From Chloranthus sessilifolius (lineage: Eukaryota; Streptophyta; Magnoliopsida; Chloranthales; Chloranthaceae): a stretch of 64,000 bases of DNA. The notes beneath the pieces were generated by a model. That model was not told the DNA's origin. It saw nothing but the letters and a program-made list of their open reading frames with translations, and made no database searches. The stretch lies in NCBI GenBank assembly GCA_021018995.1, contig CM037586.1, positions 152,810,060-152,874,059 on the forward strand, in the 5' to 3' direction. Positions 1-64,000 of this stretch are shown here, piece after piece (positions within the stretch are counted from its first letter, which is position 1; every line of letters begins with the position of its first letter). The translations under genes and the position numbers were made by a program.

Positions 1-1686
1 CATGTGTGTGTGTGAGAACTTTGGGATTTCCAAACCCCAAATCTAGTTATAAAATACCACATTTCACGGTGATAAACTATAAGTTAGACTTCGCACTATG
101 ATTTAAGGTTCACGTGAAACGAATCCCTTGTGCGCCGGGACGGTGGGATATCCGTTCATTTTCTTACCGATCTTCGTTCGACACAAGCATCCCTCATACG
201 AAGGGGCTTGGGCATCATGAAAATGGTTCATTGAACGACGATGGTTGGGATTCCCAATGCTATGTGTGGCTCTTGATGTCATATATATTTGAGATTGTAT
301 TTAAGTGATCAGTTTAAGTTTTCTTTTGTTATGAGAATCAGTTTTGGAAATCATGTGAATGAGCTTTGAAATCTGCATTTAATATCAGTTTTTCATCAAT
401 TCAAATACCTTCAACTCGTGATACCTTATCTTGAAAAGCATGTCAATTTATGTCATGAGATATATGTGTGATGTGGTAATCTGCATGTTATTGATGATTC
501 CCTATTGAGCTTAAGATGTTGGCTCATCCCTCGACTATACGTCACAGGTACAGGAGTAGACGTGAGTACTGAGGGCCTTGATCTTGAGGACTAAGAGTAC
601 ATTCCGAAAGACGAGACTGAGCCCCTTCCCGAGTAGTTCTAGTGTGGACTGGGTTTCAGACGGATATTAGTTTTTGTGATTTTGTGTAGGGCTTGGTACA
701 TCTAGCCACTTTTGTATTGTATATTGGATTCAGTACATAATTTTTGTATTGTGTTATGAACCATTATTTAGGTAACGGTCGGCCGTCACCGGTGGTTCGG
801 TTCAGTTCTTCTGTCCATGTATTTTTGGCATAGAACTAGAACCGTCTTTTATCATGGTCATCGATATAGTCATATATAGAAATAGAGATTTCTTTGTTTA
901 TCTATGATAACTCTATCAGCTTAGTTAGAAATATCTGCTTTGATTTCCACTGTGTTGGATGTGCCAAGTGTTCAGAAATTCGAGAATCGCCTTTAACGGC
1001 AGTCCGACGGCACGGGTTTCCAAGTTCGGAAATCCGGGCTATCATAGGGCTGCACGCATTCTTCCCTGGAAAATTCTTTATGACCTGGTTCTGAGCTCTG
1101 GCTTCCCCCTGCATTGCTGCATCAGACTTGCATGATGTTAAAGACGAATGAGAAAGATTGACCAGTGATAGTTTGGCCGACAAGTGAGTTCTTTCCTATA
1201 ACGACTTGATTTTTTAGCTTTAATATATCATAATTGCGCTCCATAGAATATATTTTCTCACTTTTAAATTTTTGCATTAAATATTTATTTAATAATCTTG
1301 ACCAATTTTATTTGAATTTACTTATATTATTTATTGCCTTTATTTGTCACATGTGTATAGTTGACCAAGTGGTTAGGAGCTTTGATATTAAAATGAGAGA
1401 TTAGAGGTTCTAACCTTGGTAGGTGCATGAAATTTATTATTTTCATCTTTGTCCTATAGGATTATACACCCTCCTATATGACACTAGTCTAACATAGAAA
1501 ATTACCCCACAAAGTTAAAAGTAAAATAGTGGGATATGGTGGTGTAATAGAATATTATAAGAATCTTAGAAAATCTAGAACTCGACTTGTAAGTCATTAC
1601 ACCCTACTATATTATACTAGCATAATATAGGATATTACCCTACAGAGTTGGTGATAGTAGAAAGTAGGATACGGTGGTGAAACATT
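1..1686. other. AT-rich non-coding DNA, possibly old LTR sequence
   Basis: No convincing gene. The stretch around 500-800 (short direct phrases ahead of a T-rich tail) resembles the interior of a long plant Gypsy LTR, but no terminus or target duplication could be fixed. Positions 1456-1548 and 1596-1688 are two diverged copies of a ~95-bp unit, each beginning with an ACACCC(T/C) motif and ending with a GGTGGTG motif, so each unit is itself roughly an inverted repeat. ORFs here are short, overlap on both strands and match nothing I know. Confidence 0.3.
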
Positions 1687-1694
1687 ATATTAAG

Positions 1695-1948
1695 CAAGGT
1701 ATCCAACTAGGTATCGGTATCGGGTATCGATCCTTGGAGTACTGATACATATCGGCCTATTTTAAAAAAAAAATAAATAAATAAAAATACAGGTATCGGC
1801 CGATACCGGATACGTATCGGCAGATACCCGATACATACCGATATCGATTCCGATACCAAGTTGGATACTCGATACATATCGGCGCAGATACGCATCAGTT
1901 TGCCGAAAAATCGATACATATCGGTATTGGCCGATATTTGATACCTTG
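1695..1948. mobile_element. hAT-type MITE made of GTATCGG/CCGATAC palindromic words
   Basis: A 254-bp non-coding element. It starts CAAGGTATC and ends GATACCTTG, and is flanked by ATATTAAG (1687-1694) and ATATTAAA (1949-1956), an 8-bp target duplication with one mismatch. Eight-bp duplications are typical of hAT elements. The body is mostly words such as GTATCGGCCGATAC and GATACATATCGG in both orientations, around a short A-rich stretch. The MITE at 12573-12801 has the same kind of body with different end bases. No transposase is encoded. Confidence 0.72.
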
Positions 1949-2012
1949 ATATTAAATTATTAGAGAACCCAAGGAATTTATTATTATTCTATTTCTTCTT
2001 CTCTAAAGTTAG

Positions 2013-2981
2013 TGACGGGGACGCCACATACATAGACATTGGATTCGAACCACATCAGTTTTACCGGCGTCGAAAGAAGCGTAGAGGAAGCCCGGGGGAG
2101 AAAGGAGAGAGAGGGACACACAAAATGCTACAAAGATGACCACAACAACGCCGACATATGCTATACACAGGATAATAAGCTTGTGCGCGACATCTATGCA
2201 GCAGCGACGCAATGACATAGCAAGATAATTGTCATCATAGTATCACAGGCACTACGTATACAACGATTTCAGACGGGATTTTATTTTTTATGCGAAAACT
2301 TCCAATTTTAATTTTATTTCTATTAGGACTCTTTCTTATTTCGAGTTTAATTATTGGTGGCCTATATATAAAGGCTTGTAAACACTTTTTTAGTTAGTTG
2401 ATTGATTATTTGAATGCATTATTGCTTGAGTAATCTTTGCCTGAGATGGATTTGGTGTGAGGCCAAGGGAGTGATTCCCAAAGCCATTGTTATCTTCTCT
2501 ATTCTATCTGTTGTTTCTCGATCTGTGATTGCTTTCTAAAACCTTAGCCTAATTGTTTCCTTGCTTTCCCAAAACCTAAACCCTTTTGAAACCCTAAATC
2601 AAGCATAGCCGACACCCTTTTCCAAACCATAAACCGATCCGAAAACCATAAACTTGTTACAAAACCAAAACCTATTACAAACCCATAATCTAATTCCGCA
2701 ACCCTGGCTCGAGCCGTGAATCTACATCGGATCGAAGACGCGCGCCTAAACCTGGAAAAGCTAGAGTCTTATCTCTAGGCCCGATCCCGCCTCAAATCTA
2801 ACGGGTCTTGCGCTTCGGATTGGGCACCCTATTCGGATCTCGCGTGATTTACTTACCGAAATTCTACGAACCCGGAGGTATCGTGATAGTTTCGAGATTA
2901 CTCTTGAATTAATTTTATTTAATTTCGGCAAATCGCATTAAAAATCATATTCACGCATTTTAGGGTTCCCATCCCGCGTCA
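2013..2981 (+). repeat. 5' LTR of the 2.0-8.6 kb Gypsy element
   Basis: 969 bp, TG...CA. A TATA box (TATATATAAA) at 2363-2372 sits after a TTATTGGTGG phrase also found in the other LTRs of this family. Downstream is the family signature GATGG(A/G)TTTGGTGTGAGG, then a stretch of CCCTAAA-like words, then the conserved terminus. The block at about 2117-2265, upstream of the TATA box, does not align with the matching place in the 3' LTR. Confidence 0.92.
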
Positions 2982-2985
2982 GTTT

Positions 2986-2998
2986 TGGTATTAAAGCC
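2986..2998 (+). other. Primer-binding site of the Gypsy element
   Basis: TGGTATTAAAGCC begins four bases after the LTR terminus. It resembles the TGGTATCAGAGC primer-binding sites complementary to the 3' end of initiator methionine tRNA, with substitutions. The related element at 47.6 kb has TGGTATCAAAGCC at the same place. Confidence 0.75.
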
Positions 2999-3108
2999 CT
3001 AGGTTTTCTTGGTTAGGGCATCTTTGCTTGTCATATTTATTTTATTATATTGTTTTGTGGGTCCATATTGCATTCCATATTAGAACCCTAATAGACCTTG
3101 TGATCACC

Positions 3109-4152
3109 ATGGACTCGAGTGCGATTCTCAATGCCCTTAACGGTATGCGAGAAGAATTAGGTGCGATTAGTGCACGCTTGAGCACCATAGAGCAAGCCTA
3201 AACATCCCTAGGAGTTGGTAATGATAGATTACGTGATCGAATCAACCAACTGGAAGCGATGGGTGGGTTAGAAAATCAGCACCAAGAGCGTGAATGTCCT
3301 CACTTTGAACATAATGGTCGCCAAGACAATCGGAACCGTAGGGATCATTGTAGAGATGACTATGACCCCGAAGTTCAACTCCTTAAGAATGTCCGAGTTG
3401 AGATTCCGACTTTCGATGGAAGAATGGACCCTAACGTCTTCCTCGATTGGCTTTTTGACATGGACCAACACTTTGATTGGTATGCCATGAATGACGACCG
3501 TTGCGTTAGACTAGCGAAAATGAAATTGGTTGGTCAAGCTCGACTTTTCTGGCTTAATGTTGAGCGCATTAGGGTGAACGCGGGTTGTCCTCCCATTACC
3601 CGTTGGGACGACATGAAGGAACGACTTACTGAGAAGTATGTTCCTTTATCATACCACCAACGCCTCCTCAACCAGTGGCAAAATTTACGCCAAGGTGGTA
3701 TGCCCGTGACCGATTACATTGCCAAATTCGAAGAGTTCATGATGAGGGCAAGAGTATCGGAAGACCCTGAAATCACTCTCTAGATTCCGCACAGGATTGC
3801 GACTTGATTTGCAAAAAGAGTTGATTTCTCACCCCGTAGAAACTCTTGATAGATGTTATGCCGTTGTGCAAGATCTCGAACGGTATTTACTACGGTGGTG
3901 AAGAGAACCGAGCCACAATATAGTAACCAACGATCCGGTGAGAGACGATTCAATCCTCCTCCCAAACCTACACAACCTGCCCCTACCAATTCTAGGTTTG
4001 AAAAGGGAAAAGGTATAGTCGGGGAATCCTTAAGGGTTAATTCTCAAATAAAGTGTTATAAATGTCATGGGATGGGACACGTTGCCACCCAATGCCCTAC
4101 GAAAGAACCCCAAAGGACTCTCTTCATTGAGGGAGAGGAGGATGATGATTAG
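3109..4152 (+). pseudogene. gag region of the Gypsy chromovirus
   Basis: Encodes the nucleocapsid/capsid polyprotein of the element. The N-terminus is a short heptad-like stretch; the capsid region follows at about 3380-3780 (IPTFDGRMDPNVFLDWL, then WDDMKERLTEKYVP, typical of plant Gypsy gag); a CCHC zinc knuckle (CYKCHGMGHVATQC) lies at about 4051-4092. The frame is interrupted, so the region is a fossil. It is followed directly by the protease-RT region, as usual for Gypsy elements. Confidence 0.88.
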
Positions 4153-4155
4153 GTA

Positions 4156-6200
4156 GTGGTTGAAGAGGAAGTATTTGAACCGGTTAACACACCCAGTGAT
4201 GAGGAGGGTAATGCTATTGGTCATCCTTTAGTTGTGAGGTGTGCCCTTGTACAGCCTCAACGGGATGAAAAGGATGACTGGCGTAGGGAGAACTTCTTCC
4301 ACACCTATGCCAGATTTGGTGAAAAGAATTGTAGGGTCATCATGGATAGTGGTAGTTGCACTAATGTTATATCAACTCATGTCGTACGCCGCTTAGGGCT
4401 TACACCTGAAGCCCACCCGAGACCTTATAAAGTCGCAGGGATCAATTCTTCATCCATTCCCGTGTCGAAAAGGTGTCGTGTACCTATTCAGTTAGGTTCT
4501 TATTCGGACACCTTATGGTGCGACGTGGTGCCGATGGATGTGGACCATATTATTTTGGGAAGGCCGTGGCTCTACGACATGGACGTGACTCTTTCTGGTC
4601 GAACAAACGTATGCACGTTCATGCATAAGGGCAAAAAGATCACTTTACACCCTTTACCTCCCAAAACACCATCGACCAACACCGTCGAAAAGAAGGGCGA
4701 GGCTTCTAAATCCCTTAATATTGTGAGCCCTTTTGAGTTCGAGAATGCATCGAAAGATGAGAGTGTGGTGTACGTAATTGTCACCGTAGAGAGTGCTCCC
4801 GAGTCGGTGAGCGAGTGTCCCCAGGAGGTTGAGCCGATTTTAAAAGAGTTTACGGAAGTCTTTCCTGAAGACTTACCAAGTGAACTCCCTCCCCTGCGTG
4901 ATATCCAACACGCAATAGACTTGGCTCCTGGATCTACCTTACCGAACCTGCCCCACTATAGGTTGAATCCGGTTGAGCACGCCGAGTTGACTCGGCAAGT
5001 CAATGAGCTCCTTCAAAAGGGGTTCATCGGAGCAGTCTGCCGTACCTGCCCTACTCACTCCTAAGAAATATGGTACATGGCGCATGTGTGTGGATAGTCG
5101 TGCGATCAATAAGATTACTGTTAAATATCGATTTCCCAGACTAAGGCTCGATGACAAGCTTGATATGATGGTTGGTACCAAAATCTTTTCAAAGATAAAC
5201 CTTAAAAGTGGCTACCATCAAGTCCGCATCCGCCCCGGTGATGAGTGGAAAACCGCCTTTAAGACTAAGGATGGTCTTTATAAGTGGATGGTCATGCCAT
5301 TTGGGCTTTCAAATGCCCCGAGTACTTTCATGCAACTCATGACCCAAGTGTTGAGGCCGTTTCTAGGCAAATTCCTTGTTTATTTCGATGACATCTTGAT
5401 CTATAGTCATGACAAGGATCAACACTTGACCCACCTTAGGCTGGTTTGTGAAACCCTCAAGGGCGAGAAGTTGTTTGCCAATCTCAAGAAGTGCACTTTC
5501 ATGCAACCTTTTGTTGTCTTCTTGGGATTCATTATCTCGGCCAATGGAATGGTCGCAGACCCCAAAAAGGTTAGAGCCATTGTGGAGTGGCCCGAGCCTA
5601 AGAACATACACGATGTCCACAGCTTTCATGGCTTGGCTACTTTCTATCGTCGCTTCCTCAGAAGCTTTAGCACCATTATGGCCGCAATTACTGATTGCAT
5701 AAAAAAGGGGGACTTTAAATGGGGCAAAGCGGCGACAAAAGCCTTTGCTGAGATCAAACAACGAATGAGTAGTGCATCCGTCATGCGATTGCCGGACTTT
5801 TCCAAAGTCTTTGAAGTCACATGCGACGTATCGGGAGTAAGCATAGGAGGAGTGCTTAGCCAAGACGGTCACCCTGTGGCCTATTTTAGCGAAAAATTTA
5901 ACGAGGCAAAGCAAAAATAATCCACCTATGACAAGGAATTCTATGTGGTCGTTCGATCTCTTTGGTATTGGAAACATTACCTTAGACCGCAGGAATTTGT
6001 GTTGTTCTCTGATCATGAAACCTTATGCTTTCTTGCTTCACAAAAGAAGTTGAACCCAAGGCACGCGAAGTGGGTTGAGTACCTTCAAGGGTTCACATTC
6101 GTGTTAAAGCATAAGGCTGGTGCTGAAAATAGGGCCGCTGATGCACTTAGTCAGCGAGTGGTGACTTTGCGCACAATGAGCACCGAGGTCGTTGGGTTCG
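4156..6200 (+). pseudogene. Protease, reverse transcriptase and RNase H region of the Gypsy element
   Basis: The retropepsin-like protease is marked by an active-site DSGS motif (VIMDSGSCTNVIS) at about 4336. The reverse transcriptase begins near 5060 ([11 protein letters not shown]), with the catalytic YFDD box ([10 protein letters not shown]) near 5380 and the usual LGFIIS motif near 5520. RNase H follows from about 5800 ([18 protein letters not shown]), ending near 6150 with the RAADALSQR phrase typical of plant Gypsy RNase H. Order and spacing fit a chromovirus. The region is broken in a few places and cannot be read as one frame. Confidence 0.9.
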
Positions 6201-6384
6201 AAAAGTTAAAGGATGAGTACCCCGAGTGCCCAGATTTTGGGGTTGAGTACACTGCTCTCCTTAGTGACCCGGCCAGCACACACCCCATGTACACCATCCA
6301 CGATGGGTACTTGTTCAAAGGCAATCTTGCATCCCTCGCACTTCATTACGTGAGTTTCTCATTTGGGAGTTACATGCTGGAGGG

Positions 6385-7833
6385 ATGGCCGGACATTTCG
6401 GGCGTAATAAAATTGTTGCGCTCGTAGAGGATAGGTTCTTTTGGCCTAGCCTAATGAGAGATGTCGCCCGGGTCGTTAAGCATTGTCGTACTTACCAAGT
6501 GTCAAAACAGACCAAACAAAATACCGGCTTGTACACTCCGTTACCCGTGCCACACACACCGTGGCAAAACCTCTTTATGGATTTCGTGCTTGGACTTCAA
6601 AAGACCCCTAGGAAGCACGATTCCATTTTTGTCGTAGTGGACCGCTTTTTCAAGATGGCCCACTTCATTCCTTATTCCAAAACCTCCAATGCATCTCATA
6701 TTGCTAAATTATTTTTTACGGAGGTAGTGCGTCTTCATGGGTTGCCCAAAACCATTGTGTCTGATAGGGATGTTAAATTTACGAGTTATTTTTGGAAGAC
6801 CCTTTGGCACATCATGGGCACATTGCTCCAATTTTCAACAGCTTACCACCCTCAAACAGATGGCCAAACCAAAAGCACCAATAGAAGCCTTGGGAACCTC
6901 CTTCACAGTCTTGTCGGTGATCATGTTAGGACCAGGGATACCATCTTACCCACAGTTGAGTTTGCCTATAATAATTCTGTCAATAGGTCTATAGGCATGA
7001 GTCCTTTTGAGGTAGTACATGGTCATAGGCCTAGGACCCCATTAGATTTGATCCCCATGTCTGCATCCCATAGAGTGTCAGACTCTGCCGATGTATTTGC
7101 ACAACACATACATAGCTTGCATGCCGAAATTAGACAAAAGATTAATTCAAGCAATAGTCAATATAAATTATCTGCAGATGCTCACAGGCGTTTCAAAGAA
7201 TATCACGTGGGTGATTATGTGATGGTCCGGATTAGGCCTGAGCGGTTCCCATCGGGATCCGCAAAGAAGCTCCAATCTCGAGACGCTGAACCTTTTAGAA
7301 TTTTGGCTAAGAGTGGTCCTAATGCATACGTACTTGAGCTTCCTCCAGGTACGGGAGTTAGTTCAACGTTCAATGTGGAGGACTTGATTCCTTACTTGGG
7401 TTTCACCCCACCTCCTAAAAATCCACTCCAGCCACCTCCTAGTCCCAGCCCCAACCCAACCTTACAGCCTATACCTCTTCCTTCCTCAAGCAGGCAGAGA
7501 ACAGATGAAATAGAGGATATAATCAATGATCATGTCGTCTCTACACACAATGGGGGATTCCATAAGTACTTGGTTAAATGGTTCGGAAAATCGGAGTCCG
7601 AAAACACTTGGATCCATGAGAATGAAGTTCGCCGCTTGAACCCCGACCTGATAGACATCTACCACGAGCGTGTTTCATCAGTGATGAAACCTTTTTGGTC
7701 CAAGGGAATTGATGGGGACGCCACATACATGGACATTGGATTCGGACCACATCAGTTTTACCGACGTCGAAAGAAGCGTAGAGGAAGCCTGGGGGAGAAA
7801 GGAGAAAGAGGTATACGACATCTGCTACGTTAG
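6385..7833 (+). pseudogene. Integrase with C-terminal chromodomain, Gypsy element
   Basis: A long open stretch covers most of the integrase. It has the end of an N-terminal zinc-binding region near 6480 (HCRTYQ), the catalytic core with Asp in FMDFVLGL (~6570) and in VSDRDVKF (~6763), and a C-terminal DNA-binding region (KEYHVGDYVMVRIRPERFP, ~7195-7250). After a proline-rich linker (7400-7490) comes a chromodomain at about 7505-7660 (EIEDIINDHV, YLVKWFG, TWIHENEV), which in this family is known to steer integration toward particular chromatin. The reading runs into the 3' LTR. Confidence 0.9.
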
Positions 7834-8612
7834 CAGCACACATATTGTAGCAAAGAATGTGCCATTGTCATAGTATGATGACATGCATGACGACAATTTC
7901 AGACGGGATTTTATTTTTTATGCGAAAACTTCCAATTTTAATTTTATTTCTATTAGGACTCTTTCTTATTTCGAGTTTAATTATTGGTGGCCTATATATA
8001 AAGGCTTGTAAACACTTTTTTAGTTAGTTGATTGATTATTTGAATGCATTATTGCTTAAGTAATCTTTGCCTGAGATGGGTTTGGTGTGAGGCCAAGGGA
8101 GTGATTCCCAAAGCCATTGTTATCTTCTCTATTATATCTGTTGTTTCTCGATCTGTGATTGCTTTCTAAAAGCTTAGCCTAATTGTTTCCTTGCTTTCCC
8201 AAAACCTAAACCCTTTTGAAACCCTAAATCAAACATAGCCGGCACCCTTTTCTAAACCATAAACCGATCCGAAAACCATAAACTTATTACAAAACCAAAA
8301 CCTATTACAAACCCATAATCTAATACCCGCAACCCTGGTTCGAGCAGTGAATCTACATCGAATCAAAGACGCGCGCCTAAACCTGGAAAAGCTAGAGTCC
8401 TCTCTCTAGGCCTGATCCCGCCTTAAATCTAACAAGATTTGCGCTTCGGATTGGACACCCTATTCAGATCTCACGTGATTTACTTATCGAAATTCTACGA
8501 ACCCGGAGGTAACGTGATAGTTTTGAGATTACTCTTGAATTAATTTTATTTAATTTCGGCAAATCGCATTAAAAATCATATTCACGCATTTTAGGGTTCC
8601 CATCCCGTGTCA
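7710..8612 (+). repeat. 3' LTR of the 2.0-8.6 kb Gypsy element
   Basis: 903 bp, starting TGATGGGGACG and ending CCGTGTCA, followed by the GTTAG duplication. TATA box near 7998. It matches the 5' LTR closely on both sides of a non-alignable ~80-bp block at about 7812-7895. Confidence 0.92.
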
Positions 8613-8617
8613 GTTAG

Positions 8618-9752
8618 GCTTTTACCTTTTGCATTAAAAACCTTAGAGGGACTTTGAGAAATTTTGATTTAGAAATCCATTGGAGAAATTTCTTCTAGCA
8701 TTAAGGATTTAGGAGCGTTGAAAAGCGGATTTTATATGGGAATTAAATCTTCATAGATGTATCATTTTAAAGATAGATTTTTATTTAATAAATTATAAAA
8801 AATTAGATCTAAATTATTTTAATTTTAGGTTTAATATTCGTCATATTTTATTAATGAAGATTTTACTATTATTTGAAGATTAAAATAGAGTATTTAGATT
8901 TTTGAGTTTATGTGAATTATCTTTTATGTAAACTTAAATAGGGTATTTTTAAAACCCTCCTTTGTGATAATAGGTTAAAGCCTTATTTTATAACATCAAT
9001 ATACTAAGGGATTTATCTTCAAATAGGTATGGTGAAATCATGCTTTCCTTTGCTTTTATTTTCTAAGCATCTAGTTTATAATTTAGGACACCTATTAAAA
9101 AAGGAAATCATATTAACGACACTTATGACTGAAATTAGTGATATTTATGATCACTTAAATGTATACTTTTACTTTAGGAATAATTAAATTATATCTTCTT
9201 TCGTGTCAATTTTCGAGTATCTCGTAGACATCTAAGAAACCTTAAATGAATAGTGATTATACCGTAAATGTTTATATTCTCTTTTATTTGTTTATATGTT
9301 GCTTCCCTTTAGGCAATTATCATGTTATCCATGTAATTGAATTAGGATATGTTGAACAAGTACCTATAATAATAAATCTTATTAATGATAAAAATAATGA
9401 AATTTTAATGTTGCATGGTTAATTGATTAGCATCATGAGTGTCATGACATTGCATAACATGAAAGTGAAAAGATCCATAATTATGAAGACAAGATTTATG
9501 ACATGAAACATGCTATGATGACAAACTCTTATGTTGACTAATTGTCTCTAGAGTATATGTTAAGGACAAGAATGAACAAGTATGAAAAGAATAAGAATTA
9601 CATGATGCACGTCGTAACCAGCTCGAATCCAGCGAGTGGTTAATGATCGTAGCCCTGAGGGGAAGATCATCAGTATACGTACGTATATATAGGACATTAT
9701 GTGCTTGGGTGAACTTTCATTGCATTGAAACATGAATAAGAAATACGAACAC

Positions 9753-9798
<46 letters not shown>

Positions 9799-10142
9799 TT
9801 ATTTGGGATGCCTAGGTAGAATGCGAGTACGGAATTTGCATTTATGGATCGTACGAGCATATCTCACACCCTCTATTTCAGTGGCAAGTTGAGACAAATA
9901 TTAAAGATGATGGAGTTTGGGCTTATGATGACACGGTTCCTCGGGATTAAATGCACGATGGAGTAGATTATGATTTTGAGCAGTAGATATTTGAGATAGT
10001 TTGGGGACATTGCGATTTGCGATAGCTATTTTATTTTGATCAGATGTTAGTTTATGAACTTTATTGTTTATTAGTTTATTTTCTTTCATTTGAATATTAA
10101 CTAGTTGTGGATATATATTATTTATGTCATGGATTATCATAT
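8618..10142. other. AT-rich, LTR-like non-coding sequence interrupted by the MULE
   Basis: No gene seen. The stretch continues the sequence left of 2008 and resumes at 18213, beyond the MULE. Phrases such as AAGTGAAAAGAT near 9468 resemble the interior of the 3-kb solo LTR at 31823-34820, and TTGTCACA followed by GTTGGTATGAG near 18433 looks like an LTR end with a decayed primer-binding site. I read it as part of a long old Gypsy LTR that received the Gypsy element, the MITE at 1695 and the MULE, but its own ends are not fixed. Confidence 0.4.
9755..9796. repeat. (TA)n microsatellite
   Basis: About 21 uninterrupted TA units in AT-rich DNA 350 bp left of the MULE. Confidence 0.95.
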
Positions 10143-10151
10143 TTTGTTTAA

Positions 10152-10257
10152 GGGAAATTTGCACTTTCGGCCCTATATGTTTGCATATTTGCAGAAACGG
10201 CCCTATAGTTTCAATCCTTGCATAAATGGCCAGCTCCAAGCCTAGCCGCCTGCACGT

Positions 10258-10259
<2 letters not shown>
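10152..10259 (+). repeat. Left terminal inverted repeat of the MULE
   Basis: About 108 bp pairing with 18087-18203. Phrases shared after reverse complement include GGGAAATTTGCACTTTCGGC, GCAGAAACGGCCCTATAG and CCAGCTCCAAGCCTAGCCGC. In Mutator elements the transposase binds within this repeat. Confidence 0.93.

Positions 10260-10260
<1 letters not shown>

Positions 10261-10322
<62 letters not shown>
10261..10322. repeat. (AT)31 microsatellite at the inner edge of the MULE left TIR
   Basis: A perfect AT run of about 62 bp immediately inside the left inverted repeat; nothing comparable lies inside the right one. It produces a meaningless repetitive ORF. Confidence 0.95.
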
Positions 10323-10324
<2 letters not shown>

Positions 10325-10530
10325 TTCTCTATGCAAGCATTGAATCTAGAATTTCTGTATCATTTTTTAACACTTTCTATCTCTCTTGGAAAGCGATTTC
10401 GAGATTCCACTACAGGTCGTATAACATAGAGAATACAACAGGCTAGGTAAAATATCGAGTACAATATCTTTTTAAGTTATTGTTTTCCCAATTTTTCAAA
10501 ACATTGTAGGTAGTCCAAGATATAAAAGAT

Positions 10531-10675
10531 ATTGATCGATATCTTAAGTTATCGACCGATATCTTAAAAGAGGGTTTTTTTTTTAGTTTTTGGATTGTGG
10601 TTTACGTTAAGTCCATCGGCTAGATATCTTAGGATATCGGCCTGATATCTTAGGATATCGAGCGATATCCTATGA
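10531..10675. repeat. Palindrome array 1 of the MULE (ATCGACCGAT-type)
   Basis: Decamers ATTGATCGAT (10531) and ATCGACCGAT (10551) are followed by spacers of the form ATCTTAAGTT, a 20-bp period. After a ~55-bp gap, ATCGGC(T/C)-type words recur at 21-bp spacing with ATATCTTAGGAT spacers (about 10617-10675). It ends 130 bp before the transposase start and, if the ATTGTAG|G at ~10800 is a splice acceptor, lies in a 5' leader intron. Confidence 0.85.
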
Positions 10676-10808
10676 TTGACAAAAACGCTAAAGTTTTCAT
10701 TCCTTTCATTTTTTAATAATATTTTTAAATAATTGTAGCGCTAAGTCAAGTATAACTCTTTATAAACAACCAATTTTAATTTTAATTTTGTAAATATTGT
10801 AGGTTGAA

Positions 10809-13640
10809 ATGGACGTTCCCCTTCTTTGCCATTTTGATTTCGTACGCGTGAGAGATAATACTTACATCGGAGGACATCGGAGGATTGTCACTGTCACGGA
10901 GAATATATCATTTGATGAGTTTATAGAGAAAATGTACAAAGTCAGTCGGACACAACCGGAAGAACATGCTATTACACTTACTGTTTCATTACGCATAGGG
11001 AATGAGGTATTGTATTTAATTGTTCCGACTGATGATCTTACAAACTTATTTAGAGCATATCGTATCGGTGATGGTATGATAAATATTTATATCGAAAAAT
11101 CATTAGTCACTACTGTAGCAAACGAAGATGATCATGGTGTGAGAACAGAACATTTGATTGAAAATCAAGGAATACGGTATGAAGAGGAGAACATTGTTGC
11201 ACCGATAATAGCCGACGATGATAGAAATATGAATAGGATTTCGCCCCTACAGTAAACTTCTGGAGCAACCCTCTTCAGACATTCCGATGAGTGAAGACGA
11301 TGAAGATCAAGGATATTGTCATCAAATGAATCCGATGCATGATATATCTCAGTTCAACTTCGATTCGGTAAATCGCTGGAAATGTTTTAGTCCTTAGTCC
11401 ATATCAATGGCCTTCCGAACAAATAGCTTCAGAGCCAACGATAATCGAGCCTTCAACAGAACAGCCTCTCATACATCAAACATTCCCGCATCGGCTAACA
11501 TCAATCCAAACAACTGCACATCAACCAAGCGTACATCGACGCGCTCAATCCCAATCACGTAATAACTATCCAGTCGATGACGGTGATAGTGATCCTGAAA
11601 ATAATGAAGCTCCGCCGTCTCCCACTTCGCGTGTTTATACTAATAGGGGAATTGATCAACCTCTGGTGGACGAAGACTATCAGCTTAATGACTCGGAAGG
11701 AGAGTATGGATTCAGACGATGAGGAACTGTATGAAGGGGGAACGATTACCATTGGTCAGGCGTTTAGAAATAAGAAATTATTTCAAAAAGTTCTTAAAGA
11801 ATTTGCAATGACAAATAATTTTCAGATTAAACCAATAAAAACCAGTCCTCTTCGAGTTACTGCGAGGTGTGTTGAAGTAGGATGTGCTTGGCAAATACAT
11901 GCATCGAAATTAGTAGGCGTAGACACGTTTGCTGTGAAAACTTTCCACCCAGAACACACGTGCGGAATGCCCGCTTTTGGAAGCGGACATCGCCAATGTA
12001 CGACATCGTGGATAGCTTCATTCGTTAGAGATAAGCTATTAAAGGGTTTTGACGAGACTCCTGCTTCAATAATTTTTTATATTGAAAAAAATACGATAAC
12101 AAGAGGTTCTTTGAAAAGCATGGAGAGGAAAAGAAATGGTATTTGAATAACATCCGAGGTAGGGAAGGAGCAATTTAAGATAATCATATGTTCTTAGAAT
12201 TCTGGGTCGATCCGCATCTAATTGTGTCTCGAGCCTGATAATGCATTTCAGAGATTCTTCGTGGCATTCGGACCTTGCATTCGAAGCTTTCGTAATACTT
12301 TACGAAGAATAATTACGGTAGATGGAACGCATTTGCGTGGACGATACAAGGGAGTGTTGTTAATAGCTACGGGGATAGACGGGAATAGACATTTATTTCC
12401 TATAGCGTTCGGCGTTGTACCGAAAGAAAATGAAGACCATTGGACATGGTTTCTTGATCTATTAGGGAGACGAGTAATCGGTGAATTTGAAGAACTGTTT
12501 GTTTTGATATCAGACAGACAGAAAGGTTTGATGGAAGCAGTGGAAAAAAAATTTCCTAACGCCTTTCACAGCCATGGATCAAAATTTCGGCCGATACCGA
12601 TACGTATCGGACGATACGTATCGGTATTGGTATCGAACGATACATTGAATGTATCGTTCGATACATTCAATACAGTTGAATGTATCGAACGATACATTCA
12701 ATGTATCGTCCGATACCAACCGGTATCGATACGTATCGTCCGATACGTATCGTTTTGGAGCTCGGACGATACGTATCGGTAACCCGATATTTTGACCCAT
12801 GTTCACAGCTACTGTATGCGACACCTGGCTCTAAATCTGTTTGATAAATATAAGGATACAATCTCTATACCGCTTTTCTAGGTTGCTGCCCGTGCATTTT
12901 CAGAAGCAAAATTTAAAAGAATTATGCAAAAAATAGAAGACGACACCCCGCCGGAATGTATAAAATGGATTAAAGAAATTGGCGATCATTTCTGGGCACG
13001 CGCTTATTTCTAAGGGAGGCGTTATGATATGTTGACAACTAATATTGCTGAAAGCATAAATAGTGTGTTGAAAATAGCCAGGGAGGAACCGATTGTGAGC
13101 ATGTTAGAAACTATTCGCACAAAAGTAGCCGAATTTTATCTTCTTCGTCAGGAGGAAGGAAATAAAATGACACATATGTTAACACCGATGGCAGAAAAAC
13201 ACATAACAAGAAATTCAGGATGGGCCCGTCGAAAAAACGTCATACCATATGGTCGTGATATATTTCAAGTTAAACGTGGTGATTACACTCACAATGTCGA
13301 TCTAGAATCGCGAACATGTACATGTAGACGTTGGGCTATTCTTGGATTACCATGTTCACATGCGATCGCCGCATTATCGCGCCGAAACAGAGAAAGAGAG
13401 ATCCCCCAATTTTGTGAACACTGGTTTACCAGTGACTTATTTAGGGAAACTTATAAAGAACACTTTGTCCCGACCATTGACAAGCGCCAATGGACTTCGC
13501 AAATAAAAGACATTCAAGTTTTGCCTCCCCACAAAATACGTCAAGCCGGCCGTCCGAAGAAAAGGAGAATAAGATCTAAAAGCGAAGTTCGACCACTACA
13601 ATGTAAAAATTGTAACAAGTACGATCATAACCGTCGCTAG
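10809..13640 (+). pseudogene. MURA-type transposase of the MULE, interrupted
   Basis: Catalyses cut-and-paste movement of the element. The N-terminal block (10809-11255) is the PB1-like module seen in plant MULE transposases. The MuDR-type zinc/DNA-binding region is at about 11750-11980 (ARCVEVGCAWQIHA, then FHPEHTC). The DDE core starts with Asp in TVDGTHLRG (12321) and Asp in SDRQKG (12513). The MITE at 12573-12801 then splits the core; it resumes near 12806 (HLALNLFDKY) and continues through TNIAESINSVLK (~13036). A SWIM zinc finger (CTCRRWAILGLPCSH) lies at about 13315-13362, and a knuckle-like CKNCNKYDHNRR sits at the very end, its expected last Cys falling just after the stop. Stops and frame changes also occur near 11256, 12147 and 13012, so this copy cannot make the enzyme. 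Start chosen at the PB1-like Met, just after a good splice-acceptor sequence. Confidence 0.92.
12573..12801. mobile_element. Palindrome-rich hAT-type MITE inside the transposase gene
   Basis: 229 bp with ends CATGGATCAAAATTTCGG and (reverse complement) CATGGGTCAAAATATCGG, flanked by a perfect 8-bp target duplication TTCACAGC (12565-12572, 12802-12809). The body is a chain of 14-bp words GTATCG-NN-CGATAC (centres GA, AA, TT, TC), several 21 bp apart. It is non-coding but open on the + strand, so the upstream ORF reads into it to 12782. Confidence 0.9.
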
Positions 13641-14620
13641 TGTAAATTTGTAAATATTTGAAATTAACTTATATTACTTCAAAGTTTGAGATTGAAAACA
13701 GATTGAGATTAGATTAGACCTAGTGGCGATCGAGCTTCCAAATGATCTCATTATAGAAGAGTATTTTTTTTCTCTTTTTCTTTCCTTCAACATCAACAGA
13801 TTGGACCTCAATAAAAGAGCGATCAACATCCGACAATTAATTAATATATTTTTTTGGACTAATAATTAAGTTTTGGAATTGTGATTGAAATATATTGCTG
13901 TGCTTAATAAATCATTCATTCAAACAGGATTTGAAGTTGCCAAATTCGCCCCTAATCTACTAGTGATTGGCATAGAGCCCTACCAAAGATACCTAGCTTC
14001 ACAATTCCAAAAGGTAGATGACTTCAAATCACCGTCCAATATCTTAAATCATCGGCCGATATTTTAAATCATCGGCCGATATTTTAAGTAATCGGACGAT
14101 ATCTTAAATCATCGGCCGATGATTTAAGATATCGGCCGATGATTTAAGATATCGGCCGATATCTTAAATCATTGGCCGATAATTTAAATCATCGGCCATC
14201 ATTGGCCGATAATTTAAATCATCGGCCGATATCTTAAATCATCGGCCGATTGTTTAAGATATCGTCCGATTACTTAAAATATCGGCTGATTACTTAAAAT
14301 ATCGGCCGATTGTTTAAGATATCGGCCGATGATTTAAGATATCGGACGATGATTTAAAATATTGGCCGATATTTTAAGTCATCGGCCGATTGGAATTGCT
14401 TCAAGAGAGGAAGGCTCCGTTGATGAATCAGGCAAGGTGAAATCTAAACATTAGATAAGTAATTGTTAGACAAATAAGATAAATTGATAACAACGAAAAT
14501 GAAAATTATACAAGTTAATAATAAAAATTAATAAAATTAATTATTTACAATTTCATCAAAAAAAATCTCTACAAAAGTCTAAAAAATTTTACAGACATAT
14601 TTAACTATTCTTCCCAAACG
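13641..14620. other. Space between the two convergent MULE genes
   Basis: Non-coding, holding palindrome array 2 (14041-14393). Outside the array it is AT-rich with no other feature. It contains the 3' ends of both genes; no clear polyadenylation signal could be assigned. Confidence 0.7.
14041..14393. repeat. Palindrome array 2 of the MULE: 18 decamers at 20-bp spacing
   Basis: Eighteen copies of the self-complementary decamer ATCGGCCGAT (or one- to three-base variants: ATCGGACGAT, ATTGGCCGAT, ATCGTCCGAT, ATCGGCTGAT) start at 14051, 14071, 14091 and so on to 14381, each separated by a 10-bp spacer. The only phase shift is one 10-bp step at 14191-14201. Spacers are ATCTTAAATC-like or its reverse complement GATTTAAGAT-like, so whole 20-bp units occur in both orientations within one array. 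Confidence 0.97.
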
Positions 14621-17600
14621 TGCACATTAGATGTCCGATTTCGGCTCTAAATTGTTGCATATGTTTATCGTCGAAATCAATAGGCCGCTGTTGGGAGAAG
14701 TATTCTATATACTTCAAAACGTATACACCGCAATCCCAACTGTTTTCTTGGATCGGAGACGACGTTGAACGCCGATACCTTCCTTTCGTTGATCGAAGTC
14801 GACTTCAAACCGACAACAGAAAGAAGGCGCGGAAGGTGATTCAATAGACATTCTTTATGCGCTTCAAACCTTCTTGAGCACTCTCTTGGATCTATTAGCA
14901 ATTTCTCGACCAACTAATGAAATTATAGCCAACGCCAGTGGCTATGTTTTGGCTATGCATCGAAGATAAATCTACACATAAATGTAACCGAAATTTTAAA
15001 TAATAAATTTTATTTAAAAGCCGTTAACGTTAAATAAAGCGAAGTTTAGTATTCAAAAGCGTCGCATTTCCACGATCGATCGCGTGAATTCATGGATATT
15101 ATTTGTCAATAGTGGTTCCATCGGCTTTGAATTATAACATGCCATTCACAATAGGCTAGGCACGCCACCTATCAAGGTCAGAGCGTTTATACCTTCATTA
15201 TCGATATATTTTTCAAAATTTTTCTCGTCTGCCATAAATAAGGTCTGAAACAGGATAATGTAGTAAGTAAATAAATTAGAAGAAGTTAATCAAGAGTCGT
15301 GATTGAAAAGACAAATAAAAGAAACAAACGAGCTTCCAATAAATATTTTTAAGAAACTTTTTTCGATTGTCGTAAACATTGAATCGTTTATAACTTCAAG
15401 GACTCTCGAGTACGCGTCGATGACTTCATTGTCAAGCCACGAGCGTCCTTTGAGAACCTTCAAAAGAGCAACTGTGATGTCAACACCCCTGATAGTATTG
15501 ACGATCACATTGTCCTCGTTCTCTGGCCGATTCCAAAAACTAAGCATATACTTTTGCTCCATTGATTTTGCCCCATCCTCCTCCTCCACAACCAATCTTG
15601 GTTTTTTTATTATTGCTTTAGTGGTCGGAGACTTTCTCTTCTTACGAGCACGCAAGTCATAACCTTCGGCTTCATTTTTTGCAGATGATAGTTTCACTAT
15701 AATTGTTTTTAGTGATGCCGACTGTGACTCACGAGAAGGCTGCGTAAGAGGAGCACCATCATCACCCACATCAACCAAGGGTTGTTTAGTAGGCTGAGGA
15801 GTAGTAGGTTTTGGGGGAGCAGGTTTAGTGGCAGTAGATTTATGGGTAAGTTGAGGAGCGACGGGTTTTGGGGCAGTTGATTGTTGTCTTGGTTGAGGAG
15901 CAGTGGGTTTTGGGGCACTGGACTGATGGCTTGGTTGAGTAGACTGATGGCTTTGTTGATGAGTGGTGGGTTGAGGGACAGTTGATTGAGGATAAGTGGG
16001 GGAAGGAACGAAGGTGTCAAATAGCACAGAGGTTAAAATATTATCCTGCATAATTGCAAAAAAAAATACATTACAAAAAATAAAAAAATAAAAAACCGCA
16101 TTATCGACCGATAATGTATATTATCGACCGATAATATACATTATCGGTCGATAATTTAAATTATCGTCCGCTAATGTACATTATCGATCGACTATTTAAA
16201 TTATCGTCCGATACGTTACATCGTCGGACGATAAGTTCCATCGTCGGACGACAAGCTAATTTTGCATTAATTTGTAAAGAATTGATTTTGTTCTAAATTT
16301 GAAAAGGCTTGGTTTGGTACCTTTCTTAAATGAGAGATGACCGCATCAAGATCCTTCCGTATTGCTTTATTTTCTTCTTGTAAGGCCTTCTTATCTCTCC
16401 CGAGTTGTTCAATGGTGAGTGCTTGCCCTTTGAGCAGCGTAAATGCAGAATTCTTTTTCATGTCTTTTACAGACCATGCGAGGCGTCTTGCATTCTTTTC
16501 TAAGCTCGTTACTTCTTTGGTTAGGTGTGCTTAACCGGTCGCTCTCTTGTTGGCTGGGGCCTAATATCCGGTTTGCCCTTTGGTTGACGTACAACGACCT
16601 CAAAATCATCGTTTTCGTCGCTGTAATCTTCGTCATCCTCATTGTCGTCATCTCAGCTAATCGGCTCTTCGGCTCTTTCTTCGGGACGTGTCGCAGGACA
16701 TGGGATATCATCATATTCATCTATATTTTCTCCGAAGTAAGGCTCTTCTCTCTCCTCGGTCTCTTCCTTCTTATTTTCCATTTCTCTTCGAATCAAAAAG
16801 TATCGAACCCATTTATACTGTAATTCGTGCTTTTCAACTTCAAGCTCTAAAATCACTTTAGACTTAAGAAATTTTTCTCGATATAAATTAAGATTACGGC
16901 TGAATTTCGGGCCTTCCCATTTCATTAGCCTTGGAAATGGTTCTTTAAGCCCAATAGGAGCGGTGGCGACTGCAGGAAAGTGCTCAAACGCCCAAATCTG
17001 TAAGGCGATAGTGCATCCGTAGATGTTGTATTGCCCCTTTTCTAACCTTTTCGCCATTTCCCTTCTGCCACTTGCTTTTGATATACTATCTAATAAATTA
17101 TTGTAAACTATCAGGCCCCACGGTAACTTGTTGAACTCTTCAATGTTATCTACTAATTCTAAGTACCGTGTACCTACTTCCTGGTATGTGTCCGGAAGTA
17201 AAAAAGAACATACGAAAAATAATAATGATAGTTTCAAAAAATCATCGTTGGATAAATCAGCACTGTCAATAATTTCTTCAATACGAGATCTTTTCGCCGG
17301 CTTCCCCCGAAAGAATTTGTATCGAATAGTTGTTTCCTCTTTTATGGCCACCTTCTCAGACTCAGGTTCCGTCAACATGTTGAGGCCTAAAATCAAGGCT
17401 ATATCGATCTCTTACAGGAGTACATTGGTGTTCTTGACCTTGAAAACATTATCTTCAACCCAAAAACTTAAAATAGCGTCAACCAAGTCTCCAACGAATC
17501 CTAATTTCTCATTCATCCTAAATAGATGACCGAATACTGAATCATCTAATATTTTCTCTCTCTTCGTTACAGTGCATGTAAAATTTCTTAACACCAACTC

Positions 17601-17630
17601 TAGAACATTTTCCGATGGGCTTTAGAGTCA
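14620..17630 (-). pseudogene. DUF1985 / Ulp1-like protease gene carried by the MULE
   Basis: Reads right to left. The DUF1985 region spans about 17597-16653 (FGHLFRMNEKLGFVGDLVDA; later LSLLFFVCSFLLPDTY and YGCTIALQIWAFEHFP, the signatures of this plant-transposon domain). A coiled-coil exon (16461-16321) ends at a good donor (AAAG|GTACC); the next exon starts after a good acceptor (TTATGCAG|G, ~16048). That exon is rich in Pro/Gln/Thr, then basic, then has a WLDNEVIDAY motif (~15400) like the substrate-binding motif of Ulp1/C48 proteases. The catalytic His-Trp is at 14935-14940 and the Gln...Asp-Cys-Gly motif, in the phrase ENSWDCGVYVLKYIE, at about 14704-14750. Stops between these motifs show this copy is broken. 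Ulp1 enzymes cleave SUMO-like modifiers; the role in MULEs is unknown. The first exon probably begins at ATGACCATGACTC near 17630, just after an acceptor (ATATTGCAG). Confidence 0.85.
16101..16260. repeat. Palindrome array 3 of the MULE: eight exact 20-bp units
   Basis: Eight consecutive 20-bp units start at 16101, 16121 ... 16241. Each carries a TTATCG-NN-CGATAA-type 14-mer (centres AC, AC, GT, TC, AT, TC; the last two are TCGTCGGACGA) followed by a 6-bp AT-rich spacer. The array lies inside the probable intron 16048-16321 of the DUF1985/Ulp1 gene. Confidence 0.96.
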
Positions 17631-17730
17631 TGGTCATTTTCAATCACTTAGTAGGAACTGCAATATAAATAAAAAGCAATTAATAAACAAAAGAAGTGAT
17701 TTTGAAAAAACTACTAATCCGCTAACTTAC

Positions 17731-17852
17731 CGATAACTTACCGATAACTTAAGTTATTGATCGATAATTTAAGTTATCGATCGATAACTTAAGTTATCGG
17801 TCGATAATTTAAGTTATCGATCGACAACTTAAATTATCGATAAGTTATCGGA
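17731..17852. repeat. Palindrome array 4 of the MULE: TTATCGATCGATAA at 20-bp spacing
   Basis: Four 20-bp units begin at 17754, 17774, 17794 and 17814 (TTAT(T/C)G(A/G)TCGA(T/C)AA + TTTAAG-like spacer), with partial CGATAACTTA words on both sides. The array is just upstream of the probable first coding exon of the minus-strand gene, apparently in its leader intron (acceptor near 17665). Confidence 0.94.
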
Positions 17853-18086
17853 TTAGGTGGGAAACATTGGGGATGACTAAATGTGCTGAAATGTAAAAAA
17901 AATAAATTATCTGGAAATGTAATGTGACCTTTGTGACCTTTTTCCGCTTTGTCGCCGCTATCTTGTTTTTTTCAGAAAAGTTAAACTTAAAAAGTAACAG
18001 TAACAAATGAAAAGTAAAAGTAGCTTTTATACTCTCTTTTAAAGGGCGGTGGAAAATTTTTTATATTATTTAAAATAGGCCCTTCC

Positions 18087-18203
18087 TGACGTGGAGCAGG
18101 CGAAGGCGGCTAGGCTTGGAGCTGGTCATTAATGCAACGGTTGAAACTATAGGGCCGTTTCTGCAAATACACAAACATATAGGGCCGAAAGTGCAAATTT
18201 CCC
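18087..18203 (-). repeat. Right terminal inverted repeat of the MULE
   Basis: Reverse complement of the left repeat, with small differences (117 bp). It ends GTGCAAATTTCCC and is followed by the second TTTGTTTAA. Confidence 0.93.
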
Positions 18204-18212
18204 TTTGTTTAA

Positions 18213-18803
18213 TATTCTGGTGTGGATGAATTTATTTAATGATGTTTTAATTTTGGGCCTACGCATGGGGATTGAGATAGCTAATTTTAGCTTCCATATT
18301 TATGGCGCAAAGGATTAGATGTGGCATTGATGGTTAAAAATCTTCGAAAACCTGCAACATAGTTATGCTCATGTATGATTCACGTAGATGAGACCTAAAA
18401 TCTTACAATCAGTGGTTGTCAGATTTTGTGTTGTCACAGTTGGTATGAGTTTTTGGGCTTATTCTGACTATATTCTGATTTTGTCTGCTTTTTATTTTTC
18501 TGGTCATTGACCTTTTTTATTCATTTATGGGGGCTTCAGCTTCCTTTGTATCTCACTAGGAGCTCTGTATTTTTCTGTACTTTCCTTATCTTAATGAAAG
18601 ATAAGCATTTAATGTCTGAAAAATAAACAATAATAAATATATAAAAGCAAGCCTCACACCACTGGGACAGGTGGTGTTTTCACTAGGAGAGATGGGAAGA
18701 GACACACATTAGCGAATTAACGATGTTGGTCCACCGGTCCCTCCGTGTCCTTGGTACGCCACTTCTTTGCCTGTTGGTTGGATTTTGGCATTTAATTTCC
18801 AGA
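18213..18803. other. Continuation of the sequence interrupted by the MULE; possible LINE tail
   Basis: 18213-18440 is the right part of the LTR-like sequence split by the MULE, ending TTGTCACA + GTTGGTATGAG. 18445-18640, with CTTTGTATCTCACTAGGAG and TTAATGAAAGATAAGC, resembles the 3' untranslated tail of an L1-type LINE. The remainder has no recognisable feature. Confidence 0.35.
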
Positions 18804-19029
18804 GTATGTGACGCAGGACGAATGTCACAAGCTAACCCTAAAATAGAATAATCCCGCGCGGAAGGGGGTTTAGGGTCATAATCCTTTCAATAAAATAAAA
18901 TAAAAAGAATAAGATAAGAGATCCCCGGATTCGCTCTCTAACAAATCGTGCGTAGGTGACTCGTTCGACTCGTGCGGGGTGACTCAACATTACTACTCAC
19001 AAGGAAATCAGAAGCCCTTTTGACACAAA

Positions 19030-19717
19030 TTAGACTCTCTTCAGCTTCTTTGATCTCCTCTTCACTTAACACGGTACGGGGATCATACACCTCTTCTACT
19101 CTCAAATTTTCCTGCTCCTTAGAACTTTCACTTTTTAGTCAATAAATTCGGAGTGGGAAGTTTTACGGAGCATTGGTAAGCAAAGTGTCTGAATCCTTGA
19201 CACTTAAGACAATCGGGACACTTATTTGTCTTGGTTTTCAAAAATCATAGAAGGTGACGGTGCGTGAGAGGAAAATAGTTTTCGATAAGTCGCTCCCTCA
19301 TGTCCTCCCATTGTGTGATGGGCTTACGAATAGCAAACTCATGTAGAAGCTCAACATTAATCCAATAGGTTTTGGCATAAACCTCCAACTTTATTTTCAC
19401 TAACCTAACTTTGCACTCATTCGGTACGTCATACCAATCAAAATACTCTTCTCACTAGACAACCATTCCACGAAGGTTTTGGGGTTTAGCCATCCCTCAA
19501 AACATGGAACTTCATCCCGAATAGATTTTAGAAACTTTTTGACGAGATTGTACTCGGGTTCACGCTGATGAGGGTATCCCCTAACTCTAGTCTCATTACG
19601 ACTTTTGAGACTTTGCCAAGAATTTGGTGTGTAGCGGCTCCAATTATTAATTGTACACATTTGGGCTTTGATGTCCCTAAGGGCATCGACAATCTCGCTC
19701 ATGCTCATGGTGAACAC
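19030..19717 (-). pseudogene. gag fragment of the antisense Gypsy relic
   Basis: The minus-strand reading MFTMSMSEIVDALRDIKAQM, then NSWQSLKSRNETRVRGYPH, closely matches the gag start of the element at 47.6 kb (MSMSKIADVIRDIKAEL). Further left, EEVYDPRTVLSEEEIKEAEE-like sequence matches its later gag region (EEEVYDRRTVMSEEEIEEV). It is a fossil with several breaks. Confidence 0.8.
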
Positions 19718-19886
19718 GGCTTACTAACACGGGTGCTAAATGTCATGTAAACATGAACCACAATGGCTGAGGAATTTTGTCAAACAGTAGACGTGGATAC
19801 TTTTGAACACAAATGAGATAAAATGCAAAGAAAATTAAAATAACACAATATGCCCTAACCTAGAACTTAGGCTTTGATACCAAAAC

Positions 19887-20591
19887 TGACGCATGACGAT
19901 TGTCGCAAGCTAACCCTAAAATAGCATAATCCCTCGCGGAAGGGAGTTTAGGGTCTTAATCCTTTCAAAAAAATAAAATAAAAAGAAGAATAAGATAAGA
20001 GATCTCCGGATTCGCTCTAAAGAGGTTTGTCGGCTCCACACCAACGGGTTTCCAAGGCTTCCCACCAAGGCTGTACGTCGGCTTCGCACCAAGTCGTACG
20101 AGAAACGACTGCTCATTTCTCAGGTTTTGAAAGAATCACTCCTTCGATCGAAAACTCATCTCAAGTTTGTCTAGGGTTTGCACAAAATCAAGCTCTCAAT
20201 TTTCATTATTCAAAAACTGTTTATTACAAAGCTATAAAGACCTTTATATAGTAGGTCATAAAACAAACGAAAAACCTAAAACAATTAAATAATAAAAGAT
20301 AAGTTTAACCTTGAAACTTAAATTCGAAATTGAAATTTAAAACTACTCTGCGCGATTTCGATCGATCGAAAGTGACACTCGATCGATCGAAATTCAATCA
20401 ATCAATCAAAAGTGGTACTCGATCGATCGAATTGCAATTTCGATCGATCGAAATCCTCAATCGACTTAGACAGTCGCGAATCTTTGCTTCAGGGCCGTTT
20501 GAAAGCCCATTCATGGATCCACTACTTCCTTGCTGATTTTCTTCGGTTGGCTCGGCCACGATCCGAACATGCGGATCTAAATTCCCCATCA
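19887..20591 (-). repeat. LTR of the antisense Gypsy relic, with U3 palindromes
   Basis: 705 bp. On the minus strand: TGATGGGG start, palindrome block (20351-20465), TATA box TATATAAAGG (20250-20241), transcribed region, terminus GCGTCA next to a TTTTGGTATCAAAGCC primer-binding site at 19886-19868. Confidence 0.88.
20351..20465. repeat. TCGATCGATCGA palindromes at ~20-bp spacing in the LTR U3
   Basis: Perfect dodecamers TCGATCGATCGA start at 20358, 20379, 20419 and 20440. A degenerate copy TCAATCAATCAA starts at 20398, completing a series with steps of 21, 19, 21 and 21 bp. The flanks AAAGTGACAC and AAAGTGGTAC are repeated as well. Confidence 0.95.
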
Positions 20592-20596
20592 GTATG

Positions 20597-21700
20597 GTGG
20601 TGCCTTGGCGATTGCTCTATGATGATCTCCACTCCCCCCGATGGTCTCACAGATGGCCCAACAATTCTCCATTGTTGGTTTCAAAGTTGATCCTTTAGAG
20701 GGTCCAATCAAAATTCCAAAATGTATATCGCATATGCTCTTTGCTAATGTTCCTCGGTTCATTCTGCCATTGGCATCAGGTTGACAATTGGTTGTAAAAA
20801 TCCCATAACTTTATTGGCAAAACCTATCTGCAAAGTTGTGTGCTGCCCGCTTAATGATGGGATTATAGGTATTGAAAATGATGATATTGATAAATAAAGT
20901 ACACTGTTTTGATAGAAAATGTTACACATCTCAAAATTTATCAATTGTGTTAAAACATATACAGTTAAACCAAACAATAAATCACACTACAAGAGATAAA
21001 ATTGAACCAGCATATTAAGGATATTACAAGTTTTTCTAGGAAATTAAGCAACATAAATAAGGTAGAATCATTGTCCATCTAGACCGTCTCTAAACAAGCG
21101 TTAATGAGTGTATTTTTATTTTTTTAAGGAAAAAAAACTGGCCAAAGTATTTGGCATGCTAATTAATTATGGTCGAGTCAAAAATTCAAGGCAGTAATTA
21201 GTATGTACTAATAATATTTTTCATATAGGTCAAGAAAATGTTACTTAAAGTACGCCAAGAATAATTTCGGAAGATAAATCATGATGGCAGCACTTCGATA
21301 TTGTATGTTTATTTAGGATTGCTTTTTCTAAAGAAATTTCGTTTTGTAATTCTTCAATTAAACCGTCCTCCAGTTAAGCCTTTTGGACAACGAACCTCCA
21401 TTTTTCCAGCTGTGCTAATTTAGGACTCCTCGAGATTTTTCCATGATGCATATTTTCTTTTCTCAATCTACTTACAAATTTTAGTATAACATACCACATC
21501 TTCAACAGCCAATATTGGATTTACCATTAGCAACAAATCTCTTATACAGATATCTTCAAACAGAAAAAGAGGGGGGAAAAGGTTTAATGAAACTCAATTT
21601 ACAAACCAGTGTCATCCACAAAACAAAAAACCCTATAAAGAAAATGATACTTCCAGAACTAGTACATTCTAAGTGGATAATCAAGAAACAAACATTAATA
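20597..21700. other. Host-like intron/intergenic DNA next to the CCZ1 exon
   Basis: No certain gene. Lower GC and few repeat hallmarks suggest non-mobile host DNA, most simply intron 1 of the CCZ1 gene. A 218-bp minus-strand ORF at 20759-20977 is open but matches nothing I recognise. I looked for the second CCZ1 exon here and did not find it. Confidence 0.4.
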
Positions 21701-21705
21701 AGTAC

Positions 21706-21887
21706 CTTGTAAATGTGATAAGTCCTTCACTGAGTCCTATCACAGAAAGTTGCATTGAAAGAGGGGAATCGGAGGGAAAGAAAAATAATATCTTGTCAAG
21801 CTCCTGCCCTTCATGTTGTCCCCTTCTCAAGTCAAAAACACAAAACTGAATCCCCTCACTGACCGTGGCAGGGGATGACGAGCCCAT
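21706..21887 (-). CDS. CCZ1: First coding exon of CCZ1 (vacuolar fusion protein)
   Basis: CCZ1 pairs with MON1 to form the guanine-nucleotide exchange factor that activates Rab7 on late endosomes and vacuoles. The exon starts at ATG (21887) and encodes an N-terminus with FCVFDLRRGQHEGQELDKIL and then SVIGLSEGLITFTR, nearly identical to the CCZ1 start I remember from Arabidopsis (longin-type domain 1). The reading frame is open throughout, and it ends at a good splice donor (ACAAG|GTACTT, 21706/21705) after ITFTR. Upstream, TTTGCTTTTAAG|G near 21905 could be the acceptor of a 5' UTR intron. The next exon (expected SPEAACEVIE-like) is not found in this window; the sequence to the left is full of transposons. 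So it is either the 5' end of a gene with a very long intron or a stranded fragment. Confidence 0.85.
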
Positions 21888-22600
21888 TATGGAGTCTTTT
21901 AGTGTCTGAACCTTAAAAGCAAAAAATAACAAGAAGTAAGCTAAACAACAAAGGAGTGTATCTTTGTATGCAATTCAATTTAAGATATTACCATAGTCAA
22001 ACAAGTGAGAAATTTGAAACGCTTTAGATCAAATAAATTGAACCAGTACCATCTTAAGGATAACTTTCAAATGGCTAAAAAGTTATTTATTAAGATGGAA
22101 TGTAAATATAGTATCATCATCGTCATATGTAATTATAATTAGCATAGACCAATACATTTTGTCTACTAAGAGTTCATTAATAAGTGTTAACTAGTCATTC
22201 CAATTCAGAAGTACTGTACATAAGTGCATTAGCTATGGCATACTCTTCCTCCCGTCCAGAATTTGGAGAAAATTCTCTCAATACGATTAGGCAAGTGTGA
22301 CCCAAAGATGATAAAGAACCATACCAGTTTCTCAAGTATGGGTACACAATCTCTAATCTATGCACAGGTTGAAGATATCAGTGCTTTTGATACCATTTCA
22401 ATCGCTGTTTCTCAAGTTTCTCCGCTGCCTCTTCTCTTTTACCTCCTATTTCATCTTTTTCTCTTGAAAGAAAACGGGTTATCTTAGGGTTAGCAGTTGG
22501 TTTGGGGGGCTCAGTTGTTTAGCTATTTCATTTGCTGGTTTTGGGTACATGTTTTTGATGGGTTTTCTGGAAAAATAATAAAAGACAACAAGAGATACAA
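21888..22600 (-). promoter_or_regulatory. Probable 5' UTR, leader intron and promoter side of CCZ1
   Basis: On the minus strand, a purine-rich leader at about 22400-22480 (GAGAAGAGGCAGCGGAGAAA-like) is followed by a possible donor (ATG|GTATCA, ~22393). It could join the acceptor near 21905 just ahead of the CCZ1 start. No TATA box is obvious. The assignment rests only on position and splice-like motifs. Confidence 0.35.
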
Positions 22601-22639
22601 GTTTATTTAAATCGATTAAATAAATAAAAAGGTGTGGTT

Positions 22640-22914
22640 AGTGCCTTCGTCGGAGGAGAGCTTTCAAGGCCAGTGTTTCTGAGTGTTTGGATAAGTGTAA
22701 GGTGTATGGTATTGAGGAACCCATAGAAGAGACGTTTGATTTCGATCCCACTTTTTTTTATAAATGGTTTAGTTTATTAGGGCTTTATTGGAGAGGCCTT
22801 CGCTATTAAGAAGATGAACTGGAATGCCTACGAGCAACTCAAGATCTTAGAAGGTAATAAATAAAAATTAAATTAACAAATCCTTTATTTCGTTTTGCAC
22901 ATTTGAAATCGAAT
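22640..22914. other. Possible unidentified exon (+) beside the CCZ1 promoter
   Basis: On + at about 22690-22856 the frames read CKVYGIEEPIEETFDFDP and later FAIKKMNWNAYEQLKILE, the latter ending at a donor-like AAG|GTAATAA. It does not look like a mobile element and may be the edge of a divergent host gene, but frames differ and I recognise no family. Confidence 0.25.
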
Positions 22915-24067
22915 CAAACAGTGGGGTATGGTTCTTGTTGATTGACCAAATCACCCATGTTTTTCAATATGCAGACGACACTGTTCCTTTTGGTAGGGCA
23001 GACGTGACTGAGTTCTAAGCGTACACGGAGGTTCTCACAATTTACGAAGCAGTATCGGGCCAGCGGATTAGCCTGCACAAATTGGCAGTTTATGGGATTG
23101 GAGATGGTGACCAGTTGATGACCGATATTGCTGCTACAGTGCTACGGTGGGTAGCGAGATCAAGGCCCTCCCAATCACATATTTGGCCCTCCCAATCACA
23201 TATTTGGGTCTTCCTCTTGGGCTTGGCTGACCTTCAGCCAGGGGTTGGGAACCGTGGTTTGAAGGTTTGATCGAAGGCTGTCTTCCTGGTCGGGGAAACT
23301 CTTCAATAGCGGGGGTCGCCTCCTCCTCGTCAAATCTGTCCTAGCGAGTCTGCTGGTTTTCTTCATGTCCATGTTCAAATGTCCAGCGGGTGTAACCTAT
23401 AGATTGGAACAAATCCAAAGGGACTTTTTATGAGAGAGGCCAGGGTTAGACAAGAGGTACCATCTGGTAAACTAGGACACTTATCAACTCCTGGTCAGTT
23501 ATGGTGGATTGGGTATCCGTTCTCTGAGATGGGTTAACAATGCTCTTCTGGGAAAGTGGTTTTGGTGGGCTGGCCTAGAGAGAGAGAGAAAGAGAGAGAG
23601 CCTAAGGTTGTCAATCTTCGCAGATAAGTATGGTCATCTGGAAGGCAACTGGGGAATTAATGTTGTGGATTACAGACACTTCTCAGCATGGTGGAATGGT
23701 ATATGTGGGACTTGGCCCTCTTTCTATCGATGAGTGCGGCTCAGTTGGGGAGACAGCAGTCGCATTTGGTTCTAGGAAAACCCTTGGGTGGAGTCCAAAT
23801 CGCTCAAAGACTTGTTTCCGACCATCTTTAGCATCGCGGCGGACTCACTCGGAGTGGTGGCAAGCTTTTTCTCGGATTCCGAAGGGGGGATAAGTTGGGA
23901 TTTGGTCATCAGGAGGTTTCTTAAAGAGGAGGAATCTCCTTTCCTTCGCCTGTTGGGAGTGTTGTATGGGGCTAAAAAAAATCATACCCGAGTTGATGCC
24001 AAGATATTGGTGTCGAGTAAGAACGAGGTTTTTAGCACCAGGTCTTACTACCGGATGTTGTCATATC
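22915..24067 (+). pseudogene. L1-type LINE, segment 1 (reverse transcriptase end)
   Basis: A 5'-truncated LINE begins inside the reverse transcriptase domain. FQYADDTVPFG, the YADD catalytic box, is at about 22965; AVSGQRISLHKL and an LGLPLG-like stretch follow. LGIRSLRWVNNALLGKW (~23505) and DLVIRRFLKEEESPFLRLLG (~23898) are the connection region before the zf-RVT domain. Several stops and frame changes are present, for example an in-frame TAA after DVTEF near 23018. The reading is cut at 24067 by the Copia element, whose ATATC duplication is at 24063-24067. The closest relative in the window is the antisense LINE at 37-41 kb (AVSGQRVNLLKSSVSGI). Confidence 0.85.
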
Positions 24068-26225
24068 TGTTGGATATTTTAAACGTTTTATGAATTTCAG
24101 CTTTGTTTTTTTACTTTGTGGATAGTCCCACATCGCGTAACCCAAATTTTGGGTTTGGATTATATGGTGAAGCCTTGTCCCAAGGTTTGTAGCCTTCACC
24201 CAGGGGGCACTGCACGGGTGTGTTATTCGATGAAAAGAAGTACCCCATGACAGTAGCATGCAGCTCCTCATGCTGTCCCATACCATACAAGGATCGCTGA
24301 CATACTGAACCAAGCCCGCCATTGTGTGTGGTCCATACGACCAGCACACATCCGCATCAGGCCCTCAGCTATAGTACACCACGGTGTCCCACGTAGCCCA
24401 CGAGTGCCCTGAGGTTGCAGACCCATATGCACCGCGACGCGTAGCGCGAGGCCATAGGGCAACCTCGCCTTAGGTGACACACGGCATCGTCGTAGCGACG
24501 TTCTAGGCCCACCCTTCCAGACCTAGAAGACCTATGCGCCCCTCCAACAACGCAAGACCCCATGTGTAGGGAAATAGCTCCACAGCTCCCTTCCCCCAAG
24601 TATGGTTTAAACACCACCTTGGGTCATCCAGTAGAAGAACCTCAAACCTATTGATTTGACATACCACCATGGCACACGAACCTCTGCTAGTGGCACACAG
24701 TGTCATTGTCCACACCAACACGCCCTTTGAGTCCCGCATCATCTACCCATGCGACTGTGTCGCACCGTGTTGCGACCATGTCGCATCCGTGTCGCATGCC
24801 CTCTTGGCACCACATGGCGCGCCCTCATAGCACCAGAATGTTGCTTGCCTTCTTGGCACCACATCACGTGCCTCATGGCACCAAGACGTCGCGTGCCTTC
24901 CTGGCACCACGTCGCATGCCCCTACGCTGAGCATTGGGGAAGCAACTATCCCTCACGCGTCTAGTCACCACACTAGATTGCTGCTTAGCTCGAGTCACCA
25001 TCGCACCATGCATAAGGGGAACACGCACGCACCGCAAAGCCACGTGCTAGCCAAACGCACAACTCCAAGGCCACCATGTCTGGCTGTTGGTAGCCAAAGT
25101 AATAACACCGTGACATCCTCCCCTACTCCATAAGGTCAATGTCCTCGTTGACGCAATATCTCGTGGGACAGACCATGCCACTCAGCTAGCTCCAAGGTAC
25201 GCCCGCCTTCTCGCTAGCAAAAAGCCCATCTCTAAGGCCCTCATGCCTTCTCGCTGGCATGCAAAGTAATGACGTCGTCACATCCTCCCCTACTCCATAA
25301 CGACAGCGTCCCGGTGATGCAATATTTCAAGGGAAGGACCACGCCACTTCCTCCAATCTGGCAGTGCCAACACCGTTGCTGATACCAAGACCCGCACCAA
25401 TTCCTCGACCTCTGTCTTCACCCCATGCAAAGTATCACTGAGTCACTTTTCTCATAGTGCACTCACGTGCGACACTTAGAGTCTCACACTAAGTCAGCCT
25501 ATCTCACGCTCGTGTGTGGCCCTCGTCACCAACACACATAGTATTCGGATCCTCTGGCCAACATGCTCTACAAAGTCCCACGTCGCATACTCATGCCGAC
25601 GTGTTCCACAAAAACCTAGCCCTGAGGTATTTGTTCGCTTAGTTCAGCACCAACGCAATCCATCACTATGCCATGCACCTAGCATTGTGATCACGGCTCG
25701 CTCTAGTACCTTGACACCACGTGTCTACACCCAAGAGTTCGCCCACCAAATACTGCCTTCGAAACATCTTAGTACATTGGCTAAGCCTTCGCAACTCTGT
25801 TTCATAAGCTTGCCTTCGGCTCAACCTAACTACAAGGTCCTCTCACCTTCCTTCTAGTTGATCAAATGTGCATCTCTATGCACTAGGATCGTGACTCCGT
25901 CACAGATCGCACCACTTGATTTCTATAAAAGGAATCCGAAACCACAGTTTTTACCATTGTATTTTATATCTTTTCTTCCTGTTTTTGAAGATTATTTCAG
26001 AGTCTCGCAATATTTAGTGTTCTGGTGGCATGATCAGATTCGCCAAATCTATCACAAGAATACACAACCATTTCGTTGTATCCTGGAACCAATTTGTTGG
26101 TAACCTAATGGTGACCACTTGATTGTAGTTGTAGGGGCAAATATTGGTTTAAAGACAACAATATTCCTCGTGCCTCGAACCGAATCAGTGTATTTCTTCG
26201 CTCAATCCTTATCAATTTTCCAACA
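24068..26225 (+). repeat. 5' LTR of the Copia element
   Basis: 2,158 bp, TGTTGGATAT...TTTTCCAACA. The first ~143 bp (to ~24210) and the last ~310 bp (from ~25915) match the 3' LTR. A TATA box (TATAAAAG) lies at 25924-25931. The middle ~1.7 kb is GC-rich and absent from the 3' LTR. Confidence 0.88.
24211..25905. repeat. GC-rich block unique to the 5' Copia LTR, with internal repeats
   Basis: No gene; ORFs on both strands are chance products of GC-rich DNA. Near 24790-24920 a ~45-bp unit with TGGCACCACRT-like words repeats about four times. Two copies of a ~190-bp segment containing CATCCTCCCCTACTCCATAA occur at about 25108 and 25283. On the minus strand that phrase resembles the polypurine tract and LTR start of some Gypsy elements. 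Confidence 0.55.
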
Positions 26226-26241
26226 ATTTTAAACCAATATT
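26140..26241. other. Self-complementary 14-mers around the 5' LTR end of the Copia element
   Basis: AATATTGGTTTAAA at 26140-26153, in the last 90 bp of the LTR, is the exact reverse complement of TTTAAACCAATATT at 26228-26241, which starts two bases past the LTR end where the primer-binding site should be. The LTR copy of the 14-mer is also present in the 3' LTR (31367-31380). No match to initiator tRNA-Met 3' sequence is seen at the LTR edge. Confidence 0.8.
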
Positions 26242-26900
26242 ATGGCCCATATCACAGCCTCGACTACTCCCACGTTCCCCAACAACATCCACAAATTGGA
26301 CAATTTCGATGGTTCGGACTTCAAAAGGTGGCAACAAAAATTACATTTTCTGTTGACCACATTGAAAGTTGTGTACGTCCTCACAAATTTGTGCCCGACT
26401 ATTGCCGAATCATAAACTCTCAATGAAGGTTGTAAAAAGCAGAAATGGGAAGAAGACGACTACACTTGCAAGGGCTACATTCTCAATACATTGTTGGATT
26501 CGTTGTTCGACGTCTACCACGCCTACAACAGTTCGCATGAACTCGGGGATGCACTTGAAAATAAATACAAAACTGAAGATACAGGGTATAATTCTTACAT
26601 TATCAGCCAATTTTTTAATTTTAAGATGGTCGATGATAAACTCATTCTTAGCCAAGTGCATGATTTTCAAGTTTTTATTAACTATTTGATTGCTAATGGT
26701 TCTCATTTCGATGAGGATTTTCTAGTTGGTGCAGTAATCGCTAAATTGCCCCCATCATGGAAGGATTATCGAAAAACCCTTAATCATAATAATGAGAAGA
26801 CTTCTATGGAAGATCATCTCCTTCATTTACGTATTGAGGAAGAATCCCGACTTAGGGACAATACAGAAGATCACATTGATATTGCATCAAAGGCACACTA
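26242..26900 (+). pseudogene. gag of the Copia element
   Basis: Starts MAHITASTTPTFPNN and contains LDNFDGSDFKRWQQKLHF, the plant Copia gag (UBN2-type) signature, then YILNTLLDSLFDVYHAY and LPPSWKDYRKTL. A knuckle-like CYHYGKLRHFKQ follows at about 27010. The fossil has several breaks. Confidence 0.85.
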
Positions 26901-27079
26901 GGTTGAGTCTAAGGTTGTTAGTGGACCATCAAAGAAAAGGAAGAGAGGATATTCTCACTCCAAGGAGAATAAAAAATTTGCCAAGATCATGGTACAGAAG
27001 AATGGTGGATGCTACCACTATGGGAAACTCAGGCATTTCAAACAGGGTTATCGCCTCTTCAAGAAATTGAAGAGTCAAG

Positions 27080-30000
27080 CGAATGCAGTAGAAGAGAAAA
27101 ATAACTTTGTAGTCATTCTCTCGGAAGTCAATATGATTGGTGACATCAATGAATGGTGAATCGACACGGGTGCCACAAAACATGTGTAATAATCGTGACA
27201 TGTTTGCGACGTATAAAAAAACTGACGATGATTAAGATCTCTTCATTGGGAACTCATCTACGGCAAAGATCATAGGACGTGAGAAAGTGAAATTAAACTT
27301 CACGTCCGAAAAAGTCGTGACACTCATTAATGTGCTCCATATACCTGAAATTCGCAAGAATCTTGTATCAGGTGGTTTACTAATCAAGCATGGTTTCAAA
27401 CTTGTATTTGAGTCGGATAAGTTTATCTTATCCAAGAATAGTGAATTTATTAGAAAAGGATAAGTCATGGGAGGCATGTTCAAACTGAATGTAACTGATC
27501 AAATCAATGAAATCTCTCCTTACTCGGCCTCTCTTTCTAATTTATGGCATGATAGATTAGGACATTTCATTTGTAGATCTATGAAATGCATGGCTAGCTT
27601 AGATCTAATTCCCAAACATGAATTTTTTTATAGTGGTGCCTGTAATGTATGTGCTAAGATCAAAATTACTAGGAAGCCCTTTCTTAGTATTGTGAGAAAT
27701 TTGTGCTTATTAGATCAAGTATACAGTGATATTTGCAATTTAAATAATATTCCTACTAGAGAGAAGCAGTATTTTATCACTTTTATAGACGATTTTTCAG
27801 GATATGCTCATATATATTTATTAAATACTAAAAATGAGGCATTTGAAAATTTTAAAATATATAAAGCTTTAGTAGAAAATCAATTAAATAAAAGAATAAA
27901 AGTCATTAGATCTGATAGGGGTGGAGAATACATATCAAATGAGTTCTCCGAATTCTGTGAAGTACAAGGAATTCGTCATGACGTTGACGGCACAACAAAA
28001 CGAAGTTGGCGAAAGAAAAAATAGAACATTAGTAGAAATGACTAATGCAATGTTGGTCAATGCTAATTTAAAAAAAAAAAATTATAGGGTGAAGAGTTGT
28101 TAACAGCTAGTCATATTTTGAATAGAATTCCACATAAGAAAACTCTAACTACACCATATGACCATTGAAAGAATAGAAAACCTAGTTTAACCTATTTTAA
28201 AGTGTGGGAGTATAGGGCACTTGTTAGATTAGTAGATCCTAAGAGACTTAAGATTGGTCTTAGGACTATTGAGTGTGCATTTGTTGGTTATGCACAAAAT
28301 AGTAAGGCTTACAGATTTCTAGTTATGGAATATATTGACAATATAGATAAAAATATTATAATAGAATCTAGAGATGTTATATTCTATGAATCTATGTTTA
28401 CTACTTTGTCTAATAAATTAAATGATGAAAGTCAAACTTATGAAGATGGAAAATCTTCTAAATCGATATTATTGAATCTTCGAGTGATGAAGAAGTCATC
28501 ATTAAACTTAGAAGAAGTAAACGTCAACGATTTGAAACTAATCTTTCAAAAGACTATTATATCTATCTTATTGAAGGGAATAGGAAGAAAAGTACAAAGA
28601 AACATTTATGTCTAAATGTAGAAGATGATCCTATAATTTTTTACGATGTCATGAAATCTAGGGATAGTGTCTTTTGGAAGAAAGCTATCAATGATGAAAT
28701 GGACTCCATAATGGGAAACAAAACGTGAAAATTAGTAGATTTGCCCGAAGGATCTAAACTCATAATGGGTAGATAGATATTTAAAAGAAAATTTAGAACG
28801 GATGGAACTATAGAGAAATTTATGGCAAAATTGGTTGCCAAAGGATATAGACAAAAAGGTGTTGACTAATTTGACACGTACGCACCCGTTGCTAGAATTT
28901 CCACTATAAGACTTCTAATTGCCTTAGCTTCTATACACAAGTTAGAAATTCATCAAATGGATGTTAAAACCGCTTTCTTAAATGGTGATTTAAAAGAAGA
29001 GGTCTATATGGAACAACCAGAAGGGTTTGTTCTACTTGGACAAAAAAAGAAAATATATAAACTTATTAAATCTGTACATAAGTTAAAGCAAGCACCAAAA
29101 TAGTGGCATGAAAAGTTTGATACTACCATTACTAAATTTGGATTCAAAACTAATGAAGCCAACAAATGTATGTATTATAAATTTTCTAATAATCATGGTG
29201 TTATAATATGTCTTTATGTAGATGATTAACTTATTTTTTGAGCTAATTTAGAAGTTATTTTGGAAACTAAAAACTTTTTAAGTTTATCTTTTAGAATGAA
29301 AGACATGGAAAATGCGGATATAATTTTGGGAATCAAAATTGTGAGAAATAAGAATAAGCTAACTCTAACTCAATCTCATTATGTTGAAAAGATTTAATTA
29401 CTTTGATTTGAAACCTGTCAATACACCTTTGGATATTAATATTAAATCAATTAAAAATAATGGGAATGTGTGCAAAAGTTAGAATATGCAAGGGTTATTA
29501 GTAGCCTTATGTATGTAATGCATTGTACAAGGTCGAACATTGCATTTGCGGGAAGTTAAGTAAATTTACAAGTAACCCTAGTTCAGTTCATTGGAATGTC
29601 ATTTCTCATGTTTTTAGATATTTAAAAGGTACTATTGATTATGGTTTGCATTTTACTGGATATCCTCATGTGTTAAAAGGATATAGCGATTCAAGCTGGA
29701 TATCTGATACGGAAGAATCAAAATCCACAAGCGAATAGATATTCAATTTTAGAGGAGCTGTGAAATCATGGGGATCAAAGAAGCAAACTTGCAATACACA
29801 TTACACTATGGAATCAGAATTCATTGCTTTAGCAGCAAGTGGAAAAGAAGCGGAATGGTTAAGGAATTTACTAATAGAAATTCCACTTATGACTAAACCA
29901 TTGTCATCAATCTCTATACATTGTGATAGTGAAGCAACACTATCAAAGGCTTATAATCAAACCTATAATGAAAAAAATAAACACATTGGTGTAAAACATA

Positions 30001-30135
30001 GCTATGTAAAACAATTACTTAGAGATGGAATAATCTCAGTAATTAGAGTTAGGTATGCGGAAAACATGGTGGATTCGTTTACTAAAAGACTTGAAGGAGA
30101 TGGAATTCATAAGACATCAATCGGGGTAGGTTTAA
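27080..30135 (+). pseudogene. Protease, integrase, reverse transcriptase and RNase H region of the Copia element
   Basis: The protease is marked by a DTGATKHV motif (~27165). The GAG-pre-integrase region (LWHDRLGHF, ~27543) leads to the integrase core (VYSDICNLNNIP; then FIDDFSGYAHIYLL, ~27785; then IRSDRGGEY, ~27908). Reverse transcriptase starts near 28660 (WKKAINDEMDSI), with VDVKTAFLNG-like HQMDVKTAFLNGDL (~28955) and the catalytic YVDD region near 29218. RNase H ends the region (HYTMESEFIALAASGKEAEW, ~29800; TKRLEGDGIHK, ~30080). The region has many breaks. Confidence 0.88.
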
Positions 30136-30747
30136 AGCCATTAAACCTAAACAACCACTTACGATGGAAACCCTACCTAATATTTGTTTAATCAATGTTT
30201 TAATTCAAAAGGAAAAACAAGTCATAAATACGTGGTGGCTAAAGTGGCTAAAGGGCACTACATTGATAAGAAATAAATCTCATATACATCCTAGGAATGA
30301 TAGTGTTTCAACTGTAATGGATAAGAGGAGGTTGAGCGTTACTCTTAAAAGTCCTATAACACTATGTATTAAGATGTTAAAATTACATGGACATCTCTTA
30401 TAGGTCTACCTATATAAATGTGAGGGTGGAGCCGCTTTCAATAAGACATGACTTTATCTCATAAACACTTACGAAAACCAAGGTAGCAGCATAGGGCATA
30501 AATGTGCTAACCTATTTATTAAACACCAAATATGTGAAATGTGTGGAATAGTTCCGGTTTGTCGTATAAGAAAATTAGTTTAAGACTTAGTTTCACTAAA
30601 GACCTTGGTAAACCTAGAATTATTTTCACTGAAGTGAAAATTCATGTCTGTAAGACATTTTCATTTATGCATATATTTCTGGTTTTGCTCTGCTTTAAAT
30701 CTTTAAAATAGTGGGGGATTGTTGGATATTTTAAAATAGTGGGTGAT
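30136..30747 (+). other. 3' untranslated segment and polypurine tract of the Copia element
   Basis: Non-coding between RNase H and the 3' LTR. The polypurine tract AGTGGGGGAT (about 30709-30718) is followed by a copy of the LTR start, TGTTGGATATTTTAAA (30719-), then a second tract AGTGGGTGAT and the LTR proper at 30748, so the tract and LTR edge are tandemly duplicated. Confidence 0.7.
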
Positions 30748-31451
30748 TGTTGGATAGTTTAAAAATTTTGTGAATTTCAGCTTTGTTTTTTACTTTGTGG
30801 ATAGTCCCACATCATGTAACCCAAATTTTGGGTTTGGGTTATATGGTGAAGCCTTCGCTCAAGGCTTATAGCCTTCACCCAGGGGGCACCGACTTTTGTG
30901 GTTTCCACCGCCATGCACCTTGTCAGTCACACACGCGCGCACCAGGCCGGGTCGGGTCGGGACGGGCACGGCACGAGCACGTGTACGTGACATGGCGTGG
31001 CCGTGCATGTGGTTATTAATTTTTTGGGCAGAAGTATAACAGTTTTTAACCCCAAGTTTGAATAGTTTACCGTTTGATTTATTACCGTTTAACTTTTTTA
31101 AACCGTTCGTTTGTAACCATTGTGTCCATTCGGTTATTTTAAACGGATGTGTCTTTTTGCGAATCGGTGCAATCACACCTCTTGATTTCTGTAAAAGAAC
31201 CTGAGACGACAATTTTTACCATTGCATTTTATATCTTTCCTTCCTGTTTTGGTAGCGTTATCAAATTCGCCAAATCTATCAAGAAAATACACAGCCGGTT
31301 TGTTGTATTCTGAAACCAGTTTGTCGGTAACCTGTTGGTGACCACTTGATTGTAGTGGGAGGGGCAAATATTGGTTTAAAGACACGATATTCCTCGTGCC
31401 TTGAACCGGATCAGTGTATTTCTTTGTTCAATCCTTATCAATTTTCCAACA
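30748..31451 (+). repeat. 3' LTR of the Copia element
   Basis: 704 bp, TGTTGGATAG...TTTTCCAACA, then ATATC. The central part (about 30890-31170), with GGGTCGGGTCGGGACGGG and AACCGTTTAAC-like words, has no counterpart in the 5' LTR. Confidence 0.9.
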
Positions 31452-31456
31452 ATATC

Positions 31457-31817
31457 GGCCCCTGATAAGGTGCGAATGGTCTAGTTTGTGGAAGGTAGTT
31501 GCTCCCCCCAAAGTCAATTTTTTTATGTGGACTTTGCTTAAAGAGAAGATTTTCATGATTGACCAGCTAATCCGAAGGGGAAAGATATTCAGAATTTGTG
31601 TGCCATGTGTCTTCAATTGGAGGACTCGGTATCTCACCTCTTTCTTCATTGTTGGGTGGATCATAAGATTTGGGGGGCGTTATCCTTAAGTCATTTGATA
31701 TGCTCCGGGCCTGCCCTTCTTCAATTTCTTAGCAGTTTTTTACTTCATCTAAGGTGTGCTTTGGGGGCCAGCTAGGAGCTTTCTGGAGGGTCGGGTTCTT
31801 CGCGGTGGTTTGGAGCA
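31457..31817 (+). pseudogene. L1-type LINE, segment 2 (zf-RVT region)
   Basis: Continues the LINE after the Copia insertion. SLWKVVAPPKVNFFMWTLLK (~31482) and MIDQLIRRGK (~31555), then cysteine-bearing CVPCVFNW, are the zf-RVT domain found after plant L1 reverse transcriptases; the antisense LINE has the same phrases (FVWTVCEEKILTRDQLIRRGK). It ends at AVVWSIW, cut by the solo LTR at 31823. Confidence 0.85.
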
Positions 31818-32059
31818 TTTGGTGTAACGACTGAGGTTTTTCGTTATTTAGTCCTTAATTATTTGCTAGATTTGTAATTATGAGTAGTTTGATTAATTAA
31901 TTGTTACGCATAAATGTAATGCGTACTTTATTTTATAATGACTCATGATAATTAATTAATCTAATTAATATACCCTAAACGCTCTTAAATATGTGTTAGT
32001 AATAATTGGGGTGCGTTTAGTAATGTTTAATGGACTTTTAAAACATGTTAGTAAATTAA

Positions 32060-32180
32060 CTAAAGACCCATTAAGTAATTAAAGACTCATTAAGTAACTA
32101 AAGACCCATTAAGTAATAAAAGACCCAATAACTAATTAAAGACCCATTAAGTAATTAAAAACCCATTAAGTAATTAAAGG
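32060..32180. repeat. ~19-bp tandem repeat (AAAGACCCATTAAGTAATT)
   Basis: Six to seven diverged copies in a row, followed to ~32405 by a ~50-bp repeat built on TTCTAAATAGAATTAGAT and AATAGGAAACCTTAAAG. Confidence 0.9.
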
Positions 32181-32804
32181 CCCATAGAATCACTTAAGAC
32201 CCACGTAGGAAATTCTAAATAGAATTAGATCTTAAATAGGAAACTTTAAAATATTCTAAATAGAGTTAGATATTAAATAGGAAACCTTAAAGCATTCTAA
32301 ATAGAATTAGATCTTAAATGGGAAACTTTAAAGTATTCTATTAAATAGGAAACCTTAAAGCATTCTAAATAGAATTAAAAATAAAATAGGAAATCATAAA
32401 GTATTATAAATATAGAGATTAAATTACAAAATTTTATATAACTCTTATTACCTAATAACCTTAGAGAGAAAAAGAGAGAAAATTCTAGCGGAGAATTAGA
32501 GGAAGAACTCTAGAGTTTTGGTTTGAAGGCTTAGAAGAACGCAAGAGGAGCCTACGTCGCGACCGATTTTCGGATTAGTGCTTCGGATTGGATCAAGGGA
32601 GAGAAGTTATATAAATATTTTACGTGAAGACTAGAGGAATGGAAAAATCATGTTGAGATTAATCGGAAACGTAGATAACACAAAATAAAATAAAAATTAG
32701 AGTTTATTTCATTTAATGAATATCCTTCATATTAGATTGATAAATTTTTATGCTTAATCACGGGTTTTCGAAGGTACACGGGGTTTTGTGATTGATCACG
32801 AAAA

Positions 32805-33110
32805 TCTGCGTAATCCGTAATCCGCAAAATCCGTAAGTCGCTTGGGATCCGTAATCTGCTTAGAATCCAAAATCGTTGGAATCCGTAATCTGCCCGTAAT
32901 CCGTAATCTGCTCGTAATCCGTAATCCGTAACTGCTTGGAATCCGTAATCCGCCCGTAATCCAAAATCGCTCAAAATCCGTAACTGCTCAAAATCTAGAA
33001 TCGCTCGTAATCCGTAATCTATCCAGAATCCAGAATCTGTTTGAAATCTAGAATCTGTCCAAAATCCAGAATTTGTTAGAATTTTCAGAATTTGTCTAGA
33101 ATGCAAGCAA
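32805..33110. repeat. AATCCGTAATC word array in the solo LTR
   Basis: About 20 copies of short units such as AATCCGTAATCTGC, AATCCAAAATCG and AATCCAGAATCTG with variable spacing. The minus-strand ORF over it, with repeated LRADYGL, is an artefact of the repeat. Confidence 0.92.
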
Positions 33111-33117
33111 TGAATTT

Positions 33118-34054
33118 CTATTCAAATATTGTCTATGTTTAATCATCATGCTTAAATGTTTATTTATGTTTATTATTTTATTGCTTAGAATCCATGCAAG
33201 CTAAGATGTTTGATTTACACAATATGAAACAAGTAGGAATCGATAGAGATTACATATTTATGATGTGTTAAGCTTAAACAAGTGAAAAAGTTATTGCATG
33301 ATCGATTGATTTCCAGTTTTTCCATGCATGTACATTCATGGCATTCATAAAAGTGAAAAGATACGTTTACGACATGACACATGAAAACAAAATATTTCTA
33401 TGATTATGATAGAATTCCTATGGGCTTATGCTAGAGGAATTAACATGAATAAGAATGACAAGTAATAAAAGTTATGCATTCATGCATTAATAATAAGACT
33501 GAAGAGATGGAGAAGGTCTATAATTTTAAGCTTACTACTTAACTGAAAAGAAGTTATGTGAAAGTTAACGTAGATACTAATCTCTATCTATTCAAATATT
33601 GTCTATGTTTAATCATCATGCTTAAATGTTTATTTATGTTCATCATTATTTTATTGCTTAGAATCCATGCAAGCTAAGATGTTTGATTTACACAATATAA
33701 AACAAGTAGGAATCGATAGAGATTACATATTTATGATGTGTTAAGCTTAAACAAGTGAAAAAGTTATTGCATGATCGATTGATTTTCAGTTTTTCTATGC
33801 ATGTACATTCATGGCATTCATAAAAGTTAAAAGATACGTTTACGACATGACACATGAAAACAAAATATTTCTATGATTATGATAGAATTCCTATGGGCTT
33901 ATGCTAGAGGAATTAACATGAATAAGAAAGACAAGTAATAAAAGTTATGCATTCATGCATTAATGATAAGACTGAAGAGATGGAGAATCTTTAATTTTAA
34001 GCTTACTATTTAACTGAAAAGAAGTTATGTGAAAGTTAACGTAGATACTAATCG
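33118..34054. repeat. Tandem duplication of ~470 bp inside the solo LTR
   Basis: 33118-33584 and 33588-34054 are direct copies (both begin ATTCAAATATTGTCTATG and end GTAGATACTAATC) with only a few differences. Confidence 0.93.
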
Positions 34055-34825
34055 AAGGATCAGAGAAGATTAGGATAATGATTAAGAAAGAGACAACCAT
34101 GTCCATTATGTATGCCGATTCATAAGTATTAAATGTACAATTAAAAATAGCCACACATGAAATTAGGGTAGAGACCCAAGTCATAATGTTTATTTAGATT
34201 TAATGCTATGTTTCAGTTTCATTCTATTGTTTTACTTATTCTTTATGTCACATGTTATATCTCTGCTATTGTTTGATTTTTATGAGATGATTTGATTTAT
34301 GGACCTTTTCTATTAGCTTCATCATGTCTGGTCCATACCAGTTTACTTGGTAAACTGACCCATTGTTTGGGATTCCAGGGAGTACAGCTATACATGGAGA
34401 GGATAAAGTAGATGCATCAATGATTGATGGAAATCCAGATTTGAGCGAAGAAGGATTTGAAGTTTAATTTATAGGTTTTTCTTCATGCATTAGGAAAGAT
34501 CTTAAGATGTTTAATTCATATTATTTTTATGAACAAGTTCATGTTAATGATGGATTATGCTTGATTTCAGTTTTATTTAATTTAAGGAGTAAGCATACAA
34601 TATGGTATAATAGGTTATTATCTCATGATTTAGTATTGTTCTCATGATGATATTAAAAAAAAAGAAAATTTATGCGTGCACTTTTAATAGTTATTTTTCC
34701 GTTGCGTTTATATGCGGATCTTTATGGAATAATTGATTTATATAAGATCATGGAGATGTAATGTAGTGTGATGTCTCCAAGTGAGCGCATTGATCCGATG
34801 TGTGAATTGGGGACGTCACATTTGG

Positions 34826-35033
34826 CTCGAGAGAAATGCCCGTATTTTCGGTCAGAAACGCCAGCCGATCGGGATGGTCCCGAGTCAGCCCGTGACTTAA
34901 TGTACCTATGGGTGGTGTTGGACAAGGAGGGGGCTAGGGGGGATGCCCTCTACTAGGACCTTCCTTTTGTACTCGGCCAGCTTCTCGCTACTTCTTTTTT
35001 TAATAGATTGCGCCTTTACCGATCAAAAAAAAA
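34826..35033 (+). pseudogene. L1-type LINE, segment 3 and poly(A) tail
   Basis: Resumes with a stretch reading RNARIFG, the end of the plant L1 zf-RVT region (CERNRRIFE in the antisense copy). It runs through a 3' UTR ending TTTAATAGATTGCGCC and an A-rich tail at about 35022-35033. The LINE therefore spans 22.9-35.0 kb with two LTR insertions. Confidence 0.82.
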
Positions 35034-35035
35034 AA

Positions 35036-35522
35036 CTAGTAGATAATAGCCTCTATCTTGTGGGCTCTCATATATTATGTCCAAAGGACCATCAAATTTT
35101 GAGGAGCTTTCTTCAAAAACTGCATGCATTAGAAAAAATGAAACTTTGATTGCAAATGTGAAAGTTTTCTATGAATGTTGATCCTAGGAATTCTATGTAT
35201 AATTTATCAAGACCACCGAACTGGTTCACAGAGACTTGCCAGTGGGTAGTTTTAGCCCTCACGAAAAATGAAAAGGCAGCACAGATGATCATGTAAACCC
35301 TCTATAGAGGTCGCACGAGCAAGTCCCTTCACAACAAGTATGATTCAAATGTTTCTCGGAATGGAGTTGATCACATTAGTGGGATAGAAAAGACGAGTGA
35401 GCTTTAGGTAGATGATGACTCTTAGTATGACAACGGGAAATTTAAGAAATTTGTTAAACCCATGTGGGAAGAAGTTGAAGATGTTGAGGAAGCTGAAAAC
35501 GTCGATTATGCTCAGACAAGAG

Positions 35523-35582
<60 letters not shown>

Positions 35583-36235
35583 TGTGTGAGAGAGAAAGAA
35601 TACTTTTAACATCACCCTAAGAAGAGAGTTTTCAAAGTCGCCTCAGGAAAGTTGGTTGGGTTCATGGTAAGCAAGCATGGAATAGATATCAATCCAGTCA
35701 AAGTCAAAGCAATTTGGACATGCCACCACCAATTGTCATCAAAGAACTGAAAGGCCTCATCGAAAGGCTTCAAATTATTCGCCAGAGCACCTCTCAACAT
35801 TCAGATCGATGTGAACCCTTCTACAAGTAGCTTTCCTGAGATGAGATTGAGTGTTGAATGCAAGAAAAGGAGACAATTGGAAATTGATCACTCTCATGTG
35901 AAGGAATCAATATTAAGAAGAATGAGCATGAAATTGATTGTCAACCTTGAACACAGGTTCCATCTAAGAGGTATGTATATGACCAATCCAAAAACCCGAC
36001 CCGATAAAGCGCCCCTAGTTTCCATGATATTATACATAAAGCATCAGGCATATACCTTTGACCCATCCTATCAGGTCATGCATATGCAGTTTTTTTGTTG
36101 GGCGTCCAAAATTTTGGCCCGACCTGACCCGTTGACAGCCCTAATAGTGGCCCTTATAACACCATTGTGATCCCCTTTTCTTAAGTTCCTCCATGATAAT
36201 ACCCTCTCTTTTCCTTACTCACTGAAAAAAAAAAA
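35036..36235. other. Mixed relics: Gypsy RT fragment, TA repeat, MITE end
   Basis: 35529-35580 is a TA microsatellite. 35620-35800 (+) reads VASGKLVGFMVSKHGIDI and NPVKVKAIW, the LGF-type motif region of a Gypsy reverse transcriptase (Tat/Ogre- or Athila-like), a decayed fossil. 35980-36150 has CCCGACCCG and GGCCCGACCTGACCC words and ends GTTGACAGCCCTAAT, one end of a common plant MITE type; its partner end was not found. The rest is unassigned. Confidence 0.5.
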
Positions 36236-36935
36236 GTACAAATGACCATCCGGGCCCGGATCCTCACTAGGGATCAACTCAGTAAATGTGGCTTCGAAGC
36301 TAATAGATTTCTCCTCTGCATGAAGGGTAGCGAATCTGCTTCTCATATGCTGATCCATTGTAGTTTCTCTGTGAATGTGTGAGGATCCGTTCTCTCCAGG
36401 TTTGGAATCCTTTGGGAATTCCCGGAATCTATTGATTTGCTGCTTCAACAATGGGAGGGTGGAGGGTGGAGTGCCCTGTGATAATGGGATCACACAGATC
36501 TAGGCCATCACTCCTTTTGTTGTTTTGTGGGCCATTTAGTTGGAGAGGAATAATAGGGTTTCAACGCCAAGCCAGACCTACCTCCCTGGTTATCAACTCC
36601 GTCAAAGACTCCCTTCTTAATTGGACGACGATGACCCACGACCAACTTTTGCAAGACCACTCAGATTTCTTTCACTGCTTGGAGTTACTTCCGTAGCCTC
36701 CCCGTTGGAACCTATGCCTACGCCTATCCCTCTCACAACCTGCCCACACCACCCCTTCCCCCTTCAATGGTGTTAAGGGTCTTCCCGTTGTTCAGGGGCG
36801 AAATTTTCTGAGGGGTCTCCCTTTCTTTTATATCTTTTCAGTAGTTTCTCAGTACCGCTAAGGTATGTGTATTTTCTTCTTTCTTCGTTTCTAATATATT
36901 TTGCTTTACTGATTAATAAAAAAAAGATGAAAAAA
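36236..36935 (+). pseudogene. 5'-truncated L1-type LINE tail
   Basis: Begins in the zf-RVT region (MTIRARILTRDQLSKCGFEA, then FLLCMKGSESASHMLIHCSF, with Cys/His spacing of the domain). It continues to LERNNRV and PTSLVINSVKDSLLNW and ends in a 3' UTR with an A-rich tail at about 36917-36945. Frame changes interrupt it, for example near 36380. Confidence 0.8.
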
Positions 36936-37036
36936 AACGCATCTAAAACCATAAATGGTATTTTTAGCCATATATATTTTGATGGTTGATAGGCAAGAGA
37001 GTGCTTGTTTGGTTGACTAGAACGTTAAACAAGATA

Positions 37037-40000
37037 TTTTTTTTTTTTATCAATAATAAGGATTATATAAAAAAACCAGCAAGGCGCTGAAACCGTATAC
37101 AATCACCACAATCAAAAAAACAGCAGTCATGCACAAACAGCAAGGACTGCGAAAAAAAACCCCTAAGAGTCCCAAAAAATCCCCTACAAGTCCCCTCGGG
37201 CTGCCCTCCTTAACCTGGGTCCCACCGGAAGCTAGATCTGTTATTCCCATTCCCTCCACTCATTCCCCATAGCGTGACAAGATCCGAAACCGCCCTAAGA
37301 ACCAAGCCAACAGGTTTGGACTTGTCTTCGAAAATTCTGCGGTTCCTCTCACACCATAAGCACCACAGCACCGCAAACATCGCGGCCCTCCATGCCTCCC
37401 TATCCCCTTCTTTCACTGTCGCCGCTACCCAGCTGATCAAGAGCGAGTAAGGAGACCGAGGCATCGTCCATGCCAGACCGAAAGCTTTAAGAATGCCTCC
37501 CCACACCTCATGAGCGGCACGGCAATGAAGTAACAGATGTGCCGCGGACTCTTCCCCATCCGAGCACATAACACATGCCGTGGAGACGTCCTTCCCCCTA
37601 CGAATCAACTGGTCCCTAGTAAGAATTTTCTCCTCACACACCGTCCAAACGAAGAACCTGATCTTCAGCGGAATAGGTTCCTTCCACAACCATCTACCAT
37701 CGAACCTGTTGAGCGGCCGACGCGAATACCACCGGTATAGATCTTTGACGCTAAACTCCCTCTTTCGATTGAAGTCCCACAACCGTTGATCAGTCCTTAA
37801 ATTGTTCCTCTGTACTGCAAAAAGCACATTCAGCAAGTCCACATAACTCCCCACCTCACTATCCCTGAGACGCCTTCTAATAATAATCTCCCAAACAATC
37901 CTATCGTTGGTGAAGGAAACGAACTCATCAATCCTACCACTCGGGTTGGGGGAGAGGGCGTAGATTGGCGGGAACAAAAACCTAAGCGGACCCCCATCCA
38001 ACCATGGGTCTTCCCAAAACCGAATGCGAGACCCGCATCCCCAGCTGAATCTAACCCCTTTAGCCATAACCTCCCAAGTATGAGAGATGTCTCTCCACCA
38101 CGGCAAGACAGACCTCTGGGTAGACAAACCAATCCCCCAACTTCCCGACGACAAACCATATTTATTGCGCAGAACCAGCCACCACAAACTGCCCCTCTCC
38201 TCCTCCCTTCTCGCTCTCCAAATCCACTTTCCGAGCAACGCCAAATTGCTTCGCTTGATACTCCGAATACCCAGCCCCCCATAAGCGAAAGGCAGCTGGC
38301 AAGTGTCCCAATTTACAAGGTGGTATCGTCTGTCCTGACCTGCCCCTTCCTATAAAAAGGCCCGTTGAATACATTCCAATCGATCAATAATAGAAGCGGG
38401 ACACCTAAACATCGACAAGAAGAAAATGGGGATCGCCGAAAGCACCGCTTTGATCAATACCAATCTACCCCCACTACTCAGCAGCCTACCTTTCTAAGAC
38501 GACAATCTCTGCTCGAATTTCTGCACCACCGGAAGCCAATCACGGGTCGTGAGCCTTCTGAAACCAAGAGGCAATCCCAGATATCTGATGGGCAGCCCCT
38601 CAATGCGGCACCCAATCGAAACAGCCATGGATACCAGCATCTCCTCCACCCTAATTCCCGATACCGAAGACTTAAGGAGGTTAACCCGTTGGCCCGACAC
38701 CGCCTCGCAGACCGAGAGAACATCAGCCATAGCACAGATCTCTGACGTCCCAGCCTTCCCAAATAGGAACGTATCGTCCGCGTACTGAAGGTGCGTAATA
38801 CATCTCCCCTGCTGTCCTACTCTGATGCCACTGAGCAGACCCAAAGTCCTAGCTCGGTCAATTAACCCAGATAACGCCTCCCCCACCATATTAAAAAAGA
38901 AGGGGGATAGAGGATCACCCTGCCTGAGGCCCTTGGGGCTTTTAAAGTACCCCACCGCAGTCCCATTAATCAACACCGAGAACCAGGGGGAAGAAAAACA
39001 CCCGTGCATCCACTTTCTCCAAGTAGCTCCAAACCCCAACCTTCCCATCATATAATCTAAGTTCTCCCAGTTGACCCGATCATAAGCCTTCTCCATATCC
39101 ACCTTCCAGACCACAGCCGGAATATGAAGATCATAGGCCGAATGGATGGTCTCATTCGCAACAGCGACAAGGTCCAGGAGCTGCCTACCACGGACGAACG
39201 CCCCTTGATTACCCGTAATGATGGTGGCCATGACCCACTTTAACCTGTTGGCCAAGACCTTCGCAATGATCTAGTAGACACTGTTAATCAGACTGATCGG
39301 ACGGTAGTCGGAGATGTCCTCAGCCTCGTGCGACTTGGGAATGAGGGTAATAAAGGTAGAGTTTAGTGCTCTCCCGATATACCCTGTGGAGTGGAACTCA
39401 TGGAAAACCTCCATCAGGTCCGCTTTAAGACTCTCCCAGAACACGCGGTAGAACTCCATGGTAAACCCATCCAACCCCGGCGATTTATTACTGCCACCAA
39501 ATCTGATCGCAGTCCACACTTCATCCTCCGTAAAGGAAGCCTCCAACCCCCTACTAGTCTCGTCCGAAATGGAAGAGAAATGCAGGTCATCCAAAGCCGG
39601 TCTCAGGAGACCCTCATCAGTGTATAGACGGTGGTAAAAATCGACGATATTATCTCGCACTTCTTCGTGCCCCGCATACGCCACCCCATCGACAATGATA
39701 ATCCCTAAAAACTTCGCTTTATTATGGGCATTAGCGACAGCATGGAAAAACTTCGTGTTCGCATCCCCTTCTTTGAACCAGCGAGCTTTCGCTTTCTGTC
39801 CCCACATGAGTTCTTCAGCCCTACATGTCTCCTTGAAGTTTGCCTTTACTTGCGTACTAGTCACCCTCTCATCCGCAGAAAGGTCCCTGATTTCCTCCAA
39901 ATTATCTAAGGCTTCCATTTTGGCGAGCAAAGCCTCCTTTTTAACTTGTACCTTACCATACGCCTCTCTATTCCAAATCTTAATTCTTTCCTTAGACCGG

Positions 40001-41000
40001 CGCAGCTTATTCATGAAACGATAGGCAGCCGTCCCATTCGACACCGGTTCCGCCCACCACCCCCGAACCTTTTCCCGAAAAGCATCGTCCAATAACCACA
40101 TATTTTTTAAACGAAAAGGAGCCGGTCCCCTACCCTTGGACTCGCACGTAAGCACAATAGGCCGATGATCGGAGATAGCACGAGCATGGGCTTCCAAACG
40201 AGCTCCCGGAAAAAGATCAAGCCACTCGTTAGTGCAGAGAAATTGCCAACCAAGCGCGGCACCTCCTCGCAAACTAGACCACGTGAACTCCGCCCCAAAG
40301 AACGGGATGTCAATCAACCCTCATCGCAATGAAAGAATTGAAGTCCCGCATAACCAGAACATTTGTCGGCCCACCCCGTTTCTCAAAATCCCATCGGATC
40401 GCGTTGAAATCCCCAGCCAAGCATAGAGGATACTCCCATCTAGCAGCCAACGCGTTCAACTCAAACCAGAAATCCCCTTTCTCTCGATCCGACGCCGGAC
40501 CATAAATTCCCGCAAAGCTCCAAACATTGTCGGACGCTTTGTCCCGTAGCACCACAGAGACCGAGAAAGCTCCCAACTCCTCATCAATCTTGTCAAACAT
40601 AACCGATGACCATGCCACCAAAATACCTCCTCATGCGCCGATCGAGTCGACACTGATCCAGTCCCAGCTGCCCCCTCCCAAAATTGAAGCAACCTTCCTT
40701 CCATCACAGCAACCCCACTTGGTTTCTTGAAGAGTAACCACAACAGGTTTGAAAGACTTGATCGCTTGCTGAACCCCTGACCGTTTCCCCTGATCACTAG
40801 TGCCTCCAACATTCCAAGATAACATCTTCATAATCGACCAGTGTAAATCCCGCCCATAGATAGCTACCCGTCAATAGCCCCCCTCTCTTCTCCCATCTGA
40901 CATTCCCCACTGCAGCCGTGCGAGCTCCCGCGATCCACCCCATCGTTTCCGCTTACTCAACTGACGGCACGTGATGACCAAGCCGAACACCTTCCGTAGC
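37037..41000 (-). mobile_element. Long L1-type LINE (minus strand), ORF2 nearly complete
   Basis: A poly(T) run at about 37038-37050 is the tail of a minus-strand LINE. From 40831 leftward lie the endonuclease (MKMLSWNVGGTSDQGKRSG; LQETKWG; then AGDFNAIRWDFE; then ISDHRPIVL near 40165), a long linker, reverse transcriptase and zf-RVT. The ORF1 (nucleic-acid-binding) protein upstream is not seen, so the copy is probably 5'-truncated within ~400 bp of 40831; the right boundary is approximate. Target duplications were not identified. Confidence 0.88.
37210..40831 (-). pseudogene. LINE ORF2: endonuclease, reverse transcriptase, zf-RVT
   Basis: Drives target-primed reverse transcription of the LINE. 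The apurinic-type endonuclease covers 40831-40110. The RT region includes NKSPGLDGFTMEFYRVFW (~39460), SDYRPISLINSVY (39310-39274), KVDMEKAYDRVNWENLDY (~39110), GLRQGDPLSPFFF (~38930) and the catalytic LQYADDTFLFG (~38785). The zf-RVT region (CVMCSDGEESAAHLLLHC) lies at about 37580-37500, with MFAVLWCLWCERNRRIFE near 37350. Breaks: a TAG where KIIAKVLA should start (39271-39273), a stop after QRLSS (38494), a stop and frame change near 38355-38250, and frame changes near 40630 and 40315. Only about six defects in ~3.6 kb makes it the best-preserved LINE here. Confidence 0.92.
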
Positions 41001-41557
41001 TCCGCTTGGGATCCCTTAAATGTCATTCCGAGGTTTCAGCCAACCTCGATAAGCCTATCAATTTCCACCACCATTCCAGGGTCTACACCGTGTCGGAAGT
41101 TGGAATGATCCATAATCGATCGCATCTGCAAATTGTCAACTTCAATCTCCATTTTAGGCTCCCCCCCCCCCCTAAGCATCAATGCGGTCCCAGCAACTCC
41201 TGCGAAGTCCTCAGCATGAACAAGGAAGTCCTCTCCGGGGATAGGGCGGGCCTACAAAAATTCCTCCGGCTCGCAGATGCAATTCCTCCCCTGCCTTAAT
41301 GTCCCCGTGCAAGAAAAATTCCCGAAGAACAAAGAAATAGCAATATGGACCATTTTTATAATAAAAAAATAAAAAAAAGGTGTGTGTGTGTGGTGTTTTT
41401 TTCGTTGGGGAGGGGAGGGAGGTGTTCTCCAAAAGAGCTAGTATAGAGAGATTGACTTGATCATCAACGCAGGGCATTGTGTCATGTGGACTTTGAGACA
41501 TGCACAAATCTCCATGTTCTTTAAGTCTGTTTAAGTGTCAAGTCCATGCAGCACAGG
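41001..41557. other. Non-coding, with poly(C) and GT-rich tracts
   Basis: A C12-13 run lies at 41161-41173 and (TG)n at about 41380-41392. No gene recognised; the first ~200 bp may belong to the 5' side of the antisense LINE. Confidence 0.5.
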
Positions 41558-42449
41558 TGACGGGGAATGTCAAGATCGAACAGCAACGAGAGGAAAAACA
41601 CAAAGTTCTGGAGTGACATATTTCGATCGATCGAATCACATACTCGATCGATCGAAATCCTGCAGCAAATTATTGATATGTTTTTCAATCGATCGAGTTT
41701 CACTTTCGATCGATCAAAATCGCGTCGAGTTGTTTTAAAGTTCTAATTTCGAAATTAAGTTTTAGGGGCTTATTCGTCTTTTACTTAGTACGTGTTTTAG
41801 GGTTTTCTTTTATTGTAAGACCTCCTATATAAGGTCCTTAAGCTAAACAATGTAATTAGTTGATTGATTATTGAATGAGAGCTTTTGCTTTGTGAAAAGA
41901 GAGTCTTCTTCCCCGTGATGGGTTTGGTGTGAGACCAAGGGAGTGATTCCCATATATCTTGCTATTCTTTATCTTCAATTTGCGTGATCTCTTATATTTG
42001 CTATCTCGCGATCTGTGTTTGCTTTTTTAAACCTTAGCCTAATTGTTTCCTTGCGATCCCAAAACCTAAACCTTTTGAATTCCTAACCAAACAAATCCAA
42101 TACCCTTTTCCAAACCATAAACCAATCCGAGAACCATAAGCCTTTTACAAACCGTAAATCCCTTTCACAACCCAATTTAGAATCCGTGAATCTACATCGG
42201 ACTGAAGACGAGCGCCCAAGCCTGGAAAAGCCAGAGTCCTATCTCTAGGCCGATCTCGCCTCAACTCTAGACGTATTTGCACACCGGACTGGACCCAATC
42301 TGGATATCGTGTGATCTACCCATCAAAATTCTGCAAACCCTAAAAGTATCAAAAATAATTTTGCGATTAAACTTGAATTAATTTATTTAATTTCGGCAAA
42401 TCTACATTAAAATCATATTCACGCATTTTAGGGTCGTTGTCCCGCGTCA
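41558..42449 (+). mobile_element. Solo LTR (Gypsy, same family type as at 2.0 and 47.6 kb)
   Basis: 892 bp, TGACGGGGAATG...CCCGCGTCA, with a perfect 5-bp duplication ACAGG (41553-41557, 42450-42454). TATA box TATATAAG at 41826-41833. It shares the family phrases GATGGGTTTGGTGTGAG, GGAAAAGCCAGAGTCCTATC and ACGCATTTTAGGG with the Gypsy LTRs at 2013 and 47588. No coding sequence remains. Confidence 0.93.
41621..41718. repeat. TCGATCGATCGA palindromes at ~20-bp steps in the solo LTR U3
   Basis: Copies start at 41623, 41644, 41685 (TCAATCGATCGA) and 41706 (TCGATCGATCAA): steps of 21, 41 (2 x 20.5) and 21 bp. The position, between the LTR start and the TATA box, matches the array in the relic at 20351-20465. 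Confidence 0.94.
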
Positions 42450-42499
42450 ACAGGGCTCACACACTGTGTCCCAATAATTGTCTTTCTCACTCTATACTA

Positions 42500-43475
42500 G
42501 CTCTATCCAAAATTGTACCAACTATCAGGGCATTAAAGATTAACAACTGAAACCATTTTCTTATTAAGACAACTTATAGAAAAATTTAGGGAGAGGAGGA
42601 AAAGTGTATATGGTTTTTATTGCTTTCGACAAGAGCAATGATTAGATGCCGAAGAAAATAATTTGGTAAACTCTAGCAATGAAATACATTCCAAATGAAT
42701 ATTATCCAAGACATTTATAACAGAGAGATAACTTATGTCAAAATTGTGTGTGGAGATAATGTTTGGTTCCTAATTAGAGTGGGGTGCATCAAAGGTATGC
42801 TTTGACATTATCCACGACAAGTATCATGGAGTAATAATTATTGTAAGAACTATGCTTTGAGTCCTTACTTATTTGTATTGGTTATTTACGGAATGACAAC
42901 ATAAATACAAAATCAGGTCTCATGGTGTATGTTATTCATTGATGATGCGGTGCTAATTGGCAATATAAGAAAGGGAGCAAACAATATACTGAATGAAGAC
43001 GAAATATATGAAGTGCAAGTTTAGTGAACATAAAAGTAGGAAGGATGATTTTGGTCAAAATAGAAAACCATTTAGTACCACAATGTGGTAGATTTTAGTA
43101 TCTACTATACTCTACAACTAGGCAATGGGTTTGAAGAGTACAACTTAAATAGTGCAAGATGACAAAGTGAAGACAAGTAAATGGTATGTTGTCCAATGAA
43201 CAAGTGCATGTCGATTGAATGAAATTTTTTATAATGCGATGGTAAGACCTACATTATTGTAGGGTGTGGAGTGTTGAGTTACGACAAGAAGATAGAGTAC
43301 ACGTGGCTAGGATGTGCATACTAAGGAGAATGTGTGGAATGCCAAGAACAGATAAACACTAGGAATAAAGCATAAGCGGAACTATAAGGGTAGCTCCAAT
43401 AAAAGCGAAAATTAAGGAAAGCCATTTGAGATGGTTGGGCATGTCCATCAAAGATAAGCAACGGACCATATATGA
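42500..43475 (+). pseudogene. RTE-type LINE fragment A
   Basis: Reads NCTNYQGIK, then LLRQLIEKF-like and KVYMVFIAFDKS (RT motif before the catalytic region), ALSPYLFVLVIYGMT (~42865) and CMLFIDDAVLIG (~42930). It ends with the KLRKAI-RWLG stretch equivalent to LRWFGHVQRR of plant RTE elements (~43410-43450). Many stops and frame changes. Sequence resuming at about 43755 (REGKNQ-RLGG) is its 3' end, so the MITE-like DNA between is an insertion. Confidence 0.78.
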
Positions 43476-43752
43476 AGGATTATTATGATCAACATTGTCA
43501 AATGGAATATGCCATACTGTGCAATCAGCATGTGCCATGCACATATGCGATTGCAGAATCGCATATGCCATATCATGGAGCATTATGTCATCTCATACTG
43601 AACATGCAATGGCATAAGCACATAATTACAGCTTATGTCATCACATATTTTTTTATGCAATTGCATAAAGTGTCTTAATATATCATTTGCCATGTTATGA
43701 CCGAAATGGCATATGCAATCACATATAAGATCGCATAGGACAACAATGGCTA
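43476..43752. mobile_element. MITE-like insertion of GCATATGC words
   Basis: About 270 bp interrupting the RTE fragment. Words such as GCATATGCCAT, ATGCGATTGCAGAATCGCAT and ATGCAATTGCAT recur in both orientations. Candidate ends are CATTGTC (43493) and GACAACAATG (about 43740-43749). No clean target duplication could be fixed. Confidence 0.5.
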
Positions 43753-43859
43753 TTTACCAAGAGAAGGGAAAAACCAATAAAGGCTTGGAGGAAGAATTGC
43801 AAAGAAATATGAAGCATTGCAGTGTCAATAGCTTCTTGAAGAAACGGGTCTAATCTTCA

Positions 43860-44400
43860 CAAGCCAATGATCTTGGTTGAAATCCAACCAGTTACATTAT
43901 TTAAAACCACCCTCCACATGCATTGGGTTCATGAAATCTCCTCAAATTCATAGTCCATTCAAGGAGATCTTCGTCTCATGGGAACTTCTATCAAAATTAA
44001 GTTTGATGCTCATAGGCACTTGCAATTGTTCGAAAATATCCTCCTCATAATCTGCGCTATATACCACTACCTACTAATCTTGATCAAGATCTTGATCCGT
44101 AATACCACAGAGTTCTCTTCTAATCAATGGCCAAAGAATTAAAACCTTCTTAATTAATATTGCACATCTCTTTAGGTTCTACATTTGTCATTAAGAATAA
44201 CTTATTTCTAACAATCCAAATACCCTATAGGAGAGCAAAAGAATCCTTTAACCACAAAAGGAGGTCTCTACGCCAACCTTCCACAAAATTCATCACTTCG
44301 CTTGGAAAGACCAATAAAGCAGCTATAACATGTTCACGAACACCAAATAATTTGACTCTAAGCGGACAAATAAACCTACTTTAATATACTCCGTTCACAT
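43860..44400 (-). pseudogene. LINE 3' fragment (antisense)
   Basis: The minus strand reads ALLVFPSEVMNFVEGWRRDL, then LYGIWIVRNKLF, the end of a zf-RVT region, followed leftward by PMSIKLNFDRSS, resembling the start of the RNase H domain carried by some plant L1 LINEs. Frames change several times. Confidence 0.5.
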
Positions 44401-44649
44401 CACAAGCTGTGAGCCCATGCTCATACTAAGTTACTAGCAAACCGGATACTATGGTATGGAATGTAGCCTTTAGTCCCTAATCATATACTAAACCACTTAT
44501 TGTTGCAATCTATTGATGCTAAACCTTAAGTACCTACGACCAAATCCAGTGGGAGTCTACTACCACTTACTAAATAGTAGTGCTGGAAAATTAGATGTCA
44601 TGGTGTGTTGGCGGCAGTCATTGTGGTGCATTAGTGGTGACCTTTAATG
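44401..44649. other. Unassigned DNA between LINE fragments
   Basis: AT-rich, no ORF of note and no repeat hallmark seen. Confidence 0.5.
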
Positions 44650-46706
44650 TCATTTGTTCCCAGAATGATGTGCAAGATTGCTATGGAGAAAGCCTACAAT
44701 AGAGTGAATTGGAATTCCGCCGAGTACTTATTAGTGAGCATGGGCTTCGGGACAAATTGGACATTGTAGACTAAAGCGTGCTATAGTTCATAGCCTTCTC
44801 TGTCCTCATAAACAGGTCTTCGAATGGTTTCTTCCAAATTTCAAGAGGTCTAAGGCAAGGGGATCAAGGGGATCCACCATCCCCCCTATGTCCTCAATCT
44901 TGTTGGTGCGACTTTCACTAAGCTCATTGATGGTGACATTAACTTGGGCTTGCTTCATGGTATCTACGAAGCTAATGATACTAACCCTATTATGCACCTT
45001 TTTTGTCAACAATTTACTTGTTTTACATGATGCTACTTTGCATGATCTATTCAATTTGAAGTTCATTAATCATCGTTATGAGCTGGTTTCGGGTCGGAAA
45101 ATCAACAGTAGCAAGACTAAGTTCGTGGGCATTCTTATGGAACAGCATAAAGTGATGGGTCTTGCCTCCTACTTCAATTGCAGAACCGGAAGTCTACCCT
45201 CCAAGTACCATGGTTTGCCTCTATGCCTAAACAAACAATCCAAGTCCTTATGGGACCCAATGATTGAAAAGACGGAATGAACGTTCTCCAGATGGAAAGG
45301 AAAATGCTTTCGATCAGTAGGAGAGAAACTTATTAAATCTGTCATGTCTAACTTTCCTGTTTACTATCTGTCCCTTTACCAATGCCCGGCTAGTGTGGCA
45401 CATAGAATGGAGTCTCATGAAGAATATGTTGTCAAGCGGCAGTAAGGATAAGAGTAAGATGCACATTGTGAACTGGGATATGAATTGATTCTCAAGAAAA
45501 TGGGGTGATCTCAGTATTAAGCAAATCAAGCAAATGCACAAAGCATTGATGATTAAGTGGTTGTCAAGACTTTGGGGGGGAGAATAGTAATGCCCTATGG
45601 TCCAAAGTCACAGCCAATAAATTTAAGGTTTCTAGGCATGGGTGGGATATTTGATGCACCAGATTGCAGCATGCCTTTAGTTGGTGGAAGGAGGTTTGCA
45701 ATGGCACTAATATGTTTCACCAATGAAACCGATTTAAGTTGGGTTGTGGGGATATCATTCAATTTTGGCATGCCCCACGTCTGGGGGACAAATCCCTGGA
45801 TGTCCAATTTCCTTGATTTTATCAGCTAGCCTCACCCAAGAGCATCTTGATTATGAATTGTATTGACTATTGACACTAGATCAAGCACCGCCACATGGGA
45901 CATCAGACTTAGAAAATTTTATGGGATAATGAATATGAGAAATTTGCCGAACTTTTTGACATGCTTGCTTCGGCTCATCATCCCAGTCCTTTTGAGGGCA
46001 CTAGAATTTGAGGGTTCGATCCGAAGAGTAGATTCATTGTCAAATCCTACTATGTGTTTGGAAGGTCAAAGTGCAAGCATAGAAAAGTATTTGGAAGGTC
46101 AAAGTGCACTGCAAAGCTTTGACTTTCACTTGGTGTGTGTCTTGGAGCAAATTCCTGCCATTCACAATCTGATCAGAAGAGGCATGAGCATACCAAATAG
46201 ATGTGGGATGAATAATAGCAACAAAGAAAATGTTCAAGAAATTGTTAATCCATTGTCTACATGCTGGTATGATTTGGAGTTCCCTTGCCTTTTTGCATGC
46301 CCAAAATATGCAAAGAGCTCCTTGCTGGGGTCAATCAATATGCTCCTGATCAAAAGTTGAAAGGTGTGGGTAGACTTCTTCTGATGACCATTTTCTCGTT
46401 GATTTGGAATGCAAGGAATTTTCACACAATTCAATCCCTATTGTCATTGAGGCTGCATCTTGTTGTTTTGGGTTATATAAGAGTTTAATGGGTAGACAGC
46501 TCTTGAGCCTCAAAATTTCTGGTGTCTGATTGATGGCTATCCATTGTTCTGGGCTCTTTTACCTTTCTGTTTCAATGTCAGGTTCCCTTTTTCTGTTTTT
46601 TTGCTTTTGCTTTGCTAATTTTCTTTCTTAGCTTTTGATCCCAACGTAAATTTTTGGAAGTCCTAATGGAATGACGTCATTATCGCAAAAATAAATATTA
46701 AAAAAA
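44650..46706 (+). pseudogene. Decayed L1-type LINE (+)
   Basis: 5'-truncated in the RT domain: KIAMEKAYNRVNWNSAEYLL (~44690) corresponds to MEKAYDRVNWENLDY of the antisense LINE. A LRQGD-like stretch is near 44850 and LNLVGATFTKLIDGDINLGL near 44895. A DPWMSNFLD-type stretch lies near 45795, HNLIRRGMSIPNRC (~46163) is the zf-RVT region, and IFSLIWNARNF (~46390) the tail. An A-rich tail is at about 46690-46706. Frames change often, so it is an old copy. Confidence 0.8.
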
Positions 46707-46995
46707 CTAGATGGTAAATCAATTGTCACTTTCCATTTTTGTCAGCACTTTAGAATGGGTCCCACAAACTCTTGTTTTTATTAAAAAAGTCCCTCGTCTT
46801 TGTTTTACCATGTTATATAGTTGATTATGCAGGTTTATATATTTTGCAAACTGGATTTTTTTCCCAAAATTTGTTTGTGGATGTGCATTTATTTTACAAG
46901 CCGGAGCATCTAGACATGAACAAAAATTCACTTGGGTGTCAATAATACAAGAAAGGGATAGAGAACAAAACAAAAATCGTAAATTAAGTTACATA
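46707..46995. other. Unassigned AT-rich DNA
   Basis: No gene, repeat or terminus recognised. Confidence 0.5.
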
Positions 46996-46999
46996 CCTC

Positions 47000-47587
47000 A
47001 ACGGCTAATGGCATTTGGATGAGGTTAAGGTGCATTAGAGATGGAGATCAAAGGTCTTGGTTAAAGAGGATGATATAAAAAATAGATGCCAAGAATAATT
47101 TTAAGATCTATTAAACACAAATTATGTGGAGGAAGTAGATCAAGAAGAGGAACCAAATCAAAGGATGATCAACGAAATATCGGAAATTGAAGTAAAAGTA
47201 GCCTTAGCAAAGATGAAGAAAAGAAGAGTATTAGGACTAGATGGAATACCTATAGAAGTTGATCGTGTTGGAAGAGAATGGACTGTATTGATTGACTAAA
47301 TTACTAAATAAAATACTAAAAACTAAGAAAATGCCCAAGGAATAAAGGAAGAGCAATGTGGTCCCTATCCATAGGAACAAAGGAGACATCTAAACCTATA
47401 CCAACTATCGAGGCATTAAACCAATAAGCCAGACTATGAACCTTTGGGAAAGAATAGTAGAATGACGACTAAGCCCTAGTTGTAAGAATCTTCTACTAAG
47501 TGTGTCGCTCCTGCTTCAGAATCTCGCTCTCACTTCTGACCATAAAATAGTATAATTTTAAGCTTTTGATGGCCCTCTCACTCCCAA
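47000..47587 (+). pseudogene. RTE-type LINE fragment B, segment 1
   Basis: NTNYVEEVDQEEEPNQRMIN, then EVKVALAKMKKRRVLGLDGI and PIEV (~47180-47260) is the N-terminal RT region of plant RTE elements (usually KxGKAVGPDGIPIEVWK). A region equivalent to NYRGIKLMS lies near 47400. From about 47475 to 47587 the sequence is not RTE-like; another small insertion may lie there. The Gypsy element starts at 47588. Confidence 0.78.
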
Positions 47588-47651
47588 TGACAGGAGACGT
47601 CAAGATCGAGAGCATTGGAGTTGGGCCGCAACAGAATTTTCAGCTTCAAGG

Positions 47652-47701
<50 letters not shown>

Positions 47702-48524
47702 TGAACAGTGTAATAAACAGTGTCACGGACATACGTGATGAAGAGTGTCGGGCGTCCGTGATTTTGACCCCCCATTGTCCGTAGGTCACGGACGTCGTCC
47801 ATGGGGCACTACGGACATCCATAGGCGTCGCGACGAGATTTCTAAATTTTGCGAAATTTTCCTTTTTTAATCTTTTATTATTATTATTAGGACTCTTTAT
47901 TTCGAGTTTTACTTTGGTGGCCTATATAAGGAAGCTTATAAAGACAATTTAATTAGTTTTTAAATATTTTGAATGCATTATTGCTTGAATATTCTTCTTC
48001 CCGAGATGGGTTTGGTGTGAGGCCAAGGGAGTGATTCTCATATATCTTTTTGTTTATATTTTGTCATCTATTTTCTTTGATCTTTCATTATATTTGCAAC
48101 CTATCAATCTCTGCTTGCTTTTCTAAATCCTAATCTATTGATTTCTTGATCTCAAACCCTAAACCCCTTTCTAGAACCCTAAATCAAACAGAGCCTAAAA
48201 CCCTTTTCTAAATCATAAGCCTATTACAAAACCAATTCCGCAACCCTAGTTCGAGCCCATGAATCTACATCGGATCGAAGACGAACGCCCATGGTTAGAA
48301 AAGCTAGAGTTCTATCTCTAGGCCCCGATCCTGCCTTAAATCTAACGGTACTTGCACATCAGACTAGACCCTAACTGAATTTCGCGTGATCTACCGACCT
48401 GAATTTTCTGAACCCTAAGGTACTGAGTTAGTTTTGAGATTAAGCTTGATTTACTATTATTTAATTTCAGCAAAAATCGCATAAAAATCATAATCACACA
48501 TTTTAGTGTTACCGTCCTGCGTCA
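47588..48524 (+). repeat. 5' LTR of the non-autonomous Gypsy element
   Basis: 937 bp, TGACAGGAGACG...GCGTCA. It contains a TA microsatellite (about 47655-47698), the palindrome block (47700-47830) and a TATA box TATATAAG (47923-47930). Confidence 0.92.
47700..47830. repeat. CGGACGTCCG-type palindromes in the 5' LTR U3
   Basis: Words CACGGACATACGTG, CGGGCGTCCGTG, CACGGACGTCGTCC and ACGGACATCC occur with CAGTGT and GGGGCACTA spacers. They are the diverged counterpart of the block at 50370-50515 in the 3' LTR. Confidence 0.88.
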
Positions 48525-48697
48525 GTTTTGGTATCAAAGCCCTAGGTTTTCTAGGTTAGGGCATATTGTGTGATATTTTAATTTTCTTTGCATTTTATTT
48601 CATTTTGTTTATCAATATGCACGTCTACTGTTTGACAAAATTCATCATCTATTGTGGTTCATGTTTGCATGACATTTAGCACCTGTGTTAGTAAGCA

Positions 48698-49480
48698 GTG
48701 TTCACCATGAGCATGAGCAAGATTGCCGATGTCATTAGGGACATCAAAGCCGAATTGTGTGCGATTAAGAATGGGAGCCGCTACACACCAAATTCTTGGC
48801 AAAGTCTCAAAAGTCGTGATGAGACTAGAGTTAGGGGATACCCTCATCATCGTGAACCAGAGTACGATCCTGCCAATAGGTTTATAAAATCTATTCAGAA
48901 TGAGGTCCCAGATTTTGAGGGTACGACGAACCCTAAAACCTTTGTAGAGTGGTTGTCTAGTGTGCAAGAGTATTTTGATTGATATGGCATACTGAATGAG
49001 TACAAAGTTAGGTTAGTGAAAACAAAGTTGGAGGGTAATGCCAAAAAAATTTGGACTCGCTTAGAACGTCGCACTGAGTCTCTTCGGAATAGATTCATCA
49101 CACTATGGGAGGACATGAGGGAGCGACTTATCGAGAATTATGTTCCTTTCACGCACCGTCACCTCCTACAACGTCTGGAAACCAAGACAGATAGGTGTCC
49201 CGATTGCCTTAAGTGTCAAGGGTTCGGACACTTTGCTTACCAATGCACCACAAAATTTTCCACTCTGAATCTATTGATTAAAAGAGAGAATTCTAAGGAG
49301 CGGGAAAGATTAAAAGTAGAAGAGGAAGTGTATGACCGTCGTACTGTGATGAGTGAAGAGGAGATAGAAGAAGTTAAAAAAAGTCTAGTTTGTGTTAAAG
49401 AGACTTCTATCACCCTTGTGAGTAATGATGTGGAGTCACCCACACACGACTCGTCCGAGTCACCTACGAATATCTGATAA
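48698..49480 (+). pseudogene. gag of the non-autonomous Gypsy element
   Basis: MFTMSMSKIADVIRDIKAEL at the start, VPDFEGTTNPKTFVEWLSS as the capsid signature, WEDMRERLIENYVPFTHRH, then a CCHC knuckle CLKCQGFGHFAYQC (~49205-49246), then an acidic SEEEIEEVKKSLVCV tail. It is the same gag type as in the relic at 18.8-20.6 kb. Broken. Confidence 0.85.
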
Positions 49481-49639
49481 AACCCACAGAGTCAGTTGCG
49501 CCTAAGTCGTTAGCGTCACATACACATGAGCGTACCGAGTTTATAGATACACATACACATCATAGTCTCGAGTTGCATACTGCTTCACATTTCAAATCGT
49601 ATTGTGAGTCAATTTTTGAGTCTCATTTCGCATTGCATA

Positions 49640-50280
49640 AAGATTAAACAGAAGATTAATTCAAGCTACAATCATTACGAATTATCTGTTGATACTCACA
49701 GGCGTTTCAAAGAATATAAGGTTGGTGATCCTTGTCTGAGCTCAACCTCACCTCCATGCAATCCTTTCCAAAAGCCCCCTGGTCACAATCTCAACCCAAC
49801 TTTACAGCCAATACCCCTTCCCTCCCCAAGCAGGCAGAGAAAAGAGGTAATTGAGGAAAGATTAGATGATCTTGTGGCATTCACCTGCAACAAAGAGTTT
49901 TTGGTTTATGAGATGAAGAGGGTTAATACGTCGACTACCAAGAGTGCATGGGTCAGTCATGAAAGCGTTTGTCACTTGAGTTCCCGTATTCCCGACCGAT
50001 ATCTCGATCACACTTCATCGGGGATGAATTTATTCGAGTCCGGGAGAGTTGATGAGAAGCTCCAAAAATATTTGGAACTGTGGGTTGGAGAGCCGGGTTA
50101 TCAGGTTCATCAAGGAGAGGTTTACCGTGTGCGTCCCGCTATATTCAACCGAGATGAGGATAATATGTCACCAGGAGCCGAGATTGTTTAGGCTAGTTGC
50201 AAAGACTTCCACCAATCGGGCCCCGATATACTTGATCAGTACAATATGCGTGTTTCATCAGTGATGAAATATTTTGAGTC
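49640..50280 (+). pseudogene. Late pol-like region of the non-autonomous Gypsy element
   Basis: QKINSSYNHYELSVDTHRRF and KEYKVGD match the integrase C-terminal side of the element at 2.0 kb (QKINSSNSQYKLSADAHRRF). A proline-rich stretch NPTLQPIPLPSPSRQR, also shared, follows. The region after it sits where that element has its chromodomain but is strongly diverged. Confidence 0.75.
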
Positions 50281-50288
50281 GAGGAGAA

Positions 50289-51203
50289 TGACGGGGGATG
50301 TCAAGATCGAGAGCATTGGAGTTGGGTCGCAACAGAATTTTCAGCTTCAAGGAAAAAAAAAAATTTGGTGAACACTGTCCGTGAACAATGTCATGAACAT
50401 TCGTGATGAACAGTGTCGGACGTCCGTGAATAGTAACGGACGTCTATGATTTTGACCCCCACTGTCCATAGGTCACGAACGTCCGTGGGACACTACGGAC
50501 GTTCGTGATCATCACGACAGGATTTCTAAGTTTTGCGAAATTTTCCTTTTTTAGTCTTTTATTATATTAGGACTCTTTATTTCGAGTTTTACTTTAGTGG
50601 CCTATATAAGGAGGTTTATAAAGACAATTTAATTAGTTTTTGAATATTTTGAATGCATTATTGCTTGAATATTCTTCTTTCCAAGATGGGTTTGGTGTGA
50701 GGCCAAGGGATCGATTCCCATATATCTTTTTGTTTATATTTTGTCATCTATTTTCTTTGATCTTTCATTATATTTGCTACCTATCAATCTCTGCTTGCTT
50801 TTCTAAATCCCAATCTATTGATTTCTTAATCCCAATCTCTAAACCCTTTTCTAAAACCCTAAATCAAACAGAGCCCAAAACCCTTTTCTAAACCATAAGC
50901 CTATTACAAAACCAATTCCGCAACCCTAGTTCGAGCCCGTGAATCTACATCAGATCGAAGACGAATGCTCAAGCCTGGAAAAGCTAGAGTTCTATCTCTA
51001 GGCCCGATCCCGCCTTAAATCTAATGGTACTTGCGCATCAGACTGGACCCTAACTGGATCTCGTGTGGTCTACCAACCTGAATTCTCTGAACCCTAAGGT
51101 ACTAAGTTAATTTTGAGATTAAGCTTGATTTACTTTTATTTAATTTCGACAAAAATCGCATAAAAATCATAATCACGCATTTTAGGGTTACCGTCCCGCA
51201 TCA
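50289..51203 (+). repeat. 3' LTR of the non-autonomous Gypsy element
   Basis: 915 bp, TGACGGGGGATG...CCGCATCA, then CCCAA. Confidence 0.92.
50370..50515. repeat. CGGACGTCCG palindromes at ~20-bp steps in the 3' LTR U3
   Basis: CGGACGTCCGTG and the next CGGACGTCTATG are 20 bp apart. The following CGAACGTCCGTG comes 39 bp later and CGGACGTTCGTG another 20 bp on. The core GACGTC is the symmetric ACGT-type site bound by plant bZIP factors. Confidence 0.9.
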
Positions 51204-51208
51204 CCCAA

Positions 51209-52102
51209 CCTACACACGCTTCCTAGCGCTTTAGGTAACTAAGGACTAAGACAAGAATAATAGGTATCATAGAACCAGTTTGGATATATGCCGGGAAGAT
51301 CGACAACGTAAGTTATTTTCCTATTAAGGCAACTTATGAAGAAGTTCAAAGGAGAAGGAAAAACCTACATATGGTCTTTAGTGATTTAGATAACGCTTAT
51401 GATAGAATCGAGCCAGATAATCTGGTAGATGCTATGGAAGAAATGCATCCTAAACTTATACATTGAGATTATCTAAGACATGTATAAGAGGACGGTAACT
51501 CGTGAAAGAACAACATGTGAAGAGACAAGTGAGTTCCCTATCGAAGTTGGGTTGCATTGAGGATCTGCCTTGAAGTCAATTTGAAATTAGTAGAACAAAG
51601 AGGGAATACATGGAGTGCAAATTTAGTGAACATGATAGCCTCGAGGAAGATTTAGTTAAAATAAAAAATCATTTAGTGTTGCATTGCCATAGATTTCTCT
51701 ATTTAGGCTTTATTTTACAATGAGGTGGTGGATTTGAAGAGGAACTCTCAAATAGGATTAACGTGGGTTGGATGGAATGGAAGCAAGCAAGCAAGCGCGG
51801 AGTATTGCGCGAACCAAGAGTTCCACTTAGATTGAAGGAACATTTTTATAAGGTGGTTGTTAGATGGTGAGGAATGTTGGGCTATAAAAAAAAAGAACAA
51901 AAAGATAGAGTATATGTGGCCAAGATGCGTATATTGACATGGACATGAGGAGTAGCAAGAAAGGACAAAATCTTAGATGAGTACATATGAGAAAATTTGA
52001 GAGTGACACATATAAATGACAAAAAATTATGGAATGTTGCTTGAGGTGGTCTGGACAAGTTCATTAGAGGCACGAAGCAGACCCTGCACAAAGGTTTGAG
52101 AA
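51209..52102 (+). pseudogene. RTE-type LINE fragment B, segment 2
   Basis: Continues the RTE after the Gypsy insertion. A region equivalent to QFGFMPGRSTMEAIFLLRQL is at about 51270-51350; KNLHMVFSDLDNAYDRIEPD (~51362), a DMYKRTVTRERTTCEETSEF stretch (~51478), a VEQRGNTW-MECKFS-like stretch (~51590) and KIEYMWPRCVY (~51903) follow. The hAT element interrupts it at 52111; its last part resumes at 54066 (KHKEVREVEDQ-like) and ends near 54240. Confidence 0.8.
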
Positions 52103-52110
52103 GCTACAAG

Positions 52111-54057
52111 TAGTGGCGGAACCAGGATTTTCATCCAACCGGGGTGCAAGATAAATTAGATTTAATTTTTTACAAATTATATATATTATTTATTTATAAC
52201 ACTCTCGTGCCTATCTAATCTAAATAAGAAATTCAGGAGGTAAGAACCCGCACAAAACAAAAATAGATACTTTAAAACACGCGAGTAAATGATCCTCTCG
52301 TGCTATAATTTTGCCTAGAAAATCATGAACATTGAGATTTCGCCTTTACACTGTGGAGGATCTCATGTGATGTCATTACAAGCTTCCCCAATCTGTTAAT
52401 GTGTGTCTGGGGCCCCAAATAACTTGAATTTCACATCAATTTAGCTAAGCGGGCCGAAAATGGGTGTCTACAATTTGATGGGTCAATGACAGAATAACAC
52501 TGACACGGTTTGGTGCATTGAATTTGAGTACCTAATTTCAATGGTGGATATGTATTGGATCATGCCTAAATTTTTTGAGTGATGCCTCATCGATTTTGTC
52601 CAAGTTATGTGACACCTGATCCTCGAAATGGGTGCCACATTGTATGAAAGATTGGCCCAGAAAATAATTTGCATTGTCTGATCTCAAGATGTCAATGGGT
52701 TGCAGTAGGTTTCGGAAGTAAGCGCGAACAAAGATACTCATATAAATATGGGTAGCGTTATTTATACTCATTAAACCTATGAAGAACACACACATTTCCA
52801 TTTTCCACCATTAAAATTAGATCGGCTTGAATCAGGCGATGGAGATCATTTTTCATCCCAATCTTCCACACAATAGATCTTGAGATCATGGTGCATCTAT
52901 TAGACGGTCAGATCGTGATTCCACATGGCACACATCCCCAAAAGTGATCGTGATCATGGGCATACCTATCAAACAATCACTTTTGGGTATGTTTGCCACG
53001 TGGAATCAAAATATGACCGTCTGATAGGTGCGCCATGAACTCAAGAATTATTGTGAGGAAGATTAGGATGAAAAATATCTCCATCATCTGATTCAAGACA
53101 GTCATCGAATTTTTATGGTGGTATTGTGTGCATTCTTCACAAATTTAGTTTAACGGGTGTAAATAACGCTACCCTATTTTTTTGTTAAATTCCGCCCAAC
53201 CGCCAAAACTAATTTGGGATATCGAATTAGCTACAAATGATTCTACTACCCCCCACCCCCCCTTTTCCCTTTTGATAACTAGCTTAAGGGATAAGGGCTC
53301 CTGATGGATATTTAAACACCAAATGGTGTTTAAACGATGTACCAATGCTAAATTAAATTTTTTCATTTCCCACCATTAAAGTGTGGTTTCCTATTGATGT
53401 ACCAATGCTAAATTATTTTTTTTTTATTTCACAACATTAAAGTGTAGTTTCCTAATATGCCATTGACATCGATTTATGATCGATCTAAATGGTTTAGGAG
53501 GTAATTCATCATTGGAATATGTTTTAGGCAAAGAAGTATGTCCATAAGTGGATGTGAACCATCAGATTGAAGAATTTGAATACTAGTCATTAAAACTAAA
53601 CACAATGGTTGATATTAGAGTGCACAAATCAGATGGTTAAAACCTCTCAAAAAATTTGATTTTTTGGGCCTATGTCTTTCAACTTATGATCTATCAGTTT
53701 GACGGTGTAGTGTAATGATCCCACTCAAAACACTTCAAGCAAAGTGAACTTTCAAGGACGAGCTTGTGCATAAATAAATGCGCATTTCCCTTGGTTTGAC
53801 CGTGTGGACAAAACTGATTGATGCATTTGAAGGATGACAGAGAGGTGTCAAATAGAGAGAGAGGACGTCAGCAGGCTTTTAAAAAAGAAACAAATATAAG
53901 TGATGTCAAGTAGGGAGAGGGCACTGCCTTGTAGTTGTAGGGAGAGAGGGCATCAGAATGCTATCTTAAACAAGTAACAAATTTTTATTTTTTTTGGGTT
54001 TTGGGGTGTTGAGTGTGGGCGCTTGCCCGCAATCGCCCAGACGTAGTTCCGCCACTG
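52111..54057. mobile_element. Non-autonomous hAT element (Tip100-like ends)
   Basis: 1,947 bp with ends TAGTGGCGGAACCAGGAT and, from the other side, CAGTGGCGGAACTACGTC. The perfect 8-bp target duplication GCTACAAG is at 52103-52110 and 54058-54065. Ends of the (C/T)AG(G/T)GGCGGA type are typical of plant Tip100-like hAT elements. No transposase coding is visible. A fold-back element (52750-53174) is nested inside. Confidence 0.92.
52750..53174. mobile_element. Fold-back MITE, copy 1
   Basis: 425 bp forming one long hairpin. The ends GGGTAGCGTTATTTATAC and (reverse complement) GGGTAGCGTTATTTACAC pair, and inner arms also pair (GATTCCACATGGCACACATC with the complement of TGTTTGCCACGTGGAATC). 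TAT flanks both sides, a possible 3-bp duplication. Related hairpins are at 56.3-56.9, 58.3-58.7 and 58.9-59.1 kb. Confidence 0.82.
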
Positions 54058-54065
54058 GCTACAAG

Positions 54066-54240
54066 CACAAAGAAGTACGAGAAGTGGAAGACCAATGAAG
54101 ACCGGGAGGGAAGCTATGAGAAAGGATATGAAGGATTGTGGAGTTATGGAGGGTTTAGTGTTGATCAGAAACGAGTGGAGAAATAGAACTCGCAAAGCTG
54201 ACTCCAAATAGAGGAGATAAGGTTGTGATGATCATCATCA
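54066..54240 (+). pseudogene. RTE-type LINE fragment B, 3' end
   Basis: The sequence AGACCAATGAAGACCGGGAG and GAAATAGAACTCGCAAAGCT, ending GGAGATAAGGTTGTGATGAT, parallels the RTE tail at 60.6-60.8 kb (GAAATCAGACTCGCTAATTA and GGGATAAGACTTTG). It is the last part of the host of the hAT element. Confidence 0.75.
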
Positions 54241-54242
54241 CA

Positions 54243-55610
54243 ATCCCACAAACATGTGAAATACTATACTTGAATTTTCCTTTGACTCAAAAATAAGAGT
54301 GTGGACTTTACAGTGTTTGGTTGCCCGTGCAATTTGCAGCCACCCAAATGGATAAGATGAAAATAGGTCCCCCATAATACCACCTCATTCTTAAATTGTG
54401 ATGAAATAAAAACACAAAATGACCAACCCACTCGTGTTTTGGTGGCCAGCTAAAAACGCCTGCAACCCCAATTTGTGAAGGAGATAGTTTAAGTATGGAA
54501 AATTTTCTGAATTTTTAGTATTAAAGTTAAAATTTGATTCACTCTTGTTATTACTATAACACTAAGGTGATTCGTCCTATTGTAATTTCTCAATCATTAT
54601 GTGATGATTTCTTCACTTCCCATATATAGAAACAGATAGACTAGAAACACCTGATAGAACGAATCATCATAATATTGTATTAATCGCAGACACCATTGAA
54701 TCATTCATTATTAGCAGTCCAACAGTCCAACTCAATCCCTAAGTCCCACGAGATATTTGAAATTTAGTCCAATAATAATCAGAATTCTAATTATTGCAGA
54801 TTGATAAGAAACACACGTCAGATATACACACACACAAAAAAAAAAAAACTAAATACACGGATGAAAAAGCAATACACAGACAAAATGCAAGGTAGGAAAC
54901 CTAATTGAACATAAAACTATAAAAAAAATTAGGTTAAAAAAGAAAATTGAAACTGAAACGTGGGGATATCTTTATATCTTTATATTGAACATATTGAACA
55001 TATTAATACGAAAATAAAATGAATCCTGAAAAAATTAAATAAGGGAATTTCGACCACTCACTTGAATAGGATTAGCGTTTGAAATATTTTATGTGAATTT
55101 AAACTCGTTTATCTGTTGGTGCCCCAAAAGCCTGCGATCTCCCGAGACGCGAGAGAAAGAAAAGTAAGCCTTCAGAGTCACCATTTAAGAAGAGAGAATT
55201 TGCAACCTGCCGTTCCGGTCGTGTCCGAAGAAAGCTACCCAACCTTCTTGGCATTAAGCAGTCAGTACTAAAGGGGGCGCCAAATAAGTTCAACCTGAGT
55301 TCGGACCTCCTGTGAAACGATTATAACCATTGGCTATTATGGGCAGCAGATCAGAAACTGATGATATCTACGCAAGTTATATGTGGGGTTTAAACATCAT
55401 ATACATAAATTTAAATGTATGTATCTTACAAGTGATACTCAGAATTTAACTTGCAAACACGTGTGTTAGGAAAGAAATCAACATCTGCAATGAAAAGACT
55501 GGTTACTGAAGACATGAGCTGCACGTGTGGACCCTGTGACTTGCCTCGATTTACATACCCTTTAAAATTCGTGAAGTTCCCATGATCTATGCAAACACCG
55601 CTCATTGGCC
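54243..55610. other. Unassigned AT-rich DNA
   Basis: No certain feature. A minus-strand ORF at 55099-55293, in slightly GC-richer DNA, encodes 64 residues (MNLFGAPFSTDCLMPRRLG start) that I do not recognise. It could be a host exon remnant or chance. A-rich tracts at 54836-54847 and near 54921. Confidence 0.4.
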
Positions 55611-55614
55611 ACAG

Positions 55615-55770
55615 TTTGGGCTGTCAACATGCCGAGCTAGGCTTAGCTATGGCTTGGCTCCGTCATATGGAGCGTGCTCTAACTCAGCTCAGGCTTTTCG
55701 AGCCTGAACCTTCCAGCCTTAGTTTGGCTCGAGCAAATATCAAGCCAAGCTCAAGCCAAGTGAAAAAAAC
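55615..55770. mobile_element. End of a GGGCTGTCAAC-type MITE
   Basis: GGGCTGTCAACATGCC is followed by words GAGCTAGGCTTAGC, GGCTTGGCTCC, TTTGGCTCGAGC and AAGCCAAGCTCAAGCC, a well-known plant MITE type. The matching opposite end was not found nearby; TGACAGCCCTAAT at 59806-59818 is a distant candidate. Confidence 0.5.
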
Positions 55771-56299
55771 GAGAGATTAGGTTTGAATAGAAATTTAGGA
55801 TTAATCAATAAGAAATAAATAAATTTAACAACGATATTAGGGATTTAAGATTAGGAATTTAGAGTTTAGGAAAAAAAAATTCAATCAATCAACCAACAAA
55901 AGGCTCTTACCCAATGTTATTCATTATACAAGAGGATGGGTAGAGTGGACAAGATATAGGCCCTTTAGCTTTTTAGGCACAAAATAGCTGCTCTTCGAAC
56001 TCAACTCTTGTTTCGAACCGGGCATCCCAACTCCTTTTAACGTTCCAAGAAAAAAGGGTCCCCTAAATAAATAAATCAATCAAATATAATAATAATAATA
56101 AAACACAAGTGGCATGAAAAGACTTCAAAATATTTAATTGCACGAATTAAATATAGGAACCTTTATTTGCATACACTCAATTTTTATTTCATGTGGCACA
56201 CACGTCTAGAAAATAACTTGAAAACATGTCTGAGCATGATGTGTCATGTAGTTTTCCGTTCATGTTTTTGCGATTGTGCCGCGTGGAATAAAAAAAATG
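55771..56299. other. Unassigned AT-rich DNA
   Basis: No gene or terminus recognised. Simple A- and AAT-rich tracts near 55870 and 56086. Confidence 0.5.
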
Positions 56300-56890
56300 G
56301 GTATCTTATATAATAAATGCAGGATCTCAAGATCTATTTTGTAAAAGATCGGGATGAGAAATGATCGTCATCTAATTCAAAACAGTCGATCGTTTCTATC
56401 TTGTAGGTGCTCCCAATAGATTCAGTGGTGCAAATTAAGGTACCATAAATATACTCAATGCTCAAGGTCACAAGTCGTTTATGATGCACTTGATATAGTG
56501 AGACAAAGTTGTGTCAGTGAAACTGTGATTTGAGAGGTGAAGTCAAGGGTTGTCTTGCAACCGTGCAGAGATCACAGAGTTAGAGTGAGCGTTCGGTGAT
56601 GAGCTCAATTCGTACTTCATAAAGAGAGAGAGAGATCATGGGCCAGCTATCAAATTTTCGATTCCACGTGGTACACATCCCCAAAAATTTATATGATCAT
56701 GGTGTATACATCATATGAGATTTTTGGATCAGTTGTCAGGATGTGCGTCATGTGAAATTGAAATCTGACAATATGATGGTATGCCCATTTTCTCAAGATC
56801 CATTTTGCCGAGGATTATGAAAGACAATGTCGGCCGTCTCAGTCGAAGAAGCAAACGGTTCTTCCAAGTGAAAACCAAGTTGAGAAGGAA
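56300..56890. mobile_element. Fold-back MITE relic, copy 2
   Basis: The left arm (ATCTCAAGATCTATTTTG, GATGAGAAATGATCGTCATC, 56330-56400) and right arm (CTCAAGATCCATTTTGCCG, 56790-56830; AAAATCTTGGGTTGG, ~56890) belong to the same family as 52750-53174. In between are GATTCCACGTGG (~56660) and its diverged partner. Confidence 0.6.
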
Positions 56891-56987
56891 AAATCTTGGG
56901 TTGGAAATAAAGGTACCCTTTTATTTATTATCATTATTTTTATTTTTGGAATTTGGTCTTCTACATACTGTTCTTGGATCTTATGCA

Positions 56988-57148
56988 TAGGGCTCTCAAT
57001 GGGTAGGGTTGGCCCGGATTTTGGCCCACACCCAGCCCGAAAAAGTTGGTTCTTTCTATAAAGCAAATCCGGCCCGGTATCCGAACCGGGCTAAACATGT
57101 TGCAACCCGGCCCGAATCAATCCAGGCCGGGCTTGGGTTGAGTGTTCC

Positions 57149-57221
<73 letters not shown>

Positions 57222-57657
57222 TTATCCTTTTAAAGTTATAAAAAAAAATTCTTTTAATTAAATATAATTTACTTAAATGCCTTGAGATTAATCATTGTCC
57301 GTTATAATCATTATGCAACCATTATTCGTTATAATCATTGTGCAACAAACTAAAATGAAATATTTGAATGAAAGCATGTACCAGAGCCTCTATAATTGTT
57401 TAATTAAATTTTTAGCATTCTTCAAACTTTTATTAGAAGAAAAACAGTCAAAGCCCAACCAAATTTTATTAGAAAAATAGCCCTAAAAAACAGCTCCAAA
57501 AAATAGCCCAACTAAATTTTATTAAAAAAAAACAATCGAAAAAATGCACATCGCAGACCAGGTTAGGACAGAGTTGAAAATTTTGGGAACCCAGCCCGTG
57601 TAGGTTAGGGCCGGGTTGAACCCAGCCCAGCCATAATCTGGCCCATTGAGAACCCTA
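56988..57657. mobile_element. hAT-like MITE with GGCCCGG words and a TA repeat
   Basis: 670 bp with ends TAGGGCTCTCAATGGG and (reverse complement) TAGGGTTCTCAATGGG. Flanks are CTTATGCA (56980-56987) and CTTATGCG (57658-57665), an 8-bp duplication with one mismatch. The subterminal DNA is rich in CCGGCCCG/CAGCCCG words. The middle is a ~70-bp TA run (57152-57221) and A-rich sequence. Confidence 0.85.
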
Positions 57658-57732
57658 CTTATGCGTTCTCTTTTAGAATTTCGTATTGGATATCATTATT
57701 TACACCTTGTAAAATTATAACATCGCCCCATC

Positions 57733-58869
57733 CAGGGATGGAGCCAGAAGCTTTCATGGGAGGGAGCCAAAGCATGAAAAAAATATATCGAGATAGAAGA
57801 GCCAAAGAATAAATGAGAAATATATTAAGATTATAAAAAATAAAAATAGCATTCATTTATTGTTAACAAATTAGAAATAAAAGAAAAATCACAAAACAAT
57901 TATTTTTTAATATATTTAAATTTCAACTCAATCGCCTAATACATTTTAGGGCGTAAGCCGCCCTTTTATTTTCAAAACAACCTTATAAAAGATATTTTAA
58001 AAAATTATTTTTTTTCAAAAAACTCGGCCCGCACTCACCCCTTCATGACTGTACCACTAGGCCATTAGGACGAGTCTGCTATAGTTGCGGGCCATATTAA
58101 TTGGGCTAAGCCCAATCTTTAACTTTTAGGGGTTTATTTTGATAAAATAATAGGAAAATGGCAAATTTGAATTTATAAATCTGATGAATTCCTGTACCTC
58201 GTGAGGTTGTAGGAATTCCGAAGATTATTTTATTTTCTAATATTTCGATTGGCTAATTAAGGTTTCAAGAATGATTTGCAAAATGACATTTGAGAGAGAG
58301 AGAGAGAGAGAGAGTTTTTTTTTTTTTTCATCAAAGATTCCTCCTTTTCAACCAAGGTTCTACGTTCTTAAATGGTTGACTGATTTGACTTATTTGCTAG
58401 AGATCGTGTTTAGTCTTAGTCTTTGACGTAATAGATCTTGAGATCATGCTTCTAAAATCAGAGGGTCAGATTTTGATTTCTTGTATTCGACACCCCAAAA
58501 AGCAATACAAGAATAGCGTTTATCTACACTAATGATTATGTTCATACTTTGGGATGTGTTACATTGAATAAAATTTGACTTTTCCGATGATAGGAGCATG
58601 ATCGCAAGATCTATTATAACAAACATTGGAACGAACAACAATCCTCATCGTCTGATTCAAAGTAGTCAACTATTTAAGCGCATGAAACTCGAGTTGAGAC
58701 AGAAGAATCTTGGGTCGTATAGAAAATGAACCTTTGGGAAAAAAAGGTGGATGGGACCAATTAGTTTGACGCCTAAAAAATAGGTTAAATAGAATAGAGA
58801 AAAAGAGAAAAAACTAAATAAGTAGCGGGGCCTGTGCCCCCTGTCAACCCTCCCTTGACTCCGTCCCTA
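57733..58869. mobile_element. Non-autonomous hAT element with nested fold-back MITE
   Basis: 1,137 bp. The left end is CAGGGATGGAGCCA, the right end in reverse complement TAGGGACGGAGTCA, and the perfect 8-bp duplication GCCCCATC lies at 57725-57732 and 58870-58877. Subterminal GGGAGGGAGCC and GGGAGGG-like words mirror each other. No coding capacity. Contains the fold-back at about 58335-58712 and a (GA)n-T tract near 58292-58330. Confidence 0.92.
58335..58712. mobile_element. Fold-back MITE, copy 3
   Basis: The left arm TAAATGGTTGACTGATTTGA and ATAGATCTTGAGATCATGC pair with the right arm GCATGATCGCAAGATCTAT and TTCAAAGTAGTCAACTATTT. Family phrase GTCTGATTCAAAGTAGTCAA. Boundaries are approximate. 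Confidence 0.7.
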
Positions 58870-58884
58870 GCCCCATCTACTCTA

Positions 58885-59125
58885 TCTTGAATCCATTGAC
58901 CGTTTTGAATTAGACGATGGAGATCAATTTTTATTCCAATCTTTCAATTGTTAGATCAAGAATCAACTTTTTATTTCACCTAGCACGCATCTAAAAAGGT
59001 GACCCTAAATCATGTAGTACATCACACTTAAACGTGATTTTAAGGTCCCAATTTTAAGGCCACCCTTTGCAACGAAAAAAAGATATCAACCGTCTTACTC
59101 AAAGCGGTCAATGCATTCTAGTTCG
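58885..59125. mobile_element. Fold-back MITE, copy 4
   Basis: GAATTAGACGATGGAGATCA at the left and TACTCAAAGCGGTCAATGCA at the right are the two family arms. The loop holds CACGCATCTAAAAAGGTGAC. Boundaries are approximate. Confidence 0.6.
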
Positions 59126-60555
59126 AGTTGATTATGTATACGTACGTTATAATATTATAAATCACTAGTTTACACCGAGCAAGTTCTAAAAAAATTGTTA
59201 TGCAAAAATTTCTCATAACAATTTTTTTAAGGTCACTTTAGTTGATTAACTATAATATGCCAGTCAAGAGTTATTGTTTATCAAACAATAACTTTTATAA
59301 GAGTAGCTTTGAACCTTCACTCTGAGCACAATTATCAAACCGACAAATCATGCAGGAGAGCTCTCTGAAAGATCACTCCCGACAAAGCTGCTCTCACAAG
59401 AGTTGCTCTTAGATCCAAGGAGTTAACCCAAACACAACGATATAGTCTCTTTGTGGTGCACTAGTACTTGTTATATTGCTTATAAAATGCTTCAATTGCA
59501 ATCACAAAGAGAGCTAATGAGGGTTTTATCTTTTTATTGCATATGATCAAGGAGAGGAGAGAGAGTATTCAAATCTAATATGAATTTTCGATGAAATAAA
59601 TGGTTAGGGTTTTTAGGCAAGATGACGGTTACAATTAACGAAATGTAAATAATCTAAAATAGTATATATATATATAAACATTAAATTTTAAATTTATGAA
59701 TCAAGCCCAGCTCCAGCTCTATTCGATTGAATTGAGATTTGATTTTTACTCCTTCAAGTATATTAATTTCTTAGTTTTTTACCGAAGTTAAGCGTCAGGG
59801 CTTGTTGACAGCCCTAATTATGATGATTGGTCCACTCTTGGACATATTTGTTAAACATGTTATTATAACAAAATGGCTCATTGCTAACTCTTTCATAAAA
59901 AGTAAAAAAACACTTTCTCTTATAAAATAATGGCACATGACCTATGTTAAACATGTTATTCCATGGACCTTCATTGGTTGGGCCTCAAGATAAATGACTT
60001 TGAACAATCTAAGTCATCAAATGGTAGTTCATATATTGAGGTAAAATGGGCCCAAAAATCTCACTCATTAGAGGATTTGAACCATTTGATTTATGCATTC
60101 TAAAATAGGCAGTGGTTTATTTCTAGGTTAAAATTAAAGGCACCAACTGGATGATTATTATATTCTAAAACAAACGGTTGTTAATATTTTTTTAACGGTC
60201 AAAATTAAAGTGCACCAATTAGATAATCAAAATAATCGTGTTAACGATGGGCTGCTAGTTGCCCTACTTGGATTAAGTCCAGCCTTTTGCTCATTGCAAA
60301 CTCATCCTCGACACGACACTAATATCCTTTTAGCTATGTAACATGTAGACTCTGAGATGTGTATGTGTTCATGGTAACAAACTTAAGATTCAGTAATTAT
60401 TAATGGGGGATCAACTTGATTTAATTTGAATGAATTCGAAAAGATTCGTGAAAATTGTTGAAAAAATAAAAAATTGATAAAAGTTAACAATAACTTATTA
60501 AGATATACAAAAATATATCTTATCCTAATTAAAGTTAAAAATTATGTTTCTAACC
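59126..60555. other. Unassigned AT-rich DNA with small inverted motifs and one MITE end
   Basis: AACAATTTTTTT/AAAAAAATTGTT and AGTTATTGTTTATCAAACAATAACT pairs near 59185-59295 suggest another decayed fold-back. GGGCTTGTTGACAGCCCTAA at 59798-59817 is a GGGCTGTCAAC-type MITE end. No gene. Confidence 0.45.
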
Positions 60556-60815
60556 AATAAAATTGCTTGAGATGGTTTGGATATATCCATCGGAGCTTAG
60601 AGACATATCCTATATGAAGGGTTGATACTCTATGAGTACAAAAAAGTAGGAGAAGAAAAGACCAGTGAAGACTTGAAGGGAAGCAGTGAGAAGATATATG
60701 AAAGAATGTGAAATTACAGGAAACTTAGAGCTCCTAAACATGAGTAGAGAAATCAGACTCGCTAATTAAGCCGGCCCCAAATAGATGGGATAAGACTTTG
60801 CAAAATGACTCAAAT
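60556..60815 (+). pseudogene. RTE-type LINE 3' fragment C
   Basis: LRWFGYIHRS-like start (TTGAGATGGTTTGGATATAT), then the GKPxxTWREA-type stretch and NRDSLIKPAPNRWDKT-like end; it matches the tail of fragment B. It is 5'-truncated to ~260 bp. Confidence 0.72.
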
Positions 60816-61154
60816 GAATCTTAAGCCCGAACAATTCAAATTTTCAATCTCAAACTCAAAACTCAACGAACTTAGATTTCATAGAATTTTGTGCCTAAAA
60901 GATTGTACTCCATTTCTAAAACGGACTTCGACTCTCTTATCTCACTCTTAGGCTATGTTTGGGATTGCTCTTTGGAGGCAAGGAGCAGCTTGTTGCTCTA
61001 GCGCAGATCCCTTTAGTATAGGACTATGTTTGGTTGTATCGAAGATTGGTATGAAAAATGATCTCCATCATCTAATTCAAAGTAGTCAATGATTCTACAA
61101 CCTGAAAATCATGTTGAGAAGAAGAATCTTGGGTTGGAAATAGAGGTACCCTAA
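60816..61154. other. Small MITE pieces
   Basis: 60953-61022 starts GGCTATGTTTGGGATTGCTC and has GGAGCAGC/TTGCTCTAGC words, one end of a MITE whose other end may be at 63790-63960. 61040-61150 is the right arm of the fold-back family (TCTAATTCAAAGTAGTCAAT; GAAGAATCTTGGGTTGGAAA). Confidence 0.5.
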
Positions 61155-63391
61155 GGCCCTATTTGATAGCAATGAAACTCCAAAGGGGAAATGAAATCAA
61201 TTTCTTAGTTGATTTTTTGGGAGATGATTTCTTCTAGAAATGGATTCTCCACTGTTTGATTAGTGTGTTTGAGAAATGACTTTCATTGGAAATTGATTTC
61301 TCTCGTTTGATTAATATCTTTGAAAATGAATTGGAAAATGAGTTTTTAAGTTTTGATCATATATTTTCTACTCTTATGAAAGTAGAAGTTAGTTTAAACA
61401 AATACTTAGCGAGAAAAGAAGAAAAAAATTTATTTAGGAAAATACTTAACTTATCACTTCGTGTTGCACTAGTTATAGATTGACTTTATTTATTTATTTA
61501 TTAAAATCATAATTAAAGTCAAATATTAACCAATAATTTTTTTAATGATATTCTATTACGTTACAAACTAATACCATAGTAATCACTATTTATTAGCAAG
61601 TTACATAAGACAACATTTGAAAAGTCAAACTCAAAGAAAAAGTCAAATGTTGACCAAACTAAAATTTCAATCAATAAAAATATGTAAAGCTAAATAACAA
61701 AATTATAAATGCTAGTATCTAATGTAAGTTTACACATTGAAATAAACTTAAATTTTTATAAAAGTCAAACTATGACCAAAATTTCAACTTTGACCAATAG
61801 AAAATTTTGCAATGTACCAACAAGTTACAAAAGTTCAACTACAAATTAATATAACAGTATTCATATACATCCATAGGTTACACTAGTCAAAATTTGATCA
61901 AATATCCACTTTTAATAAAAGTCAAACTTTGACCAAACGTAAACCTTTGATTAATAAAACTTTTTAAAACTAAAATACAAAGTTACATAGTAAATGCTAG
62001 TATGTACAATAAGGTTACATATTGAAAGCAAATTTATTTATTTTTTAAAGTCAAACTTTGACCAAAATTTTTAACTTTGACCAATAAAAAATTCGGCAAT
62101 GTACCGTCAAGTTACAAATTAACATAACAATATTCGTATCCATTGCTAGGTTATACTAGTAAAAATTTTGACTAAATATCAACTTTTTTAAAAGTCAAAC
62201 TTTGATCAAATGTCATAAAAAAGAAAATAAAATTTGGTAATGTACTAAAAAGTAATAAATTAAAATAATGATAATCTCATTGGGGCTATATAAGTTCAAA
62301 AAAATTAAATTGTGTTACAAAGTCAAAGTTTGACCAAATATCAAATTTTGACTGATAAAAATTTATATTACTAAAATATAAATAACAACAATAATAATCA
62401 CTATCTACTATCAAGATACACTTCTCAAATTTTGACTAAAGTCAAATTTTGAATAAAAGTCAAACTTTGACCAATAAAAATGAGGCAATATATTTTCAAG
62501 TTATAAATTAAAATAATAATAGATATTTTTAATTATAATATTCTACTAATTAAAATTTATAATATTTTATAGAAAATCGGACTTTGACAAAAAGTCAAAC
62601 TTTAACTAAGAAAAAATTACACTGATACGGTATAAATTTATGTAGTAGTAGACTCTATCTATAAGCAAGTTTCAAGTTTGACTAAAAATAAATTTGTATA
62701 AAAGTCAGTTTTGATCAAAAGTCAAAGTTTGATTAAAGGTCAAATTATTGACTAATACAATTGAGAAGCTAGTGTCAAATTATACATCAATATGGTAGTA
62801 TCCTTTTTCGCTATCAAATTATAAGAGTCAAAGTTTAATAAAAAGTGAAAGTTTGACCTTAAAGTTAACCTTTGACCCTTAAAATTTTGATAATATTTTA
62901 CTAACTTACAACTTATTATCATGTTTTAGTTGTTAAAGTTTGATCAAAAGCCAAAACTTTATATAGCTTATAAATCCAATTAAAGTTTAATTAAAATTCA
63001 AACTTTGACCAAAGTCAAATATTAGCTGAAAAGAGTATGATGTAGATAATGTGGTAGTCATAGTGAACACGTTGGTATGATGGTCATAAAAATGAAAGTT
63101 ACTTTTTAAAAGTCAAAAGATAATTTTTTTTTTACTTTTAGATTTTTTACAAGTTACTTTTTATTTGCAATGACAAAAAATTATTATTTTGTAGTGGGAA
63201 AGTCAATTTCAGCCACTTAAAGGTTGAAATGGTTTCCTCCTAAAATGATTTGATGTATGAAAATTCAATTTTCATGCGGGGCCGACTTAATTTCATTTCC
63301 ATCTCCTTACATATCTATCAAACAACAACAATTAGAAACTAAATTTCATTTCTACCTGTATTATTACATTTCCATGTTATCAGACAAGGCC
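61155..63391. mobile_element. PIF/Harbinger-like MITE of 2.2 kb filled with GTCAAA/TTTGAC words
   Basis: Ends GGCCCTATTTGATAGCAATG and (reverse complement) GGCCTTGTCTGATAACATGG, with 3-bp duplications TAA at 61152-61154 and 63392-63394, as expected for PIF/Harbinger (TWA). No transposase. The interior (about 61500-63120) is a diverged tandem repeat. The only ORF (61286-61483) is small and unrecognised. Confidence 0.85.
61500..63120. repeat. Diverged tandem repeat of AAGTCAAACTTTGACCAA words
   Basis: Dozens of GTCAAA/TTTGAC(C/T) words. A larger unit of roughly 280 bp is seen in the phrase GCAATGTACC-N4-AAGTTACAA at 61809 and 62095. The words are near-palindromic (GTCAAA-C-TTTGAC) and contain TTGACC/TTGACT, the W-box core bound by WRKY factors. 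Confidence 0.85.
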
Positions 63392-63394
63392 TAA

Positions 63395-64000
63395 ATAAAA
63401 ATTTCATTGCCGAGAAAAGTCATAGATAGAGAAAAAGATACTAGAGAGAAATTATAGGTCAAACAATCCTTCTAGTTGTGTTTATGATGCCTGCAAATAG
63501 AATTTTTAGAGTAGCAATGCTCTTATCCATTGTTACTAGTTAAACGAATGGGAAGACCTGAAGAGTAGCGCGAGTTGTATAATTCTTTCTAGTTGTTGAG
63601 AGAGATATGAGAGAGAGAGAGAGAGAGATTACCTTTATTTAATACAACCGCGATTGAGGAAGAAGACGCGCTCGAGGAAGATGAATGAGAAGAAGAAGAA
63701 GAATTGCGATCAGGTGTAGGTTTTTTTAAAGGTTATATTTGGTATTAGAAGAAAAAGTTATGGCTCCGTAAATCTTAAATCGTTCCATCAAAACTCTTCG
63801 TAGGGGCATTTAAAAGAGCAGTTAAAATTAAGCTCTCTTTCAAAAGGAGCCAAAATATGCTATTTAGCTCTTCATCAAAGTCAAGAGCCACCTTAACCCA
63901 AGAAGCTCTAGAGTCTTAGCTGCTCTCTGCAGGAGCAAAGAGTAGCTCTTTTGCTTGAGACACTATAAAAAATAAGATTATTAGTGGCAGCCAAAAACAG
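63395..64000. other. Unassigned DNA at the window edge
   Basis: (GA)n tract at 63610-63629 and AAG-rich stretch near 63655-63705. From about 63790, AAGAGCAG, AAGCTCTC, TAGCTCTTC and AAGAAGCTCTAGAG words recur, likely a MITE end that pairs with 60953-61022. No gene. Confidence 0.45.

Follow-up and report, generated by a model that had tools for sequence, protein, structure and literature searches.

Arrays of a CpG palindrome in the non-coding DNA of a Chloranthus MULE family as candidate targets of a DUF1985-Ulp1 anti-silencing system

VANC systems have been worked out in Arabidopsis, where the motifs are CpG-free and non-palindromic. The accessible text of PMC5735166 describes VANC21 and VANC6 as DUF1985 proteins encoded by VANDAL MULEs, with short motifs arrayed in tandem ahead of the transposase and within introns (for VANC21, upstream of VANA and in the introns of VANB and VANC), with rapidly changing unit numbers and with different words in related families. 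Upon comparison with this description, we found the Chloranthus MULE analyzed here to be alike in these respects but not identical. In particular, the VANC21 and VANC6 motifs given in that text, YAGTATTAY and AGTTGTCC/AC, have neither a palindrome nor a CpG, whereas the Chloranthus arrays are made up of CpG palindromes set out in steps of 20 bp. Additionally, an Ulp1 domain was present in the Chloranthus MULE and no DUF287 match was found in the exons scanned (window copy and copy L023), so the gene was not filed as the VANC21/VANC6 type. VANDAL MULEs mostly lack long terminal inverted repeats (TIRs), in contrast to the TIRs of about 100 bp at 94% found here, and some VANDAL relatives with TIRs are described in the available portion of PMC6446971.

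The review PMC13317346, in its accessible part, says that Ulp1-bearing VANC genes of MULEs, named KIU (Kaonashi), which act on the non-coding motifs of related elements, have already been published; by this account, KIU genes have a VANC-type gene joined to an Ulp1 domain in a MULE, as appears to be the case at the present locus. TnpA of maize Spm is an element-encoded protein as well; it recognizes clustered copies of a short motif that contains a CpG and has been associated with demethylation, although it is a different protein from a different superfamily and its motifs are subterminal, not intronic. MAIN and MAIL1 share the plant mobile domain (PMD), and the genes down-regulated in their mutants have a common promoter motif, but they are host proteins that support silencing and not TE-encoded anti-silencing factors (PMC7156037, accessible sections). 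Palindromes were not mentioned in the two VANC papers searched, and no further paper on DUF1985 targets was recognized in the literature searches, which is weak evidence for novelty since the key paper (Sasaki 2022) lay outside the reach of the search.

The window, that is, the whole stretch of 64,000 nucleotides of Chloranthus sessilifolius DNA that was analyzed, contains a MULE of 8,052 bp (10152..18203). The preliminary description had reported an 8-kb MULE with intact termini and a 9-bp duplication, and this was borne out: the element ends in TIRs (10152..10251 and 18104..18203, from an inverted-repeat match; arms of 102 nt, 94% complementary), which were present in the fetched copies too, and the 9-bp target site duplication TTTGTTTAA was read from the sequence on both sides (10143..10151 and 18204..18212). 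The window copy is degenerate, with a nested MITE, interrupted transposase frames, and a stop and frameshifts in the DUF1985-Ulp1 gene; broken as it is, it would at best be targeted in trans.

Four arrays on a 20-bp grid, built on the core word ATCGNNCGAT with a fixed ATCG..CGAT and free central bases, were re-found within about 15 bases of the positions reported earlier. A1 (10526..10673) lies upstream of the likely transposase ATG at 10809, A2 (14026..14397; approximately 18 units of 20 bp) lies between the converging 3' ends, A3 (16098..16257; 20-bp step) is inside the intron of the DUF1985 gene, and A4 (17731..17852; from the repeat search and the copies) is located approximately 95-215 bp upstream of the inferred ATG of that gene. 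The uniform 20-bp step that had been claimed held in A2-A4 and failed in A1, which was partly decayed, with 20/21-bp steps and only two exact core words. The element contained 27 occurrences of ATCGNNCGAT, compared with a dinucleotide-shuffle mean of 0.19 and a maximum of 2 in 200 shuffles. A2, A3 and A4 had a common core and array-specific spacers. We also observed by eye that A1 had different spacers with a common core and step.

Thirty copies of the MULE family, one of which was the window itself, were picked by the DUF1985 exon and not by the word. The intron array A3 was found in all 30, with 2-15 words each, as expected if arrays were always present in the family, and 26 of the 30 had one or more core words in the promoter-side array A4. 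A2 was present in six of six other full copies, which were themselves found by the word, and a counterpart of A1 was found in copies L016-L019. In the family copies, 386 core words were in non-coding DNA and one was in coding DNA, largely in agreement with the earlier expectation that the arrays are always non-coding. These results revealed that the arrays are family-wide and restricted to non-coding DNA. Spacings between neighbors of up to 130 bp (n = 434) were exactly 20 bp in 353 cases, 40 bp in 58 and 60 bp in five. CpG decay, of which a low value was considered as a possible sign of hypomethylation, amounted to 26/1,336 in A3, 4/420 in A4 and 14/352 in A2, compared with CpG transitions of 3.35% in the exons; the arrays were thus not uniformly lower, and the comparison is biased since the units were found by their core.

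The paired word occurred at 6,753 places in the genome (reversed control, 0), and the 50 places listed, all in the first 7 Mb of contig C1, fell in six elements of the MULE family. On these counts, the idea that ATCGNNCGAT palindromes are a general feature of the genome was rejected.

The DUF1985 gene is on the minus strand. Its first exon (16321..17637), assigned from the frame and domain matches with its start deduced from the L023 reading frame, encodes the N-terminus, a DUF1985/PMD region, an acidic stretch and a coiled coil; in the window copy, it contains a stop at 17412-17414 and a frameshift. The borders of the GT-AG intron that houses A3 (16046..16320) were read from the sequence and the copies, with the donor in 29/30 and the acceptor in 29/30 of the copies fetched by the DUF1985 exon. 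On the 3' side of the intron, an open stretch (15293..16045, far border unset) with Pro/Gln/Thr repeats followed by a basic part gave no match in the Pfam scan. The Ulp1/C48 protease domain region with its DCG cysteine motif (14604..14913; PF02902, 4e-12) is frameshifted in the window copy, and its His-Trp, Asp, Gln and Cys motifs are readable in copy L018, where these residues presumably have their usual roles. The Ulp1 domain looks like a downstream part of the same gene as DUF1985, one transcript being assumed. DUF1985 (PF09331) scored 35.4 bits in the window copy and 36.8 bits in L023, with a cut-off of 35.1; PMD outscored DUF1985 and was the top Pfam hit for the window protein. The dN/dS of the DUF1985 exon was 0.283 (28 of the 30 copies), and the exon is under purifying selection.

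A DUF1985 profile built from three families matched VANC21 (PDB 9lnj/9lnk) with an E-value of 6.3e-9, and a two-family profile gave 0.0014. Taken by itself, the window family's profile (0.58) gave no significant match to VANC21, nor did the single member L023 (0.28), and the family-II member L060 had none. VANC21 was the best PDB match of the multi-family profiles and of one family-III member. These profiles place the homology of the DUF1985 protein to VANC21 at the profile level, with the link running through the wider DUF1985 family, which is the form in which the proposed relationship to VANC proteins held.

We consider it somewhat probable (roughly 0.57) that the arrays are the cis targets of an anti-silencing system encoded by the MULE family itself; from its sequence, the locus is best read as a KIU-like Ulp1-type VANC system with helix-phased, CpG-bearing palindromic targets. 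Since the gene is related to a known anti-silencing protein, the words are probably docking sites of the DUF1985 protein. A DUF1985/PMD protein with a coiled coil and Ulp1 would bind the ATCGNNCGAT half-sites in the leaders, the intron and the intergenic gap. Because the dyads are 20 bp apart, the sites would lie on one face of the helix, where many molecules could load side by side, perhaps as a dimer or a filament. The bound protein may keep or make the non-coding stretches methylation-free, and we propose that the transposase and the DUF1985 protein itself would thereby be expressed, while the Ulp1 part may strip SUMO from silencing factors. The related family II would pair a different protein with a different word (RGCGNNNNCGCY, about 21 bp).

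Family II is a related DUF1985 family, 34-38% identical, with four loci. Its word is also palindromic and was counted 6, 3, 9 and 7 times in the four loci, in all of which ATCGNNCGAT was absent; the word thus differs between families, and the CpG-to-CpG gap is 2 bp in the family I word versus 4 bp in the family II word. In part of contig C1, the family-II paired word was found within 5 kb of five of seven family-II DUF1985 hits versus none of 13 family-I hits. The genome-wide count of this pair (797) was below its reversed control (3,358) and was discarded as evidence, so only co-location was used. Some family-II words overlapped an open frame, which was taken by eye as an intron. In six family-III loci, of which 3.3 kb each was seen, there was no array and no CG palindrome among the most over-represented 7-mers. 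The VANC21/VANC6 words occurred 0-1 times per locus in 12 loci of the new families. The suggestion that the word co-varies with DUF1985 was therefore upheld insofar as the word differs between two word-bearing families, and did not extend to the third, where no array was seen; with two word-bearing families compared, the transposase may have diverged alongside the DUF1985 protein. None of the sequence-based checks that could have refuted the preliminary interpretation went against it, and that interpretation is supported in part.

A narrower form of the anti-silencing reading is speculative and rather doubtful: a DUF1985-Ulp1 filament on CpG half-sites inverted alternately every 10 bp would bind only unmethylated DNA and so propagate its own 'on' state, with the step (20 versus 21) and the CpG gap (2 versus 4) as the keys that separate the sister families.

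The arrays could also be sites for the transposase (DBD_Tnp_Mut/SWIM) or an accessory protein, serving end assembly or autoregulation. Subterminal motif arrays are found in En/Spm and Ac. A1 and A4 are placed roughly symmetrically, A1 at about 370-520 bp from one end and A4 at about 350-470 bp from the other, and the family comparison alone cannot assign the word to the DUF1985 protein over the transposase. We nevertheless regard this as unlikely because A2, the largest array, and the intronic A3 are internal and unneeded for end assembly, and because gaps of just this kind hold the motif arrays that VANC21, a homologue of the DUF1985 protein, is known to bind.

Less likely again is a function as promoter, terminator or boundary modules for a host factor, which would suit two arrays just upstream of both genes and one between converging 3' ends. 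An identical word is, however, retained in the intron, two families of one host have words that differ, and a host word would be expected elsewhere too, whereas the 50 listed places were all in the MULE family.

An action through RNA, in which long hairpins give rise to small RNAs and the arrays are silencing triggers and not escape sites, appears improbable. As RNA, A2 folds at -239 kcal/mol (z -24.6), but such folding is common to any alternating inverted repeat. RdDM targets are over-represented in Arabidopsis VANC target regions (accessible text of PMC10398659), and PMD genes are phasiRNA loci in tea (accessible text of PMC10673657); the fixed core with free central bases and the retention of a silencing trigger are nonetheless left unexplained. 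Treating the arrays as neutral minisatellites, expanded by slippage and persisting only where harmless, would explain the variation of the intron array from 2 to 15 words among copies with DUF1985 exons a few per cent apart, and purifying selection would also remove arrays from exons, but we find this the least probable account since A2-A4 (A1 by eye) differ in spacers and agree in core and step, the intron array is in 30/30 copies, and another word occupies comparable places in a second family.

A single genome thus contains a large family (6,192 first-look candidates) alongside a second one whose CpG palindrome is different. Should the anti-silencing reading be true, they would offer natural protein-word pairs for asking what determines specificity and whether the switch lies in methylation of the CpGs within the site, and possibly orthogonal parts for directing methylation at chosen loci.

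The transposase gene (10806..13637, plus strand) was assigned from matches to the DBD_Tnp_Mut (11664-12143), MULE (12222-12575) and SWIM (13014-13637) domains, and its N-terminus gave a weak PB1-like match below the cut-off. The claim that all arrays are non-coding held for the four MULE arrays; a fifth palindrome cluster, at approximately 12.6 kb, lies in the transposase exon and comes from a nested 229-bp MITE (12573..12801), and it was thus ruled out as part of the MULE design. The MITE is flanked by the 8-bp duplication TTCACAGC (12565-12572 and 12802-12809) and itself bears ATCGNNCGAT words (6 of the 27 in the element), and its end word has 5,697 matches genome-wide (reversed control, 0).

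The MULE extended from 10152 to 18203, carried terminal inverted repeats of about 100 bp that were 94% alike, and was flanked by a 9-bp duplication, TTTGTTTAA. A MuDR-type transposase gene lay on the plus strand (DBD_Tnp_Mut, 2e-12; MULE, 6e-17; SWIM, 2e-10), in which a PB1 match was weak and under its cut-off. The second gene, on the minus strand and convergent with the first, revealed a plant mobile domain (2.9e-11), a DUF1985 match barely above its cut-off (1.3e-8) and a Ulp1/C48 domain (4e-12), its last parts being taken as a single transcript by assumption. It also contained an open stretch rich in repeats and a coiled-coil stretch, at which a bZIP match was weak and under its cut-off. 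Both genes were broken in this copy.

Four palindrome arrays were positioned upstream of the transposase ATG (A1), between the 3' ends of the genes (A2), in an intron (A3), and upstream of the ATG of the second gene (A4). The exact core word, ATCGNNCGAT, occurred 27 times in the MULE, compared with a shuffle mean of 0.19. A nested MITE accounted for six of the 27; this element of 229 bp (12573-12801) lay inside the transposase exon with an 8-bp duplication, from the length of which we take it to be hAT-like, and its end word had 5,697 matches in the genome. The six palindromes of the MITE followed one another at steps of 21-31 bp, and may be due to chance or to a MITE hitch-hiking on the same protein. 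A degenerate stretch of GATACCGATAC-type palindromes at window positions 1708-1950 resembled the MITE interior by eye.

The 251-aa DUF1985 exon was used to search the window's own genome (2.17 Gb), and all 150 matches scored, from 6,192 first-look candidates, showed an identity of 85-100%. Flanks were taken for the first 30 of these, the window copy included. All 30 copies contained the intron array, with 2-15 core words each; the intron donor could be identified in 29 copies, and the acceptor likewise in 29. One or more core words preceded the DUF1985 gene in 26 of the 30 copies, and two or more did so in 21; loci L023, L025, L031 and L036 had no exact core word upstream of the gene and retained the intron array. 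With coding sequence defined as bases aligned by tblastn to the window exons, these elements contained 386 core words in 32.6 kb of non-coding DNA versus one in 59.0 kb of coding DNA. Six further full copies (L016-L021) form a biased sample because they were retrieved by the word itself; their array positions matched the window, with at least one word in A2, A3 and A4 in all six. A1 was present in all four copies whose left end was fully visible, a count that omits L020 (left end absent from the fetched stretch) and L021 (cut at its left end). Together with the window copy, they held 162 non-coding words, including those of the window MITE and four from an insertion nested in L021, versus two coding words.

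Among 434 successive core-word distances of up to 130 bp at 36 loci, 353 were 20 bp, 58 were 40 bp, five were 60 bp and 18 had other values. A single CGNNCG dyad plus a spacer made up each 20-bp unit, which means that half-sites flip direction about every 10 bp. In A2, A3 and A4, the information per position was high at ATCG..CGAT and low at the two central bases, the core conservation being somewhat inflated because units were positioned by their core; the spacers were unlike one another among these arrays.

Ten loci were hand-picked from 150 scored matches of a DUF1985 profile search, irrespective of any word. Four of them (L056, L057, L060 and L061), with 34-38% identity to the window family (family I), formed family II and lacked ATCGNNCGAT, and contained 6, 3, 9 and 7 palindromes of a different word, RGCGNNNNCGCY, respectively (resampled means of 0.03-0.11). 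In three of the four loci (not L057), exact words preceded the DUF1985 match by no more than about 450 bp; in all four, exact words lay directly past it, with additional ones downstream in L057 and L060. Distances between the half-sites GAAGCG/CGCTTC were mostly 10-12, 21-23, 31-33 and 41-44 bp. By eye, the stretch past the match looks like an intron (AAG|GTAAAT ... TTGTAG); a frame remains open across some of its words in L056 and L060, so their non-coding status is our reading. Family III, made up of the remaining six loci, contained neither ATCGNNCGAT nor RGCGNNNNCGCY, apart from a lone match in L055.

In the listed part of contig C1, a paired family-II word lay within 5 kb of five of the seven family-II DUF1985 matches (binomial tail of 6e-12 under uniform spread, in a position-only check) and of none of the 13 family-I matches. 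Genome-wide, the pair had 797 matches, below the 3,358 of its reversed control (CGCNNNNGCG twice, 21 bp apart), so this count alone is no evidence; the surplus of control pairs perhaps comes from another array family.

A profile of the three families matched the Arabidopsis anti-silencing protein VANC21 (PDB 9lnj and 9lnk) with an E-value of 6.3e-9, and no other match had an E-value below 1. Families I and II together gave 0.0014, and a single family-III member gave 1.4e-4. VANC21 was the top match of family I by itself (0.58); L023 alone gave 0.28, and VANC21 was not among the matches listed for a single family-II member. VANC21 is reported to bind YAGTATTAY-bearing probes in vitro, with targets in tandem repeats that precede VANA or occupy introns of VANB and VANC (PMC5735166). 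The VANC protein drawings there contain DUF1985 and DUF287; no DUF287 was found in the window-family exons scanned. A 2026 review (PMC13317346, citing Sasaki 2022) describes KIU, VANC genes with a Ulp1 domain, as acting on motifs in the non-coding DNA of KIU-bearing elements.

What was observed is the arrangement of the arrays and the homology to VANC21; the mechanism beyond these is inferred. The DUF1985 protein would most likely occupy the half-sites in the form of a dimer or a row of dimers, with the coiled coil as holder, and keep the non-coding gaps unmethylated, while the Ulp1 domain would act on SUMO-bearing silencing factors.

The dN/dS ratio was 0.283 over the 28 of 30 DUF1985 exons that aligned gap-free, 19 of which were stop-free. 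CpG transitions in array cores numbered 26 of 1,336 in A3, 4 of 420 in A4 and 14 of 352 in A2, showing no consistent difference from exon CpGs (3.35%).

Clusters of TCGATCGATCGA, again CpG palindromes but different from the MULE word, were also observed at window positions 20358-20464 and 41620-41710, the latter upstream of a TATA-like stretch; both are perhaps within LTR retrotransposons.
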